61,047 bases of DNA. Source: Candidatus Methylacidiphilales bacterium (lineage in GTDB: Bacteria; Verrucomicrobiota; Verrucomicrobiia; Methylacidiphilales; JAAUTS01). Location: positions 1 through 61,047 of the forward strand of contig JAQTNW010000021.1 in the NCBI GenBank assembly GCA_028713655.1. The letters are read 5' to 3'. Position numbers and translations under genes: made by a program. This document shows, piece by piece, positions 1-61,047 of this stretch. Numbering within the stretch: the first letter of the stretch is position 1; each line of letters begins with the position of its first letter. The notes under the pieces are model-generated. The model was not told the origin of the DNA and did no database searches. It saw nothing but the letters and a program-made list of their open reading frames with translations.

Positions 1-117
1 CCGTTTCCCTGACTTCAGAAGCTTCTGGCGGGCGACGTGCTCCGCACGGCGCGTGACAGAAGGAATCGCGCAGCGATTAGAGCAGTTGCAGCCTATCACC
101 TGATTATTCCTTTATTA

Positions 118-456
118 TTAATCCCAATCTGTGTGTAAGCCGACAGAAAATTTAATCCGGTGGGCGTAACTGTCGTTCGCTGTGGACTCCACCGAACCTC
201 CAATGCCAAAAACCTGAGCGACACTAATACCAGCTCCCGCCTTATCGGTAGAGCCACTCCCCACGATTACTGCGACATCAAATGAAATGCCCGGGATGTC
301 TTTACTACCACCAATATTTTTGTGGATGCGATATGGGGCTTGAGAATACTTGCCTCCATGCTTCTCATGTATTTCGGCGTTGGCCTCTTTAACTCCGACG
401 GCTATTTCAACCAGTGTCGTCTTAACAAAAGTTCGTAAATCCATTTGGGTGTTCAT
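118..456 (-). CDS. Small hypothetical protein, possibly trypco2-like
   Basis: A 112-residue protein of unknown function. It has an N-terminal amphipathic helix (about residues 6-28, DLRTFVKTTLVEIAVGV), a central beta strand (ISFDVAVIVG), a glycine-rich turn (GAGISVAQVFGIGGS) and a last strand (HRIKFSVGL). This helix-strand-Gly-rich-strand layout resembles the small trypco2 domain found with trypsin-like proteases in conflict systems, but no protease gene is in view and the likeness is by eye only. It has no signal peptide or membrane segment. It stands alone beside tRNA-Arg, so context does not help. The coding call rests on a full start-to-stop frame with protein-like composition. Confidence 0.55.
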   Translation of the reverse strand: MNTQMDLRTFVKTTLVEIAVGVKEANAEIHEKHGGKYSQAPYRIHKNIGGSKDIPGISFDVAVIVGSGSTDKAGAGISVAQVFGIGGSVESTANDSYAHRIKFSVGLHTDWD

Positions 457-546
457 TTATTCCGTTTTTTCATATCAAGTGGCATAGGCGCGGTGTTGAT
501 TGTTTCCCGTGAAGCACCCCGCGGCAGTTTTTCAAAGAAATTCGGC

Positions 547-622
547 TGGCGCTCCCGGCAGGATTTGAACCTGCGACCAACGGATTAGAAATCCGCTGCT
601 CTATCCCCTGAGCTACGGGAGC
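547..622 (-). tRNA. tRNA-Arg (anticodon TCT)
   Basis: On the minus strand a complete cloverleaf can be drawn. The acceptor stem is GCTCCCG with CGGGAGC, the anticodon loop TTTCTAA gives anticodon TCT, and the T arm reads GCAGG-TTCAAAT-CCTGC. The 3' CCA is encoded (547-549). It decodes AGA codons. Confidence 0.96.
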
Positions 623-893
623 CAAGCATCCAATTGCAACAACCCGATTTCCAAAGAATTGCGCCCATTTCAAAAGATGGAAAACAACGGATAAAACCAG
701 TCCGCGCGCGATTCTTCGGCATCAATCAGCAAAAGGGTATGCCAGAATATCAAAGGATGGAAAAGAGAAATGGAAGGAGCCTCCGGCCCGATTCCAGAAG
801 GAAGGTGGAACACTTCCCAAATTGCGCCGGATTTTGCACTTTCAAAAGCCCGTGCCCTGCGGCAGTCTGGTTGTGTTTATATTGTCAAGACCC

Positions 894-1886
894 ATGAACC
901 CAATACCTCCAGAAACTGCCCCTGCAAATACGATCACGCCCGAGCAGGCGGAGTATTTGCAGAGCCTGCGCCGCGGCATGACCGGCTACCTCGCAGTCCA
1001 TATCCCGTTCCCACTCTTTCAAGCCGGGCGGCGGACCGAACTGCAGGCCCGGATTCAACAGCTTGTGGATAGTAAATTGGCCGAACAAGAGACTGAACTG
1101 GCCCCGCATCTCCACGACAAACTGATCCTGGACATTCTGACCGGAATGCCATCACAAACCGCTACACTACCTGGAATGGCCGTATCCGAAAATGTAGTCC
1201 ACACGGTGGAAACTCTCCGCGCCCTGATTGTCCCTTACATGGCCCGCCATATCAGCAATGATCTCTTGCAGGAGGGGCACGAAAAAACACTGGCAAAAAA
1301 AATCATACAGCTCGTGGATGAAAAGCTGGCAGCCGACTCAATTCGAATCGACGCCGCAATGCGCCACTCCCTGATTGAAGTCATCTGCCGCAATGCCAAT
1401 GTGCCGGTTCCGGAAATCATCGATCCGACGCCACCCATGTCCATACCCGCAACCCCGGCCAAGCCGGAAGCCGTGGCAAAACCGCCGGCAGCGCACCAAC
1501 CGGCAACAGCGCTCAAACCACACCTCGCTCCCACCAAGCCCACGACTCAACCTGGAAACTCTGAAAAAAAAGCCACAAAAATAATCCCGCGCACCACTCA
1601 CATTCGAACCGGGCTTATCCAACCGCCTGCGCCCGCCCTAAAGCCCGATGCAGAGTCCGATGAAATCCTATTTACCGACGATCTGAAGCGCGAACTGCTC
1701 CTGGCAATCGGCCAGGGACTCGATGCCAAAATCATGGGCAGCGGCGATGAAGCCGCCGTCCGGAAACACATCTCAAATTTAATCGAGTCGTACTGCGCGA
1801 AACACAACCTCGATCTCGAGGATGAAATCGAGAACGTGTTGTTCCAGGCCATTCTCAGCGGCGAAGGAGTCGAGTTCCAACTCTGA
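894..1886 (+). CDS. Protein with three copies of a helical module joined by a Pro/Ala linker
   Basis: A 330-residue soluble protein not assigned to a known family. Three stretches align with each other: residues about 22-84, 104-168 and 262-323. Each runs LR..M..Y then a helix of the type I..LVD.KLA and ends in a helix like LI..I ([27 protein letters not shown]). A Pro/Ala/Lys-rich linker (about 177-255) separates copies 2 and 3. The module resembles the all-helical domain that precedes the ATPase of CpaF/TadA secretion ATPases, but there is no P-loop here. The ATG at 894 was preferred because the longer frame starting at 822 adds 24 residues with no sign of coding value. The aldo/keto reductase starts 50 bases downstream. 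Confidence 0.75.
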
Positions 1887-1936
1887 GCCAGTCTGACTCC
1901 CGACAGTCTCCAAAACCTCCCAACACAAAACCCCGC

Positions 1937-3121
1937 ATGTTCACCCGCCGTTTTGGAAAAACCAATTTGCAAATGCCCGTCTTTTCCTGCGGCGGCATGC
2001 GCTACCAGCATAAATGGCAGGACGTCCCCCCGGAAGAGATCCCAAAGGCCAACCAGGACAATCTCGAACAAACCATCCACCGCGCCCTGGAACTCGGCAT
2101 CAACCACATTGAAACCGCCCGTGGCTACGGCACGTCCGAAATGCAACTGGGCCGGCTCCTGCCCAAACTCCCGCGCGAAAAAATGATCGTCCAGACCAAG
2201 GTCGCCCCGGTTGCGGACCCGAAGGAGTTCCTGGCGACTTTCAACAAATCGATGGACTACCTCCACTTGGAGTACGTCGATCTGTTTTCCATCCACGGCA
2301 TCAACAACGCCGAATGCCTCGACTTCACAATCCGCCCGGGCGGCTGCCTTGAAGCCGCGCGTAAGCTGCAGCGCGAAGGCAGGGTTCGTTTCATCGGATT
2401 TTCCACCCACGGCCATACCGACACCATCCGCAAGGCCATCGCCACAACCGAGTTCGATTACGTCAACCTGCACTGGTATTTTGTCAACCACGCCAACTGG
2501 CCCGCCGTCGAAGACGCCCGCAAGCTGGACATGGGCGTCTTTATCATCAGCCCGAGCGACAAGGGCGGACTCCTATACAAACCGCCGGAAAAACTCGTCA
2601 AGCTCTGCGAACCGCTTTCACCCATCGCCTTTAACGACCTCTATTGCCTCGGCCGCCCGGAGGTGCATACCCTCAGCATCGGAGCAAGTCGGCCCACCGA
2701 TTTCGACGAGCATGTCCAGGCCCTCAAGTTCTACGACCGGATCGGGGAGGTCGTTCCGCCCATCGCCGCGCGGCTGCACGCGGAACTGGCGCGCGTTCTG
2801 GGCAGGGACTGGATGGAAAATTGGGATAAGAATATCCCCGACTGCGACTTCGTCCCCGGCGAAATCAATCTCAAGGAAATCCTCCGGCTCTGGAACTGGG
2901 CCAGGGGCCTCGACATGGTTGAATTTGGGAAAATGCGCTACAACCTGCTCGGCAACGCCGGGCACTGGTTCCCGGGCCAGAACGCTGAAAAAGCCGCCGA
3001 AACCAACCTCGCCCCGGTCCTCCAAAACAACCCCTTGCGAGACCGCATCCCCGGCGTTCTGAAGGAAGCCCATCAACTCCTTTTTGAAGCCCCTGTGAAA
3101 CGACTCAGCCAGTCGGATTGA
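1937..3121 (+). CDS. Aldo/keto reductase family oxidoreductase
   Basis: A 394-residue member of the aldo/keto reductase superfamily (NADPH-dependent carbonyl reduction on a TIM barrel). The N-terminal barrel holds [15 protein letters not shown], with Tyr64 as the expected acid/base, Lys88 (IVQTKVAP) and His120 ([10 protein letters not shown]). The usual catalytic Asp is Glu59 here (HIETARGYG against the common HIDTA). A C-terminal extension of about 90 residues follows the barrel. No CxxCxxC iron-sulfur motif was seen, although several long bacterial relatives carry one. No Shine-Dalgarno precedes the ATG. Substrate unknown; the neighbours do not suggest a pathway. Confidence 0.85.
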
Positions 3122-3474
3122 AACCATTTTAACGCAAAGGGCATAAGACGCTAAGTCGCAAGAAGCGCAAAAGCCATTGATTGCTTGCCGCAAAAGAACA
3201 CAAAAATCACAAAGAACCAGAAACGTGAAACTGAGATTTTCCTCTGTGTGGCTCAGTTGCTCCGTGAGAGAAATTGATTTTGGTTTGAGATCAAACCCTT
3301 CATGCCCTCCATGTTTTTCATGGTAAAATGTTCGCACTCCGGACGAATCCGTCCTCCGATGGATTTTCCCTTGCGCCTTTTGCCCTTCGCGCCTTGGCGT
3401 TAAAATTCGACTCCTTCTGTGTGGTAAACCCCGATATTGCATTTACGCCGCTTATGGCTAAGCATTGGATGTTT
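3122..3474. repeat. Repeat-rich intergenic gap before aconitase
   Basis: This gap holds no convincing gene. Two related arms face each other: 3129-3174 (beginning TTTTAACGCAAAGGGC) and 3368-3404 (ending GCGCCTTGGCGTTAAAA), so the segment between them could fold back on itself. The same word family (aacgcaaag, gcgcaaagg, ggcgcaagg) recurs at 11918-11940, 13069-13095 and 45975-46075. The frame can be extended upstream from the aconitase start through this repeat, but that translation looks like repeat, not protein. Confidence 0.6.
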
Positions 3475-6333
<2,859 letters not shown>

Positions 6334-6658
6334 TAAGAGGGGCGGAAAGGTCGCCGCAGCGACCGCTTCGGGGGGTGTGGTCATTTCTCTCACAGAGCCA
6401 CTGAGAACACGGAGAGAAATGTGGAATTCAGAACATGTTATAATTCATAATTCAAACTTCTGAATTTTTCCCTGCATCTATCCCCCTGACAAGGGGGTTT
6501 GTGTTTAACCAAGAACTACGGACCAAGAACGACTCTTCCTCTATCAAGCTCCCTCATTGCGCACAAATACTGGATCGCCACGGCCCAACTCCGACATGGG
6601 TCGCGAGTGTTCCAGATGTGCCTCCTAATGAACAGATGTGATAAAATGTTGAAAGATA
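6334..6658. repeat. Intergenic gap with AATTC-type repeat
   Basis: No gene seen. Bases 6386-6468 carry a degenerate motif (cacagagccactgagaacac, then gaattcagaac and taattcataattcaaact) that recurs at 13132-13208 and in shorter form at 26612-26660. The rest (6470-6658) shows no recognisable signal. Confidence 0.5.
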
Positions 6659-6887
6659 GGATGTTAGCTAAAACGCCAACGGCGTTTCGTCCTTCAGCCC
6701 AGGGTTGCCACGCCGAAGCGTAGCGAAGGCGGGAGCTACCCTGGGTAAAATAAAAAAATCACCCCGAACCCTGAAAGCGGTTCCGGCAATTGTATGCCTG
6801 CCACAACCCGCGTTGGGGTTGAAAATCATTTTGATAAATACCCCGCTCAAAACAGCTTTTTTGAAAGGTTTGGGTTCTCGCAATGAC
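6659..6887 (+). repeat. Dispersed 229-bp repeat, copy 1
   Basis: Near-identical in long stretches to the reverse complement of 18461-18690. Shared words include gatgttagctaaaacg (one mismatch), the 40-base core around ccacgccgaagcgtagcgaa, the flanking ACCCTGGG/CCCAGGGT inverted pair, cgaaccctgaaagcggttcc, and caaggtttgggttctc at the distal end. The middle (6788-6838) has diverged most. It encodes no protein. The inner inverted pair suggests a stem in any transcript. Confidence 0.85.
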
Positions 6888-6956
6888 TATCGGAGTCGGC
6901 CCCATTCATTTATTTATTGTCCCAATGCCCGTTGAATTCGCAGGCGGAGTCTGCCC

Positions 6957-7361
6957 TCATTTTTGCGGTTCAATTCGTGCTCCAACAGGAAGCTTATCAT
7001 TCAGTTTTATTGGGAGACGTAACCGCATTGCAACTCGCAAGCAATCAGAATCATTGAATTGTGCGAGCGAGTCAGGAGATAACATCGCCAGACAGCCTTC
7101 ACCGAATTTGTCCTCCAAAAAATACGGCCACACGTCATTGATTTCGTTAAAGTCAACGTGGATGCAAGCCCATGTCTCAAATTGGTTGGCAACCCGCATT
7201 AATTCCCGCATGAATTGATCCACGCCGTTGTAGCACTCGCTCAAGTTTAATTTTGAATCACTGGCCGCTTGTTTTTGACAACTGAGCCATAGCGATAGCG
7301 CAGACGCGAATATGGCGGCGGGATCCGGATGTATGGTGGCAGACTCAATTTTATGATTCAT
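6957..7361 (-). CDS. Hypothetical protein, divergent from HNH nuclease
   Basis: A 134-residue protein that I do not recognise. It has globular composition with an aromatic-rich centre (NQFETWACIHVDFNEIND) followed by VWPYFLEDKFG, and a helical C-terminal half. It has no signal peptide or transmembrane segment and four cysteines that form no obvious motif. The ATG at 7361 was chosen because the longer frame from 7403 adds an uncharacteristic Cys-rich lead. It starts 88 bases from, and points away from, the HNH nuclease at 7450, so the two may share a control region. It could be an immunity or accessory protein to that nuclease, but this is only positional. Confidence 0.55.
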   Translation of the reverse strand: MNHKIESATIHPDPAAIFASALSLWLSCQKQAASDSKLNLSECYNGVDQFMRELMRVANQFETWACIHVDFNEINDVWPYFLEDKFGEGCLAMLSPDSLAQFNDSDCLRVAMRLRLPIKLNDKLPVGARIEPQK

Positions 7362-7449
7362 AACCCGGCATATACACCTGGCCTGGTTTGCCAACTCGGG
7401 CAAGATTTTTCAGCTTCTATTTTTACAACACATCGGCCAGCCTGACCGC

Positions 7450-8244
7450 ATGACAAAAGCTCCATCTGTGAAATGGACGCGCGAACATTTGCTGATTGCT
7501 TTGAATCTTTACTGCAAATTGCCGTTCGGCAGCTTTGACAGCAACAATGTGGTGGTGAAAGAAGTTGCCGCCAAGATGGGGCGAACCCCAAACAGTCTGG
7601 CAATGAAGCTCAGCAATCTTGCCTCACTCGATCCGGTTCAACGAGCCCGTGGAATCAAAGGGCTTGACGGTGCGTCCAAGCAAGATCAACTGATGTGGGA
7701 TGAATTTCAGGGCAATCTTCCGATGCTAGGCGTGGAAAGCGAGCAATTGCTGCACGATTTATTCACCAAAGACGAGACGAAGGAAGTGGATTTTTTGCAA
7801 CGCGGCAAACCACGAATCATTGTTCCAAGCGGGCCAACGGAAACACAGGCAACAGTCAAAATCCGGCGTGGCCAGCAATTCTTCCGGCAGGCTGTTCTCA
7901 ACGCTTACGATGTTCGTTGCTGCATCAGCGGTATCAACGTGCCGTGCCTGCTGATCGCAAGTCACATCAAACCGTGGGGAAAATTTCCGAATGACCGGCT
8001 GAACCCCCAAAATGGACTTTGCTTGTCCGCGCTTCACGATGCCGCGTTTGATGAAGGACTTATCACGCTTGACGAGAAATTGAGCGTTGTTTTGAGTAAC
8101 CAACTCCGGGGCTTCTTTCCGCAAACAGCATTGGAACAAAATTTTATTCCGTTTGAGGGTAAGCCGATTCGCTTGCCGGATAAATTAGCCGAGCCGGACG
8201 TGGATTTTATTCGCTTCCACCGTGAAGTGATTTTTAAGCGTTAA
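7450..8244 (+). CDS. HNH endonuclease
   Basis: A 264-residue protein. The C-terminal half (about residues 140-230) is an HNH nuclease domain: RQAVLNAYDVRCCISG, then SHIKPW with His172, NPQNGLCLS with Asn188 and HDAAFDEGL with His196, which would hold the metal and cut DNA. This form, with the SHIKPW...NGL..HDxAFD order, is common among stand-alone restriction-like nucleases. The N-terminal part (about 1-75) looks like a helix-turn-helix (KEVAAKMGRTPNSLAMKLSN) that may read DNA sequence. No methyltransferase is adjacent, so a modification partner is not evident. The gene is flanked by a divergent unknown gene and a zeta-like toxin pair, which marks an accessory stretch. Confidence 0.85.
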   Translation: MTKAPSVKWTREHLLIALNLYCKLPFGSFDSNNVVVKEVAAKMGRTPNSLAMKLSNLASLDPVQRARGIKGLDGASKQDQLMWDEFQGNLPMLGVESEQLLHDLFTKDETKEVDFLQRGKPRIIVPSGPTETQATVKIRRGQQFFRQAVLNAYDVRCCISGINVPCLLIASHIKPWGKFPNDRLNPQNGLCLSALHDAAFDEGLITLDEKLSVVLSNQLRGFFPQTALEQNFIPFEGKPIRLPDKLAEPDVDFIRFHREVIFKR

Positions 8245-8455
8245 AGTTTGATTCCGAAGCTAATCGGTGAGACGTGAAGAGGCAGAACGAGCCCTATCGC
8301 ATATTAGCGAACTAGAGAAGTAGCAAGACAATCCATTACACGCTTTCCACATTCATAGCCCCGCTTAAGCGAGCACGCAACGAGACGGCATCAACAGGCC
8401 ATGATGCAGGAACTTTTCACCGGAAGGATACGGTTGATTTGAAAGGAGGAGGCGC

Positions 8456-8465
8456 TAAGGTGATC
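8456..8465 (+). promoter_or_regulatory. Strong extended Shine-Dalgarno
   Basis: TAAGGTGATC ends two bases before the ATG at 8468. It matches both ends of the 16S rRNA 3'-tail complement with the middle AGG deleted; a second AGGAGG lies just upstream (8444-8449). Most other starts in the window have no such site. Confidence 0.5.
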
Positions 8466-8467
8466 TT

Positions 8468-8689
8468 ATGACGGATCAAGACATTCAGGCACTCGAAGAC
8501 CAGTTCCCCGCTGTTTCCGGATCGGCCTTCGCCGCCGCACGGGATCAAGTGCTGAAGTCGGGGCAAAGCGTATTGCAGTCCGAAAACGGCGTCATCTACG
8601 AGATCTTCCCCGATGGCCGGCGGATTGAGGTGAAAAAGATCGAGCCTCCCACCCATTTCATCACCGGCCGTATCTTCACCATCAAGTGA
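8468..8689 (+). CDS. Putative antitoxin-like small protein
   Basis: A 73-residue protein preceding, and overlapping by the GTGA junction, the P-loop kinase-like gene at 8686. It has an acidic helical N terminus (DQDIQALEDQFPAVSG) and a C-terminal beta hairpin (GVIYEIFPDGRRIEVKKI). The size, tight coupling and position upstream of a zeta-toxin-like gene suggest an antitoxin or partner, an inference from context since the sequence matches no family I can name. Confidence 0.65.
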   Translation: MTDQDIQALEDQFPAVSGSAFAAARDQVLKSGQSVLQSENGVIYEIFPDGRRIEVKKIEPPTHFITGRIFTIK

Positions 8690-9432
8690 GCACGCCGACC
8701 CCACGGCTGCGCATGTTCGCCGGGCCGAATGGTTCGGGAAAAAGCACGTTGAAGTCCTATCTGACGCCCAACCTACTCGGGGTTTATTTAAACCCGGACG
8801 AGATGGAGATGGAAATCCGCCGTCAGGGCTTTATGGATTTCTCGGCTTACGGCATCCATGCCACTGAAGAGGAAATACGGAACTTTTTCACAGGATCGGC
8901 CTTCTTGAAGGAGCTGGGTTTTGCCAGCGAAGCAGCGCAGCTTGGTTTCGCAATCGGGCGGGTGAATTTTGGGATGGTAAAAGTGAATTCCTACTTTGCC
9001 TCGGTCGGAGCAGATTTTCTGCGGCAGAAACTGTTGGAGCAGAAGATATCGTTCACTTTCGAGACGGTGATGTCGCACTTCGGCAAGGTGGATCTGCTGG
9101 TACAGGCGCAGGCGGCGGGTTATCGGACATATCTATATTTTGTGGCCACAGATGATCCTGCCATCAATATTTCACGGGTACAAAATCGCGTGAAATTGCA
9201 TGGGCATGATGTGCCGAAGGATAAAATTGAAACGCGTTATTATCGCTCGCTGGATCTGCTGATGGATGCGATCCGGCACACGAACCGGGCCTATATCTTT
9301 GACAATTCCGGTGATAGCGCGGATGGCAGGCAGACTTGGCTGGCGGAAATCACAGAAGGCAAGCAGTTGGAATTGAAGACAGAACAGATCCCCGCCTGGT
9401 TCAAGCGGGCGGTTCTGGAAAAGCTTGGCTGA
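8686..9432 (+). CDS. Zeta-toxin-like P-loop kinase
   Basis: A 248-residue protein with a Walker A loop at residues 13-21 (GPNGSGKST) right after the first beta strand (LRMFAGP), as in zeta toxins and related small-molecule kinases. Downstream are FTFETVMSH and a LYFVATDDP strand followed by a helix and R-rich segment (INISRVQNRVKLHGHDVP), which correspond to the substrate- and nucleotide-binding regions of the family. Classic zeta toxins phosphorylate UDP-N-acetylglucosamine; the substrate here cannot be told. Translation starts at a GTG overlapping the stop of the 73-residue gene, so the pair is coupled. Confidence 0.8.
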   Translation: MSTPTPRLRMFAGPNGSGKSTLKSYLTPNLLGVYLNPDEMEMEIRRQGFMDFSAYGIHATEEEIRNFFTGSAFLKELGFASEAAQLGFAIGRVNFGMVKVNSYFASVGADFLRQKLLEQKISFTFETVMSHFGKVDLLVQAQAAGYRTYLYFVATDDPAINISRVQNRVKLHGHDVPKDKIETRYYRSLDLLMDAIRHTNRAYIFDNSGDSADGRQTWLAEITEGKQLELKTEQIPAWFKRAVLEKLG

Positions 9433-9606
9433 ATCACCCACCCCGCGAATGCCAGAACAACCGCGATCCGAACGCAAGTCCCAAAACCGCGTCATCGCCC
9501 TGTTCGTCAACAAAGGTCCCATCCTGCAGGTTCACCTGCGTGGATTGACAGATCCAAGCCGCCACCCAGGACAAGCCGTTAAGAACCTCGCCGTGCAATT
9601 CGTGTC

Positions 9607-9635
9607 TTGCGCAATTGGAAGTGTTGTCTTACAAC
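9607..9635 (+). promoter_or_regulatory. Candidate leaderless promoter of the first VapBC-type pair
   Basis: TTGCGC (9607-9612) and TACAAC (9630-9635) are 17 bases apart, and the ATG at 9643 begins 7 bases after the -10 box, where transcription would be expected to start. A 5-bp inverted repeat (GTTGT/ACAAC, 9623-9635) overlaps the -10 and could be an operator. Confidence 0.35.
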
Positions 9636-9642
9636 TTTGCTC

Positions 9643-9852
9643 ATGAGTAACACGATCACCATTCGATTGCCGGAAGATCTGCGCCGGTGGCTGGAGAAGG
9701 AGGCGAAACTGACGGGTCTGCCCAAGGGCCGGATCGTGCGGGAGCAACTGGAACTCTCGCGCACGCGGAAGGCGCGCCAGCCTTTTCTTGACCTGGCCGG
9801 AAGCGTCGAAGGTGCGCCCGGCCTCAGCCGCAAGCGGGGCTTCCAGCGGTGA
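9643..9852 (+). CDS. Ribbon-helix-helix antitoxin (VapB/CopG type)
   Basis: A 69-residue protein starting with the ribbon strand SNTITIRLPEDL followed by two helices (RRWLEKEAKLTGLPKGRI and VREQLELSR), the standard ribbon-helix-helix DNA-binding fold of type II antitoxins. The tail (about 45-69) would wrap the toxin. It overlaps the PIN-domain gene by a GTGA junction. Such proteins normally bind their own promoter. The ATG at 9643 is preferred over the upstream one at 9607, which would add an unrelated lead. Confidence 0.85.
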   Translation: MSNTITIRLPEDLRRWLEKEAKLTGLPKGRIVREQLELSRTRKARQPFLDLAGSVEGAPGLSRKRGFQR

Positions 9853-10262
9853 ACGGGATTGCCGACACGGGCTTTCTGGTCGCCTTCGCCAACCGCAGGG
9901 ACGATTATTTTCCGTGGGCCCACGCGCTGGCGGAGAATGTCCATGAACCGCTCCTCACCTGTGAGGCGGTGCTGGCCGAGACGGCATTTCATCTCAGGAA
10001 CAGCGCGCTGGTGCTGCGGTTGCTGGAAACCGGGCTCGTGCGGCTGGCCTTCGACCTGGAGAGCCACCGTCCGGAACTCGCGGAACTGGCCCGGCGGTAT
10101 GCCGACCGCCAGCCCGACCTGGCCGACCTCTGCCTCATCCGCATCAGTGAACTGAATCCGAAGCTGCCGGTGATCACGGTGGATGGCGACTTCAAGCTCT
10201 ACCGGCGCAACCGCCGTGAGAGCATCCCCGTCGTCATGCCCCCGGATCTGGAGTGTGCTTGA
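9849..10262 (+). CDS. PIN-domain ribonuclease toxin (VapC-like)
   Basis: A 137-residue PIN-domain protein. The acidic residues of the metal site are Asp6 (IADTGFLVAF), Glu44 (CEAVLAETAF), Asp90/Asp93 (QPDLADLCL) and Asp112/Asp114 (TVDGDFKLY). The family cleaves RNA, often tRNA or rRNA, when freed from the antitoxin. The start is GTG within the antitoxin stop. DGDFKLYRR near the C terminus is typical of VapC relatives that sit with a CopG-like partner. Confidence 0.88.
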   Translation: MNGIADTGFLVAFANRRDDYFPWAHALAENVHEPLLTCEAVLAETAFHLRNSALVLRLLETGLVRLAFDLESHRPELAELARRYADRQPDLADLCLIRISELNPKLPVITVDGDFKLYRRNRRESIPVVMPPDLECA

Positions 10263-10271
10263 TGAAAAAAG

Positions 10272-10343
10272 TGGGTTGACTGGGACTCGAACCCAGAACC
10301 AATACCTTAAAAGGGTACTGCTCTACCATTGAGCTATCAACCC
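10272..10343 (-). tRNA. tRNA-Lys (anticodon TTT)
   Basis: The minus strand folds as a cloverleaf with acceptor stem GGGTTGA/TCAACCC, anticodon loop CTTTTAA (anticodon TTT) and T arm CTGGG-TTCGAGT-CCCAG. CCA is not encoded after the discriminator A, unlike the Arg and Glu tRNAs in this window. Confidence 0.95.
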
Positions 10344-10423
10344 CGAGTCCAGCCAAAAGGGCCGGAGAGCCGGATAATTTCCACCCAAAAAACCGCCCTG
10401 TCAATGCCAGAAATGCGCCTTCC

Positions 10424-10515
10424 TAGCCCGGATGTTTCACAGCTTATGAAAACCTCAGCAAAGTGTCCTGCTCCAAAGTGTGGCAGGAACCGAGGGTGCG
10501 GCTACATCCGGGCTA
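10424..10515. repeat. 92-bp element bounded by perfect 12-bp inverted repeats
   Basis: TAGCCCGGATGT (10424-10435) is the exact inverse of ACATCCGGGCTA (10504-10515). The interior has a weaker inner inverted pair (gtcctgct/ggcaggaa region) and no reading frame of note. The structure resembles a non-autonomous miniature element, or a long hairpin in RNA. It lies between tRNA-Lys and the 3' end of hemL. Confidence 0.6.
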
Positions 10516-10530
10516 ATCCTGCTTAAAGCT

Positions 10531-10580
10531 TTAAACTTACTTGTCCGCCATAGCCTTGGCGAAGGCGGAAGACTTTAAAC
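10531..10580. repeat. Small hairpin repeat downstream of hemL
   Basis: The sequence tccgccatagccttggcgaa followed by ggcggaagac forms a GTCCGCC/GGCGGA stem flanked by TTTAAAC words. A related copy with a longer loop is at 26694-26756. Its position just past the hemL stop suits a transcript end, but there is no clear T tract. Confidence 0.5.
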
Positions 10581-10584
10581 TAAA

Positions 10585-11862
10585 TTAAACCAAACCCTTC
10601 TTCATCACTTCCAAGGTTTTTTCAATTTCCTTCTCCCCATGCGCCAATGAAATAAAGCAGGTCTCAAATTGCGAGGGCGGCATGTAAACCCCGCCCTCCA
10701 ACATCGCGTGGAAATACCGTTTGAACTTTTCCAAATCCGAAGTCTTCGCATCCTCCAGGTTCCGGACTTCCCTCCCCGTGAAAAACAGGCAAAACATCGA
10801 TCCGATCCGGTAAAACCTGCTCTCGATCCCCGCGCGCTTCAGCAAATTCCGAACCCCCTCCTCCAGCATCGCCCCCGTTTCTTCCAGCTTGCGATATCCA
10901 TCCACACGCTCCAGTTCCTCCAACTGGGCCAGGCCCGCCGCCATCGCCAAGGGATTCCCTGACAAGGTTCCGGCCTGATACACCGGTCCATCAGGCGCCA
11001 GGCATTTCATGATTTCGCGCTTCCCGCCAAACGCGCCCACCGGCAAGCCGCCGCCGATCACCTTCCCAAAAGCCGAAAGATCCGGCCGCACGCCATAAAT
11101 TCCCTGCGCGCCGCTTTTGCCCAGGCGAAACCCGGTCATGACTTCGTCGAAAATCAGAACAAACCCGTATTGATCCGCCAGACGGCGCAGCGCCTGGAGA
11201 AATCCCGGCTGCGGCAGGATGAGCCCCGCGTTGGCGGGCACCGGCTCCAAAATCAGCGCCGCCACCTTGTTTCCCATTTGCGCCAACACGGATTCCAGAG
11301 CGGGAAGATCGTTGAACGGCAGGCAAAGCGTTTCGGCGGCCAGCGACTCCGGTATCCCGGCGCTGTCGGCCCGGCCAAACGTGAGCACGCCCGAACCCGC
11401 CTTGACCAGCAACGAATCGACATGGCCGTGGTAGCACCCCTCGAATTTGATGATCTTGTCGCGACCGGTGTAGCCCCGCGCCAGCCGGATGCACGACATT
11501 GTCGCCTCCGTGCCGCTGTTGCACATGCGCACCTGCTCCAGGCCGGGGACCCATGAAGTCAGCACCTCAGCCATGCGGAGTTCCAACTCGCCCGGAACAC
11601 CGAAACTGCTGCCGCGATCCGCGGCTTGATGGATGGCCTCGCGCACACAAGCGGGCGCATGACCCAGGATGGCCGGCCCCCAGGTGCATACGTAATCGAC
11701 ATACACATTCCCGTCCACGTCATGCAGATACGCGCCCGAAGCGCTTTTTGCAAAAAAGGGCGTCCCGCCAACGGCGCGAAAGGCCCGCACCGGCGAGTTT
11801 ACACCGCCGGGCATTAGTTCTTTCGATCTGTTGAACAGCTTTTCCGATTTTTCAAAATTCAT
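10585..11862 (-). CDS. hemL: Glutamate-1-semialdehyde 2,1-aminomutase
   Basis: A 425-residue PLP enzyme making 5-aminolevulinate from glutamate-1-semialdehyde in the C5 route to haem and corrinoids. The PLP lysine is Lys267 in SAFGKVIGGGLPVG; other marks are MCNSGTEATMSCIRLARG, FEGCYHGHVDS, and FDEVMTGFRLG. Length and ends are as expected for the family. An AAAGGG sequence stands about 9 bases before the ATG, one of the few visible ribosome sites here. It is a single gene; hemA is not in the window. Corrinoid supply is relevant because the window also has B12-dependent mutase and MetH genes. Confidence 0.96.
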   Translation of the reverse strand: MNFEKSEKLFNRSKELMPGGVNSPVRAFRAVGGTPFFAKSASGAYLHDVDGNVYVDYVCTWGPAILGHAPACVREAIHQAADRGSSFGVPGELELRMAEVLTSWVPGLEQVRMCNSGTEATMSCIRLARGYTGRDKIIKFEGCYHGHVDSLLVKAGSGVLTFGRADSAGIPESLAAETLCLPFNDLPALESVLAQMGNKVAALILEPVPANAGLILPQPGFLQALRRLADQYGFVLIFDEVMTGFRLGKSGAQGIYGVRPDLSAFGKVIGGGLPVGAFGGKREIMKCLAPDGPVYQAGTLSGNPLAMAAGLAQLEELERVDGYRKLEETGAMLEEGVRNLLKRAGIESRFYRIGSMFCLFFTGREVRNLEDAKTSDLEKFKRYFHAMLEGGVYMPPSQFETCFISLAHGEKEIEKTLEVMKKGLV

Positions 11863-11889
11863 TGGTTTTCCCTTTCATAACATTAAATC

Positions 11890-12300
11890 AGCAACACGGA
11901 AAGCCTTGCATTTTAACGCCAAGTCGCAAAGGGCAAAAGGCGCAGGGGATCGCATTTTGGGTTGAAACAAATGCATTCCTCGCGCCAAGGGCGCCAAGTT
12001 CGCAAGGGAAACTGAAACTGGAATTGAACCACGGATAAACGCGGATGAGAAAAGCAGGTATTCGCGACGGGGACACCAAGGGGCAAAGCAAATGATTTAC
12101 CGCAGAGCCTCAAAGATCACAGAGTTTTTCTAAATTTCGATTTCCAAACATCCGTGTTTATCTGTGTCCATCCGTGGTTCAATTTAAGTTTTAAGAAAAT
12201 CTCCTTTGCGTTCCCTGGCTCGCGACGAATGCCGGAGTTCGCGATCTTCCTGTAAAATGGTTTTCCTTGGTGTCTTGCCACCTTTGCGTTAATCTGCGCC
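11890..12300. repeat. Long repeat-filled gap between hemL and rph
   Basis: The gap (11863-12309) contains no gene. It is made of repeat words: cgccaagtcgcaaagggc (11917-11934), cgcgccaagggcgccaag (11980-11997), a facing pair ttgaaccacggataaacgcg (12024-12043) and cgtgtttatctgtgtccatc onward (12152-12187), and cgatcttcctgtaaaatggt (12242-12261), which is inverted again at 13108-13130 on the other side of rph. Confidence 0.7.
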
Positions 12301-12309
12301 GCAACACCC

Positions 12310-13053
12310 ATGAAAAAAATCAAACGCCCCGACGGACGCAAACTCAACCAACTTCGACCCCTGCAATGCCAGTGGGACATCGCCCCCAATTCACTCGCCT
12401 CCGTGCTCATGCGCTGCGGCCAGACCCAGGTGCTCTGCGCCGTCAGCGTCGAGGAATCGGTCCCGCGCTGGATGCAGTCCCAGGGCGTCAGCGGCGGCTG
12501 GCTCACCGCCGAGTATTCCATGCTCCCCTACTCCACGCCTGAGCGCAAACAGCGCGACATCAGCAAGGGCAAGATCGACGGTCGCAGCCAGGAAATCCAG
12601 CGCCTCATCGGGCGTTCCCTCCGGGCGGTTGTGGATTTGGAAAAGCTGGGACCCAGGAGCCTCTGGGTGGATTGCGACGTGCTGGCCGCCGACGGCGGTA
12701 CCCGCACCACATCCATCACAGGCGCCTATCTGGCCATCAAGCTGGCGGTCGAACGCCTGAAAAAGAAAGGCCTGCTGAAAACAAATCCGCTCGTCTCTCC
12801 CGTCGCCGCCACCAGCGTCGGAATTTATCAGGGAACCGTGGTCACCGATCTTTGTTATCTCGAAGACCGGGATGCGGCGGTGGACATGAATATCGTCATG
12901 ACCGGCGAGGGTCGTTTTGTCGAAGTCCAGGCCAGTGGCGAGGAAACAACCTACAGCCGCTCGGAACTCGACGCCATGCTGCGCGCCGCAGCCACGGCGT
13001 TGAAAGATATTTTTCAGTTCCAGAAGCGGGCCTGGTCCAAGCGTCCGAAATAG
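12310..13053 (+). CDS. rph: Ribonuclease PH
   Basis: A 247-residue phosphorolytic 3'-5' exoribonuclease that trims tRNA 3' ends. Typical marks are RPDGRKLNQLRP at the start, GWLTAEYSMLPYST, IQRLIGRSLRAVVDL with the phosphate-site arginines, WVDCDVLAADGGTRT and MTGEGRFVEVQ. Length fits the family. The gene has repeat-filled gaps on both sides and no obvious Shine-Dalgarno, so it is likely transcribed alone. tRNA-Lys in this window lacks an encoded CCA, so trimming of precursor tails is needed in this organism. Confidence 0.95.
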   Translation: MKKIKRPDGRKLNQLRPLQCQWDIAPNSLASVLMRCGQTQVLCAVSVEESVPRWMQSQGVSGGWLTAEYSMLPYSTPERKQRDISKGKIDGRSQEIQRLIGRSLRAVVDLEKLGPRSLWVDCDVLAADGGTRTTSITGAYLAIKLAVERLKKKGLLKTNPLVSPVAATSVGIYQGTVVTDLCYLEDRDAAVDMNIVMTGEGRFVEVQASGEETTYSRSELDAMLRAAATALKDIFQFQKRAWSKRPK

Positions 13054-13064
13054 TCTAGCAAAAA

Positions 13065-13265
13065 TAAGGTTTAACGCAAAGACGCAAAGGGCAAAAGGCG
13101 CGGGGAAACCATTTTACAGGAAGATTGCGAAGAACACGGAGGAAAATGTAGAATTCGGAATGCAGAATTCAGAATGCTTCATAATTCCTAATTCAAACTT
13201 CCGAATTAACCATGACTTACAGACTTAAAACTGGAGTCGAACCACGGATGGACACGGATAAACAC
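13065..13265. repeat. Repeat cluster running into the deacetylase start
   Basis: In order: ttaacgcaaagacgcaaagg (13072-13091), ccattttacaggaagattgc (13109-13128), an AATTC-rich block (13145-13205), and ggatggacacggataaacac (13246-13265). The last word supplies the start codon of the next gene (13248) and its first residues MDTDKHGW. Confidence 0.65.
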
Positions 13266-14081
13266 GGATGGATTCGCATTTGGAAGCTGCAAGGATTGCT
13301 CCCAACCGCAGTTCTGTTTCTTCTGCCACTTCTGCCCGTTTTTGGAGCGGAGAAAAAAGCCGCGTCCGATCCGTTGGCTGCTCCGTATTTGGAGCCTGAG
13401 CTTCTAAGCGTCCAGCACAGCCTTTATCCGGAAGCGCTTTGGCAGGGTCAGACAAAGGAAAAGGTCGTCGCGTTGAGTTTTGATGACGGCCCCAGCCGCT
13501 ACACGCCGGCCTTGCTGGATGTGTTGAAACGCAAGCATGTGAGCGCCACATTTTTTGTACTCGCCAACCGCGCCGCGCGCTTCCCCGAAACCGTTCGCCG
13601 TGAGCAGCAGGAAGGCCATCGGATCGGCTTGCATGGAAGGACCCACGCGTCGCTTCACGGAATGCCTGACGCGGAAATCGTCTCCAACCTTCAACAGGCC
13701 GAAAATTCCGTGCGGGAAATTCTCGGCCCGCAAAACAGCCCGTCCCTCTGGTATTTCCGTGCTCCGTTCCTGGATGTCAGCCATCGCATCATCCGGACAG
13801 CGGAATCCTGCCATACGCGGGTCGTCATGTGTACAATCATGCCCGGCGAGCAATTGCTGTGGCCCAACGGCTGGCGGGAGTTGCCCGGAAAGACCACGAA
13901 ACGCGTATTGCGCGATATCGGACCCGGAGGAATCATCTGCCTGCATGACGGGCAGGATCTGGGGCTGCATGACGGAGTCGAGGACTGCCCCTATGCCGCG
14001 CGAAACGCCTCGGAAATCATCGACGCCCTGCGCGAACGCGGCTATAAATTTGTCACCATTGATAAGTTGGATAAAAGGTAA
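13248..14081 (+). CDS. Secreted polysaccharide deacetylase-family protein (CE4/NodB)
   Basis: A member of the CE4 metal-dependent deacetylase family, about 277 residues from this start. A hydrophobic signal segment (LLPTAVLFLLPLLPVFGA) points to export. The NodB domain shows the SFDDGP motif with the catalytic and metal Asp pair, HGRTH (metal histidines, with Gly where Ser/Thr is usual), YFRAPF and the C-terminal IICLHDG. The first residues (MDTDKHGW) are encoded by an intergenic repeat; a downstream TTG at 13296 is another start candidate. The adenylating ligase follows after 27 bases. Deacetylases of this kind recur in flexirubin and aryl polyene-type clusters. Confidence 0.88.
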   Translation: MDTDKHGWIRIWKLQGLLPTAVLFLLPLLPVFGAEKKAASDPLAAPYLEPELLSVQHSLYPEALWQGQTKEKVVALSFDDGPSRYTPALLDVLKRKHVSATFFVLANRAARFPETVRREQQEGHRIGLHGRTHASLHGMPDAEIVSNLQQAENSVREILGPQNSPSLWYFRAPFLDVSHRIIRTAESCHTRVVMCTIMPGEQLLWPNGWRELPGKTTKRVLRDIGPGGIICLHDGQDLGLHDGVEDCPYAARNASEIIDALRERGYKFVTIDKLDKR

Positions 14082-14108
14082 TCCCCAATCCCCTTCGAAT
14101 TTACAAAT

Positions 14109-15416
14109 ATGCTCTGGCAATGCTGGCTCAAAACCGTTTCGCGCATGAGGGAAAAACCGGCGCTCATTCACGCGCCCGACGGAGAGATTCTGTCATTCGC
14201 CCAACTCCACGAAAATGCGGAATTGCTGGCGGAGCGCCTGAGATCCGCCCGTGGAACCTGCATGGCCTTTGCCCTCCCGAACAGCTTTCATTGGATCGAA
14301 TTGTTCCTGGCCGCGCAAAAATCGGGCGTCACAGCGCTCGCGTTGGATGCTTCCACCCCCGGCAGGACCCATGCGGGATTGGCGGGCAAGCTCGGCGCTT
14401 CCTTCCTCTGGAAACAAGACCGGCTCACCCGCCTAAAGACGGCACGTACAAAAACCCATGCCGCCTATTATAAACTGACTTCGGGCAGCACCGGCCTGCC
14501 CAAGGTCATTCCCTGTTCGGCGACAAACCTGGAAGCCGACGCAACCCAGGTCGTCCGCACGATGAAGATCCGTCCTGCGGACCGTAATCTTGGACTGATT
14601 CCCTTCGGGCACTCCTATGGTCTGGGAAACCTGGTACTTCCGCTCATCGTTCAGGGAACTCCAATTGTGCTGGCCGAATCCTATTTGCCGGGACAAATTC
14701 CGGATTGGATCCACAAGCATCAGATCACGGTTTTTCCTTCGGTCCCGGCTGTGTTCCGCATTCTCAGCCAGTTGCCCGGGAAACACAGCCTGCCTCCGCT
14801 GCGCAGCGCGATCTCCGCCGGGGCTCCGTTGAGTCCGGAAACGGCCAAGGCGTTCCAGCACCGGTTCAAACTTAAACTCCACAATTTTTACGGCTCCTCG
14901 GAAACCGGAGGCATCTGCTACGACAGTTTTGGCAGCGCCTCACTGACAGGGCGCTCGGTTGGCAAACCGCTTGCGGGCGTAAAAATCAAAATCCTGAAAA
15001 ATGGACAGCTTCAAATTTCAAGCCGGGCCGTCGCCACGCCTTCGCACAAGTTCACCGTGCAGGATCTGGGAAAATGGAACCGTCGCGGCGAAATCGTATT
15101 GTCAGGCCGCTTGCAAAAGGCGGCGAACATTGGCGGCAAAAAAATCCAGCCGGGCGAGATTGAATCCATACTCAGAAGCATGCCCGGGGTCCGTGATGCC
15201 TGGGCCACGGTCCTGCATTCCGGCGGGCGGGATTATCTGGCTGCCGCCGCTGAGACAACCAAGTCCAAACGCGCAATTCATGCGCTGCTGGTCCGGCAAC
15301 TGCCCGCCTGGAAACTGCCCAAACGGCTGGCTGTGCTGCCTGCTTTTCCGCGCAATGCGCGCGGGAAGATCGATGCCACCCAGTTGTTGAAAATCACATT
15401 CCCAGCCGCAGATTAA
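14109..15416 (+). CDS. AMP-dependent acyl/aryl-CoA (or ACP) ligase
   Basis: A 435-residue adenylate-forming enzyme. Seen are the P-loop-like motif YKLTSGSTGLPKV, the A5 motif NFYGSSETGG, an Asp-bearing region before SGRLQKAANIGGKKI, and the C-terminal RNARGKID with the catalytic lysine. It is shorter than standard acyl-CoA ligases (about 500-550), mainly in the N-terminal domain. In a ketosynthase/ACP cluster it most likely activates an acid starter or a free fatty acid as the AMP ester for loading on CoA or the ACP at 18131. It is on the plus strand with the deacetylase and converges with the dehydratase operon. Confidence 0.88.
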   Translation: MLWQCWLKTVSRMREKPALIHAPDGEILSFAQLHENAELLAERLRSARGTCMAFALPNSFHWIELFLAAQKSGVTALALDASTPGRTHAGLAGKLGASFLWKQDRLTRLKTARTKTHAAYYKLTSGSTGLPKVIPCSATNLEADATQVVRTMKIRPADRNLGLIPFGHSYGLGNLVLPLIVQGTPIVLAESYLPGQIPDWIHKHQITVFPSVPAVFRILSQLPGKHSLPPLRSAISAGAPLSPETAKAFQHRFKLKLHNFYGSSETGGICYDSFGSASLTGRSVGKPLAGVKIKILKNGQLQISSRAVATPSHKFTVQDLGKWNRRGEIVLSGRLQKAANIGGKKIQPGEIESILRSMPGVRDAWATVLHSGGRDYLAAAAETTKSKRAIHALLVRQLPAWKLPKRLAVLPAFPRNARGKIDATQLLKITFPAAD

Positions 15417-15420
15417 AACT

Positions 15421-15447
15421 GAAATTGAACCACGGATAAACACGGAT
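15421..15447. repeat. Short copy of the ccacggataaacacggat repeat
   Basis: Bases 15421-15447 (gaaattgaaccacggataaa and on) are one more copy of the dispersed word seen at 12024, 12152 (inverted) and 13240. It lies at the convergent junction of the ligase and dehydratase genes. Confidence 0.6.
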
Positions 15448-15471
15448 TTGCAGCAAAAAGCACTTCCTCTC

Positions 15472-15891
15472 TTATTGATTTTTGGTCTGGCTCAAAACAA
15501 TTTTCCCCTGGGCCACGGGTTTTTCTCCCGCCTTCAACTGCGCCGCAAACTGCGCCAGGGCCCCGAAATCCTTTTCCAGGGTAACCTCGATGTCGAGAGT
15601 CTCACCCGGCAGCGCCGGCTGCTGAAGCTTGAACTGCAGCACCTGCGCCAATGCATAACGCTTCGGTTGTGCGTGTTTATGAATGGAGCCCCACAACGCT
15701 CCCGCTGCCTGCGCCGCGCATTCGATCAACAGCACCCCGGGCATCAGCGGTTCTCCGGGGAAATGATCGCGAAAAAAAGCCAGCTCGGGGTCCAGCCATT
15801 TCCGGGCATGAATGAAATTGCCCTCGCGGGTCTCGACAATTTCATCGATGAACGAAAATCCGGGGCCGTGGGGTGTCAGGGGTTGTTTCAT
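15472..15891 (-). CDS. FabZ-like 3-hydroxyacyl-ACP dehydratase
   Basis: A 139-residue hot-dog fold protein. The signature FRDHFPGEPLMPGVLLIECA carries the catalytic His43 and Glu57 of FabZ-type dehydratases, which remove water from 3-hydroxyacyl-ACP. Length matches FabZ. It is the last gene of the minus-strand operon, 6 bases after the acyltransferase stop. In aryl polyene-type pathways this step leaves a trans double bond at each cycle. It could be a housekeeping FabZ, but its place in this cluster argues for a pathway enzyme. Confidence 0.88.
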   Translation of the reverse strand: MKQPLTPHGPGFSFIDEIVETREGNFIHARKWLDPELAFFRDHFPGEPLMPGVLLIECAAQAAGALWGSIHKHAQPKRYALAQVLQFKLQQPALPGETLDIEVTLEKDFGALAQFAAQLKAGEKPVAQGKIVLSQTKNQ

Positions 15892-15897
15892 GACAGT

Positions 15898-16869
15898 TCA
15901 ACCTTTCCCGGCTTCCGACAAGGGCACGAACTGGAACCATTGGCGGCGGTATTTTTGGAGCGTGGGCAAAAGCATGTCCATGCTCAACTGGCTGTAGTGG
16001 CGGATCGTTTCCTCGCGTGACGCCATCGACTTGACAAAGAACGGGGGATGCGCTTCCGCGCGATAGGTTCCATCAGGCTTGACCACGGTCGTGACCAGCA
16101 CCACCGGACATTCCGCCATTCGCGCGAGCAGAAAAACCCCGCCCGTACAGAAAACCCGGCCGTTGGGCGCCGAAACCGGGGTGGACAAATTGGGATTCGG
16201 ACGGTCAAACAGGGACGCGACAAATTTTCCCTGCTTCAATTCGTCCAGCACCTGCAGGAATGAAAACTGGTCCTTCCCGATCTCGATCGTTTCAACCCCC
16301 CAGCGCGCGCGATAGTCCGCCCGCCATCGCGTAAGTTCCGGGGAGGGTTCCGCCTGGGTGAGCGCAACCCTGGGAAATCCAAGTTCAATCCCCAAAAAGC
16401 TGCCGAGTTCAAAAAAACCGAGATGGGCCGTCAAAATAATGGCGCCCTTGCCCTCCTTCTTGGCATTTTTCAGATGCTCGCGGCCCAGTCGTTCGCTGAT
16501 GAGCGCAAGTGTTGTGTCATGGGACCTTGTCCCCGCGTAAAAATAATCCGCCAGGACCCGTCCAAATTCGTTATAAACACAGCAGGCTTCGTGGAATGAA
16601 ACAGGCTCCGGACCCAGCAACGAAAGATTTTTCCGCACCACCGCAACTTTTGCCGGATGCGTCAGCGCGTACAAATAGCCGAACGCACCCAAGACCGGGC
16701 GCATCACAAACCGGGGAATCCAACGGGCGGCAATATCCGCCAGGGAAAACCAGCGCACGGAATAGAAGCGACGCGAAATATGATCCGTCCCCGGAGCCTG
16801 AGGGTCGGCTTTTGAAATCATGGGTTGGGCGGGCAAATCAATCCTTAACCTGCTTGTCTCAGTCGTCAC
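15898..16869 (-). CDS. LpxL/HtrB-like lysophospholipid acyltransferase
   Basis: A 323-residue membrane-associated acyltransferase. The HxxxxE catalytic motif is in LTAHLGFFELG, and the substrate-binding block PNGRVFCTGGVFLLAR follows. Residues about 33-70 include the hydrophobic, membrane-facing segment (RPVLGAFGYLYAL). Family members move acyl chains from ACP to lipid A or to glycerolipids; related genes in aryl polyene and flexirubin clusters attach the finished chain to a membrane lipid. It overlaps the flavoprotein gene by ATGA, so the genes are translated together. Confidence 0.87.
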   Translation of the reverse strand: MTTETSRLRIDLPAQPMISKADPQAPGTDHISRRFYSVRWFSLADIAARWIPRFVMRPVLGAFGYLYALTHPAKVAVVRKNLSLLGPEPVSFHEACCVYNEFGRVLADYFYAGTRSHDTTLALISERLGREHLKNAKKEGKGAIILTAHLGFFELGSFLGIELGFPRVALTQAEPSPELTRWRADYRARWGVETIEIGKDQFSFLQVLDELKQGKFVASLFDRPNPNLSTPVSAPNGRVFCTGGVFLLARMAECPVVLVTTVVKPDGTYRAEAHPPFFVKSMASREETIRHYSQLSMDMLLPTLQKYRRQWFQFVPLSEAGKG

Positions 16870-18164
16870 GCTGCAGCCTTGTCGTCAAAATTCAGGCGCG
16901 GCACCATCTGCCATTTTTTTTGCAGGCGGCAGAACATGTAAAACACCCAGACTCTCCAGCGGAGGCGCCAGCCCAAGTCGGTATTGCCCCCCACCAGGTT
17001 GTTCACCGCGCCGATAAGCTCCTGCGATGCCGCGGGATTCATGAAGACTTCAAACGCATCGTTGTCATAAAACATTTTGATCATGTTCAGGAAAACATTT
17101 GTCATTTGCCGGATGCGGCCCGTGTACCACCGCTGTTGGCCGGCGCTCAAAGCACCGCCCCGGCGTTCGGCTTTCAAAATTTCCCGCGCCGCAAGCCGGC
17201 CTGATTTCAACGACAACATCACGCCCGACGAAAATATCGGGTCGATGAATCCCGCCGCATCCCCCACGAGGATCCAGCGCGGCCCTGCCGCCGTCAGGTG
17301 CCGGTAGGTGTAATCGCCTGCGTGATAAAAATCACTCACTCGCTGCGCACCCTTCATGCGGAAAAGCAGTTCCGTGCTCCCGGCCACCACCTGCTCGAAC
17401 CGTTCGCCCGGTTTGAGTCCGCTCTTGCGGTGCTGGTCCAACGTTTGAACCAGTCCCACCGAGGTTTTTTCCTTGTCCAGCGGGATGATCCAAAACCATC
17501 CTTGTTCCAGGCGCACAATCGTGATGTTGCCCTCAGCCTTTCCTTCATTGCGCCTGACATTGTGGAAGTGCGCAAACGTGGCGAATTTCCTCGGCAAGCC
17601 CAGATCGGTCTTCGGCAGGTTCATGGCCTTGCCCAAAAAAGCGTCCCGCCCGCTCGCATCAATGATCCACTTCGCCTCCGCGCGCATTTTCTCCGCGCCT
17701 GTTTCATATTCGACCGACACCCCGTCGCCGGTCACCTCGACCGTATGCACGCGCGCGCCCTGGCGGCCTTCGCATCCGCACTCGCAGGCGTGCTCGAAAA
17801 GGATTTTATCGAAACGGGCGCGCTCAACCTGGAATGTTTCCGCATAGCGAGGCGCCAGATTACGGCCAAACCAGAAGCGCCGGATTCCCTGCGAGTTGCC
17901 CAGCGTGAATTCCGCCCCCGGTTTCACCATAAAACCGGCCGAGGCGACCTTGTCCCACACGCCGCTGTCGATCAACACGTCATTGATATACGGGATCAGG
18001 GACTCGCCCACATGAAAACGGGGAAAGTGTTCGCGTTCCAAAATCAGCACCTTCTTTCCGGCCTTTGCCAGAAAGGTTCCGGTGGTGCTGCCTCCCGGGC
18101 CCCCACCAATGATGATGGCATCGTATCGGTTCAAGCGGATTTCGGTTCCTGGCGTAAAAGCCAT
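16866..18164 (-). CDS. FAD-dependent halogenase-like oxidoreductase
   Basis: A 432-residue flavoprotein. GGGPGGS (residues 20-26) after the first strand binds the FAD ADP part, and LVGDAAGFIDPIFSSGV (299-315) closes the FAD site. WFWIIP at 223-228 fits the WxWxIP signature of flavin-dependent halogenases; HVGESLIPY (51-59) and VKPGAEF (80-86) also recur in halogenase and geranylgeranyl-reductase-like enzymes. It could halogenate an ACP-bound aromatic or polyene, or act as a plain oxidase or reductase. The ATG at 18164 overlaps the ACP gene by 34 bases; a TTG at 18134 would give the 4-base overlap seen elsewhere in the operon. Confidence 0.85.
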   Translation of the reverse strand: MAFTPGTEIRLNRYDAIIIGGGPGGSTTGTFLAKAGKKVLILEREHFPRFHVGESLIPYINDVLIDSGVWDKVASAGFMVKPGAEFTLGNSQGIRRFWFGRNLAPRYAETFQVERARFDKILFEHACECGCEGRQGARVHTVEVTGDGVSVEYETGAEKMRAEAKWIIDASGRDAFLGKAMNLPKTDLGLPRKFATFAHFHNVRRNEGKAEGNITIVRLEQGWFWIIPLDKEKTSVGLVQTLDQHRKSGLKPGERFEQVVAGSTELLFRMKGAQRVSDFYHAGDYTYRHLTAAGPRWILVGDAAGFIDPIFSSGVMLSLKSGRLAAREILKAERRGGALSAGQQRWYTGRIRQMTNVFLNMIKMFYDNDAFEVFMNPAASQELIGAVNNLVGGNTDLGWRLRWRVWVFYMFCRLQKKWQMVPRLNFDDKAAA

Positions 18165-18397
18165 TCTCTCAACGAACCCAGCGATCCCAGTATCTGCCGG
18201 GCAACCTTCGGGTCCCGGATCGGGACGCCAAACTCTTTTTCAATGGCGACGGTCAATTGCAGCGCGTCGATCGAATCCAAGCCAAGGCTGTCGGGCCCGA
18301 ACAAGGGCGTATCTTCATTAATTTCGTCCGGCGGAACCTGCAACATGCAGTTCTCCACCAAAAGCTTCCGTAATTGATCCAAAGTCACATTGGGCAT
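18131..18397 (-). CDS. Acyl carrier protein
   Basis: An 88-residue ACP. The phosphopantetheine serine is Ser42 in SLGLDSIDALQL. The four-helix pattern and acidic loop (PPDEINEDTPLFGPDS) are standard. It heads the second half of the split operon and lies just after the 230-bp repeat, so the repeat forms part of its leader if transcription continues from the ketosynthase genes. The start at 18397 (MPNVTLDQL) was preferred to 18433, which would add 12 residues not seen in ACPs. Confidence 0.92.
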   Translation of the reverse strand: MPNVTLDQLRKLLVENCMLQVPPDEINEDTPLFGPDSLGLDSIDALQLTVAIEKEFGVPIRDPKVARQILGSLGSLREWLLRQEPKSA

Positions 18398-18460
18398 AGG
18401 CAAACAATAAATGGAAGTCCATGCGGTTGACAACCATCTTCAGCAGAGCTTACGCATTTC

Positions 18461-18690
18461 GTCATCGTGAGAACCCAAACCTTGTAAGAAGGTGTTTTGA
18501 GCGGGAATGAACGCGAGTTGTAGCTTACCGCAACGCGGGTTGCGTCTGCTTTATCCAATCGCCGGAACCGCTTTCAGGGTTCGGGATGATTTTCTGATTT
18601 TACCCAGGGTAGCTCCCGCCTTCGCTACGCTTCGGCGTGGCAACCCTGGGCTGAAAGACGAAACGGCGTTGCCGTTTTAGCTAACATTCC
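18461..18690 (-). repeat. Dispersed 230-bp repeat, copy 2, inside the ketosynthase operon
   Basis: Reverse-complement copy of 6659-6887 (compare gctacgcttcggcgtggcaa with its inverse near 6710). It fills most of the 348-base gap 18398-18745 between the degenerate ketosynthase gene and the ACP gene; no gene was seen in this gap. The inner CCCAGGGT/ACCCTGGG pair would form a stem in the operon mRNA, which might act as a processing or attenuation point, or simply be an inserted element. Confidence 0.85.
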
Positions 18691-18745
18691 AACTTTTAGC
18701 ATATTGCCCGTCGTAAAAAGCGGCGTCGTGCCGCCTCATTCCATA

Positions 18746-19756
18746 TTAAGACCCTTTCAATCTCAGGCCCGAAAAGGCCTGGTTCAAACCCCAAATCGGC
18801 AGGTCGATGGCGGCAACCTTTTCAAGCAGGGATAAGGCCCGGATTGTATGCCAGGCCGCGGAAGCGGTGAAGGCCTGCCCGCAGTAGGGAAATTCATTCA
18901 AATTCTTCCGGGCATCAATCAAGTCCTCTTCAATGCGCTCAATCCATGAACCCTGCCCGGTGCCGAAAACTGGCGACTTTGGATCAAAGCCCTGAATCAG
19001 ATTTTGAGCCGCTTGGAGTGCCGACTTACGGCCGCGGTAGGAATGGCTTTCGGGATAAGCCCCGATCCGCTTTTTATCCCCGGCAGTACGCCCGAGCAGC
19101 ACGGCGCCCGCGCCTTCCGACGGAATAAATCCGCTTCCACCCCGCAACCAGCGGGCTGCGGCGTACGTCTCCATGATTGCAGAATCGACTTCCTCCGCGC
19201 CGACAACCAAAACATGATCCAAGTCACCCTCCTGCAGCCAGACATCCGCCACGCGGAAGGCCTCCACCCAGGCGGATTCATCGCCCACAATCGAATAACA
19301 AGGCCCTGAAATGCCAAACAAATTCGCCAGATGGCTGGTGGGGGAATTGTAAACCGTTTCCGGAAACAGCGCCGGACTGGCCGCGCCCTGGCCCTTCCGC
19401 ACGATGTCGAAATAAAAGCGCTGTGTGTAAACCAGGCTTCCGGTCGAGTACGCGGCGACGATGCCGATCCTGTTAGGATCAAAGGGACGGATGGGTTCAA
19501 GCGCCTGCGCGGCAGCTTCGGCGAGATACAGCGAGATCGGACTCGCGCGACGCAACCGCGGTTCGCGCTGCCATTTTTTCAACGCCTCATTCGTCTTGCC
19601 AACTTGAAACACCGGGTAAATTTCGTCCGGCACTGTAATCAGGCCCAGGCTGCTCCGGGGCCAGGGATCCTTTCGCAAGAGGCAGTCCACGCCGATGCCT
19701 GCGGGGGATACCGCGCCGGTTCCGCAGACAAAAAGCATGGGAACTTCCTGTTTCAT
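18746..19756 (-). CDS. Catalytically dead ketosynthase-like protein (chain-length-factor-like)
   Basis: A 336-residue thiolase-fold protein related to beta-ketoacyl-ACP synthases but without their catalytic residues. Where the partner gene has NACASG this one reads VGDESA (Asp in place of the Cys); the NAHGT stretch is GTGQGS, and the second His region is QAFTASAAWH. It is about 70 residues shorter than the partner. An inactive synthase encoded next to an active one (ATGA overlap with 19753-20976) is the arrangement of KS/chain-length-factor pairs in type II polyketide and aryl polyene systems, so a heterodimer is the likely role. Confidence 0.8.
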   Translation of the reverse strand: MKQEVPMLFVCGTGAVSPAGIGVDCLLRKDPWPRSSLGLITVPDEIYPVFQVGKTNEALKKWQREPRLRRASPISLYLAEAAAQALEPIRPFDPNRIGIVAAYSTGSLVYTQRFYFDIVRKGQGAASPALFPETVYNSPTSHLANLFGISGPCYSIVGDESAWVEAFRVADVWLQEGDLDHVLVVGAEEVDSAIMETYAAARWLRGGSGFIPSEGAGAVLLGRTAGDKKRIGAYPESHSYRGRKSALQAAQNLIQGFDPKSPVFGTGQGSWIERIEEDLIDARKNLNEFPYCGQAFTASAAWHTIRALSLLEKVAAIDLPIWGLNQAFSGLRLKGS

Positions 19757-20976
19757 AATTTTGAAAAAATCAACGCCGCATTCGAACCGCCAAAACCCAG
19801 ATTTACGCTCATGGCATGGCGCGGGCTCTGAAGCACATCACCCTGAGCCGGCAGAACGGGCCGCATCTCCGGGATCGCCTCCCGCGTGTGAAGCTGAGGC
19901 GGGAGCTGCCCGGTCCGCAACACTTGAATGGCAAACACTGCCTCAACCGCACCCGCGGCGCCCAGCGTATGTCCGATGGCCGCTTTGGTGGAACTGATTT
20001 TCAAGCGCTTGAATCCTTCCCCGAAAAATGAAACATAAGCCGCCGCCTCCGCGCCGTCGTTCATTGGAGTCGCGGTCCCGTGCGCGTTGACATAGGAAAT
20101 TTCGCGCCGGTCGATTCCCGAACGTTTCACCGCCTGCTCCATGACCCGGATCAAGGCTTCGCCGCCGGGCGATGGCTGGGTCAGGTGATGCAAATCGGTG
20201 GCCTGGCCATAACCGGAAAGCTCGCAGTAGTGCCTGACTCCTCTCTGGCGCGCTCTTTCCTCCGATTCCAGAACCACGAACCCTGCGCCTTCCCCCAGCA
20301 TCAAGCCGTTGCGGTTCAGGTCGAAAGGCCTGCAACAGTCCGGGGAAAGAGCCTGCAGGCTGTCAAACCCCGCATACACCAGCTCCGTCAGGGCTTCATA
20401 TCCGCCCGCCAGGACGCAATCCGCCCGTCCGTTGCGTATCAAATCGGCCGCATGCCCGAGCGCGTTGGCCCCGCTGGCGCAGGCATTGGCAATGATCGTT
20501 GCCGGGCCGCGAAAACCGAATGTCTCCTGCAGGTCCAAAATCTGTTGTTGCGGCTGGTAACGGGCTATCGGGCCCAGCAACCCCTTTTTTGTTCCCGCCA
20601 GCGAGTGGCGCAAAAAAGTTTCGGCATTCGACATGGCGCCTGCCGTGGTGCTCACGGACAAGACCAGACGCGGTTCCAGGCTGGAGCCGTCCTGCCTTAA
20701 CAAACCGGCGTCCGCCAGGGCTTCCCGGACCGCAGAGATCGCCAGCATGGAAGCGCGGGTCAGGCGGCGCGGCTTGGGAGCCCGGGCCGGAAATGCTCCG
20801 GGCAGTTCGACTTGCGCCCCTTCGCGGCAGCGGCATCCGGACACATCAAACAACGTGACAGGCCGCCGCGCATCATTGCCCGCGCAGAGCCGTTCCCAAC
20901 TTCCCTGCACATCGGGCCCCAGTGGAGTCAGAAGCCCCAGGCCCGTCACCACCACTTTTCGTTTGGCCGGGTTCAT
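19753..20976 (-). CDS. Beta-ketoacyl-ACP synthase (FabF/KAS II type)
   Basis: A 407-residue condensing enzyme with the full Cys-His-His set: Cys166 in NACASGANALG, His299 in NAHGTATPMND, and His336 in STKAAIGHTLGAAG. The C-terminal NLGFGGSNAA is also present. It extends ACP-bound chains with malonyl-ACP. Overlaps of four bases with the lipoprotein upstream and the dead synthase downstream show it is the middle of a coupled set. No second ketoreductase or malonyl transferase gene is near, so these may come from primary fatty acid synthesis. Confidence 0.92.
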   Translation of the reverse strand: MNPAKRKVVVTGLGLLTPLGPDVQGSWERLCAGNDARRPVTLFDVSGCRCREGAQVELPGAFPARAPKPRRLTRASMLAISAVREALADAGLLRQDGSSLEPRLVLSVSTTAGAMSNAETFLRHSLAGTKKGLLGPIARYQPQQQILDLQETFGFRGPATIIANACASGANALGHAADLIRNGRADCVLAGGYEALTELVYAGFDSLQALSPDCCRPFDLNRNGLMLGEGAGFVVLESEERARQRGVRHYCELSGYGQATDLHHLTQPSPGGEALIRVMEQAVKRSGIDRREISYVNAHGTATPMNDGAEAAAYVSFFGEGFKRLKISSTKAAIGHTLGAAGAVEAVFAIQVLRTGQLPPQLHTREAIPEMRPVLPAQGDVLQSPRHAMSVNLGFGGSNAALIFSKL

Positions 20977-21779
20977 TCAAACGGGCTCATATAGACGGCC
21001 CGCGCATCCACTTCCCCCCCCTTGAAATAAAACGTCGGCTGGTACGAAAAAGTCTGCGCCGCAACGTCATACCGGAGCGTCTTCGGCTCATCCGAATAAT
21101 TCGGGTCATAAACATGGTAGATGAATTCCCCGTCCTTTTTTCTGGAGGAATAAACGACCACGGCATGATTGATGCTCAACGATGGAAAATTCACCAGCCA
21201 GAGCAGCTTGGGGTAACCGAGCGCGAGCGTCTGCTCCAGTTCCTCCTGCAAATTCTTCTGATCCCCGCGTGTGGGCGGAAAAACGATCCGCATGTTTCCA
21301 AAGCGGAAATAAGTGGGCCAGCCAAGTCCGATGTTCTGCTGAAAAACCCGGGGGTGCGCCTTGCTGATTGCATATAGCGAGTCGTAACCGGGGAAAACCA
21401 CCCGGTCCCGCAGGGGCAACGGCGTCTCCCATACGTCGCGGGTAGTGACCTGCCGGATCCTGTCCGCCAGATCTTTATCGTTCAAAGCGCGGCCCTCGCG
21501 GTCGAAACGGGCGAATTTCCAAAATTGCAGCGCCGCCCGCGAAACCACAAAGCAGCGCCGCGTATAATGCTCCGTGCCAGGGGCGGACTCCGTTTCACGC
21601 GGCAAAACCTCCCCGTTCACATAATTCCAGACCGTCTCATTCGCAAAGGCAAAGTGGTCCCGGGCAAAATCAAAAGTCCGCGCCGACTCCTTTTCGGGGA
21701 GCGGGCAGGCGCATCCGGCCAGAAAAAGGCATAGTGCGGCGAAAAATCCCCGTGTTATTGTCATTAATGGCTGATTCAC
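20973..21779 (-). CDS. Lipoprotein with papain-like Cys-His-Asp pattern
   Basis: A 268-residue protein with an N-terminal signal segment and lipobox LAGC (Cys23), so probably membrane-anchored outside the cytoplasm. The mature part shows RRCFVVSRAALQFW with Cys76, INHAVVVYSS with His205 and YHVYDPNYSD with Asp225 and Asn227. This order and spacing, with Cys at a helix start and H/D on strands, is that of papain-like peptidases and transglutaminase-like enzymes. The activity is an inference. It opens the minus-strand operon and overlaps the ketosynthase by ATGA. An inner ATG six codons in is an alternative start. Confidence 0.72.
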   Translation of the reverse strand: MNQPLMTITRGFFAALCLFLAGCACPLPEKESARTFDFARDHFAFANETVWNYVNGEVLPRETESAPGTEHYTRRCFVVSRAALQFWKFARFDREGRALNDKDLADRIRQVTTRDVWETPLPLRDRVVFPGYDSLYAISKAHPRVFQQNIGLGWPTYFRFGNMRIVFPPTRGDQKNLQEELEQTLALGYPKLLWLVNFPSLSINHAVVVYSSRKKDGEFIYHVYDPNYSDEPKTLRYDVAAQTFSYQPTFYFKGGEVDARAVYMSPFE

Positions 21780-21828
21780 GGCAAATAATACTTCATTCCT
21801 TCAAAACGGCCAGTAGTCTGTAGGGAAT

Positions 21829-22857
21829 ATGAATTCTGCGCAAGCACTCGTGACCGGCGGGACCGGATTCATCGGGCGCCATATTGTCTGGCAGCTCCTG
21901 CAAAGGGGCTCGTCTGTCCGTGTGCTTACCCGCGACGCAAAAAAAGCGGCCAGATTGTTCGGCGGATCGGTCGAACTCCTCTCGGGAAATTTGATGTCCG
22001 GCATGGATGTGCAACGGGCCGTCCGCGGAGTGGAGTCGATTTATCATTGCGGCGGTTTTTATGCCTTTGGAGGCCGTTATAAAAACAAGCTTCGGGAAAT
22101 AAATGTCGCAGGCGCCGAAAACGTCATGGCAGCCGCCTGGAAGTATAAACCCGGAAAAGTCGTGCACATCAGTTCAGCCGGCATTTTGACGGGCAAACAT
22201 TACCCTTTGTGCGAAACGGATTATCCCACGCATTCCATGCCCGGCTGCCCGTACAAATCGTCCAAATGGGAAGCCGAGCAAGTTGTCAGGCAGTGGGCGG
22301 CCCGGGGAATTCCCGTCGTGACCGTCAATCCCACCTGTCCTCTGGGTTCCGGCGATGAAAAGCCGACGCCGACCGGACGCATCGTTCTCGATTTCCTCAA
22401 CGGAAAATTTCCCTTCTCCACGCGGACGGGAATCAACCTCATTGACGTTGAAGACCTGGCCAGGGGAATCATCGCCGCCCACGACCGGGGGCGCATTGGG
22501 GAGCGGTATATTCTCGGGCACCACAATATCATGCTGACCGATTTGCTGAACCTGCTGCAAAAAGAAACAGGACTTCCAGCCCCGACGATGGAATTACCGT
22601 GGTCCGTGGTGGCGCTGGCGGGCTTCTTCGGCGAGATTCTGGATTCCGTAGGGCTGGCGGGCGCGGACAGCCAGCTTTGCCTGGAGACCTCGCTCCAGGC
22701 CGGCAGAATACAATTTTTCAACCACAACAAGGCGATGGAAGAACTGGAATGGGCTCCGGTTTCCGGTCTAACCCATATCTTGAGACAATCCATCGCATTT
22801 TTCCAGGCCCGGATCGAAGGCAACGCCCCCGTGCGCGTTCCGTCGAATGTTTGCTGA
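21829..22857 (+). CDS. HpnA-like NAD-dependent sugar epimerase/reductase (extended SDR)
   Basis: A 342-residue extended short-chain dehydrogenase. TGGTGFIG near the N terminus binds NAD(P), SSAGIL gives the catalytic serine, and YKSSK the Tyr/Lys pair. The block DEKPTPTGRIVLDFLNG followed by NLIDVEDLARG and GERYILGHHN is characteristic of the hopanoid-associated epimerase HpnA group. It starts 49 bases from the divergent lipoprotein gene, so the promoters overlap. In this place it might act on a sugar or instead reduce a ketone intermediate of the adjoining cluster, which lacks a clear ketoreductase. A GGGGCG-TAA-CGCCCC stem follows at 22899-22913 without a T run. Confidence 0.85.
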   Translation: MNSAQALVTGGTGFIGRHIVWQLLQRGSSVRVLTRDAKKAARLFGGSVELLSGNLMSGMDVQRAVRGVESIYHCGGFYAFGGRYKNKLREINVAGAENVMAAAWKYKPGKVVHISSAGILTGKHYPLCETDYPTHSMPGCPYKSSKWEAEQVVRQWAARGIPVVTVNPTCPLGSGDEKPTPTGRIVLDFLNGKFPFSTRTGINLIDVEDLARGIIAAHDRGRIGERYILGHHNIMLTDLLNLLQKETGLPAPTMELPWSVVALAGFFGEILDSVGLAGADSQLCLETSLQAGRIQFFNHNKAMEELEWAPVSGLTHILRQSIAFFQARIEGNAPVRVPSNVC

Positions 22858-23036
22858 TCGTCACTGGTGGCCGGTTCACCGTGAGATGCCAGAAACGCGG
22901 GGCGTAACGCCCCTCGAACCCGCAGCCGGGACGGCCGCGCCACACTCAAACGCACTTTGCGCTCGTCCTGTAAAACCGTTTTTTGGCTAAATTTTAGCTG
23001 GCGCTTCCTTCGCATGGGGCCATACGCTGGGCTCCG

Positions 23037-24191
23037 GTGATAGTGATTGTAATCCTTTGGACCTGTTGTGCCGCCGCCTGGTGGTTCATATCGCTTTGCG
23101 CCATCCACCGCCGCCCCCGTCCGCTCCCCGCTTCACCCTCTGGTAAAAAAACGTTGCTCAGCATTTTCAAGCCCTTGCCGCGCATCAGCTCCGCCGTCGA
23201 ATCCACCCACACCCGGCGGGCTTTGGAATCCTTCATCAGCCAGATGGATGAAAACTCGGAAATGCTCGTAGGCATTGAAGAAGGAGAACAGGCCTTGTGG
23301 GAACCGGTGCTACGCGACTTGTCGCAACAGCATCCTCGCGCGCGCCTGAAAATCATCCCGCACCGTTTCAACCCCGCGCATCGCCATGCGAATCCAAAAG
23401 TCGCCTGGCAGGAAATCCTCGCGGGTCACGCCTCCGGCGAACTGTGGCTTTGGAGCGATGCCGATATCATTGTTCCGCCCGATTATTTGAACTCCATCCG
23501 GTGTGAATTTGAAACAGGCAGCTTCCAAATCTTGTCCAATCCGTATGTGGTTCGGCGCATCGAGAAGGCGCATGGCTTGTGCGACGCCTTTTTTGTCAAC
23601 CTGGAGTTTTTCCCGGGCGTCTGTCTGTTTTACGGTTCCCCCAACGTGCGTTTTGCCCTGGGCGCGGGGATGCTGTTTCGCAAATCCGATTTTATCAGAA
23701 ATGTGGACTGGGAAAAAACGGGGAACTCGCTGACCGACGATTACATTCTGGGAAACAGCCTGCAACCCTCGGGGTTAAGCCGGATGGTTCTTGAAACCCA
23801 GCCCGGCGCCAATGGATGGATTCAATCCCTCCTGCATTATTATCGCTGGCAAAAAACAATTTGCTGGTGCCGGCCCCTGGGGTTTTTCGGCCAGATTTTG
23901 ATCATGCCCGCCGCCGGATGGGCGGCTTTTCTTGCGTTTCATCCCGGTCCTGCCGGATGGATCGGACTGGCCTCTGTGTTGCTCGCCGAAAGCCTTTGGG
24001 CATCCCTGATATTTCACGAGGTAAAATGCCGGCTCAAACCCGTCTATTATTTGCTTTTCCCCTGCTGGAGTTTGGGGCGTATTCTGGTTTGGATGGCGTG
24101 CTGGCTGCCACTGCCGGTCAAATGGCGCGATACCTTTTGGTGGCGGCCAGTGGCCCCGAAACACGGAAAGACACGAAATATCCGTGGTTAA
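23037..24191 (+). CDS. GT21-type glycosyltransferase (ceramide glucosyltransferase/HpnI-like)
   Basis: A 384-residue membrane glycosyltransferase. It has one N-terminal hydrophobic segment (VIVILWTCCAAAWWFISL), a GT-A catalytic domain with WSDADI for the metal and donor, LTDDYILG for the catalytic Asp, and HYYRWQKT matching the (Q/R)xxRW motif, then two to three C-terminal hydrophobic segments. The family glucosylates ceramide; HpnI adds N-acetylglucosamine in hopanoid head-group synthesis. No squalene cyclase is in view, so the acceptor lipid is unknown. Start is GTG. The last residues (KHGKTRNIRG) are encoded by a repeat-like sequence (cacggaaagacacgaaatat), suggesting the end of the gene is repeat-derived. 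Confidence 0.82.
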   Translation: MIVIVILWTCCAAAWWFISLCAIHRRPRPLPASPSGKKTLLSIFKPLPRISSAVESTHTRRALESFISQMDENSEMLVGIEEGEQALWEPVLRDLSQQHPRARLKIIPHRFNPAHRHANPKVAWQEILAGHASGELWLWSDADIIVPPDYLNSIRCEFETGSFQILSNPYVVRRIEKAHGLCDAFFVNLEFFPGVCLFYGSPNVRFALGAGMLFRKSDFIRNVDWEKTGNSLTDDYILGNSLQPSGLSRMVLETQPGANGWIQSLLHYYRWQKTICWCRPLGFFGQILIMPAAGWAAFLAFHPGPAGWIGLASVLLAESLWASLIFHEVKCRLKPVYYLLFPCWSLGRILVWMACWLPLPVKWRDTFWWRPVAPKHGKTRNIRG

Positions 24192-24293
24192 AACCACGTG
24201 CTTCTTTTACTGGCAAATCACAGACAGGATGGGTATTACCTTGATTGCCAAGGATTCAAACCATACTAATTCAGTCATATAACATAAAACCTG

Positions 24294-25313
24294 ATGCAAC
24301 TTCGAGTAACAGATTCGGGCCTTCCCGGCATGGCTGACCTGCTGGCTGTCGGCCCAGCCCAGGCAAAGCTTCATCGCGCCGGGGAAGCCGAGCGCAACCG
24401 CCAGTTCGGGCGGAAGGTCTTTGTCCGCGCCGTCATCGAAGTCTCCAATTATTGCCGTCAAAATTGCCATTACTGCGGTATGCGGCGCGATAACAAGGGC
24501 TTGAGCCGGTTCCGGCTGACCCGCGATATTTTGCGCCACATCATTTTGGAAGCCGTTCCCAACAGCGTCACCGACATCAATTTTCAAACCGGCGAAGATC
24601 CCGTCGTCGTCCGCGAAATCATCATTCCCCTGATCGAGGAAGTCCGGCGTGAAACCCGCTACGGGGTCAGCGTTTGCCTGGGCACGCTCGACCCGAAGCT
24701 CTACGAGGAATTGAGGCAGGCCGGGGCGGGCTATTATATCATCAAATTGGAAACGGGACAGGCAGATCACTACCGCCAACTTGAGGCGCCAGGAACACTC
24801 GAAAAGCGGCTGGCCGCAATCAAACACCTTCAACAAACAGGCTGGCTCGTGTCCTCCGGTTTTATTGCCGGATTACCGGGACAAGGCCCCGATCAAATCC
24901 TCGAAACCCTGCGCCTGCTCTCCTCTTTGCCGCTGGCGGGTTGCAGCGTCAGCCCTTTTATCCCGGGGCTCGACACGCCGCTGGCGAACTGCGCTTCCGC
25001 AGATATTGAAACAGCCCTCAACTGCGTCGCCCTCATGCGCCTCGCCAATCCGGAGCGGGTCATCCCCGCCGTCAGCGCCATGAACATCCTGCAAGACGGC
25101 GCATACGCGCGGGCAATCCGGGCCGGAGCAAACCTGTCCACCATCAACCTCACCCCGGAAGGTTCGCGGGAGAATTATTTGCTCTACAAAAAAGATAGAT
25201 TCATCATGGGCGAACAGCGCGTGCTGGGCGCGATCGAACAGGCCGGATGCGAGCCCAGCAGCATCAGCCTTGCAGCGCACTTTGAAGCCCAGTCCCGGGC
25301 CGTACCGGCCTGA
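24294..25313 (+). CDS. HydE/BioB-like radical SAM enzyme
   Basis: A 339-residue radical S-adenosylmethionine enzyme. The cluster cysteines are Cys54, Cys58 and Cys61 in SNYCRQNCHYCGMRRDNKG, the CxxxCxxC motif. The text around it, and DINFQTGEDPVV and KLETGQADHYRQL, are closest in my reading to HydE, which acts in [FeFe]-hydrogenase cofactor assembly, and to BioB/PylB relatives. HydF, HydG and hydrogenase genes are absent here. A role on a lipid or sugar made by the neighbouring genes is possible but is only positional. Confidence 0.82.
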   Translation: MQLRVTDSGLPGMADLLAVGPAQAKLHRAGEAERNRQFGRKVFVRAVIEVSNYCRQNCHYCGMRRDNKGLSRFRLTRDILRHIILEAVPNSVTDINFQTGEDPVVVREIIIPLIEEVRRETRYGVSVCLGTLDPKLYEELRQAGAGYYIIKLETGQADHYRQLEAPGTLEKRLAAIKHLQQTGWLVSSGFIAGLPGQGPDQILETLRLLSSLPLAGCSVSPFIPGLDTPLANCASADIETALNCVALMRLANPERVIPAVSAMNILQDGAYARAIRAGANLSTINLTPEGSRENYLLYKKDRFIMGEQRVLGAIEQAGCEPSSISLAAHFEAQSRAVPA

Positions 25314-25337
25314 ACCCCTTCTCCAGAAAGTCTCCGC

Positions 25338-26609
25338 ATGTCTTTTGGTTCTATTCTCCATACAAATCCTTCCTCCACCGAAGGAGTGCTTACCCTTACC
25401 CTGCTTCAGATCATCACGATCCTTCTGGCAGCCAGGGCGGTTTCGTGGCTGTTCCGGCGCCTGGGACAACCGGCTGTTGTCGGTGAAATGGCCGCAGGCA
25501 TTCTTTTGGGGCCTTCCCTGTTCGGAGCCCTGGCCCCCGGAACCTTCCACACCCTATTTGGCTCGGGTGTCCAGGGCCTCTCCGTTATCAGCCAGATCGG
25601 ATTGATCCTGCTGATGTTTCAAATCGGGATGGAATTTGATTTCAGCCATCTCAAGACCGGAGCAAACCGGCGCGCCGTGTCCTTCATCTGGCCGGCTGGA
25701 ATTCTCATCCCATTTTTGCTGGGGTCCGTATTGGGGTGGTTCGGTCACGACTCATTGGATGCCGCCTCGCCCAAAACAATTTTTGTTCTCTTCATATCCG
25801 TCTCCATGTGCATTACCGCCATGCCCGTACTGGGCCGGATGTTGCTCGAACTTAATCTGACTCGCACACGCATCGGCACACTGACGATCACCTGCGCCGC
25901 CTTCGACGATATAACAGGGTGGTTGTTGCTGGCTGTAATCAGCGCTCTGGCCACATCGCATCTGGATCTTTCCGGCTTCGCGCTGCGCCTGGCCGCGATC
26001 GGAGCCTATCTGCTCGTGTTTTGGTTTTTGGTCCGGCCTGTCATCACGGGTTGGCTAAAACCCAAAACCAAAAACGAAGATCCTCTGTCCCTCGGCGCCA
26101 TGACCTGTGTTTTGGCGCTGGTCTTTGTTTCTGCGCTGGCCACGCAGCAGTTGGGCATTCACGCCATTTTTGGCGGGTTTTGGATGGGCGTCCTGCTCCA
26201 CAAAGAATCCGCCTTTGTGCAGGCATGGCGTCAGCATGCAGCCCGTTTTGTCACTGTATTCTTTCTACCGATCTTTTTCACGTTCACCGGCCTGAGAACC
26301 AACATTCCGGGGCTTAACTCCTGGACGCTCTGGGGCTGGTGTGCCCTGGTGTTCGTGTGCGCGTTTGCCGGAAAATTTGGAGGCTGCTGGATGGCCGCAC
26401 GCCTGTCGGGCCTTCCACAACGCCCGTCCTGCTGCATTGCCATCATGATGAACACCCGCGGGCTGTTGGAGCTGATCGTCGCGAACGTCGGTTACGATCT
26501 GGGCCTGATTCCAGCGTCCGTTTTTACGATGCTGGTGCTGATGGCGCTGCTCAGCACAGTCGTCACCGCACCGCTGCTCAAGCTCTGGCGCGCCGATTCC
26601 TGTGATTAA
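25338..26609 (+). CDS. CPA2-family cation/proton antiporter
   Basis: A 423-residue inner-membrane protein made of about 12 hydrophobic segments. The ion site Asp-Asp is in TCAAFDDITGWLLL, and the GQPAVVGEMAAGILLGPS stretch is typical of CPA2 (Kef/NapA-like) exchangers. It lacks the C-terminal RCK/TrkA domain of Kef channels, so regulation by glutathione or nucleotides is not expected. It starts 24 bases after the radical SAM gene and may be cotranscribed with it. Ion (Na+ or K+) cannot be told. Confidence 0.9.
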   Translation: MSFGSILHTNPSSTEGVLTLTLLQIITILLAARAVSWLFRRLGQPAVVGEMAAGILLGPSLFGALAPGTFHTLFGSGVQGLSVISQIGLILLMFQIGMEFDFSHLKTGANRRAVSFIWPAGILIPFLLGSVLGWFGHDSLDAASPKTIFVLFISVSMCITAMPVLGRMLLELNLTRTRIGTLTITCAAFDDITGWLLLAVISALATSHLDLSGFALRLAAIGAYLLVFWFLVRPVITGWLKPKTKNEDPLSLGAMTCVLALVFVSALATQQLGIHAIFGGFWMGVLLHKESAFVQAWRQHAARFVTVFFLPIFFTFTGLRTNIPGLNSWTLWGWCALVFVCAFAGKFGGCWMAARLSGLPQRPSCCIAIMMNTRGLLELIVANVGYDLGLIPASVFTMLVLMALLSTVVTAPLLKLWRADSCD

Positions 26610-26693
26610 AACACGAAGAGAAGTGAGAATTCTGAAGTCGGAATTAAGAATTCAGAATCTGACAGCAAGGCGCTGAAAGAGGATCGTATTTAG

Positions 26694-26756
26694 TTTAAAA
26701 CTTACCTGCCCGCCATACTCCGGCAACCGCTGGACGAAGGCGGAAGACTTACAAAC
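26694..26756. repeat. Second copy of the TTTAAAC-flanked hairpin repeat
   Basis: Compare ttacctgcccgccatactcc and gacgaaggcggaagactta with the copy at 10531-10580. The loop is about 13 bases longer. It lies at the convergent end of the antiporter and sensor kinase genes; 26612-26660 before it holds the AATTC-type repeat. Confidence 0.5.
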
Positions 26757-26794
26757 TTGAAACTGACGCAGGACGCAACCCCTATTTTTTGAGT

Positions 26795-28525
26795 TTAAAC
26801 CAACCCCGGCAGTTCCACTGTGAATTCCGCTCCATGACCGCGTTCGCTGCGGCATGAAATGGACCCTCCCATGGCGGTGACGAGGCTCTTCACAATCGAC
26901 AAGCCCAGTCCGGTGGAAGATTCCCCGCCGGTTGGACGCGCTGTCAGCCGCGCGAATTTTTCAAATAACTTCGTCTGGTCGCCTGGCGCGAATCCGGGCC
27001 CATTGTCCGCCACCCGCAGGACGACACTGCCCTTGTCTCCCGGTTCCAGTCCAACGGTTACCCGTCCCCCGGGCGGCGTAAATTTGATGGCATTGGAAAT
27101 AAGGTTGTCGGCAATCTGCTGAAAGGCATTGTGGTCCACCCTCGCCTGCAAAGGCCGGATCGGGCGGGGTATCTCCAGTTGGATTTGTTTGGCTACAAGC
27201 TGGTTTTTATACGATTCCAACACCTCTTCCAACAGGGGGGTGAGATCCACGGCTTCGTTGGTCCGGTAGGACCGGTATTCCTGCTCGATTTGATTCACGC
27301 TGAGTAGCTGGCGCACCAGGTGATCCATGCGTGAAGCCAGCTTGAGGGCCTCTGAGCTGGCTCTCCGGACGCTTTCCGGGGACGGGTTTTGCTGACCATG
27401 CAAAAGCTCCAAACCCATGACAATTCCGGTCAACGGATTTTTCAAATCGTGCGCCGCCATGCTCATGAGGTTGCTTTTTTCCTCGTTCAAAAGCTCCAGC
27501 CGTTTGCGGGCCTGTTCCAATTCGGTTTCGACCCGCCTGCGACGCTCGATCTCGGCGGCCATTTTACGATTCCATATCAGGATCAAAGCCAGAATAAACA
27601 AACCGGCCCCGAATCCAATCAGCAATCCCTTGCCGATATTGCGCCAGACTATGGAACGTTCGTACTCCACATGGATCCAGCGGTCCAAAAGATTCTGGCG
27701 TTCCGAGGCGTTGATGGTTGCCAGGGCTTTGTCGAGGATGACGGCCAGTTCCGGCCAGTCGCGCCTCACCCCATAGCGCAAATCGAAATTGTACGGGGTG
27801 ATGCCCGCGATTTTAAGATTTGTATAGCCGGACGTGCGAATAACATAACTGGCATTGGCCAGGTTTGTGACAACGGCGTCGGCATGGCCACGAACCACCA
27901 GACGCATGGCTTCATCCACCGTGTCCGTGTAGCTCAGGCGGCATCTGGGATAGTCCCGCTCCAGGAAATCGGTCGTGATATAGCTTCTCGGTGACGCCAC
28001 GACTTTACCCTGCAAGTCGCCCAATCCCGTCAAAAAGGGCGCGTCCAGTCGTGTGATGATGGCCACAGGAAATGAAAGATAGGGCTGGGTGAATCTTAGA
28101 AAACGTTCACGCTCCGGCGACCACGCGGTACCCACCAGCACATCGACGCCGCCCGCACGGGCTTTTTCATAAACCTCTCCCCATGTGTTCGCCGGAAGGA
28201 TGTCGAAACAGACATTCAGTCTTCTTTCCAGAGAGCGCAGCAGATCGATATCTATTCCTTCGTATTGGTTGCTGCTGTTGCGCAGTGAGAACGGGGGCCA
28301 GAGCGGATCGATGCCCACGCGAATGACCGGATGGGCCTGAAGCCAGGCCTTTTCCTGTTCGCTGAAACCGATGGGACCGGACCATGGCACGAAAGTTGCA
28401 ACGGGTTCCACGGCTTCCATGCGCCCCAACCCGGCAACCGAAAAAAACAACGAGGCCAGAAAAATTCCGAAGCGATCCGGAACCCAACGTTTTATTCTCC
28501 GAGTTTTCGCATCAATGTTGAACAT
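26795..28525 (-). CDS. Sensor histidine kinase with extracytoplasmic solute-binding domain
   Basis: A 576-residue membrane sensor kinase. In order: signal/TM segment (about 17-40), a family 3 solute-binding domain (about 65-295, from HPVIRVGIDPLWPPFS), a transmembrane helix (LLIGFGAGLFILALILIW), a short coiled coil (ERRRRVETELEQARKRLELL), the dimerisation domain with the phospho-histidine in MAAHDLKNPLTG, and the ATPase domain with NLISNAIKFTP, DNGPGFAPGD and TGLGLSIVKSL. This is BvgS-like in its sensor but has no PAS, receiver or Hpt domain. No response regulator gene lies in the window. It likely senses an amino acid or similar ligand. Confidence 0.9.
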   Translation of the reverse strand: MFNIDAKTRRIKRWVPDRFGIFLASLFFSVAGLGRMEAVEPVATFVPWSGPIGFSEQEKAWLQAHPVIRVGIDPLWPPFSLRNSSNQYEGIDIDLLRSLERRLNVCFDILPANTWGEVYEKARAGGVDVLVGTAWSPERERFLRFTQPYLSFPVAIITRLDAPFLTGLGDLQGKVVASPRSYITTDFLERDYPRCRLSYTDTVDEAMRLVVRGHADAVVTNLANASYVIRTSGYTNLKIAGITPYNFDLRYGVRRDWPELAVILDKALATINASERQNLLDRWIHVEYERSIVWRNIGKGLLIGFGAGLFILALILIWNRKMAAEIERRRRVETELEQARKRLELLNEEKSNLMSMAAHDLKNPLTGIVMGLELLHGQQNPSPESVRRASSEALKLASRMDHLVRQLLSVNQIEQEYRSYRTNEAVDLTPLLEEVLESYKNQLVAKQIQLEIPRPIRPLQARVDHNAFQQIADNLISNAIKFTPPGGRVTVGLEPGDKGSVVLRVADNGPGFAPGDQTKLFEKFARLTARPTGGESSTGLGLSIVKSLVTAMGGSISCRSERGHGAEFTVELPGLV

Positions 28526-28722
28526 AACCGTACACCGCAGCATGACTGCGGCCACGCCGGGAATCCTATTGTTTTTGCCAGCCAGGGCAAGCCGTCTTGG
28601 TGGAGATTTGTGCCGCCTTGTATCCTGACGGGTAAAAAATGTGTTTCTTTCTGTTCTCTATGCCAAATATCGCGTTTGACTGTTTGACCATTCAACAATG
28701 AGCCCCTAGCTTGGCGGGCTCC

Positions 28723-30696
28723 ATGCTCTCGCTTTCCAATATCAGCAAGGCGTTTGGCGGACGCAGCCTCTTTGAGGATGTGTCCCTCCAAATCAACATG
28801 GGCGACCGCATCGCGCTGGTCGGTCCCAACGGCGCCGGCAAATCCACCCTCTTTTCCATCATCCTACGCGCGTTGGAACCCGACTCCGGAGATGTTGCCA
28901 TGGAACGGGGAACAACCCTCGGTTACCTGCCCCAGGAAACAGCCGCCACCTCGGACGAAACCGTACTGGAACTCGCCACAGCCATCACGCCCGAACACGC
29001 CGCCCTCCGCCGCACGTTAAACAGTTGCGAGACGCGCGGCGAAACGGACAGTGAGGCCTACCACGATGCCCAGGGAAAATACGCCGAGCTCGGCGGATAC
29101 CAACTCGATCCCAAAGCCAAGCGCATCCTCAACGGCCTTGCGTTTCGCGAGACCGATTTCAACCGCGCCGCCCGCACGATGAGCGGCGGCTGGGTCATGC
29201 GCGCTTATCTGGCGCGCCTGCTGGTCATGGAACCGGACCTGCTCATGCTCGACGAGCCGACAAACCATCTCGACCTGGAGTCCCTCGGCTGGTTTCAGGA
29301 TTACCTAACATCCTATCCCGGCGCCATTCTCATGATTTCGCACGACCGGGCCTTTCTGAATGAGCTGGTGGACAACATTCTCGAAATCCGCAACCACCGG
29401 GTCAACCGTTACCGCGGCAACTACGACGACTACCTCGTGCAGCGCGCCGCGCGGGAGGAACAACAGCTTTCCGCCTACAAAAACCAGCAGAAAGAGATCG
29501 AATCCCTACAGCGTTTTGCCGACCGTTTTCGGGCCAAGGCCAGCAAGGCATCGCAAGCCCAGAGCAAACTCAAGCAAATCGACCGCATGGAAAAAATCGA
29601 GGCGCCCGAGGCTGCCGACCGCCGCATCAAAATCAAGTTTCCGCAACCTCCCCGCAGCGGCCAGCGCGTGATCACGCTGGAAAACATCCATCACGCCTAT
29701 GGCGACCTCGTTGTGTACCAGGGCATTCAATTCGAGGCGGAACGTGGCCAGCGCACCGTGCTCGTCGGCCCCAACGGCGCCGGCAAGTCCACCCTCCTGA
29801 AAATCCTGGGCGGCGTCCTGCCTGTGCAGGCGGGAGAGCGCAAACTCGGCCACAACGCGCATGTGGGTTACTACTCCCAGAACCGCGTCGATATGCTCAA
29901 ACCCGCAAATACGGTATTGGGCGAAGTCATGGGAATCCCGAAGCCCGTCCCCGAACAAACGGCCCGCACCGTGCTGGGCTCGTTTCTTTTTCAAGGCGAC
30001 GACGTCTTCAAAAAGGTCTCGGTTTTGTCAGGGGGGGAAAAGTCGCGCCTGGCCCTGGTCAAGCTGCTGCTCGATCCACCCAACCTGCTGTTGATGGACG
30101 AACCGACAACCCATCTGGATATGGCAAGCATCGACGCCCTCGTTGATGCCCTTCATCAATACCACGGCACTCTCGTTTTCATCAGCCATGACGTGTATTT
30201 CATCCGCGCGCTGGCAAAAACGGTTTTGCACATCCATTCGGGCAAGCTCACGCCGTATGCCGGCGATTACGATTATTATCTGGAAAAATCCAAAGCCACC
30301 TCGGAGCGCAGCGGATTGACTGCCGGTCTTGGATTATCCAACGCCCAGCCGCTGACCGATATTTCGGAAAGTCCTGCAAAACCCGCGATTTTCAAAACGC
30401 GCGAACAAAAAAAGCTGGAAGCGCAGGAACGCGAGGCGCGCTCAAAGGCCAGAAAACAGATCCAACTGGAAGTGGACCGGATCGAGAAGGAAATTCTCCG
30501 GCTTGAGGAGCGGGAAAAGGAAATCGCGGCAAAACTTGAAGACCCGCGGGCTTATGAACATGGCGGCGAAGCGCTGCAATTAAACCGCGAAATGCTGGCC
30601 GCCACTGAAGACCTGACGCGGCTCAATGGCGAATGGAACGAAGCCTTGCAGAAGTTGGAGGCCGTCAAGGCCGTGAGCGCAAAACCCGCAGACTGA
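28723..30696 (+). CDS. ABC-F family ATPase
   Basis: A 657-residue cytoplasmic protein with two ABC domains and no membrane part. Both Walker A loops read GPNGAGKSTL; the signatures are TMSGGWVMRAYLARLL and VLSGGEKSRLALV; Walker B are LLMLDEPTNHLDLE and LLLMDEPTTHLDMA. A charged helical linker (AREEQQLSAYKNQQKEIESL) and a C-terminal coiled coil (about 575-650) fit the ABC-F group of ribosome-associated factors, close to the Uup/YheS side. It probably acts on ribosome stalling rather than transport. ATG at 28723 was preferred over a TTG at 28711. Confidence 0.92.
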   Translation: MLSLSNISKAFGGRSLFEDVSLQINMGDRIALVGPNGAGKSTLFSIILRALEPDSGDVAMERGTTLGYLPQETAATSDETVLELATAITPEHAALRRTLNSCETRGETDSEAYHDAQGKYAELGGYQLDPKAKRILNGLAFRETDFNRAARTMSGGWVMRAYLARLLVMEPDLLMLDEPTNHLDLESLGWFQDYLTSYPGAILMISHDRAFLNELVDNILEIRNHRVNRYRGNYDDYLVQRAAREEQQLSAYKNQQKEIESLQRFADRFRAKASKASQAQSKLKQIDRMEKIEAPEAADRRIKIKFPQPPRSGQRVITLENIHHAYGDLVVYQGIQFEAERGQRTVLVGPNGAGKSTLLKILGGVLPVQAGERKLGHNAHVGYYSQNRVDMLKPANTVLGEVMGIPKPVPEQTARTVLGSFLFQGDDVFKKVSVLSGGEKSRLALVKLLLDPPNLLLMDEPTTHLDMASIDALVDALHQYHGTLVFISHDVYFIRALAKTVLHIHSGKLTPYAGDYDYYLEKSKATSERSGLTAGLGLSNAQPLTDISESPAKPAIFKTREQKKLEAQEREARSKARKQIQLEVDRIEKEILRLEEREKEIAAKLEDPRAYEHGGEALQLNREMLAATEDLTRLNGEWNEALQKLEAVKAVSAKPAD

Positions 30697-30732
30697 TCCA
30701 CAAACTTTGGCTCGTAATCCTCCTCATTCTTC

Positions 30733-30768
30733 TTGACTTGCCTGCATAGTTAGCCTGCAATGCAGGCA
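30733..30768 (+). promoter_or_regulatory. Candidate promoter and operator of VapBC-type module 2
   Basis: TTGACT (30733-30738) is 17 bases from TGCAAT (30756-30761), and the ATG follows at 30768, so the mRNA would begin at or next to the start codon. GCCTGCA-A-TGCAGGC (30753-30767) is a perfect inverted repeat over the -10 box, and a third half-site TGCCTGCAT is at 30739-30747. This fits autorepression by the antitoxin. Confidence 0.5.
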
Positions 30769-31034
30769 TGAAGAAAAAGCAGGATATCCAGTACACCATC
30801 CGCGATATCCCCCCGCGCACAGACTCCCGCCTCCGGGAGGTCGCCGCACTGGAAAACATCAGCCTCAACCAGGCCGCCTTGCGCAGCCTGGAACGCGGTC
30901 TCGGTTTGTCCGGCGAACCCATCACCTACCGGCGCCTGCGGCCTCTTGTTTCCAAATCCGCAGAGCTGGACCGTGCCGCCTGGAACAAAACCCTGTCCTC
31001 GATGGATGTGATTGACCCGGAAAAATGGAAATAA
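30768..31034 (+). CDS. Putative antitoxin, RHH-type
   Basis: An 88-residue protein before a PIN toxin. IQYTIRDIPPRTDSRLREVA followed by ENISLNQAALRSLERGLG reads as a strand and two helices, similar to FitA-like ribbon-helix-helix antitoxins, though the strand is less regular than usual. The tail (DRAAWNKTLSSMDVIDPEKW) with two tryptophans is probably the toxin-binding part. It ends 7 bases before the toxin start. An inverted repeat overlaps its promoter and start codon. Confidence 0.75.
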   Translation: MKKKQDIQYTIRDIPPRTDSRLREVAALENISLNQAALRSLERGLGLSGEPITYRRLRPLVSKSAELDRAAWNKTLSSMDVIDPEKWK

Positions 31035-31041
31035 AACGGCT

Positions 31042-31428
31042 ATGCACCTGATCATCGATTCCAACCGCTTTATCGATTTCTGTGCCGGCGAAGAAAGCGT
31101 CATTGCCACCCTGGAATCCGCGGCAACGATTTATATTCCGTTCATTGTGCTGGGAGAAATCCGCGCCGGGGGCTTGGTGACTCGCCGCGGCCAAAACCAG
31201 GTACGCACGTTGCAGGAACTTTTAAACCAGCCGGGGATACAGTCCCTGAACAGCACGGACACCACCTCCCACCATTACGCCACGCTCTACGCGCAACTGC
31301 GGAAAAACGGCACTCCGATTCCGACGAATGATCTCTGGATAGCCGCCCTAGCGGTGGAGCACGACCTCATCCTGTACTCCCGCGACAGCCACTTTAACCT
31401 CATCCCTTCCCTAGCCCGGCGGCAATGA
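31042..31428 (+). CDS. PIN-domain toxin (VapC-like), module 2
   Basis: A 128-residue PIN-domain protein. Asp6 (LIIDSNRFIDF), Glu39 (VLGEIRAG), Asp97 (TNDLWIAALA) and Asp115 (YSRDSHFNLI) are the expected metal-binding acids, so the RNase site looks intact. The order DxN..E..NDLWIAA..SRDxHF is classic VapC/FitB. The ATG at 31042 (MHLIIDSN) is preferred to one at 31012 inside the antitoxin gene. It converges with module 3; the two toxin stops are 15 bases apart. Confidence 0.88.
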   Translation: MHLIIDSNRFIDFCAGEESVIATLESAATIYIPFIVLGEIRAGGLVTRRGQNQVRTLQELLNQPGIQSLNSTDTTSHHYATLYAQLRKNGTPIPTNDLWIAALAVEHDLILYSRDSHFNLIPSLARRQ

Positions 31429-31443
31429 CTTACACTAATGAGA

Positions 31444-31857
31444 TTATCGAAATGGATTGATGACCCGCACACCGCCGTAGTCTTGGCCGTGGCTGAGATC
31501 TTCGGAGATGAGTTCAGTGGCTCCTGAAGCACGCGCGGCAGCTATGATAAGAGCATCCCAAAGAGAGATTTTCCAGCGAACTTGCTCATTTACCGCGGCA
31601 AGGAGCAGGTCGAGTGTGTTGTCCACAACAGGCCATTGCGCATAATCGCGGAGGATCAGGCCTGCTTCGACGCGGGGAACTCCACGTTTCTCTAAATTGA
31701 CGTGCATTTCTTGAAGAACCTGAACGCTGATGGCGGTTTCACCGGGGGACATCCAAGCCTGCTCGACAAGCCGAAGGGCAACCGCGCGCTTTACGGGCGC
31801 ATCAATGTCGTAGGCGTAAAGCAGGATGTTGGTATCAAGAAATCTAGTGGCGCTCAT
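31444..31857 (-). CDS. PIN-domain toxin (VapC-like), module 3
   Basis: A 137-residue PIN-domain protein with Asp8 (RFLDTNILLYAYD), Glu50 (QVLQEMHVN), Asp101 (SLWDALIIAAA) and Glu119/Asp120 (ISEDLSHGQDY) as the acidic site. ISEDLSHGQDYGGVRVINPF at the end is typical of VapC toxins of the DxN..SEDL..G type. It overlaps its antitoxin gene by 14 bases. It is different in sequence from the module 2 toxin, so the two adjacent modules are not a recent duplication. Confidence 0.9.
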   Translation of the reverse strand: MSATRFLDTNILLYAYDIDAPVKRAVALRLVEQAWMSPGETAISVQVLQEMHVNLEKRGVPRVEAGLILRDYAQWPVVDNTLDLLLAAVNEQVRWKISLWDALIIAAARASGATELISEDLSHGQDYGGVRVINPFR

Positions 31858-32068
31858 GAACTAGGCTGCGGCTCAGAGGTTTCCCACCCAGACGAAGTCC
31901 CTTTCGCAATCTTACAAGAGCCGCTTGGCGCTCAGAAGATTCCACATCGGAGCGCATGACCCAATCCAGGCCGCCAATGACCAATTCCTTAAGAGTAGTC
32001 CGTCGCTGCGCAGCGAGCACTTTTGCTCGATGCAGGATTTCCTCGGGCAAATCGATGGTCGTTTTCAT
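31844..32068 (-). CDS. Ribbon-helix-helix antitoxin (VapB-like), module 3
   Basis: A 74-residue protein. MKTTIDLPEEILHRAKVLAA is the ribbon strand plus first helix and RTTLKELVIGGLDWVM the second helix of the ribbon-helix-helix fold. The C-terminal tail (LRLGGKPLSRSLVHERH) is where VapB tails bind the toxin. The ATG at 32068 was chosen over 32104 because the extra 12 residues do not fit the fold and would start inside meaB. Confidence 0.87.
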   Translation of the reverse strand: MKTTIDLPEEILHRAKVLAAQRRTTLKELVIGGLDWVMRSDVESSERQAALVRLRKGLRLGGKPLSRSLVHERH

Positions 32069-32076
32069 AGAAGCAA

Positions 32077-32104
32077 TAGATACATAAATATGGCCATAAG
32101 TCAA
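32077..32104 (-). promoter_or_regulatory. Candidate leaderless promoter of VapBC-type module 3
   Basis: On the minus strand TTGACT (32104-32099, overlapping the meaB stop codon) is 16 bases from TATCTA (32082-32077), and the antitoxin ATG begins 8 bases on. A perfect palindrome TATGGCCATA (32089-32098) lies between the boxes and may be the antitoxin's operator. Confidence 0.45.
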
Positions 32105-33111
32105 TCCATCGCGCTCTTCGGCTCTTCGAACGCCTGTTTCAACCGTTCCAGCGCAAGCAGCAGCGGCAGCTTGCCCTGCTCGACCAGCTTCAGCGTCTCG
32201 GGCCAGCGCCTCAATACCGACGGGTGCTGGTAAAACATCCGGTTAAGCTCCTCGCTGACCATGGCCCGCAACCATTCGCCGTTTTGGTGCCGCCTTTTTT
32301 CCTCCAAAAATCCAGAGCCGGCTGCCAGTTCCCGATACGATTCCACGGTTTCCCAGACTTCTCCGATTCCCGTACCTTCCATGGAAGACGTCAACAACAC
32401 GGGAGGTTCCCAGCCCGGCGTGGTGGAGGTCAGCATGCGCGCCGCCATGCGCAGGTCCGACGCCGCCTGCTCGGCCCGCAAGCGGTTGTCGCCATCGGCC
32501 TTCGTCATCACAAGAATATCCGCCAGCTCCATGATGCCTTTTTTCATCCCCTGCAGTTCGTCGCCCGCACCGGCCAGCATCAACACCACAAAACAATCCA
32601 CCATGGAATGAACCAGGGTCTCGCTCTGGCCCACGCCGACAGTTTCCACTAATACAATGTTATAACCCGCCGCCTCGCACAACAAAATGGTTTCGCGGCT
32701 CTTGCGGCCCACACCGCCCAGCGCGCCGCTCGAAGGCGACGGGCGGATAAAACTGTTGGCATGACGGGATAGATTTTCCATGCGGGTCTTGTCGCCCAAA
32801 ATGCTGCCGCCGCTGACCGAACTGGTCGGGTCCACCGCCAGCACCGCGACGCGGTTGCCGGCTTCGCACAAGCGGGTACCCAAGGCTTCGATAAAGGTGC
32901 TCTTCCCAACTCCCGGCACTCCGGTGATGCCCACGCGGTTGGACTTTCCGGTATGCGGCAAAATCCCCGACACAACTTCCTGCGCCAACCTGGAATGCCG
33001 CGGGCTGTTGCTTTCGATCAGCGTGATGGCGCGCGCGAGAAGCGTGCGGTCCCCTTGCAGGACTCCCTTCACGTAGTCTTCCGCAGTAAGCGCTGGGGCG
33101 GATGTGGTCAT
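32101..33111 (-). CDS. meaB: Methylmalonyl-CoA mutase-associated GTPase MeaB
   Basis: A 336-residue G3E-family GTPase (ArgK/MeaB) that guards and loads adenosylcobalamin into methylmalonyl-CoA mutase. The P-loop is GVPGVGKSTF, with VDPTSSVSGGSILGDKTRM for the B12-chaperone switch region, VETVGVGQSE as G3 and VMTKADGDN as G4. The ATG at 33111 gives the usual N terminus (an alternative at 33153 adds 14 residues). It follows the mutase large subunit on the same strand after a 117-base gap holding two hairpins. Confidence 0.94.
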   Translation of the reverse strand: MTTSAPALTAEDYVKGVLQGDRTLLARAITLIESNSPRHSRLAQEVVSGILPHTGKSNRVGITGVPGVGKSTFIEALGTRLCEAGNRVAVLAVDPTSSVSGGSILGDKTRMENLSRHANSFIRPSPSSGALGGVGRKSRETILLCEAAGYNIVLVETVGVGQSETLVHSMVDCFVVLMLAGAGDELQGMKKGIMELADILVMTKADGDNRLRAEQAASDLRMAARMLTSTTPGWEPPVLLTSSMEGTGIGEVWETVESYRELAAGSGFLEEKRRHQNGEWLRAMVSEELNRMFYQHPSVLRRWPETLKLVEQGKLPLLLALERLKQAFEEPKSAMD

Positions 33112-33119
33112 GATGTTGG

Positions 33120-33228
33120 CTTGGGCGTCCCGCCCAAGGCTCGGTTGCGTCATATTATTGGCATTTTCATCAACTCACCGCAAGAACTGCCCTGCACTTA
33201 GGCAAAGGCCTTGGGCGAGACGCCCAAG
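33120..33228. repeat. Two copies of a CTTGGGCG hairpin between mutase and meaB
   Basis: CTTGGGCG-TCC-CGCCCAAG (33120-33138) and CTTGGGCG-AGA-CGCCCAAG (33210-33228) are 8-bp stems with 3-base loops. The second ends next to the mutase stop codon and the first lies 8 bases before the meaB start codon. They could set the mRNA level between the two genes, or be members of a dispersed palindromic repeat family. Confidence 0.6.
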
Positions 33229-35424
33229 CTACGCAAGCGCCGCCGCGCTCAACCGCTCATTGAGCAACTGCAAAATCTTTTCCGCCGAATTCGGAATGAC
33301 GGTTCCGGGGCCAAAAATGGCGCTGGCGCCATGCTGATACAGGAAATCATAGTCCTGGCTCGGAATCACCCCGCCGCAAACGACCAGAATATCCCCGCGC
33401 CCGAGCTTTTTCAGTTCCGCAATGAGCTGGGGCAACAGTGTCTTGTGCCCTGCTGCCAAGGAGCTCATGGAAACGACATGCACGTCGTTTTCAACGGCCT
33501 GGCGGGCGGCTTCCTCCGGGGTCTGAAACAAAGGACCGATATCCACATCAAAACCCAAATCGGCAAAGGCAGTGGCCACAACCTTTGCGCCGCGGTCATG
33601 CCCGTCCTGGCCCATCTTGGCAATCATGATGCGCGGGCGCCGGCCTTCATGTTCCTCAAACTCGCGGGTCAAACTCCGGACCTTTTCGAATTCTTCCTTC
33701 TTTCCGAATTCCTTTTGATAAACGCCCGAAATCGAGCGGATGACCGCCTTGTGGCGTCCGTAAACTTTTTCCATAGCGTCGGAGATTTCCCCAAGCGAAG
33801 CGCGCGCCTGGGCGGCTTTGATTGTAAGATCCAGCAAGTTGCCTTCCACCTCTCCGGATGCGGCCCGGGTAATGGCTTCCAGCGCAGCCCGCGTCCTGGC
33901 CTCGTCGCGGGTTACCCGAAGCTGTTGCAAGCGCTTGACCTGCGATTCGCGCACGGCTGTGTTGTCAATGTTGAGAATCTCCAGGTGGTCTTCCTTGTCC
34001 ATGCGGTATTTGTTCACACCCACAATGGTTTCGGCGCCGCTGTCGATCCTCGCCTGGCGGCGGGCCGACACTTCCTCAATCCGCATCTTGGGCAGGCCGG
34101 TTTCGATCGCCTTGGCCATGCCGCCGAGGCGTTCAACTTCCTGGATATGGCTCCAGGCACGGCGCATGAGCATGTCGGTCAGGGCTTCCACATAATAGGA
34201 ACCGCCCCACGGATCCACCACGCGGCAGATGCCGGTTTCTTCCTGGAGATACAACTGTGTGTTGCGCGCAATCCGCGCGGAAAAGTCTGTCGGCAGGGCA
34301 ATGGCTTCGTCCAGCGCGTTGGTGTGGAGCGATTGGGTATGGCCCATCGCGGCGGCCATGGCCTCAACGCAGGTCCGGGCGACATTGTTGAACGGGTCCT
34401 GCGCGGTCAAACTCCAGCCTGAAGTCTGCGAATGGGTGCGCAGGGCCATCGATTTGGGATTCTTGGGGTTGAACTGCTTGACCAGTTTGGCCCAGAGCAT
34501 CCGCGCGGCGCGCATCTTCGCCACTTCCATGAAATAATTTTTGCCCTGAGCCCAGAAGAAGCTCAGTCGCGGCGCAAACGCATCGATATCGATCCCCGCC
34601 TTGACGCCGGCGCGCAGGTATTCCAGTCCATCCGCCAGCGTGTAGGCCATCTCAAGATCCGCCGAGGCCCCGGCTTCCTGCATGTGGTAGCCGGAGATCG
34701 AAATCGAATTGAACTTGGGCATGTGTTTCGAGGTGAAGGAAAAAATGTCCGCGATGATGCGCATCGAAGGTTCGGGCGGATAGATGTAGGTGTTCCGCAC
34801 CATGTATTCCTTCAAAATATCGTTCTGGATCGTCCCGGCCAGTTCCTCCAGCTTCGCCCCCTGCTCCAGCGCCGCACAAATGTAAAACGCCAGGATCGGG
34901 ATCACCGCGCCATTCATCGTCATGGAAACGGAAATTTTGTTCAGCGGAATTCCGGCAAACAGGATTTCCATGTCGAGGATCGAGTCAATGGCAACGCCCG
35001 CCTTGCCGACATCGCCGATCACCCGGGGATGGTCCGAATCATAGCCGCGATGCGTGGCGAGGTCGAAGGCAACCGAAAGGCCCTTCTGCCCGGCAGCAAG
35101 ATTGCGGCGGTAAAATGCGTTGGACTCCTCGGCAGTCGAAAATCCTGCGTATTGGCGCACGGTCCAGGGCTGCGCGGTGTACATGGTGGCATAGGGGCCG
35201 CGCAGGAAGGGCGCAATACCGGCTGTGAAACCCAGATGTTCGAGCCCCTTGTAATCGTCGGCTGTGTACAAGGGCTTGACCCGGACGCCTTCCATCGTGT
35301 CCCAGATCAGGTCATCCAACTTTTTGCCGGTTTCTTTCTCAAGTCGCTTGCGCCAATCCTCATAGGAAACCGGCTTCGATTCTGCTTTGAACGACAGGGT
35401 TGAAAAATCAGGGGGTTTCTTCAT
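33229..35424 (-). CDS. mutB: Methylmalonyl-CoA mutase, large (catalytic) subunit
   Basis: A 731-residue adenosylcobalamin enzyme interconverting methylmalonyl-CoA and succinyl-CoA. The N-terminal TIM barrel has the substrate-binding [20 protein letters not shown]; the C-terminal B12 domain has [11 protein letters not shown] with the cobalt-ligating His, then MSSLAAGH and [11 protein letters not shown]. Length is normal for the large subunit. It overlaps the small subunit gene by ATGA. In fermenters this works toward propionate; in other bacteria it works in propionate breakdown. Confidence 0.96.
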
Positions 35425-37574
35425 ACGGATGCTCCTATTTTGTTCAGGAGAGACTTCAGAGTTTCAAAATTGTTGGCCCGGACATTGACGAAGCCATCCA
35501 CGCCGGCCTCTTTCCATGCCGCTTCGTTGTCGCCCGCAGCGCCGGCCACCAACACCGTCAGGCCGGTACCGGCTCGTTTGAGTTGTTGGGCCAGGGCGGG
35601 AACCACTCCGGCATATTGCTCATCCGTCGAGCAAATGACCGCAATTTGCGCGCCGCTTTCGGCACAGGCCGCCGCCGCTTCTTCAGCGGTCTTGAAGTCG
35701 CGATTGGACGCGACGGAAAATCCGCCCACCTGGAAAAATGCCGTTGTCCAGTCCGCCCGAAGCCTGTAGGTGCGCGACGGGCCGATATTGCACTGGAACA
35801 CCAGGGCTTCGCGCCCGTTTTGCGCGCGGAATTTTTCCGCTGCCTCGCGCAATTTTTCATAGCCCTGGGAAACGCGCTGCGTCCGCAGCGGGGTGATGTA
35901 TAATTTAGGGCGGTCTTTGTCGGCATGGCGCAGCGAGCGCGTCATTTCGCCGAGACTGGCGCCCAGTAAACCCGCTTGGATCATTTCCGGTATCAACTCT
36001 TTCCCTTGAACGGAGGAAAGCCGCGAAAGGCTTTCCATCACCGCCGTGTCAGCATCGACTTCGGCGCAAATGCGGTAGGACAACAGCTCATTGGCCCGTT
36101 TGCTGCGAATGGCGGCATAATCGGGTATCCTCTTTCCGGGCGACTGTTCCTTGGGGTTGGGATAATTGTTCGTGCCGACCAGCACTTCCTTGCGCTGGCC
36201 CAAGGCCTTGATTTTTGCCTGCGCGATGGCGTCCACCTGTTTTTGAAGCCAGCCGCTTTCCATCGAGGCAACAATACCACCCTCCTTTTCGATGTCCTGG
36301 AAAAAGGCCCATGCTTTTTCCGCAATGGCATTTGTCAACCACTCGACATACCAGGAACCTCCGGCCGGATCAATCACCCGAGCCAGTTCGCATTCCTCCT
36401 GGAGCACAACCTGGGTGTTGCGGGCCACGCGCCGTGAAAACTCATCGGGCACACTGAAAACCTCGTCATAAGGGCCGACATGCAGGCTCTGGCAACCCGC
36501 CAGAACGGCGGAAAAGGCCTCGGTTGTGGCGCGTAGCATATTGACATGCGAATCCACGGAAGTTTTGTTCCACAATGACGTGCGGGCATGAATCTTCATC
36601 GGAGCGAGGGAGGAATCGACCTTGTATGCCTCAAGAACACGGGCCCAAAGCAGCCTCGCCGCGCGCAGCTTTGCGATTTCCATGAAAAAGTTGCCGCCCA
36701 CCGAAAAGGAAAAGCGCGTCCGCCGGGCTGTTTGCAAAACGGGAACATTTTTTTGCTGAAGCGCGTTCAAGTAGGCTGTTCCGGTGGCCAGGGCATAGCC
36801 CAACTCCTGGACCGCACTGCCGCCGGCGTCATGAATCACGCCAGCCTGGACGGAAACCGACTGCAAGGCCGAACCCTGCTCATTCAAATAATCCGCCAGC
36901 AGGGCCATTTCCTCATAGGCTTGTTCGAGGGAAACCGGCAGTTTCCCGGCCCGAAGCAAAATCCCGATGGGATCCATCTCGATGCAGCCGGTCAATTTTT
37001 TGGCATCCAATCCGGCCTTTCTAACATATCCAAGCAGCAGCGTCGCCAGCGGAAGCCCGGAGATGCCTGCTCGCAGGTAAAGGGAAACACAGTCCAGGTA
37101 GATGTCGCGAAATACGGTTTCAAAATCCCGCAACATCGCCAGCGAAGTGCCACAGGCCCCCACTTCTCCAATTTGCGCGGTATCCGGGTCCGAGCCGCTG
37201 GCTGTGGCGATGTCCACCAGCAAATTGATTTCACTTTGCCCTCGCATCAAATCCTGCCGGATGGCGGCGTTGAATTCCTCGGGGGCGCCACAGGGAAGTT
37301 CCTGCGAAATTTTCCATGGCTCGGCATGATAACCCGCGGCCAGCGCTCCCCTGCTAAAATTCGGAAACCCCGGCTTTTCGTTCAAATGCGGCAGCCCCTC
37401 GACATCGGAAGCGTTGTAGATCGGCTTCAAGGTGATGCCTTCATGAGTCGGGGTCAGCAGTTTCTTGTCAAACGGCGCGCCTTTCAACAATTTTTCCGCC
37501 TCCACCTTCCATTGATCGTAGGTGGCGGGGGAAAATTCCTTCAACAGCGGTTCTTTTACAGGTGCGGCACTCAT
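35421..37574 (-). CDS. mutA: Methylmalonyl-CoA mutase, small subunit
   Basis: A 717-residue partner of the mutase. The N-terminal barrel is homologous to the large subunit ([35 protein letters not shown]). The C-terminal Rossmann part (about 575-717) lacks DxHxxG: where it should be the sequence reads [11 protein letters not shown]. The subunit therefore should not bind B12, as known for MutA proteins. It pairs with the large subunit by the ATGA overlap and lies 14 bases after the carboxyltransferase gene. Confidence 0.93.
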
Positions 37575-37588
37575 GAAATTGTTTCCGG

Positions 37589-39061
37589 TTAAACGGCTTC
37601 GACCGTCACTTCATGTTTCTTCCCGTTGATTTCCAGGCGATAACGCGCAGCGCCGGCGGGCAAGGCTGCCTTTGGCGCGGGGGCTGCGGCAGTGCCGGCG
37701 CTCCCATTCTGGGCCGGGCCCGGTTTGTAAAACTTTGTGACTTCCTGCGGGAACATGGCGTAGAGCACCGCGTTTTCATCGTTCACCGGCAGGCCTTTTT
37801 CCGCCAGTTCCTTGCGAAGTGATTCCATGCGTGGCTGCAACAAATCCGCAGGCCGTTGTTCAACCGCTTTCTGGCCGGTTTTTTTAATGACATCTTCCAG
37901 CAATTGCGTATCCACGGGGCCCGGAGTGCGTCCGTATTTGCCCAGCACTACGTCCATTGAGGGCTGCGAAATCATTTTCCAGCGGCCAAACTTGACGTTC
38001 ATCATCGCCTGGGTGCCGACGATTTGCGAGGTCGGCGTGACCAGGGGAATCCAGCCGAGCGCTTCGCGCACCACCGGAATCTCGCGCAACACGTCCTCCA
38101 TGCGCCCGTCCATGCCCTGTTCCTTGAGCTGGTTGCGGAAGTTGCTGAGCATGCCGCCGGGAACTTGATAGGCAAGCGTGTCCGTATCGACACGTTCGTT
38201 GGCCGGGCTGGTGAACTTGCCCAGCTCCTTGTAAACCACCTCAAAATGCTCGCGCATCTTTTGCAATTGCGCCTTGTCAAAATGCTTCGGGCAGCGCGGA
38301 TGTCCTTCCAGAATCGACAACATCCGGACGGTATCCGGCTGTGATGTGCCGTTTGCAAACGGGACAATCGATGTCTCGATGGTGTCCACCCCGGCCTCGA
38401 CGGCCGCGTAATAGCTGACGGCTCCAAGCCCCGCCGTGTCATGGCAGTGAAGAACAATGGGAACGGAAACTTTTTCCTTGAGACTGCGGACCAAATCGTA
38501 CGCCACTTTGGGCTGAAGAATGCCGGCCATATCCTTGATGCCGATTGATTTGCAGCCCATTTTTTCGAGTCCAACCCCTAGCCGGACAAAGGCATCAACC
38601 GTATGAACCGGGCTCGTTGTGTAGCATATTTCTCCACGCGGATGAGCGCCGTATTTCAGAACCGCTTTGACCGCAGTCTCCAGGTTCCGAATGTCGTTGA
38701 GTGCGTCAAACACCCGCAAAACATCCTGTCCGGCCTCGATTGTGCAACGCACAAACGCCTCCACCACGTCGTCCGGAAAACTGGTGTATTGGACAATGTT
38801 CTGCCCGCGCAGCAACATGATCTGAGGGGTCTTTGGCGCGGCTTTCTTCAGGGCGCGGAGGCGGTCAAAGGGATTTTCATTCAGGTAACGGAGGCAGGAA
38901 TCGATAACCGCCCCTCCCCAGGTTTCCAGACCGGCAAAACCCATTTCATCGAGTTCGGGCGCAACAGGCAGCATTTGAGCGGTGCTCATGCGGGTGGCGG
39001 CCAGGGACTGGTGTCCATCGCGAAGCACCGTGTTATTGAAGAGAACAGTTTTGGAAATCAT
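37589..39061 (-). CDS. Biotin-dependent carboxyltransferase subunit (OadA/PycB/transcarboxylase 5S type)
   Basis: A 490-residue protein with a DRE-TIM carboxyltransferase barrel: NTVLRDGHQSLAATRM (metal Asp), GIKDMAGILQP (the lysine that is carbamylated), and HCHDTAGLGAV (metal His pair). This barrel moves CO2 between biotin and pyruvate/oxaloacetate. The C terminus ends shortly after a Pro/Ala linker and the first strand of a biotinyl-like domain (YRLEINGKKHEVTVEAV), so there is no biotin-bearing AMKM site; a separate carrier protein is needed. As first gene of the mutase operon it probably links methylmalonyl-CoA decarboxylation to oxaloacetate (Wood-Werkman cycle), with a pyruvate carboxylase or decarboxylase role as alternative. 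Confidence 0.88.
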   Translation of the reverse strand: MISKTVLFNNTVLRDGHQSLAATRMSTAQMLPVAPELDEMGFAGLETWGGAVIDSCLRYLNENPFDRLRALKKAAPKTPQIMLLRGQNIVQYTSFPDDVVEAFVRCTIEAGQDVLRVFDALNDIRNLETAVKAVLKYGAHPRGEICYTTSPVHTVDAFVRLGVGLEKMGCKSIGIKDMAGILQPKVAYDLVRSLKEKVSVPIVLHCHDTAGLGAVSYYAAVEAGVDTIETSIVPFANGTSQPDTVRMLSILEGHPRCPKHFDKAQLQKMREHFEVVYKELGKFTSPANERVDTDTLAYQVPGGMLSNFRNQLKEQGMDGRMEDVLREIPVVREALGWIPLVTPTSQIVGTQAMMNVKFGRWKMISQPSMDVVLGKYGRTPGPVDTQLLEDVIKKTGQKAVEQRPADLLQPRMESLRKELAEKGLPVNDENAVLYAMFPQEVTKFYKPGPAQNGSAGTAAAPAPKAALPAGAARYRLEINGKKHEVTVEAV

Positions 39062-39254
39062 GAGTACATCATAATCACTCCACGTAATACTCGTCAATCT
39101 TTTATATCAGCTTTTCTAATGTTTAAAGGGCTATTAGAGCGATTCCCTTATCTCTGTAAAGCCTCACGCCATCGAGTTTGAGATAGTGAGATAGAGTAGG
39201 AGTAGGGTCAAGAGTAAGAGTAAGGTTGAGCAATCTTATTCGATCTCCATCTCT

Positions 39255-39761
39255 TTAGACCCCGCCCATGCCCAAATGCAGCATGGTCTCCAAAATCACG
39301 GCCAAAAAGTGTATCTCCAGCAGCGCCTGCCGCTTTTCCAGATCCTGCACCTTGTCCCAAGGCTGATCCATCTCATGTTCCCCAATGCCGTGCAACGCCG
39401 CCTGATAAATGCGGTGGTCGTTCAACACCACCATGAACGTCTCGCTCTGCTCCAGCGGAATTTGGAGAACCACCGGCTCTTCCGCGCCGGCTTCCTGCAA
39501 AAATTGAAGGCAGGTCCGGCACAAAGCGGCATTGCCGCTGCGAAACACCCGCAATTCTTCCACCCACAGTTCCACATCCTCCGCATCTTCAGGTTTTTCC
39601 CCAACCCCGGGCGGGTACCACGCGGCCGCTACCCTCGGGTCCATATCCCCGGGTTTCTGCGAATAATTTGTTATAATTTTTGACAGGATCTGCGCCAGGA
39701 AAGCGCGGTCCGGCGCAAACAGGACAAAGGAAAAGGACTTGTCGTCGCGGCTGATTTGCAT
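39255..39761 (-). CDS. DUF2017-like protein following clpS
   Basis: A 168-residue soluble protein, function unknown. It begins QISRDDKSFSFVLFAPDRAF and is largely alpha-helical, with an acidic middle (GEKPEDAEDVELWVEELRVF). The start ATG overlaps the clpS stop by one base (TGATG). In Actinobacteria a DUF2017 gene commonly follows clpS, and the size and helical pattern here agree, so I call it DUF2017-like on context plus general resemblance. It would act with ClpS in N-end rule protein turnover, a guess from position. Confidence 0.6.
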   Translation of the reverse strand: MQISRDDKSFSFVLFAPDRAFLAQILSKIITNYSQKPGDMDPRVAAAWYPPGVGEKPEDAEDVELWVEELRVFRSGNAALCRTCLQFLQEAGAEEPVVLQIPLEQSETFMVVLNDHRIYQAALHGIGEHEMDQPWDKVQDLEKRQALLEIHFLAVILETMLHLGMGGV

Positions 39762-40105
39762 CAGGCGTCTTTCCGTATGCCGGCCTTCAAACCGTATTGC
39801 TGGAGCTGGCGGCAATACAACTCGGCCTTTTCACGCGTCTCGCGCGCGACACAACTCTTGCCCTGATGATGGACTTCCAGCATGTGGCGGCGCGCGGTTT
39901 CGGCGGTAAAGCCGAGTACTTTTCGAAACACATGGACCACATAGCTCATCAGGTTGACCGGATCGTTCCAGACAATCACCAGCCACCCCTTTTCAAAGGC
40001 TTCCTGAAGCTCGGATTTTGCGGCCTTTCGGGTTTCAGGGGCTTCGACCCCGGACAATGCCGGTTTCCCGCGCGACATGTAAACGATTTCAGATTCCACT
40101 TGCAT
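39761..40105 (-). CDS. clpS: ATP-dependent Clp protease adaptor ClpS
   Basis: A 114-residue adaptor that hands N-degron substrates to ClpA/ClpC. WLVIVWNDPVNLMSYVVHVF carries the N-end-binding Asn-Asp-Pro, followed by VLGFTAETARRHMLEVHHQG with the methionine and His of the pocket, and CVARETREKAELY. The N-terminal extension (about 1-40) is longer than in E. coli ClpS. Starts at 40105 and 40078 are both possible. No clpA or clpP is near; instead it sits in a polarity-type operon behind MglA and a roadblock protein, which is unusual. Confidence 0.92.
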   Translation of the reverse strand: MQVESEIVYMSRGKPALSGVEAPETRKAAKSELQEAFEKGWLVIVWNDPVNLMSYVVHVFRKVLGFTAETARRHMLEVHHQGKSCVARETREKAELYCRQLQQYGLKAGIRKDA

Positions 40106-40135
40106 GGAGGAACGCCGCGCATGGCGCGCCAAAGA

Positions 40136-40606
40136 CTATCGGATGATGGACTGCTCGCCCGAGAACTCTGAATCCACCTGCAACGGCTCAATATGGGCCG
40201 CAGCATCACTGGCGGTCTTCAGGGCGACATTAAGCGTGGCGGCAGCCTGTTGGGTGTAAAAACGCACCAGCCCAATGTTTGTTTTTTCGCCAAAAACCGT
40301 CAGCAGCAGGCAGTCAAAATGCAGGGACGTCATGAGGATGCTGATGGACGCCCCTTCGTGATACAAGGCGGTGAACTCATCTTCCCCGAGCCGTTTGGCC
40401 AATTCGCGGGTGGCCGCAAAAGAACCCGCGGCCAATGCGCTCAAGATGCTGACATCCAGGGCGCCAATCTTGCCGTACTCGGCGAAAAGGTTGCCCCCGC
40501 GGTCCACGAGGGCGGCCCACTGCGCCTCGGCCTTGTTTAAAAAATCCTTCAAATGGCCCTCAATGGCCATTTGATCTTCGACTGACAGCATTCCTATACC
40601 GGGCAT
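40136..40606 (-). CDS. Roadblock/LC7 protein (MglB-like)
   Basis: A 156-residue roadblock-fold protein. AQWAALVDRGGNLFAEYGKI is the first strand pair and LSALAAGSFAATRELAKRLG the long helix; LLLTVFGEKTNIGLVRFYTQ gives the last strands and helix. MglB-type proteins of this size act as GTPase-activating or partner proteins for MglA, encoded 28 bases upstream here. It may regulate MglA together with the roadblock domain of the large protein at 41276-43291. Confidence 0.87.
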   Translation of the reverse strand: MPGIGMLSVEDQMAIEGHLKDFLNKAEAQWAALVDRGGNLFAEYGKIGALDVSILSALAAGSFAATRELAKRLGEDEFTALYHEGASISILMTSLHFDCLLLTVFGEKTNIGLVRFYTQQAAATLNVALKTASDAAAHIEPLQVDSEFSGEQSIIR

Positions 40607-40634
40607 GACGAACCTCGTTGTGCGGCTTGCAGTT

Positions 40635-41255
40635 TCACGATGCGGTTTGCGGCTTGGCGGATCCTGCCGATTTGGAGTATTTCGACAACAACAGGCGCGC
40701 CACTCCGTTCAAAGTCTCCAATACACCCTGACCGTTCTTGGCCGATGCCTCAAAGCACAGTACCCGGTTGGCGCGGTTGTTAAACGTATATTCCAGATAG
40801 TGTTGCGGGGCCGGGTTTTCAAGATCCCGCTTGTTGTATTGGAGCACATAGGGAATCTGCGCAAGGCTGAGATGATTTTCGATCAGATTTTCCTGAAGAT
40901 TGGCGAAAGACTCCACATTCTCCTCCATCTTGTCCCAGTGAGAATCCACCACAAAGACAATCCCGTCAACGCCCTTCAAGACCAACTGGCGCGTGGTGTT
41001 GTAAACGGGCTGGCCGGGCACGGTGTAAAGCTGGAACCGGGTGTCGAAACCGGGCAAGGTTTGCGTATTCAAGCTCAGGAAGTCGAAAAACAGAGTGCGA
41101 TCCGCATCCGTCGCCAGCGAAACCAGTTCGCCCTTTTGCGTGCTCTGGATACCGCCGTGCAAATTCACCAGATTCGTCGTCTTGCCGCACAGGGCGCAGC
41201 CATAATAGACGATCTTCAGTTGAATTTCGCGTTTTGAGTAGTTGATGAAAGCCAT
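40635..41255 (-). CDS. MglA-like small Ras-type GTPase
   Basis: A 206-residue small GTPase. P-loop GCALCGKTTN (residues 19-28), switch/G3 region TVPGQPVYNTTRQLVLKG, and YNKRD as G4. In MglA the switch reads TVPGQ as here. MglA proteins set cell polarity and steer motility machines such as type IV pili. The ATG at 41255 fits the family start (AFINYSKREIQLKIVYYG); the longer frame to 41339 adds unlikely residues. It lies between two roadblock genes, about 6 kb from the secretin operon. Confidence 0.94.
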   Translation of the reverse strand: MAFINYSKREIQLKIVYYGCALCGKTTNLVNLHGGIQSTQKGELVSLATDADRTLFFDFLSLNTQTLPGFDTRFQLYTVPGQPVYNTTRQLVLKGVDGIVFVVDSHWDKMEENVESFANLQENLIENHLSLAQIPYVLQYNKRDLENPAPQHYLEYTFNNRANRVLCFEASAKNGQGVLETLNGVARLLLSKYSKSAGSAKPQTAS

Positions 41256-41275
41256 AGTCTCTGTTTTGACCGGTT

Positions 41276-43291
41276 TTAAACTGTTTTTTTGCTGGTGGCA
41301 ATTTCCTTCAAAACCTGACGGATGATCTTGCTGTACCATGGCGGAACATTCGCCTCCCGGTGAAGCAGGATAAAGTAAACATCGTCATACCGGTAAATAA
41401 AGGTGCTGGCCCCGCCCGCAGGCACATGAACCTCCTCCGCCTCCGCCATGCCGAGGTCGGTAAAAAGCTCATTCACGCGCGCCAGGATCTTGGGCGCAAA
41501 CGCGGAGAGCGACTGGGCAAATCCCCTGTCCTCAGTTTCGGAAGTGATCGGCAGGCCGTCTTTTCCTGCAATGATGCAACCCAACACACCCGGCCAGCGG
41601 CGGATCTGGCCGACCACATCCTTCAGTTTGATATCCTCATGCAGCGGAACCCCCAGCAAATTATTAACAGTCGGGGAAAGGCTGATAAAATGCAGGCGCT
41701 GGGTACGGCTGGCTTCCTTCTTGATGGAGGAAGATGCACTATGCGCCGGCTGGGGTATTGCGGGAAAAATAGGCAGGGCAGGCGTCATCTTGCCCTCTGG
41801 CACCGGGGGAGCTGATTCAGCCTCCCACAGACGGGGCTGCATGACTTTTACGAAACCCTGGCCTTGGGATTTCGCCGGTTCATTTAAAAATGGCACGGGC
41901 ACGGGCCGCGTTGGCATGCTCAGGGCGCTTTCCAGAGGGGGCAACTTGCCGGCCAGCGTCCCCTTGGGAGGCGGAATCGTCGCTTCCCGGCCTTCAATGC
42001 CGGAAATTCCAGTTTCCTCAACCCGGACAGGAAACTGCAGGGTTTTTCCGCTCAAGTCAAAGGCGGGGACTGGAGGCTCTAATGATGGGCTAGGAATCGC
42101 GGGCGCTTCCTCGGGTTGCACGCGGACGGCGGCTTCCTGTTCCGCCTGAGCATTCAACTCCGCCAATGCATTGGCCCAGTCAATCTCCCCTGTGGTCGGC
42201 GCGACAGCCGTGGCAGGCGCTTCCTGAGTTGCTGGAGTCGGCCCGGAATCATAAACTTCTTCCTGCGGAGGTTCAACGGACGCGGCGATCTCTTCAATGG
42301 ACGGCTCCGGCGCGGGCTCTGCAGCACCCAATGCCTCCCTTTCCAGCTCTGCCTCGGCCGCTGCAAGAATCGCAGGATCATATTGGAGTTCAGACTCTGG
42401 CTCAACAGATGCAGCAGGTTCAACAAGTGCAGGGGGTGGGACGCTGGGTTCCGGGACGATTTCCAAAGCAGGTGCCGTAACAGGTTCCGGGACGATTTCC
42501 GGCACATTCATCAACTCCGGCTCCTGGGAAATAGGATCTGCCGCCACTGGTTCCGGCTCCAGCTCCACCGGAGTTTCGGGTGCGGGTGCAAAATCGGTTG
42601 CTGCTGCTTCCGGTTCAGGTTCAGGCCGGTTTAAGCCCAGCATTTCCGGTGAAAACGGATCCGCCATGCTCAGAACGCTCGAATCAACCGGACGCTGGTC
42701 TCCGCGCAAAATCATGGAGTCCGCCGGAATCCGGCTGGCTATCTGGTAAAGAGGCAGGGTGAATGAAGCCAGCGCTTCATCTCCCAATACTTCGGCAGGC
42801 TGGACAAATCCCTCGGGTATGTAGGGCACTATCTCCTGCACAGTAAATTCGACCTTCCCCGACGGCAAGGCGGGCAGAATAAGCGCCAACGGAAGGCCAA
42901 CCTCCACGCCGGATTCCGGATGTGCCAGCAATTCGGCAAGCGGCGCCGTCAAATATTGGGCGGGTATCGCCTGAAGTATGATGGAAAACGGGACATAGAC
43001 ATGGCCCTGAATTTGCTGGGGAACCGGCGTCGCGGGCTCAAAAACGGAAGGCTGCCGCACACCTGGAAGTTGGATTTTTTGCACACCCTGTCCTGGAGCA
43101 CCTGAATTGGGTTGAATTGCCTTCAACGACAGCCGCTGGGTTACTTTTTTCCGGTTTGTCACAGGGAATGGCTTCGATGTGCGCTGTTCCGAAACAGAGG
43201 GAACCTGCGCGATAGGCGTCTGGGGATGACTTTGCGAAGCAGGTACTTCAAGCCCCTTTTTACCGAAAAATCCTAAAAAATTTGCCGCCAT
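41276..43291 (-). CDS. Large Pro/Ala/Glu-rich protein with C-terminal roadblock domain
   Basis: A 671-residue protein with three zones. N-terminal zone (about 95-200): four related units of the pattern hxPLxhILxxIP (FSIILQAIP, LALILPALPSG, VQEIVPYIPEG, LYQIASRIPAD). Middle (about 205-530): low-complexity, rich in Pro, Ala and Glu, likely disordered. C-terminal zone (about 545-671): a roadblock/LC7 domain (GVLGCIIAGKDGLPITSET...FIYRYDDVYFILLHREA). It heads the MglA operon. It probably tethers MglA or its regulator, with the long middle part as spacer. No membrane segment. Confidence 0.8.
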   Translation of the reverse strand: MAANFLGFFGKKGLEVPASQSHPQTPIAQVPSVSEQRTSKPFPVTNRKKVTQRLSLKAIQPNSGAPGQGVQKIQLPGVRQPSVFEPATPVPQQIQGHVYVPFSIILQAIPAQYLTAPLAELLAHPESGVEVGLPLALILPALPSGKVEFTVQEIVPYIPEGFVQPAEVLGDEALASFTLPLYQIASRIPADSMILRGDQRPVDSSVLSMADPFSPEMLGLNRPEPEPEAAATDFAPAPETPVELEPEPVAADPISQEPELMNVPEIVPEPVTAPALEIVPEPSVPPPALVEPAASVEPESELQYDPAILAAAEAELEREALGAAEPAPEPSIEEIAASVEPPQEEVYDSGPTPATQEAPATAVAPTTGEIDWANALAELNAQAEQEAAVRVQPEEAPAIPSPSLEPPVPAFDLSGKTLQFPVRVEETGISGIEGREATIPPPKGTLAGKLPPLESALSMPTRPVPVPFLNEPAKSQGQGFVKVMQPRLWEAESAPPVPEGKMTPALPIFPAIPQPAHSASSSIKKEASRTQRLHFISLSPTVNNLLGVPLHEDIKLKDVVGQIRRWPGVLGCIIAGKDGLPITSETEDRGFAQSLSAFAPKILARVNELFTDLGMAEAEEVHVPAGGASTFIYRYDDVYFILLHREANVPPWYSKIIRQVLKEIATSKKTV

Positions 43292-43435
43292 AGTAATTCG
43301 GCCTTAAAATAACAATTACCTGAGGTTGCCTGATCTTACATTCAAAGCAATAAAAAGTTGGAATTCATTGATTATAAATAATTGAGGGAACGCAACCTTT
43401 CTGATACGATTGGAAACTTTTATTCACCCAGACCC

Positions 43436-44077
43436 ATGAAATTAGTTGAGCTTCTCCATCTTTGCCTGATCGCCGCGCGCACGGGAACCGTGACGTACCG
43501 CAATGACAATAACAAAGGCCAAATCTATCTGCGGGAGGGACAAATCAAACATGCGGAATACAAGGAGCTGACCGGTGAAGAAGCCCTGTATGCCATGCTC
43601 GAAACGGAGTCCGGGGATGCGGATTACACCAGTGTGACGGTCCCACCCCGCGTCAGTATCGCAAAGCCTTGCGCCCATGTCCTGATGGAAGCGGCACGAC
43701 GGGCCGATGAAAAAAGCAAAACCACCCTTCTCTCCTACCCCCCGCCTTCCAATCCAAGCTCCAATAATTTCAAACCCTTGCCATTGCTGATCTACCACAT
43801 CGCCAACGAACAAAGAAGCTACACGCTCAAACCTGAGACTACACGCGCGGGGCGTCTGTCCGAGAACGACCTGCCGCTGGATCATGAGTCGGTCTCTTCA
43901 CACCATTGCTCCTTTGAGATCGATTCATCCGGCACTGTCATGTTATCCGATCTCGGCTCGCTCAACGGCACCTATGTCAACGGCAAACGCATCCAGACAC
44001 CTGTTCAGCTTCGTGAAGGAGATACCATCCACGTGGGCCCGATCCCGATGCGGCTTGTTTTCCAGAAAACCAATTGA
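43436..44077 (+). CDS. DUF4388 plus FHA-domain protein
   Basis: A 213-residue protein. The N terminus (about 1-65) fits DUF4388: LLHLCLIAARTGTVTY, GQIYLREGQIKHAEY, TGEEALYAML. The C-terminal 90 residues are a forkhead-associated domain: AGRLSENDLPLDHESVSSHH, then LSDLGSLNGTYVNGKRI and LREGDTIHVG, which bind phosphothreonine peptides. DUF4388 proteins occur with polarity and motility regulators (PilZ, MglA networks). It is divergent from the large roadblock gene (144-base shared region) and overlaps nrnA at TTGA. The kinase partner is not in the window. Confidence 0.86.
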   Translation: MKLVELLHLCLIAARTGTVTYRNDNNKGQIYLREGQIKHAEYKELTGEEALYAMLETESGDADYTSVTVPPRVSIAKPCAHVLMEAARRADEKSKTTLLSYPPPSNPSSNNFKPLPLLIYHIANEQRSYTLKPETTRAGRLSENDLPLDHESVSSHHCSFEIDSSGTVMLSDLGSLNGTYVNGKRIQTPVQLREGDTIHVGPIPMRLVFQKTN

Positions 44078-45111
44078 AATCCCTCCACTTGAAAACCCAA
44101 TACGCTGAAGCCATCTCCGCCCTGAACCACTCGGAGTCCGTACTGCTCCTCAGCCATCTTCGCCCCGACGGGGATGCCTACGGCAGTTGCCTGGGTCTTG
44201 GCTTAAGCCTGTCAGCCGCGGGGAAAGATGTTTTGATTTTCAACCAGGATGGCCTGAATACGCTTTATACCTTTTTGCCATTCTCGGAACGCATTCTCCG
44301 AACCCCCACGGAAAATCCGCCCGTCGGCCTTTTGCTGGCCCTTGACACTTCCACTAAAGAGCGGCTCGGCGCCGCATGCCTGTCGTGGAATCGTGAAGTG
44401 GACTGGAATATCGACCACCACGAAGGCAATACGCGCTACGGGCTAAACCAGCTCGTCATTCCGAATGAGCCGGCAACATCAGCCATTTTGACAGACCTGA
44501 TACTTGAAGCAGGCTGGCCGATGCCTCCGGAAGCAGCCTCGGCTCTTTACGTCGGTATCATGACGGATACCGGTTGTTTTCGCCACCGGGGCACAAGCGC
44601 CCACACGTTCGAGCAGGCGGCACTCCTCATATCACACGGAGCCGATCCTGCTTATCTTGCCCAGCAATGCTACCAAACCACCAGCCTGGCCAGGTTCCGC
44701 CTTCAGCAAATGGCAACTTCCAGTTTGCAACTGGAGCAAAATGGCCTCCTGGCCTTCATCACGTTGCTGCCGGAACAATTTGCCCAATGCAACGCGCTTC
44801 CGGAGGATACCGAAGGCTTGGTGGAAATGCCGCTCGCCGTTCGGGACGTCCAGGTTTCCGCCCTCTTCGAACACCGGGAAGACGGGAGCCTCAAAGTCAG
44901 CCTGCGCTCCAAGGGCAAAGTCAATGTCAACGCGCTTGCCGGAGAATTCGGAGGCGGAGGACATCCCGCCGCGGCCGGCATCAATTTCAAGAAAGACGGC
45001 TTAAAAAACCGGGAACTCGTGCTCACCCGGTTGCGCCAAGCCGTACATAACCCGGATGCCTCACCTGCTTCTGAAAAACCCTGCGGAGTGTCTTGCCAAA
45101 AGATCTTGTGA
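44074..45111 (+). CDS. nrnA: Bifunctional oligoribonuclease/PAP phosphatase NrnA-like (DHH family)
   Basis: A 345-residue DHH/DHHA1 phosphoesterase. HLRPDGDAYGSCLG, LLALDTS, WNIDHHEGN and VGIMTDTGCF carry the metal-binding Asp/His residues, and GEFGGGGHPAAAG is the DHHA1 substrate loop. NrnA degrades short RNAs and often removes the 3' phosphate of pAp. The start is a TTG overlapping the FHA gene stop (TTGA). Order nrnA-truB-ribF is common in bacteria. A cysteine-bearing tail (KPCGVSCQKIL) extends beyond the usual end. Confidence 0.9.
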   Translation: MKSLHLKTQYAEAISALNHSESVLLLSHLRPDGDAYGSCLGLGLSLSAAGKDVLIFNQDGLNTLYTFLPFSERILRTPTENPPVGLLLALDTSTKERLGAACLSWNREVDWNIDHHEGNTRYGLNQLVIPNEPATSAILTDLILEAGWPMPPEAASALYVGIMTDTGCFRHRGTSAHTFEQAALLISHGADPAYLAQQCYQTTSLARFRLQQMATSSLQLEQNGLLAFITLLPEQFAQCNALPEDTEGLVEMPLAVRDVQVSALFEHREDGSLKVSLRSKGKVNVNALAGEFGGGGHPAAAGINFKKDGLKNRELVLTRLRQAVHNPDASPASEKPCGVSCQKIL

Positions 45112-45140
45112 AAATACGACAGCTCTCCATCCGGGTTAAA

Positions 45141-45203
45141 GGCAAAGCCGCTTGGCTGGGATTTTTTTGAATTAGAACTTCTTTATTTTGATGCGGCTTT
45201 GCC
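45141..45203. repeat. Long-loop inverted repeat before truB
   Basis: GGCAAAGCCGC (45141-45151) and GCGGCTTTGCC (45193-45203) are perfect 11-bp arms with a 41-base loop that includes a T7 run. It ends 24 bases before the truB start and may be an mRNA structure or a small mobile repeat. Confidence 0.45.
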
Positions 45204-45227
45204 ACACCATAGGATACCCCTCCAATC

Positions 45228-45956
45228 ATGACCACCTTATCCAACCAACCTGACGGCCTGTTGCTGGTCGATAAACCCAAGGGCTGCACTTCGCACGACG
45301 TCGTGGATTTTGTCCGCAAGCACTTCCGGCTGAAAAAGGTCGGCCATTGCGGCACCCTCGATCCCATGGCGACAGGCCTGCTCATGCTTGTCATCGGCCG
45401 GGCCACCAAAGTGCAAGATCTGCTGATGACGGAAGACAAGGAATATTCGGGAACGCTCAAATTGGGGGAAAGCACAGACACCCAGGACGCTGAAGGCGCG
45501 GTCATCTCGAGCCAGCCGGCGCCCGAGCTTACGGAACAGCAGATTGATCTGGCCTTCAGCAAATTCAAAGGCGATTTTTACCAGACGCCGCCCATGGTAT
45601 CCGCGCTGAAAAAAGACGGCGTCCCCCTCTACAAACTGGCGCGCCAGGGCAAAACCGTGGAACGCGAACCCCGGCTTGTGCATGTTTATTCCTATCAAAT
45701 TACCGGAGTTAACATTCCCCGGATTGATTTTGTACTGAGATGCAGCAAGGGGTTTTATGTGCGGACCTACTGCCATGACATCGGCACAGAATTGGGCTGC
45801 GGCGGGCATCTTTCCAGGCTGGTACGCATCCGTTCCGGAAATTTCTCTTTGGACCAGGCCGTGACGTTCTCCGAACTGGAAAATATGAAGTCATTGGGTG
45901 ATCTCGGCTCCCGTCTCCTGAGCCTTGCCGATATCTCACGCATTCGGAGGCAATAA
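45228..45956 (+). CDS. truB: tRNA pseudouridine(55) synthase TruB
   Basis: A 242-residue enzyme that makes pseudouridine 55 in the T loop of tRNAs. DGLLLVDKPKGCTSHDVV, CGTLDPMATGLLMLVIG with the catalytic Asp, YSGTLKLGESTDTQDAEG and YVRTYCHDIGTELG are the family motifs. It has the catalytic domain only; the C-terminal PUA-like part of longer TruB proteins is reduced. It is between nrnA and ribF, the usual order. Confidence 0.95.
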   Translation: MTTLSNQPDGLLLVDKPKGCTSHDVVDFVRKHFRLKKVGHCGTLDPMATGLLMLVIGRATKVQDLLMTEDKEYSGTLKLGESTDTQDAEGAVISSQPAPELTEQQIDLAFSKFKGDFYQTPPMVSALKKDGVPLYKLARQGKTVEREPRLVHVYSYQITGVNIPRIDFVLRCSKGFYVRTYCHDIGTELGCGGHLSRLVRIRSGNFSLDQAVTFSELENMKSLGDLGSRLLSLADISRIRRQ

Positions 45957-45959
45957 AAA

Positions 45960-46085
45960 CAGAGGAAATTTCGCGCCAAGTACGCCAAGACCGCAAAGAA
46001 TTCATGGAATAAATTGCCTCTTTTAACCAAAAAATGTATTGAGTTTTCCGTGGCGTGCTTTGCGCCCTTTGCGCGAGATTCCAAT
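45960..46085. repeat. Repeat-bearing gap between truB and ribF
   Basis: Contains cgcgccaagtacgccaagac (45974-45993) facing gtgctttgcgccctttgcgc (46055-46074), the same word family as at 3129, 11918, and 13072. The two arms are inverted, as at 3122-3474. Confidence 0.6.
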
Positions 46086-46104
46086 CCGTAGCTTTTTTAT
46101 CCTC

Positions 46105-47034
46105 ATGAATGTCTTTGAATCTTTGTATGAAGCCCGCAGCCACGGCGGCATACAGGCATTGGCGCTGGGGTTTTTTGACGGCCTGCATCTTGGACATCAA
46201 CGCGTAATTAAAAACGCAGCGTTGGACCAGCCGCCCGAATCCTCATGCGTTCTGACGTTCCGTGTGCATCCCCAATCCGTTTTGTTTCCGGAAAAGGCGC
46301 CGCCTTTGCTCATGGGGCTGCCTCACAAATTAAAGGCGCTCGAGGAGGCGGGCGTCCACAATGTCCTGGCCCTGCCCTTCGATGAAAGGACCATCCATAC
46401 CCCCGCCGAAGACTTTTTGGAAGCGCTGGAAACCTCTTTCCCCGGCCTAAAACGAATTGCCGTCGGCCCGAATTGGCGCTTCGGTTACAAGCGGCTCGGC
46501 GATATTCCCCTGCTCCGGCAATGGTGTGATACACGCAGAAACAAAATTGAACTGCTCCTGGCCGAGCCTGCCCGCCATGCCGGTGCCATCATCAGCAGCA
46601 GCCGGATTCGCGCCAGTGTACTCAACGGCAATCTGGCTGAGGCCTCTGAAATGCTGGGTCGGCCCTATGGATTGTTCGGAACCGTAACCCGCGGAAAGGG
46701 CCTTGGCAAGCAACTTGGGTTTCCGACCCTAAATCTGGAGACACAGGACCAGTGCTTCCCCCCATCCGGCGTTTATTTCGGGGTTGTACAACTGCAGCCG
46801 TCTGAAAACCTTCCGGCAGCGATCAACATCGGGATCAAACCCACAATCGGGAGCGGAGGTCCGCCGCAGGCTGAAGCCCATATCCTGGATTTTAACGCAA
46901 ATCTCTATGGAAAATCGGTCCTGGTTTGTCCGCTTCAATTCCAGCGCGCGGAGAAAAAATTCGATTCATTGGACGCCTTAAAGCTGCAGGTCCAACAGGA
47001 TTTGGCCGCGGCCAGAGCCTGGGTCTGCAGATGA
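46105..47034 (+). CDS. ribF: Bifunctional riboflavin kinase/FAD synthetase
   Basis: A 309-residue enzyme making FMN and FAD. The N-terminal nucleotidyltransferase domain has LGFFDGLHLGHQRVI and VGPNWRFGYKRLGD and ISSSRIRASVLNGN; the C-terminal kinase domain starts GTVTRGKGLGKQLGFPTLNL and includes PPSGVYFGVVQL. The product FAD serves the halogenase-like flavoprotein among others. The ATG at 46105 was chosen over 46039, whose extra residues come from repeat sequence. Confidence 0.94.
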   Translation: MNVFESLYEARSHGGIQALALGFFDGLHLGHQRVIKNAALDQPPESSCVLTFRVHPQSVLFPEKAPPLLMGLPHKLKALEEAGVHNVLALPFDERTIHTPAEDFLEALETSFPGLKRIAVGPNWRFGYKRLGDIPLLRQWCDTRRNKIELLLAEPARHAGAIISSSRIRASVLNGNLAEASEMLGRPYGLFGTVTRGKGLGKQLGFPTLNLETQDQCFPPSGVYFGVVQLQPSENLPAAINIGIKPTIGSGGPPQAEAHILDFNANLYGKSVLVCPLQFQRAEKKFDSLDALKLQVQQDLAAARAWVCR

Positions 47035-47175
47035 ACCACGAAGGCTCGAAGACACGAACCGGAAGAGTGGAGGGTTGAGCTTGTCTTAACCCAAACAAAT
47101 GGGACGCGACAAGCGTGTCCCTCCATTTGTCTTTTACCGCACACACTCTGTGTGCTCTGTGGCTGAAACCTGTCG
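47031..47175. repeat. Repeat-derived gap after ribF
   Basis: aaccacgaaggctcgaagac (47034-47053) and acacactctgtgtgctctgt (47141-47160) belong to the dispersed ccacgga/cacagag words; no gene. It separates ribF from the convergent secretin operon. Confidence 0.45.
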
Positions 47176-47181
47176 AGTTCT

Positions 47182-49677
47182 CTAACTCTTCGCGGGATTT
47201 TTGAGGCCCGCGGTCTGGTTGAACGGCTCACCGTCAGGTCGCAGGATGCGCACTGTGACAAAGATCAGCATGTTCTTTTTGATCGCCTGTTCCGCCTTGC
47301 TGCGGAAGAGCCGGCCAAACAGCGGGATGTCGCCAAGAATGGGTACCTTGTCGTTTACAGTCGAAATATCCTCCCGGATCAATCCCCCCAACACCATGGT
47401 ATAGCCGTCCTGGATTTCCATCTGCGCATTTTCCACCGTGCGGGTTGAAAACACCGGCTGATTGATGACGTTGTTGTTAATAAGAGCGCCATGGCTTACA
47501 CCAAGGCTGTCTGTAATGGGATCTACTGCATGCGCCTGGCCGTCAACGGTGCTGAACATGGGCGAGCCATAATTGATAAAGCCGTCAAACTCCGTGACAT
47601 CCGGCTTGATGACCAGATAAACCCGCTGGTGGTCCGGGGTCACACGAGGCTGCACTGTCAGCACGACACCGACATTCCGGCTCTCAAATTGAGTGGGCCA
47701 AGCGGGAATAACAATGGGCGCAGTAGGTGTCGTTCCTATAACGGTTAGATTGCCATTCGTGTTGGAAGAGACAATATTCACAGGCTGTACTTTTGGAGCG
47801 TCAAATTCCGTTGGGTAATAAAATTCACGGGCTATGGTGATTTTGCCCTGCGCACCGTCGTTCACCACGATCGTTGGGGCTGTCAACAAATCCGTACTTT
47901 GCTTTTGACTGAGCGCATCCAACAAGGCGGCAAACTGGGTCCCGCTCAACCTGCCGCTGATGCCAAAACGATTGGGATTTGAAACGACCGACCCGGGATT
48001 GTTTGCAAGCACCGACGCGGATTCATTGCTTGATAAAAAGGCGGAAATTCCATCGGTTGGCTTGATGGCCGTGGAACCCTGCAAATTGGTTCCCAAAGCG
48101 CCAATGCCGACAGCGTAGTTCTGGCCGGGGATGAAAAAGGCATTGGCCAGATTCCAATTAAATGCCAATGAATCCAAATCGGTTTGGTTGACTTCCAGCA
48201 GCTTGGCCTGCACGCTCACAATCAGGGTTTCACCCTGGTTCTCCGTCACCAGTTCCTCAATCAAATCAATCTGGTCCTGGGTATTGCGAACCGTCAGAAT
48301 GCCCGTCGCCCGGCTGTAAATGGCGGTCGCTCCTTCTGAAAACTGCACTCCGCGCGCTTCCAAAGCCTTGCGCACCTGGTCTCCAGCCCCCGCCGCCCCC
48401 GCCGTGTCACTGTCCACTGTCGTTACTGCCACACGCCGCCGTCCACCGCCGGCGTTGGCATCCGTGTTGTCTCCCCCCTCGGAGTTTTCCGTATCAAAAA
48501 AAGTCGCCCGCACGGGGAACTCGCGGGTCACCAGGGTTTCATTGCGGTCACTCAACGGGACAATAAAAACGGCAAATTCCTCCAGGCGATACCGCACTCC
48601 TGCCAGGTTCGTGATATACCGCAACACCTCGCCCACCGGCACATTGCTCAATTTCAGGGAAAAGGTCTTTCCCTGCTGTTTAACCTGCTCGTTGCGGATC
48701 AGGAAATTGATTCCAGTACCTTCGGGATCCACCAGGCGGGACTGGTCCGTCAAAAAACGCACGGCATCCTCGATCGTCGCATCGTTGAAATCCACCTGTT
48801 TTATCACCAGCGTGCGCAGCTTTTGATCCAGCCGGAATTCGTTCTTTTTGGTGATCGGCACCGTATTGGCTGTCTGTACCGAACCCAGATTCTTGTCGAT
48901 CTGGAACCGTTCCGTCCATTGGTCGCGAGTCTGGGTCTTTCGCTCTTGATTACTGGACTTCCTGGCAATCTCCATGGCGGCAGCCATCTTGTCCTGAAGC
49001 TTTTGAATTTCCCGGGCTGCCACTTTGTTGTAGGGATCAATGGCCAGCGCCTGCTCAAAAGCCTTTTCTGCTGCCGCATATTGCCCTGTGGCCATCAAAT
49101 CCTCGCCGGATTTGATGTCGTCCTGAACTTGGTTCAGGTTCGAAATAAATTTCCGGTCTATCGCCGGATTCGCCGGTTTATCCTCTCCCGATTTGATTCC
49201 AAGAACCTCATTGCTGTCGCTTATGATCTTGGACGCCTCGGCATTCTTCGGATTTTCGCTCAGGGCCAGGCTGGCGGCATCTCGGGCGCCAAAATAATCC
49301 TTGTTTTTAAATGCCTCGGCTGCCTTGGCTGAATCCAGTTCTGAAAGAATCTGGCTGGCTTTCGCATACACGGGGGCACCCTCGCCCGAATTCGGCAAAT
49401 CCTTGGTGACCTCGGCCACTTTCTCACGGGCTTCATCCATTTTACCGACTGCGATCAGATTTTGCGCCTCATCCAACTTCTTTGTCGCGGCCAGGAGCAG
49501 TTCCTGCCGCCGGATGGTTTCACGCTGCAAAATCTCGCGGGACATGTCGCTGGGGGCATCCTGGGCTTGCAACACGCCTGTGCCTGGTAAGAACAGAAAA
49601 CCGCCACTGAGCAAAACCGCGGCGGCGAGCGTCTTTACAAACAGGTATTTTCTAAAAATCGGCATCCAACTTTTCAT
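47182..49677 (-). CDS. Second secretin of the pilus-like operon (Amuc_1098 family)
   Basis: An 831-residue outer-membrane secretin. N-terminal signal segment (VKTLAAAVLLSGGFLFLP), a TPR-like helical zone (about 45-240, DYFGARDAASLALSENPKNA, AAAEKAFEQALAIDPYNKVA), an N-domain (about 285-400), and a secretin core ending in VPILGDIPLFGRLFRSKAEQ, the family signature. It overlaps the first secretin gene (ATGA) and is clearly related to it, but has a different middle and TPR part. Two secretins in tandem suggest mixed or alternative pores. It is the last gene of the operon. Confidence 0.88.
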   Translation of the reverse strand: MKSWMPIFRKYLFVKTLAAAVLLSGGFLFLPGTGVLQAQDAPSDMSREILQRETIRRQELLLAATKKLDEAQNLIAVGKMDEAREKVAEVTKDLPNSGEGAPVYAKASQILSELDSAKAAEAFKNKDYFGARDAASLALSENPKNAEASKIISDSNEVLGIKSGEDKPANPAIDRKFISNLNQVQDDIKSGEDLMATGQYAAAEKAFEQALAIDPYNKVAAREIQKLQDKMAAAMEIARKSSNQERKTQTRDQWTERFQIDKNLGSVQTANTVPITKKNEFRLDQKLRTLVIKQVDFNDATIEDAVRFLTDQSRLVDPEGTGINFLIRNEQVKQQGKTFSLKLSNVPVGEVLRYITNLAGVRYRLEEFAVFIVPLSDRNETLVTREFPVRATFFDTENSEGGDNTDANAGGGRRRVAVTTVDSDTAGAAGAGDQVRKALEARGVQFSEGATAIYSRATGILTVRNTQDQIDLIEELVTENQGETLIVSVQAKLLEVNQTDLDSLAFNWNLANAFFIPGQNYAVGIGALGTNLQGSTAIKPTDGISAFLSSNESASVLANNPGSVVSNPNRFGISGRLSGTQFAALLDALSQKQSTDLLTAPTIVVNDGAQGKITIAREFYYPTEFDAPKVQPVNIVSSNTNGNLTVIGTTPTAPIVIPAWPTQFESRNVGVVLTVQPRVTPDHQRVYLVIKPDVTEFDGFINYGSPMFSTVDGQAHAVDPITDSLGVSHGALINNNVINQPVFSTRTVENAQMEIQDGYTMVLGGLIREDISTVNDKVPILGDIPLFGRLFRSKAEQAIKKNMLIFVTVRILRPDGEPFNQTAGLKNPAKS

Positions 49678-52313
49678 TTTGTCTCCCCCGAACCCGGCAG
49701 CGACGACACTTCCATGGTTTCCTTTTCACCTTCTGTCAGGTACTCCGGTGAGCCATCCGCCCGGATCATGCGGGCTGTGATAAACATGACCAGATTCCGT
49801 TTCACCGTCTGGCTGACCTTGCTCCGGAACAAGCGGCCCAGCAATGGAACGTCGCCTAAAACCGGAACCTTGTCTTCGATCTCCTTGTTATCCGAACGGA
49901 TAAACCCGCCCATCACCACCGTCTGGCCATCAATCACCTGGAGTTTGGTCTCCACCGAGCGCAACGAAAACACCGGCGTCAAAGCCGTGCCCGTGGCCAC
50001 GGTTACAATGGGAGGAGGCCCACTCGGAGTAAAAAAGAAGAATAAAAAACCGAAAGGATCCGTGATTTCAGAAATGGTTCCATTTACCCCCAAAGTCGTG
50101 GCATCGCCTCCATAATTGATAAATCCCTGGAACTCCGTCACATCCGGTTTAAGCTCCAGGTCAATCCGGCGGTCTGCCGTGGCGTTTGCCTTCACATCCA
50201 GGGTGACCCCGACATCCCGCGAAACAAAGTTGGTGGGATTCGACGGTATCACGGTGGTGGTACCCAGACTGACGTTGTTGTTGCCGCCGCCGCCAGTGCT
50301 TTGAGGTATCTGCGGCGCTTCCCATTCCGTGGGATAACGAAATTCACGAACCACGCGTATTTTTGTTTTTTGGCCGCTGACCACCGTCACCTTTGGAGCA
50401 GACATCAAATCAGCACCCAACTTGCTTTCCAACGCCGAAATCAGGAGCTGGGCCTGCGAACCGGCCAAGATACCCGTCACACTGATCAAATTCGGGCTTC
50501 GGGTATTCTGCAGGCCAAGTAGCGCGTCCAAGCTGTTCGGGGAAGTAATCAACTCATCCGTCGAATCCCGGAGGGCAGTGGCGCCACCGATGCTTGATCC
50601 AATCTGGCCCGCCCCAAAGTTGGGAGTGCGGCCGTTCCCGATCGCTCCTATGCCCCCTGTCCCCGTAGCCGCACCTGTTATATTTGGGATGGTAATCGGC
50701 GATTTAAACGTGGCATTCACACGAAAATTCGACGCGAAGTCCTTGAGTTTGTCTTCTGTAAATTCGATGAATTTGGCTTCGACTTCGACCTGACTCACTG
50801 CATTGGCCTCCTTCCCCACCAACTGTTCGATCAGGTTCAACTGGTCCAGCGTGTTGCGCGCCACAAGCTTCGCCGTTTTGGGCAGATAGGCCGCGCTGGC
50901 CCCGTTGGCAAACTTGACGCCCCGCTCTTCCAATGCCTTTTTCACATCCACCGTCACAACATTCACCGTCGCATTGTTCAAAGCACCGACCGTTGTGGTA
51001 TCGGTTTTCAGAGTCTGCGGGAAAAACGTGGGTGGAACCGAGTAGCTCTTCACCACCATCACATCGCTGGTTTCCGTGTTGGGGAAAAAGTACACGGCGT
51101 ATTCCTCAACCTTGAATTTGTAGGTGGTGAGTTCCGGAATATAACCCAGAATTTTCAACAGCGAAAGATTGCGCAAATTGAGGGAAAGGCTGTGGATGGA
51201 TGGAGGCGGTGCGGGAGCTTCCGCAGCGGCAGCCCCCCCTGGAGCAGCAGCAGGCGCCGGGTTGTTCAGAGCCGTCGGCTCGCCTTTCAACACAAAATTC
51301 ACACCCTCGCCCTTGGGATCAATCACCTTGCTTTGCTCCTGCAAATAGCGCAGCACATCGGCCACATCGGCATCCGTGAAGTTACATTCCGGTATGATGA
51401 TCTTTTCCAGCTTGTCATACATCTTGGACACGTCCGAGGAGGTCGCCTCCGAGACAGATGTGCCCGTGAGATCCGTTCTCTGGGGCCTCGGTTGGGTCGC
51501 CCATTCCGCATCAACCTGTTGCAACATCTTGGTCTTGCGCTCTTCGCGGCGGATCGAAGCCACTTGGTATTTTATGTTTTCGGTCTTCTCAATCCGCTGA
51601 CGGGCCTGGTTGTTATAAGGATCAATCAGTAAAACTTCCTTGTACCGGCCGATGGCGCGGTTGTACTGGCCCGTCTCGTAAAAACTGTCGCCCTCAAATA
51701 TCAATTTCTGAATATTGGCCACTTTGTCCTGCAGTTCCGGAGTGGCGGCCGTGTTGCCGGGATATTTTTCCGCCACACTCTGGCTCTGCTCCTTCACTTG
51801 CGCATAGGCGGACTTATATGAAGCGTTATCAGGATCATAACTCAAGGCCTCTTCCCATAACTGGCGCGCCTGGGCATAGTCCTTTTTCGCCGCAGCCTGC
51901 CTCGCCTGTTCTGCGCTGACGATTGCAAGTCCCTTGCGGGCTTTGAAATACAACCCGGACATCGGCCCATCCGGGCTCGTTTGCTTGTAAACCTGTTCGT
52001 AGCGTGGACGGGCGGCCGTGATTTCTCCCGCAGCCACAAGCCGGTCGGCTTCTTCCAGTTGTTTGTTGAACAGCATGGTCCCTTCCAGGCGTTTGACTGT
52101 CTCTTCCTGCACCAAAGGATTAGCTTCCGCATCCGACGGCGCAGCAGCTTCCTGCTTTGGCACTGCCGGTGCGGCAGATGTTTCAACCACTGGCGCGGTA
52201 GGAGCGGGAGCGGCAGGTGTAGCATCCTGGGCTGCTCCAGACGACTCAAACGAAAGAATTGCCGCCAAAGAAACGGCAAGCCAAAACGGCTGGTTATAAA
52301 AATCTGATTTCAT
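49674..52313 (-). CDS. Amuc_1098-family type IV pilus-like secretin
   Basis: An 879-residue secretin with a signal segment (LAVSLAAILSFESSGAAQD), a TPR-like zone (about 65-265; QAAAKKDYAQARQLWEEAL, YNRAIGRYKEVLLIDPYNNQ), a short N-domain (about 320-435) and the secretin core with VPVLGDVPLLGRLFRSKVSQ near the end. The Ala/Pro-rich segment (PAAAPGGAAAAEAPAPP) inside the N-domain is an insertion. The gene follows the Amuc_1099-like gene after 54 bases. Secretin rings form the outer-membrane gate for pili or secreted proteins. Confidence 0.92.
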   Translation of the reverse strand: MKSDFYNQPFWLAVSLAAILSFESSGAAQDATPAAPAPTAPVVETSAAPAVPKQEAAAPSDAEANPLVQEETVKRLEGTMLFNKQLEEADRLVAAGEITAARPRYEQVYKQTSPDGPMSGLYFKARKGLAIVSAEQARQAAAKKDYAQARQLWEEALSYDPDNASYKSAYAQVKEQSQSVAEKYPGNTAATPELQDKVANIQKLIFEGDSFYETGQYNRAIGRYKEVLLIDPYNNQARQRIEKTENIKYQVASIRREERKTKMLQQVDAEWATQPRPQRTDLTGTSVSEATSSDVSKMYDKLEKIIIPECNFTDADVADVLRYLQEQSKVIDPKGEGVNFVLKGEPTALNNPAPAAAPGGAAAAEAPAPPPSIHSLSLNLRNLSLLKILGYIPELTTYKFKVEEYAVYFFPNTETSDVMVVKSYSVPPTFFPQTLKTDTTTVGALNNATVNVVTVDVKKALEERGVKFANGASAAYLPKTAKLVARNTLDQLNLIEQLVGKEANAVSQVEVEAKFIEFTEDKLKDFASNFRVNATFKSPITIPNITGAATGTGGIGAIGNGRTPNFGAGQIGSSIGGATALRDSTDELITSPNSLDALLGLQNTRSPNLISVTGILAGSQAQLLISALESKLGADLMSAPKVTVVSGQKTKIRVVREFRYPTEWEAPQIPQSTGGGGNNNVSLGTTTVIPSNPTNFVSRDVGVTLDVKANATADRRIDLELKPDVTEFQGFINYGGDATTLGVNGTISEITDPFGFLFFFFTPSGPPPIVTVATGTALTPVFSLRSVETKLQVIDGQTVVMGGFIRSDNKEIEDKVPVLGDVPLLGRLFRSKVSQTVKRNLVMFITARMIRADGSPEYLTEGEKETMEVSSLPGSGETK

Positions 52314-52367
52314 GGAGCTTCTTTCTACTTTTTTATGTATATTGCAGTAAAATATAAGGTCAAGCGT

Positions 52368-53345
52368 TTACTGAGTGGGGGGTGCAGGCGCCGGCATGGT
52401 TGTCGCCGCCGAAATTTGAATCGTTTCGCCGCTTGCCAGGTCCTTGATCGTGGCCTCCTGCGGGCTGGCTTTCAGCACCTGATAGCTCTTGTCATCCAGC
52501 TTGAAGCTGTCCCCGCGCTTGACTTCGGAAGGTTCAACCTTTTTGCCGGGGACATTGATGCTGAACGCAACCCGGCTTTCGTCCGACTCCTTTTCCGTAT
52601 TCAAAACCAGCGTGGTCACCTCGTCCAATTTTGTGTTGATCATGTCAAGTTCCGAGCGATCCGGATGGGTCAGGGAATGAGTTTTTTCATCAAACACCTC
52701 AACAATTTTCTCCCGATAATCCCCAACCTTGTATCCTTCGGTTTCATCGCCTTTTTTGACAAAACGCGTCCGGTTCCGGGACACATCCATCAGGTTGATC
52801 TGGAATTGGATGGTGCCATCCGACAGCTTGTTGGCCGCTTTGAAAACCATACGGAAGGGCACCTTGGTGTAATGCGCGATCCTTAATTTAACGATGATGG
52901 GAGGGCGGGAATTCGGGTCGAGGGGATTGGTCTTGGCCAGAAATTCCTCCTTGTTTGTAAAACCGTCGTTGTCCGGATCCGCATCCGCGACCTTCAAATC
53001 ATCAATCGGGAAGCCGTATTTAATTTTCCATCCCGCCGTGATCCCGTCTTCCATCGGGTCCTGCGGGTTCAGCCATTCAATTTTACCGCTTGTAGGATGA
53101 TAGACAATCAGGCGCGACACGAATATTTTGTGCTCGCCAACGGCAAGTTCCGGCGCCTTCGCCCACTCGTCCGCCATGCCGGCGTAACGGTCAACATTCA
53201 ACGGGGACACATTTTTACCATGCCCCGGGGACGGGGGTCCGCTTTTCTCGGGCAGCAAAAAAACCTTGGCCAGCAGTGCCACTCCGAAAACAACCAGTAC
53301 GCCAAACAGCAGCCATTGCTCAGGCTTAAGCTGGAAGAACTTCAT
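52368..53345 (-). CDS. Amuc_1099-family pilus-like protein
   Basis: A 325-residue membrane protein with one N-terminal transmembrane helix (WLLFGVLVVFGVALLAKVFL) and a large extracytoplasmic part. Notable is DADPDNDGFTNKEEFLAKTN, a calcium-binding type-3-like repeat (DxDxDG...E). The C-terminal zone has an anti-parallel strand run (SFKLDDKSYQVLKASPQEAT). It overlaps the Amuc_1100-like gene by ATGA. By position it is equivalent to PilP-type alignment proteins that touch the secretin. Confidence 0.83.
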   Translation of the reverse strand: MKFFQLKPEQWLLFGVLVVFGVALLAKVFLLPEKSGPPSPGHGKNVSPLNVDRYAGMADEWAKAPELAVGEHKIFVSRLIVYHPTSGKIEWLNPQDPMEDGITAGWKIKYGFPIDDLKVADADPDNDGFTNKEEFLAKTNPLDPNSRPPIIVKLRIAHYTKVPFRMVFKAANKLSDGTIQFQINLMDVSRNRTRFVKKGDETEGYKVGDYREKIVEVFDEKTHSLTHPDRSELDMINTKLDEVTTLVLNTEKESDESRVAFSINVPGKKVEPSEVKRGDSFKLDDKSYQVLKASPQEATIKDLASGETIQISAATTMPAPAPPTQ

Positions 53346-54376
53346 GATTTGCCTCCGGGTTGCGTTTCTGCGGATGCGGGCGCTTTTTTTCCGCCCGAGG
53401 ATGCGGTTGGTAAATTTTGGAAATCAATCAAATCCACCCGCATCCTCACATTCAACAGCTCCTGCCCCACGACCGGCACCACCAGTTTATTGGGCCCCGA
53501 TTCGTCCGGCTGGGCTCCGGGCAGTCCGCCCCCTGCAATGGCAGGCGAAGCCACTCCCTTGATTTCGGAGCGCGTGGCAATGGAATTTTTTTCATTTTCA
53601 ACCGTCAGCGAACGAATGATAAAAAAACAGTCGGATGCCACCAGCTTGTTGACCACTTCAGTCAGCGCGTCGGTGGAGCCTGTGAATGAAAACTCGAATG
53701 GATAAACTTTGTAGGCGTCATTCGGTCCGCTGACAACCGCCGCCGGCATCGCTTCATCTCCCTCTGTGAATGAAGCCAGCCCGCCTGCGGATCCGTCCGC
53801 GCGCTTTTCTTCAACGATCACGCGTTTGATCCCGTTGAGGGATTTGATCCGGGCGTTGAACAGGACCTGGTTCACCTGCTCGATTGCCAGCAGTTGCACC
53901 CCCAAATCCAGCGTCGCGTCCGCCTTGGGACTGGTCAGCCGGTAGGCTTTGAATCCGAAATCATAGTCCTCGGGAAGCTTGACCTTGTTCGCGCCGGCCA
54001 GCTTGCGCAATTGCTCGCGTTTTTCCCCAAAAAGCCGTTTCCAGGAGTCGGAGTCCAACAACCCGCGGATTCCCTTGCCGTCGGGCTTCGGGCTCCGCAC
54101 TGCCGCAAAAATGGAGGATGCTTTTTGAATGGGGGCCTGCACGGAATTCAAAATTTCCGCCAGCTTCGCATCGTTGCTCTGGAGGCCTTTGAGATTACCC
54201 CGGGTGGGCAGGATTCCGCCGCCGCTGAGGGTTTCCATTTGCTTGTGAATTTCCCCGATCCGCAAGATCTTTTCATCAATCTGCGTCCCGAACCAATAGC
54301 ACAAAGCCCCGGCCATCAGCCCGCTCACCAAAAACAGGACCGCCAGCGATTTGATGTTGGATGGGATTTTTTTCAT
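53342..54376 (-). CDS. Amuc_1100-family pilus-like protein
   Basis: A 344-residue membrane protein with an N-terminal transmembrane helix (SLAVLFLVSGLMAGALCYWF), then a coiled-coil-rich extracytoplasmic part. It lies third in the six-gene operon, between the PilM-like and Amuc_1099-like genes, where Akkermansia has Amuc_1100, a PilO-like protein known for immune effects in the host. Similarity is inferred from order, size and architecture plus the general sequence feel (e.g. FSFTGSTDALTEVVNKLVAS, a PilO-like strand-helix). Overlaps both neighbours by ATGA. Confidence 0.83.
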   Translation of the reverse strand: MKKIPSNIKSLAVLFLVSGLMAGALCYWFGTQIDEKILRIGEIHKQMETLSGGGILPTRGNLKGLQSNDAKLAEILNSVQAPIQKASSIFAAVRSPKPDGKGIRGLLDSDSWKRLFGEKREQLRKLAGANKVKLPEDYDFGFKAYRLTSPKADATLDLGVQLLAIEQVNQVLFNARIKSLNGIKRVIVEEKRADGSAGGLASFTEGDEAMPAAVVSGPNDAYKVYPFEFSFTGSTDALTEVVNKLVASDCFFIIRSLTVENEKNSIATRSEIKGVASPAIAGGGLPGAQPDESGPNKLVVPVVGQELLNVRMRVDLIDFQNLPTASSGGKKAPASAETQPGGKS

Positions 54377-56094
54377 GGCTGCAGGTCCGGCGTCTTCTCG
54401 GCTTTCAAGGCCGCCTGGATCGTGAATTTCCTGGCAACCTGGTCTGAGTCAAAAACATCCGACTCCGTCACCTTGACGCTGTCGAAATAGCCCGAGGTCT
54501 GGAGCTTTGAAACAAAAGCCGCCAGCAGATCGTCCGACTTCTCGCGCCCGTTGTTTTCAGGAACTTCAAAAAAGCCGCGTATCTGCAAAATGGCCGGTTC
54601 GGGCAATGCCGTCGCATGGGGATTGGGATTGGAGTGCGGGCCTCCGGGTTTCACCATGTTGTCGATTGCCAGTTCCATCTGGCTGACCCATATCCCGTTG
54701 AAGGTTCCGGTGCTTTCGTAAACCACGCCCAACAAATGCGGCCAGAAATTCCTCTGCTCCAGCAATTTTTGTATCCCCTCGGTAACGGCCAAATCGCGGC
54801 CAAACGACTTGCTTTCCTTTTCAATCTGGTGCGCCAGTTGGTTCTTGTTGTTCAAGTCAGACTCTAAATCGTTGGCCTCCACCGAAAGCCGGTCCAGGCT
54901 CAAAAGGCTCGATCCCACCAGCACGGCAAGCATCAAAACCCAGACCACAAATGCCGCGGCCAGATAAGGCAGCCGCCGCTTGACGGCCCGCTTGTCCGCT
55001 ACACTGGAGGGCACCAGATTAACCTCAACCGGAACATCCTCCAAGCGCCGGGTCGCCAGGCCCACCACTTCACCCAGCAGATAAGCGTCCGACCCCAGTG
55101 CGCCAAGATCGATTTTTGGCGATAATTTTATGTTGCTCAGCGGATTGAAGAATTCCACCGGCATGTTCAATTTTTCCCGGAAAAACAGGTCCGTGTACGG
55201 CATGGCGGAAGCGCCTCCCGCCAGCAGCACTTTCTGCGGCGAAGAACCCGCCTGCTGGTTGCGGTAAAAACTGATGGAGCGGCTGATCTCGGCATGAAGG
55301 CGCGAGAATACACTGCGCGCGATTTTTGAAATCCGGGCCGCGGTCTGGTCATCGGGGTCGGCATAGGCGCCGCCCAGCCCGACAAAGCCCTTGCCCTTCT
55401 TCATCATCTCCGAGGCCACATACGGCTCCTGGAATTCATTCGAGATATTCTGCGAGATCAGGTGCCCGCCAATCGGAATGGCCCGGCAAAAAATCTTTTT
55501 GCCTTCGATGAAAACCAGGTTCGTACACTTCGCGCCAATATCAATAATCAGATGGCAGGCATCGCTTTCCGGATAATTGTATTTATGGGCGTTCACCAAA
55601 GCCAGCGGCGCCACGTCCACCTTTTCCAGTTCAAGCTTGCAGAGCGACAGCACGGAATTGGCCTGTTCGACAAGATCGCTTTTTACGGCCACGATGACGG
55701 CTTCGATATCCTTGGCCCCCCGCCCTCCCAGCAATTGGTAATCCCAGACCACTTCATTGATCGGAAACGGCACATTCTGCTGGGCCTCAAACCCGATCAT
55801 CTGCTCAATCTGATCGGGCGCAACCGGCGGCAATTTGACAAAACGCGTGAAAACATACTGGCCGGAAATCGAACAATAAACAGGAAATGAGGCCAGCTTC
55901 TTTTCCCGCACAATCCCCTGCAGCGCCTCCACAAGAAACGGAAACATTTCCTGCTCCTTGTTCGGATCAAGGCCCAGGTCCCGGATTACATAATCGATCA
56001 GGGTCAGCCCACCGCCCGCATCCACCTGAAAATGACCCAGTTTGAGGGTGCTGGATCCCAGATCCAATGATAAATAATGCCTTGGTAACGCCAC
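54373..56094 (-). CDS. Amuc_1101-family PilM-like protein fused to PilN-like part
   Basis: A 573-residue fusion. Residues about 1-355 are a PilM-type actin-like ATPase: YLSLDLGSSTLKLGHF, IIDIGAKCTNLVFIEG and VLLAGGASAMPYTD are phosphate and adenosine motifs. VPVEVNLVPSS then matches the start of PilN (the cytoplasmic tail that binds PilM), followed by a transmembrane helix (LAAAFVVWVLMLAVLVGSSL), a coiled coil and a PilN-like extracytoplasmic domain. Start is GTG. The single chain replaces the PilM/PilN contact of classic type IV pili. Confidence 0.88.
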   Translation of the reverse strand: MALPRHYLSLDLGSSTLKLGHFQVDAGGGLTLIDYVIRDLGLDPNKEQEMFPFLVEALQGIVREKKLASFPVYCSISGQYVFTRFVKLPPVAPDQIEQMIGFEAQQNVPFPINEVVWDYQLLGGRGAKDIEAVIVAVKSDLVEQANSVLSLCKLELEKVDVAPLALVNAHKYNYPESDACHLIIDIGAKCTNLVFIEGKKIFCRAIPIGGHLISQNISNEFQEPYVASEMMKKGKGFVGLGGAYADPDDQTAARISKIARSVFSRLHAEISRSISFYRNQQAGSSPQKVLLAGGASAMPYTDLFFREKLNMPVEFFNPLSNIKLSPKIDLGALGSDAYLLGEVVGLATRRLEDVPVEVNLVPSSVADKRAVKRRLPYLAAAFVVWVLMLAVLVGSSLLSLDRLSVEANDLESDLNNKNQLAHQIEKESKSFGRDLAVTEGIQKLLEQRNFWPHLLGVVYESTGTFNGIWVSQMELAIDNMVKPGGPHSNPNPHATALPEPAILQIRGFFEVPENNGREKSDDLLAAFVSKLQTSGYFDSVKVTESDVFDSDQVARKFTIQAALKAEKTPDLQP

Positions 56095-56126
56095 GCCGGT
56101 GATCTGGTTGTTAGAACGCGTCTAAA

Positions 56127-56744
56127 TTAATTCTTGGGTTTGATCCGGTTGTAACGCCTCGCATCAAACGGCCACCAGGGAGAATCCTTGACCCCGATCA
56201 AGACCCCTGGAGTCGCCTGTCCCGCCGTAAACCAGTTGGGATCGTCCTTGTCACTCAGCTGATTCTTGCTCAGCTTGTCCTGCACTTGCCCGCCCGACAG
56301 AATCTCAATGTGCAAATTGGATTTTTTAAATCCCCGCGCCTTGTCCTTTTTGCCACCATAACGCAATAGGGCCATTGGATCCAAATACATGACAGCATAA
56401 TGCTCGCCCTTCGGCACATTGACATAGGTTTCCTCACCCGTCAGCACCACAAAGAGGTCGTTTTTCAAACTGTCCAAGCCATCAATGTAAAATTTAACCT
56501 GCACTTCTTCCGTGATCGGGTCCTGGGTCGAAAATTTGACCTCCGCCACATACCAGTCGTCACTTAGCTCTTTGGCCACATCCGAAGTGGGCCGCGAGAC
56601 CTCATTCGGCACATTCGCCTTGTCAAGTTTGAGGCTATTATTAATTATTTTAATATTATCGCCAGGCGCTTGTGCGCTGCAAATGGAATGGATTCCACCC
56701 AATAGAACACATGCCACCGCCAATCGCCCCATCATGGTATTCAT
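56127..56744 (-). CDS. Amuc_1102-family pilus-like exported protein
   Basis: A 205-residue protein with a signal segment (LAVACVLLGGIHSICSAQA) and a beta-rich mature part (DDWYVAEVKFSTQDPITEEV, VKFYIDGLDSLKNDLFVVLT). It has an Amuc_1102-like size and place as first gene of the operon. A conserved end (SPWWPFDARRYNRIKP) suggests a docking tail. It probably folds as a periplasmic beta sandwich; function unknown. Confidence 0.8.
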   Translation of the reverse strand: MNTMMGRLAVACVLLGGIHSICSAQAPGDNIKIINNSLKLDKANVPNEVSRPTSDVAKELSDDWYVAEVKFSTQDPITEEVQVKFYIDGLDSLKNDLFVVLTGEETYVNVPKGEHYAVMYLDPMALLRYGGKKDKARGFKKSNLHIEILSGGQVQDKLSKNQLSDKDDPNWFTAGQATPGVLIGVKDSPWWPFDARRYNRIKPKN

Positions 56745-56751
56745 CAGGAGT

Positions 56752-56781
56752 AAAATACGCTTGAGCTGCTAATACAGTCAA
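56752..56781 (-). promoter_or_regulatory. Candidate promoter of the pilus-like operon
   Basis: On the minus strand TTGACT (56781-56776) is 18 bases from TATTTT (56757-56752), and the ATG at 56744 begins 7 bases later with no Shine-Dalgarno between. As in the VapBC-type modules, this would give a leaderless message. Confidence 0.4.
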
Positions 56782-57003
56782 TCGATTTTACTGCTCAATA
56801 CATATAAAATAAATCAGAGTTTCCTGTTTTAAGTTTGTATGGCTTAAGTTTTAAGCAGCTTCCATCCCCGATAGCCATCAGGGCAGGCCGCGCGAATCTA
56901 CGGATAATCTGTATATTGGTTCGTGATTTTAGTGTGTGTCGTGGTAAAAAAATGTGCTCCCTCTGCGTTCTCGGCGGCTCTGCGGTGCAATGCATTTCGC
57001 GTC

Positions 57004-60000
57004 TCAGCCCAGCAACGGTCGCAACCACCGTTCCACCTCCGAAATCGGCAATCCTTTGCGCCTCTGGTAGTCCTCCAACTGGTCCTTCCCAATCCGGCCA
57101 ACCCCAAAATAACGCGCCTCCGGATGCGCAAAATACCAGCCCGAGACCGAACTGGCCGGCCACATGGCACAGTTTTCCGTCAACCGGATGCCGGTCCTGG
57201 CTTCAACCTCCAAAAGCTTGAAAAGCCCGGGCTTTTCAGAATGGTCCGGACATGCCGGATAACCGGGCGCAGGCCGGATTCCGCGGTATTTTTCAGAAAT
57301 CAAATCCGCGTTCTCCAGGTTTTCATCCCGCCCATATCCCCAATCCGCCCTGGCCTTCTTGTGCAAATATTCCGCAAAAGCCTCCGCAAAACGGTCCGCA
57401 AGGGCCTTGACCATGATGGAAGAATAATCATCGCCCGCCTCCTCGAAGCGTTTCGCGATTTTCTCCGTTTCATGGCCCGATGTGACCGCAAATGCACCCA
57501 GATAATCCCTGCGCCCGCCCTCATGCGGCGCAATGAAATCCGCCAGTGCATAATTCGGTTTACCGGACGGCTTCTCGATCTGTTGGCGTAATGTGCAAAC
57601 ACGGAGGACCACCCGGCCCGATCCATTCGGATCGCATAACTCTATGTCGTCCCCCTGCCGCTTCGCCGGGAAAAAACCGTAAACCCCCGACGGATTCAAC
57701 CATTTTTCCCCAACCATCCGCCGCAATATTTTCTGCGCATCCTCAAACAGTTCCTTCGCCTGCTGTCCATTTTCAGGATCATCAAAAATCGCCGGATACC
57801 GCCCGCGCAGCTCCCAGGTATGGAAAAACGGCGACCAGTCTATATACGGCTCCAGATCGGCCAGCGTGACATCCGACACCGTACGGATGCCGGTAAACGC
57901 CGGCACCGGAATATCCACCGTGGCCCAGTCACAATCAAAACGCCGCCGACGGGCTTCCTCAATGCCGAGAAGTTTTTGCACGGATTGCTGCGTCGAATGC
58001 GCCGCGCGCGCGGCTTCCTGTTTTCCCCGGACTTCGTCCACGAACCCCGTTTTTGCCTCCGGATTGAGCAATTTGCTCATGACCCCCACAACACGGGAAG
58101 CGTCAATAACGTGACAGGTCACGCTTCCGTACCTGGGGGCGATGCGGACCGCCGTGTGGGTGCTGCTCGTGGTCGCCCCTCCGATGAGCAACGGAATCTT
58201 GAATCCCTGGCGCTCCATCTCGGAGGCGTTGTGCGCCATTTCGTCCAACGAAGGCGTGATCAGCCCGCTCAACCCGATCGCGTCCGCGTGATGTTCCCGC
58301 GCGGCCTGCAGGATTTTTTCGCACGACACCATCACGCCGAGATCGATCACCTCGTAGCTGTTGCAGGCCAGCACCACCCCGACGATGTTTTTGCCAATGT
58401 CATGAACGTCCCCCTTGACGGTCGCCATCACGATCCTGCCCTGGCTGTTGCTGCCCCCCGAGGCCGCCTTTTCGGCTTCCATGAACGGGGTGAGCCAGGC
58501 CACAGCCTTTTTCATCACCCGCGCGCTTTTGACCACCTGCGGCAAAAACATCTTGCCGGACCCGAACAGGTCCCCGACCACGCCCATGCCCGACATCAAC
58601 GGCCCTTCTATAACCGCCAGCGGCTTGCCATACTTTTTGCGCGCCTCCTCGGTATCCGCATCAATGTAATCCACGATGCCCTTCACCAGGGCATGGGACA
58701 ACCGTTCCTCCACCGTGCCACTTCTCCACGCGTCCTCTTCCACCTCCGCCCGTTCCTTGCCCTTCACGGATTCGGAAAATTTCACCAGACGTTCCGTCGC
58801 GTCAGCCCTGCGGTTCAGCAACACGTCCTCGACCAACTCGAGCAAATCCTTTGGAATTTCCTCGTACACTTCCAGGAGACCCGCATTGACGATCCCCATG
58901 TCCAGACCGGCCTTGATCGCATGATAAAGAAATGCGGCGTGAATCGCCTCGCGCACCGGGTTGTTTCCGCGAAAACTGAATGAAACATTGCTGATGCCGC
59001 CGCTCACCCGCGCCAGCGGCAGGTTTTGCTTGATCCAGCGCGTGGCCTTGATGAAATCGACAGCGTAATTGTTGTGCTCCTCCATGCCCGTGGCCACCGT
59101 CAGCACATTGGGATCAAAAATAATATCCTGCGGCGGGAAACCCGCTTCTTCCGTCAGAATCCGGTAACACCGCTTGCACACGGCGATCTTCCGCTCATAC
59201 GTGTCCGCCTGCCCCTGCTCATCAAACGCCATCACCACCACCGCCGCACCATAACGCCGGATCAGCTTCGCCTGGCGGATGAACTTTTCCTCCCCCTCCT
59301 TCAAACTGATCGAGTTGACAATCCCCTTCCCCTGCAGGCATTTCAGCCCGGCCTCGATCACCGACCACTTTGAGCTGTCGATCATCACAGGCACCCGCGC
59401 AATGTCCGGCTCGGACGACACCAGGTTGATGAACGTGGTCATGGCCTTTTCGGAATCGAGCAGGCCCTCGTCCATATTGACATCAATGATCTGCGCGCCG
59501 TTCTCCACCTGCTGGCGCGCCACGCCCAGCGCTTCCTCATAATTGCCGGCCAGGATCAGTTTGGAAAATTTTGGAGAGCCCGTGATGTTCGTGCGCTCGC
59601 CGATGTTCACGAAATTTGTCTCAGGCCGGAGCGTCAAGGCATCGAGCCCGCTCAATCTCAACCAGGGCTCCACCTGCGGGATTTCGCGCGGTTTCAATCC
59701 CCGCACCGACTCCACAATGCAATGAATGTGCTCCGGCGTCGTCCCACAACAACCGCCGACGATATTCAACCAGCCGTTCTCCGCCCATTCCCGAAGCTGG
59801 GGCGCCAGGCTCTGCGGCGTCTCCGGAAAGCCGGTCGGCAGCAGCGGGTTGGGCAGGCCGGCGTTCGGATGACAGCTCACATAGAGAGGAGCAATCTGCG
59901 ACAGCTCTTCAATCAGTGGCCGCATTTCCTTCGGACCCAGGGCGCAATTCATGCCCACGCTCAGGAGCGGGACATTGGAAATGGAATTCCAAAACGCTTC

Positions 60001-60708
60001 CACGGTCTGCCCGGTGACGCCGCGGTTGCTCCCCGCCTGAATAAACGTGACCGAGGCCATCAACGGCACGCGCAGGCCGCGTTCCTCAAAAACATTCTCG
60101 ATGGCAAAAAATGCCGCGCGGGCGTTCAATGTGTCGAAAATGGTTTCCACCAATAAAATGTCAGCCCCGCCGTCCAGCAGGCCCTGCGCCTGTTCGGCAT
60201 AGGCGGCCACCAGTTCATCATAGGTCACCCCGCGTGCCGCCGGGTTGTTCACGTCCGTCGAAATCGAGGAAGTTTTCGTCGTCGGGCCGATCGCTCCGGC
60301 GACAAAACATCTCCGCCCCGGCTGCGCGGCCATGACCGCATCCGCCGCCCTCCGGGCCGCCTGCGCGCCCGCCTTCGACAGCTCATGCGCGAGCGACGCC
60401 ATCCCATAGTCCGCCAAGGAAATCGCCTGCGAGTTGAAGGTGTTGGTCTCGATGATGTCCGCCCCTGCCTCGAGATACTGCCGGTGAATCTCTTCAATCA
60501 GCTCCGGTCGCGTGAGGTTCAACAGATCATTGTGCCCCCTCAGATCCTTCGACCAATCTTTGAAGCGTTGCCCGCGGAAATCCGACTCAGCCAGCTTGTG
60601 CTGCTGGATCATGGTGCCCATGGCGCCGTCCAGAACCACAATGCGCTGCTTCAGGAGCGCATCAAGTTCTGCAAGGCCATGAACCGGGATGGAGGGAGCG
60701 GGAGTCAT
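57004..60708 (-). CDS. metH: Cobalamin-dependent methionine synthase
   Basis: A 1234-residue, four-module enzyme that moves the methyl group of methyltetrahydrofolate to homocysteine by way of B12. Homocysteine barrel: [16 protein letters not shown] and the zinc site [12 protein letters not shown]; folate barrel from about 360 ([14 protein letters not shown]); B12 domain with [16 protein letters not shown], the cobalt-binding His; C-terminal SAM reactivation domain with [20 protein letters not shown]. All modules are complete. ATG at 60708 ([12 protein letters not shown]) is chosen; 60729 and 60786 are alternatives. The gap on its 3' side (56745-57003) has repeat-like words but no gene. Confidence 0.97.
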
Positions 60709-60721
60709 ATCCTTATATCTG

Positions 60722-60735
60722 TGTATCATGATACA
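60722..60735. promoter_or_regulatory. 14-bp palindrome in the metH leader
   Basis: TGTATCATGATACA is its own reverse complement and lies 14 bases before the chosen metH start. It could be a repressor site. Perfect palindromes of this size occur by chance a few times in a window of this length, so position is the main argument. Confidence 0.25.
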
Positions 60736-60826
60736 TTGATATATCGATTTGGCAAAGGGAATTTTTGCCCCATAAAACAATTGCAAGATCCCGCTTCCTG
60801 TGCTGATGTATCTGGCTCGTTCTCAC

Positions 60827-60902
60827 GACCCTATCGTCTAGAGGCCTAGGACACATCCCTTTCACGGATGCGACACGGGTTCGAATCCCGTTAGGGTCGC
60901 CA
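60827..60902 (+). tRNA. tRNA-Glu (anticodon TTC)
   Basis: Acceptor stem GACCCTA with TAGGGTC, anticodon stem CATCC/GGATG around loop CTTTCAC (anticodon TTC), T arm ACGGG-TTCGAAT-CCCGT, and CCA encoded at 60900-60902. Confidence 0.96.
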
Positions 60903-61011
60903 TTATCGGACCGCGGCCCATGAATCTTCGCGTCCTAATTGTCTCAAACGGGCCAGATGCGAAATTAACCGAAAACAGGCGTTAATTGTTTGATTGTAAA
61001 GTGGTTACGCA

Positions 61012-61047
61012 ATGAGTTTGCTCCCCATTTTCGAAGGCTATTTGTCT
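61012..61047 (+). CDS. Possible 5' end of a gene cut by the window edge
   Basis: ATG at 61012 opens 12 codons (MSLLPIFEGYLS) without a stop to the end of the window. No Shine-Dalgarno is seen. This is too short to judge; the next bases would decide. Confidence 0.2.
   Translation, partial: MSLLPIFEGYLS

Follow-up and report, generated by a model that had tools for sequence, protein, structure and literature searches.

Organization of the locus

The DNA analysed here is a stretch of 61,047 nucleotides, referred to below as the window. Six open reading frames lie on its minus strand, from position 56744 to 47182 (Table 1). A preliminary description of this DNA had proposed an operon of the Amuc_1098-1102 type with an extra tandem secretin. 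An ORF check confirmed this reading: the six frames lie at the coordinates stated there, and their NCBIfam matches follow one another on one strand in the transcription order 1102-1101-1100-1099-1098, after which comes a second secretin of the 1098 type. The two secretins are called A and B in order of transcription.

Table 1. Features of the operon, in order of transcription. Cut-offs are NCBIfam equivalog cut-offs.
Feature	Position	Strand	Evidence
Amuc_1102/MUL2A-like periplasmic protein, 205 aa	56127..56744	-	NF042424 43 bits (cut-off 55); signal peptide by inspection
Amuc_1101/MUL2B-like protein, 573 aa, GTG start	54373..56094	-	NF045709 505 bits (cut-off 650)
Amuc_1100-like protein, 344 aa, PilO-like position	53342..54376	-	NF038287 122 bits (cut-off 180)
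Amuc_1099-like protein, 325 aa, PilP position	52368..53345	-	NF042425 118 bits (cut-off 50)
Secretin A, 879 aa	49674..52313	-	NF042912 545 bits (cut-off 750); PF00263 108 bits
Secretin B, 831 aa	47182..49677	-	NF042912 525 bits (cut-off 750); PF00263 109 bits
ATGA overlap, stop of A / start of B	49674..49677	-	GGGGGAG ribosome-binding-like stretch inside A

Among the five Amuc families only 1099 passes its equivalog cut-off; the matches to 1098, 1100, 1101 and 1102 stay below theirs. We thus regard the genes as family-level relatives in a homologous operon and not as equivalogs. The closest solved structures are Amuc_1102 for the 1102-like protein (7dsz, E 0.006) and Amuc_1100 for the 1100-like protein (6laf/6lad, E about 0.001), and a TSP3 motif is present in the 1099-like protein. 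The 1101-like protein joins a PilM part with the FtsA fold, which matches TIGR01175 just over its cut-off (136 vs 133 bits) as well as PF11104 (108 bits), to a PilN-like C-terminal part with a weak PF05137 match at residues 519-562.

Judging by these families, the operon encodes the alignment subcomplex of a type IV pilus-like machine together with its outer-membrane channel. The 1101-like protein would take the roles of PilM and PilN, the 1100-like protein that of PilO and the secretins that of PilQ, while the 1099-like protein would occupy the PilP position.

Overlaps of 4 bp with the sequence ATGA occur at three junctions, namely 1101/1100, 1100/1099 and secretin A/B. The last of these recurs at seven loci besides the window (L055, L056, L057, L112, L115, L120 and L122). 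Upstream of the operon lies a methionine synthase gene. Downstream, a convergent plus-strand gene (46039-47034) has the look of a riboflavin kinase/FAD synthetase when read by eye. A scan for promoters and terminators performed no better than on shuffled sequences.

Two complete and divergent secretins

Both secretins begin with a signal peptide and share the same layout. Secretin A consists of a TPR region (66-272), an N0 domain (about 294-411), an N1-like domain (about 419-502) and a secretin core (508-850); the corresponding parts of secretin B are found at 45-254, about 277-374, about 383-480 and 486-812. AlphaFold models show all of these parts in both proteins: the TPR arm is helical, N0 and the N1-like domain are present, and the core is complete and beta-rich. 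With a mean pLDDT of 65 for A and 69 for B and a pTM of about 0.33, these models are usable for single domains and not for relative domain positions. The best fold match in the PDB is the same for both, PilQ of V. cholerae (6w6m; E 3.5e-13 for A and 7e-15 for B).

Over 771 aligned residues the two proteins have an identity of 33%. It is lowest in the TPR region (28%) and N0 (29%) and rises to 36% in the N1-like domain and 39% in the core, which bears out the earlier remark that the second secretin is not a simple copy and differs in its TPR part and middle. The C-terminal core motifs GG[FL]I and GD[IV]PL[FL]GRLF are present in both. Single-copy lineages conserve 128 residues, of which 81 are retained in A and 75 in B, and the total tree lengths are 10.5 for A and 10.2 for B. 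On these measures neither protein looks degenerate, and the constraint on them appears similar. Complementary residue loss between A and B was not seen among the conserved positions; shared losses exceed chance and are ascribed to common ancestry. This test therefore lends no support to a division of labour between the two.

An assignment to a type II secretion operon, named in the preliminary description as a refuting outcome, fails. Secretins A and B reach about 100 bits against the GspD model TIGR02517, whose cut-off is 351, and the operon contains neither a GspD-type secretin nor Gsp neighbours. A separate type II system is encoded elsewhere in the genome: its GspD-type secretin is on contig C15, as are pseudopilin-like genes, and GspE/F are on contig C9.

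Distribution of the secretin pair

Forty genomes of the window's order carry the operon secretin family. In 35 of them A and B are neighbours on a single contig; the remaining five have their secretin genes on different contigs or truncated at a contig end. None of the 40 is a proven single-secretin genome. The doubled secretin is thus a trait of the whole order and not a local oddity of this locus, and the conservation of the pair across the order excludes chance. The preliminary description was right that an extra secretin is present but too narrow on its distribution.

Thirteen genomes of family f8 of the order have neither 1098 nor 1101 matches. We provisionally identify the order as Methylacidiphilales and f8 as its family Methylacidiphilaceae. 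According to a survey from 2026, the 1099-1102 locus was not detected in Methylacidiphilales (PMC13174399). If our naming of the order is right, that absence fits f8 but not the rest of the order.

The count of 40 leaves out two genomes of the window's own family (G002 and G005), in which pieces of the secretin occur in another context. At their loci (L062:1-8951 and L063:2037-7688), two or three BlaR1/MecR1-like M56 membrane peptidases stand in tandem. The C-terminal part of these peptidases is assembled from N0-N1 and secretin-domain pieces of the Amuc_1098 type, which share about 40% identity with residues 276-515 of secretin A of the window. Both genomes are without 1101. In a further member of this family (G001, L048:435-9831), 1101 and both secretins of the operon are fragmented into several frames, which reflects either decay or assembly errors.

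At the level of the phylum, the secretin family was found in 223 of the 241 sampled genomes at E 1e-30. Exactly one secretin is present at 46 loci outside the tandem lineages, a count limited to loci whose secretin is followed by 2.5 kb of sequence or more. The earlier statement that the function of this machine is unknown outside Akkermansia is therefore too strong: the secretin family is phylum-wide, and the 1099-1102 locus (MUL2) has been tied to the capture of mucin or fucoidan via a type IV-like pilus in Akkermansiaceae, aquatic ones included (PMC13174399).

In two metagenome-assembled genomes of Verrucomicrobia subdivision 3 (L178:13637-16590 and L182:3655-6646), two genes 20-22 bp apart encode the secretin of an Amuc_1098-type operon, and the break falls inside the secretin domain. 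The pieces measure 757 or 772 aa and 219 or 216 aa. Judged by eye, the second piece carries a signal peptide of its own, which differs between the two genomes; in L178 this piece also matches PF00263 in its C-terminal part. The arrangement appears to be a genuine two-polypeptide secretin. Three other unusual gene structures were rejected: apparent fused double secretins in G012 and G027 (frames of 1954 and 1754 aa) read through stops, and ORF calling gives two ORFs, while a split secretin in G134 is merely a contig end.

Origin of the duplication

A tree of 79 secretins places all A sequences of the order in one clade and all B sequences in another, each with an SH-aLRT of 100. A smaller tree of 38 sequences agrees, with bootstrap values of 100 for A and 98 for B. 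These topologies indicate that the A/B duplication predates the diversification of the order. Neither A nor B is the true orthologue of Amuc_1098; the trees make them co-orthologues.

One could suppose that the pair arose by a recent local gene duplication and has no functional meaning, and the family does duplicate readily, as seen in a separate tandem pair at L091 and in unlinked copies in Akkermansia. The tree refutes this explanation, which we consider extremely improbable: the two clades span the order, none of the 40 genomes is proven to be single-copy, and A-A or B-B comparisons with the nearest relatives give about 50-57% identity vs about 33% between A and B of one genome. A and B are ancient, distinct paralogues, each with a complete secretin core, that have been kept together with a single 1099, 1100 and 1101. 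They are conserved and inherited together.

Other duplications have occurred in the family. The tandem pair at L091 is independent (93/87 support). The pairs at L058 and L123 group with A and B by position at only 45 and 51% bootstrap, and their origin may be shared with A and B or separate.

A. muciniphila (G180) has an operon secretin of 907 aa, the length published for Amuc_1098, which is reportedly more abundant than any other outer-membrane protein of this species (PMC4960237). A second Amuc_1098-family secretin of 841 aa is encoded about 670 kb from the operon and scores 990 bits, above the family cut-off. Every sampled genome of the genus has at least two family matches. The preliminary description would have been refuted by a second secretin that all Akkermansia possess as a known member. 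This applies only in part: A. muciniphila does have this unlinked family copy, but the tree groups it with its own family and so makes it a separate duplication. Unlinked second secretins of this kind were observed in A. muciniphila and two relatives (L090:8147-12334, L093:8986-13065 and L101:3704-7728), each followed by a conserved-looking protein of 494-546 aa without a convincing family match.

The rest of the pilus machine

In the window's genome 1099, 1100 and 1101 are each present in a single copy (for 1099, one full match). The pilus ATPases and the platform protein are unlinked from the operon: PilB-PilB-PilC are encoded on contig C7, with the tandem PilB-like ATPases placed before PilC (L190:1653-6371), and PilT-like ATPases on contigs C40 and C37. 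There are 13 N_methyl matches in the genome. It thus combines a PilM-like actin-fold protein, PilQ-like secretins, PilB, PilC, PilT and N-methylated pilins, which are features of type IVa systems. Contig C4 also carries a cluster that we take to be Tad-like. An isolated 321-aa ORF (C13:23674-23982, L005) matches the secretin domain at 44 bits and lies outside recognisable pilus or secretion clusters.

Single copies of 1099-1101, together with a type II system that has its own GspD elsewhere, suggest that both secretins probably serve one pilus machine. The presence of two full machines is not supported, as tandem PilB and PilT pairs occur in single-secretin lineages too. PilB is doubled phylum-wide, including in such lineages and in Akkermansia; a doubled secretin is hence no mark of a second complete machine.

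One mixed channel or two pores

We infer that A and B act together, because their order is invariant, their start is coupled, no member of the order is proven to be single-copy, the constraint on them is similar and their evolutionary rates are correlated. With the operon mean removed, the partial correlation of rates between A and B is 0.54 (jackknife 0.49-0.63; Spearman 0.65). The values for A-1099, A-1101, B-1102 and B-1099 are 0.56, 0.55, 0.50 and -0.03, respectively. This analysis covers 27 branches and 15 pairwise comparisons, and paralogues may covary trivially, without any contact, which makes the rate covariation a lead only.

The model that we prefer, tentatively and at somewhat less than an even chance, is a single mixed outer-membrane ring in which A docks to the 1099/1101 side. 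The ATGA overlap would allow A and B to be made in step by coupled translation, as obligate partners that together build one channel. A would be the main contact to 1099 and 1101, and B would be joined to A, perhaps facing 1102. Other pilus systems use a separate TPR pilotin (PilF/Tgl), and the TPR arms of A and B may replace it. The two-polypeptide secretin in subdivision 3 belongs to the same family and counts for a mixed ring. Against it stand the facts that coupled translation is known also for non-interacting proteins, that A and B show no complementary residue loss and that, to our knowledge, all secretin rings solved so far are homomers.

Alternatively, A and B might form two separate homomeric rings on one inner-membrane platform, each passing a different filament or serving a different step, for instance wide pili and narrow ones, or extension as opposed to uptake. 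The preliminary description had leaned this way. Its reading of two secretins with one inner-membrane platform is supported, 1099, 1100 and 1101 being single-copy, whereas two pores are not established. Both proteins do have a complete core, N0 and a TPR arm and match PilQ, the genome does encode two PilB ATPases, and the second secretin of Akkermansia is unlinked and so needs no co-assembly. However, two PilBs are also found where the secretin is single, A and B keep one arrangement and their coupling throughout the order, and the single PilQ of Thermus passes two different pili (PMC13039148), so that two filaments need not mean two pores. We regard two rings as the main rival, at clearly less than an even chance, with a single mixed pore no less likely than they are.

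It is also conceivable that one secretin forms the pore and the other is an assembly accessory, either chaperone- or pilotin-like by virtue of its TPR arm or a periplasmic ring. The asymmetry of the rate covariation (A with 1099 and 1101, B with 1102) would fit such roles, as would the reuse of secretin-derived pieces in the M56 sensor fusions of the same bacterial family. The C-terminal core, the conserved motifs and the whole beta-rich fold are kept in both proteins and neither is degenerate, which makes an accessory unlikely.

Returning to the mixed ring, we suggest with slightly more reserve that the whole order may build its type IV pilus channel from two distinct, obligatorily paired secretins, perhaps in alternation. 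By homology with MUL2, the likeliest use here would be to extrude a pilus that attaches to polymeric glycans or captures them.

Secretin rings are treated as homomers with a varying copy number. The paired secretins suggest that a pilus pore may consist of two kinds of subunit and not one. If the pair is indeed a conserved obligate one, it would either offer a natural system for testing whether the identity of the subunits determines the symmetry of the ring and its gating, or represent one platform feeding two pores. Reported copy numbers of pilus secretin rings range from 12 to 15 (PMC13039148). Our results also extend the glycan-capture locus of Akkermansia to an order where the 2026 survey did not detect it, and they show that the much-studied A. 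muciniphila holds a second secretin of the family. No description of a paired-secretin pilus system was found in the open-access literature searched.

Comparison with known systems

The closest known relative is the Amuc_1098-1102 operon of A. muciniphila, which shares all five families in identical order and orientation; its secretin also has the same layout of TPR, N0 and core. It ends with one secretin, whereas the operon in the window ends with two, and the second copy in Akkermansia is unlinked and stems from another duplication.

The type IVa PilMNOPQ system is similar in its PilM, which the window matches over the cut-off, in the PilQ-type fold of both secretins and in the presence of PilB, PilC and PilT in the genome. 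Unlike it, the window has a fusion of PilM and PilN-like parts, a TPR arm on the secretin, two secretins and unlinked ATPases.

The GspD operon of type II secretion shares the secretin superfamily with the window but differs in that the genome keeps its separate GspD-type secretin on contig C15. Other tandem Amuc_1098-type pairs (L091, L058 and L123) resemble the window in having two adjacent secretins of the family, and those at L091 and L123 stand, as here, at the end of the same type of operon.
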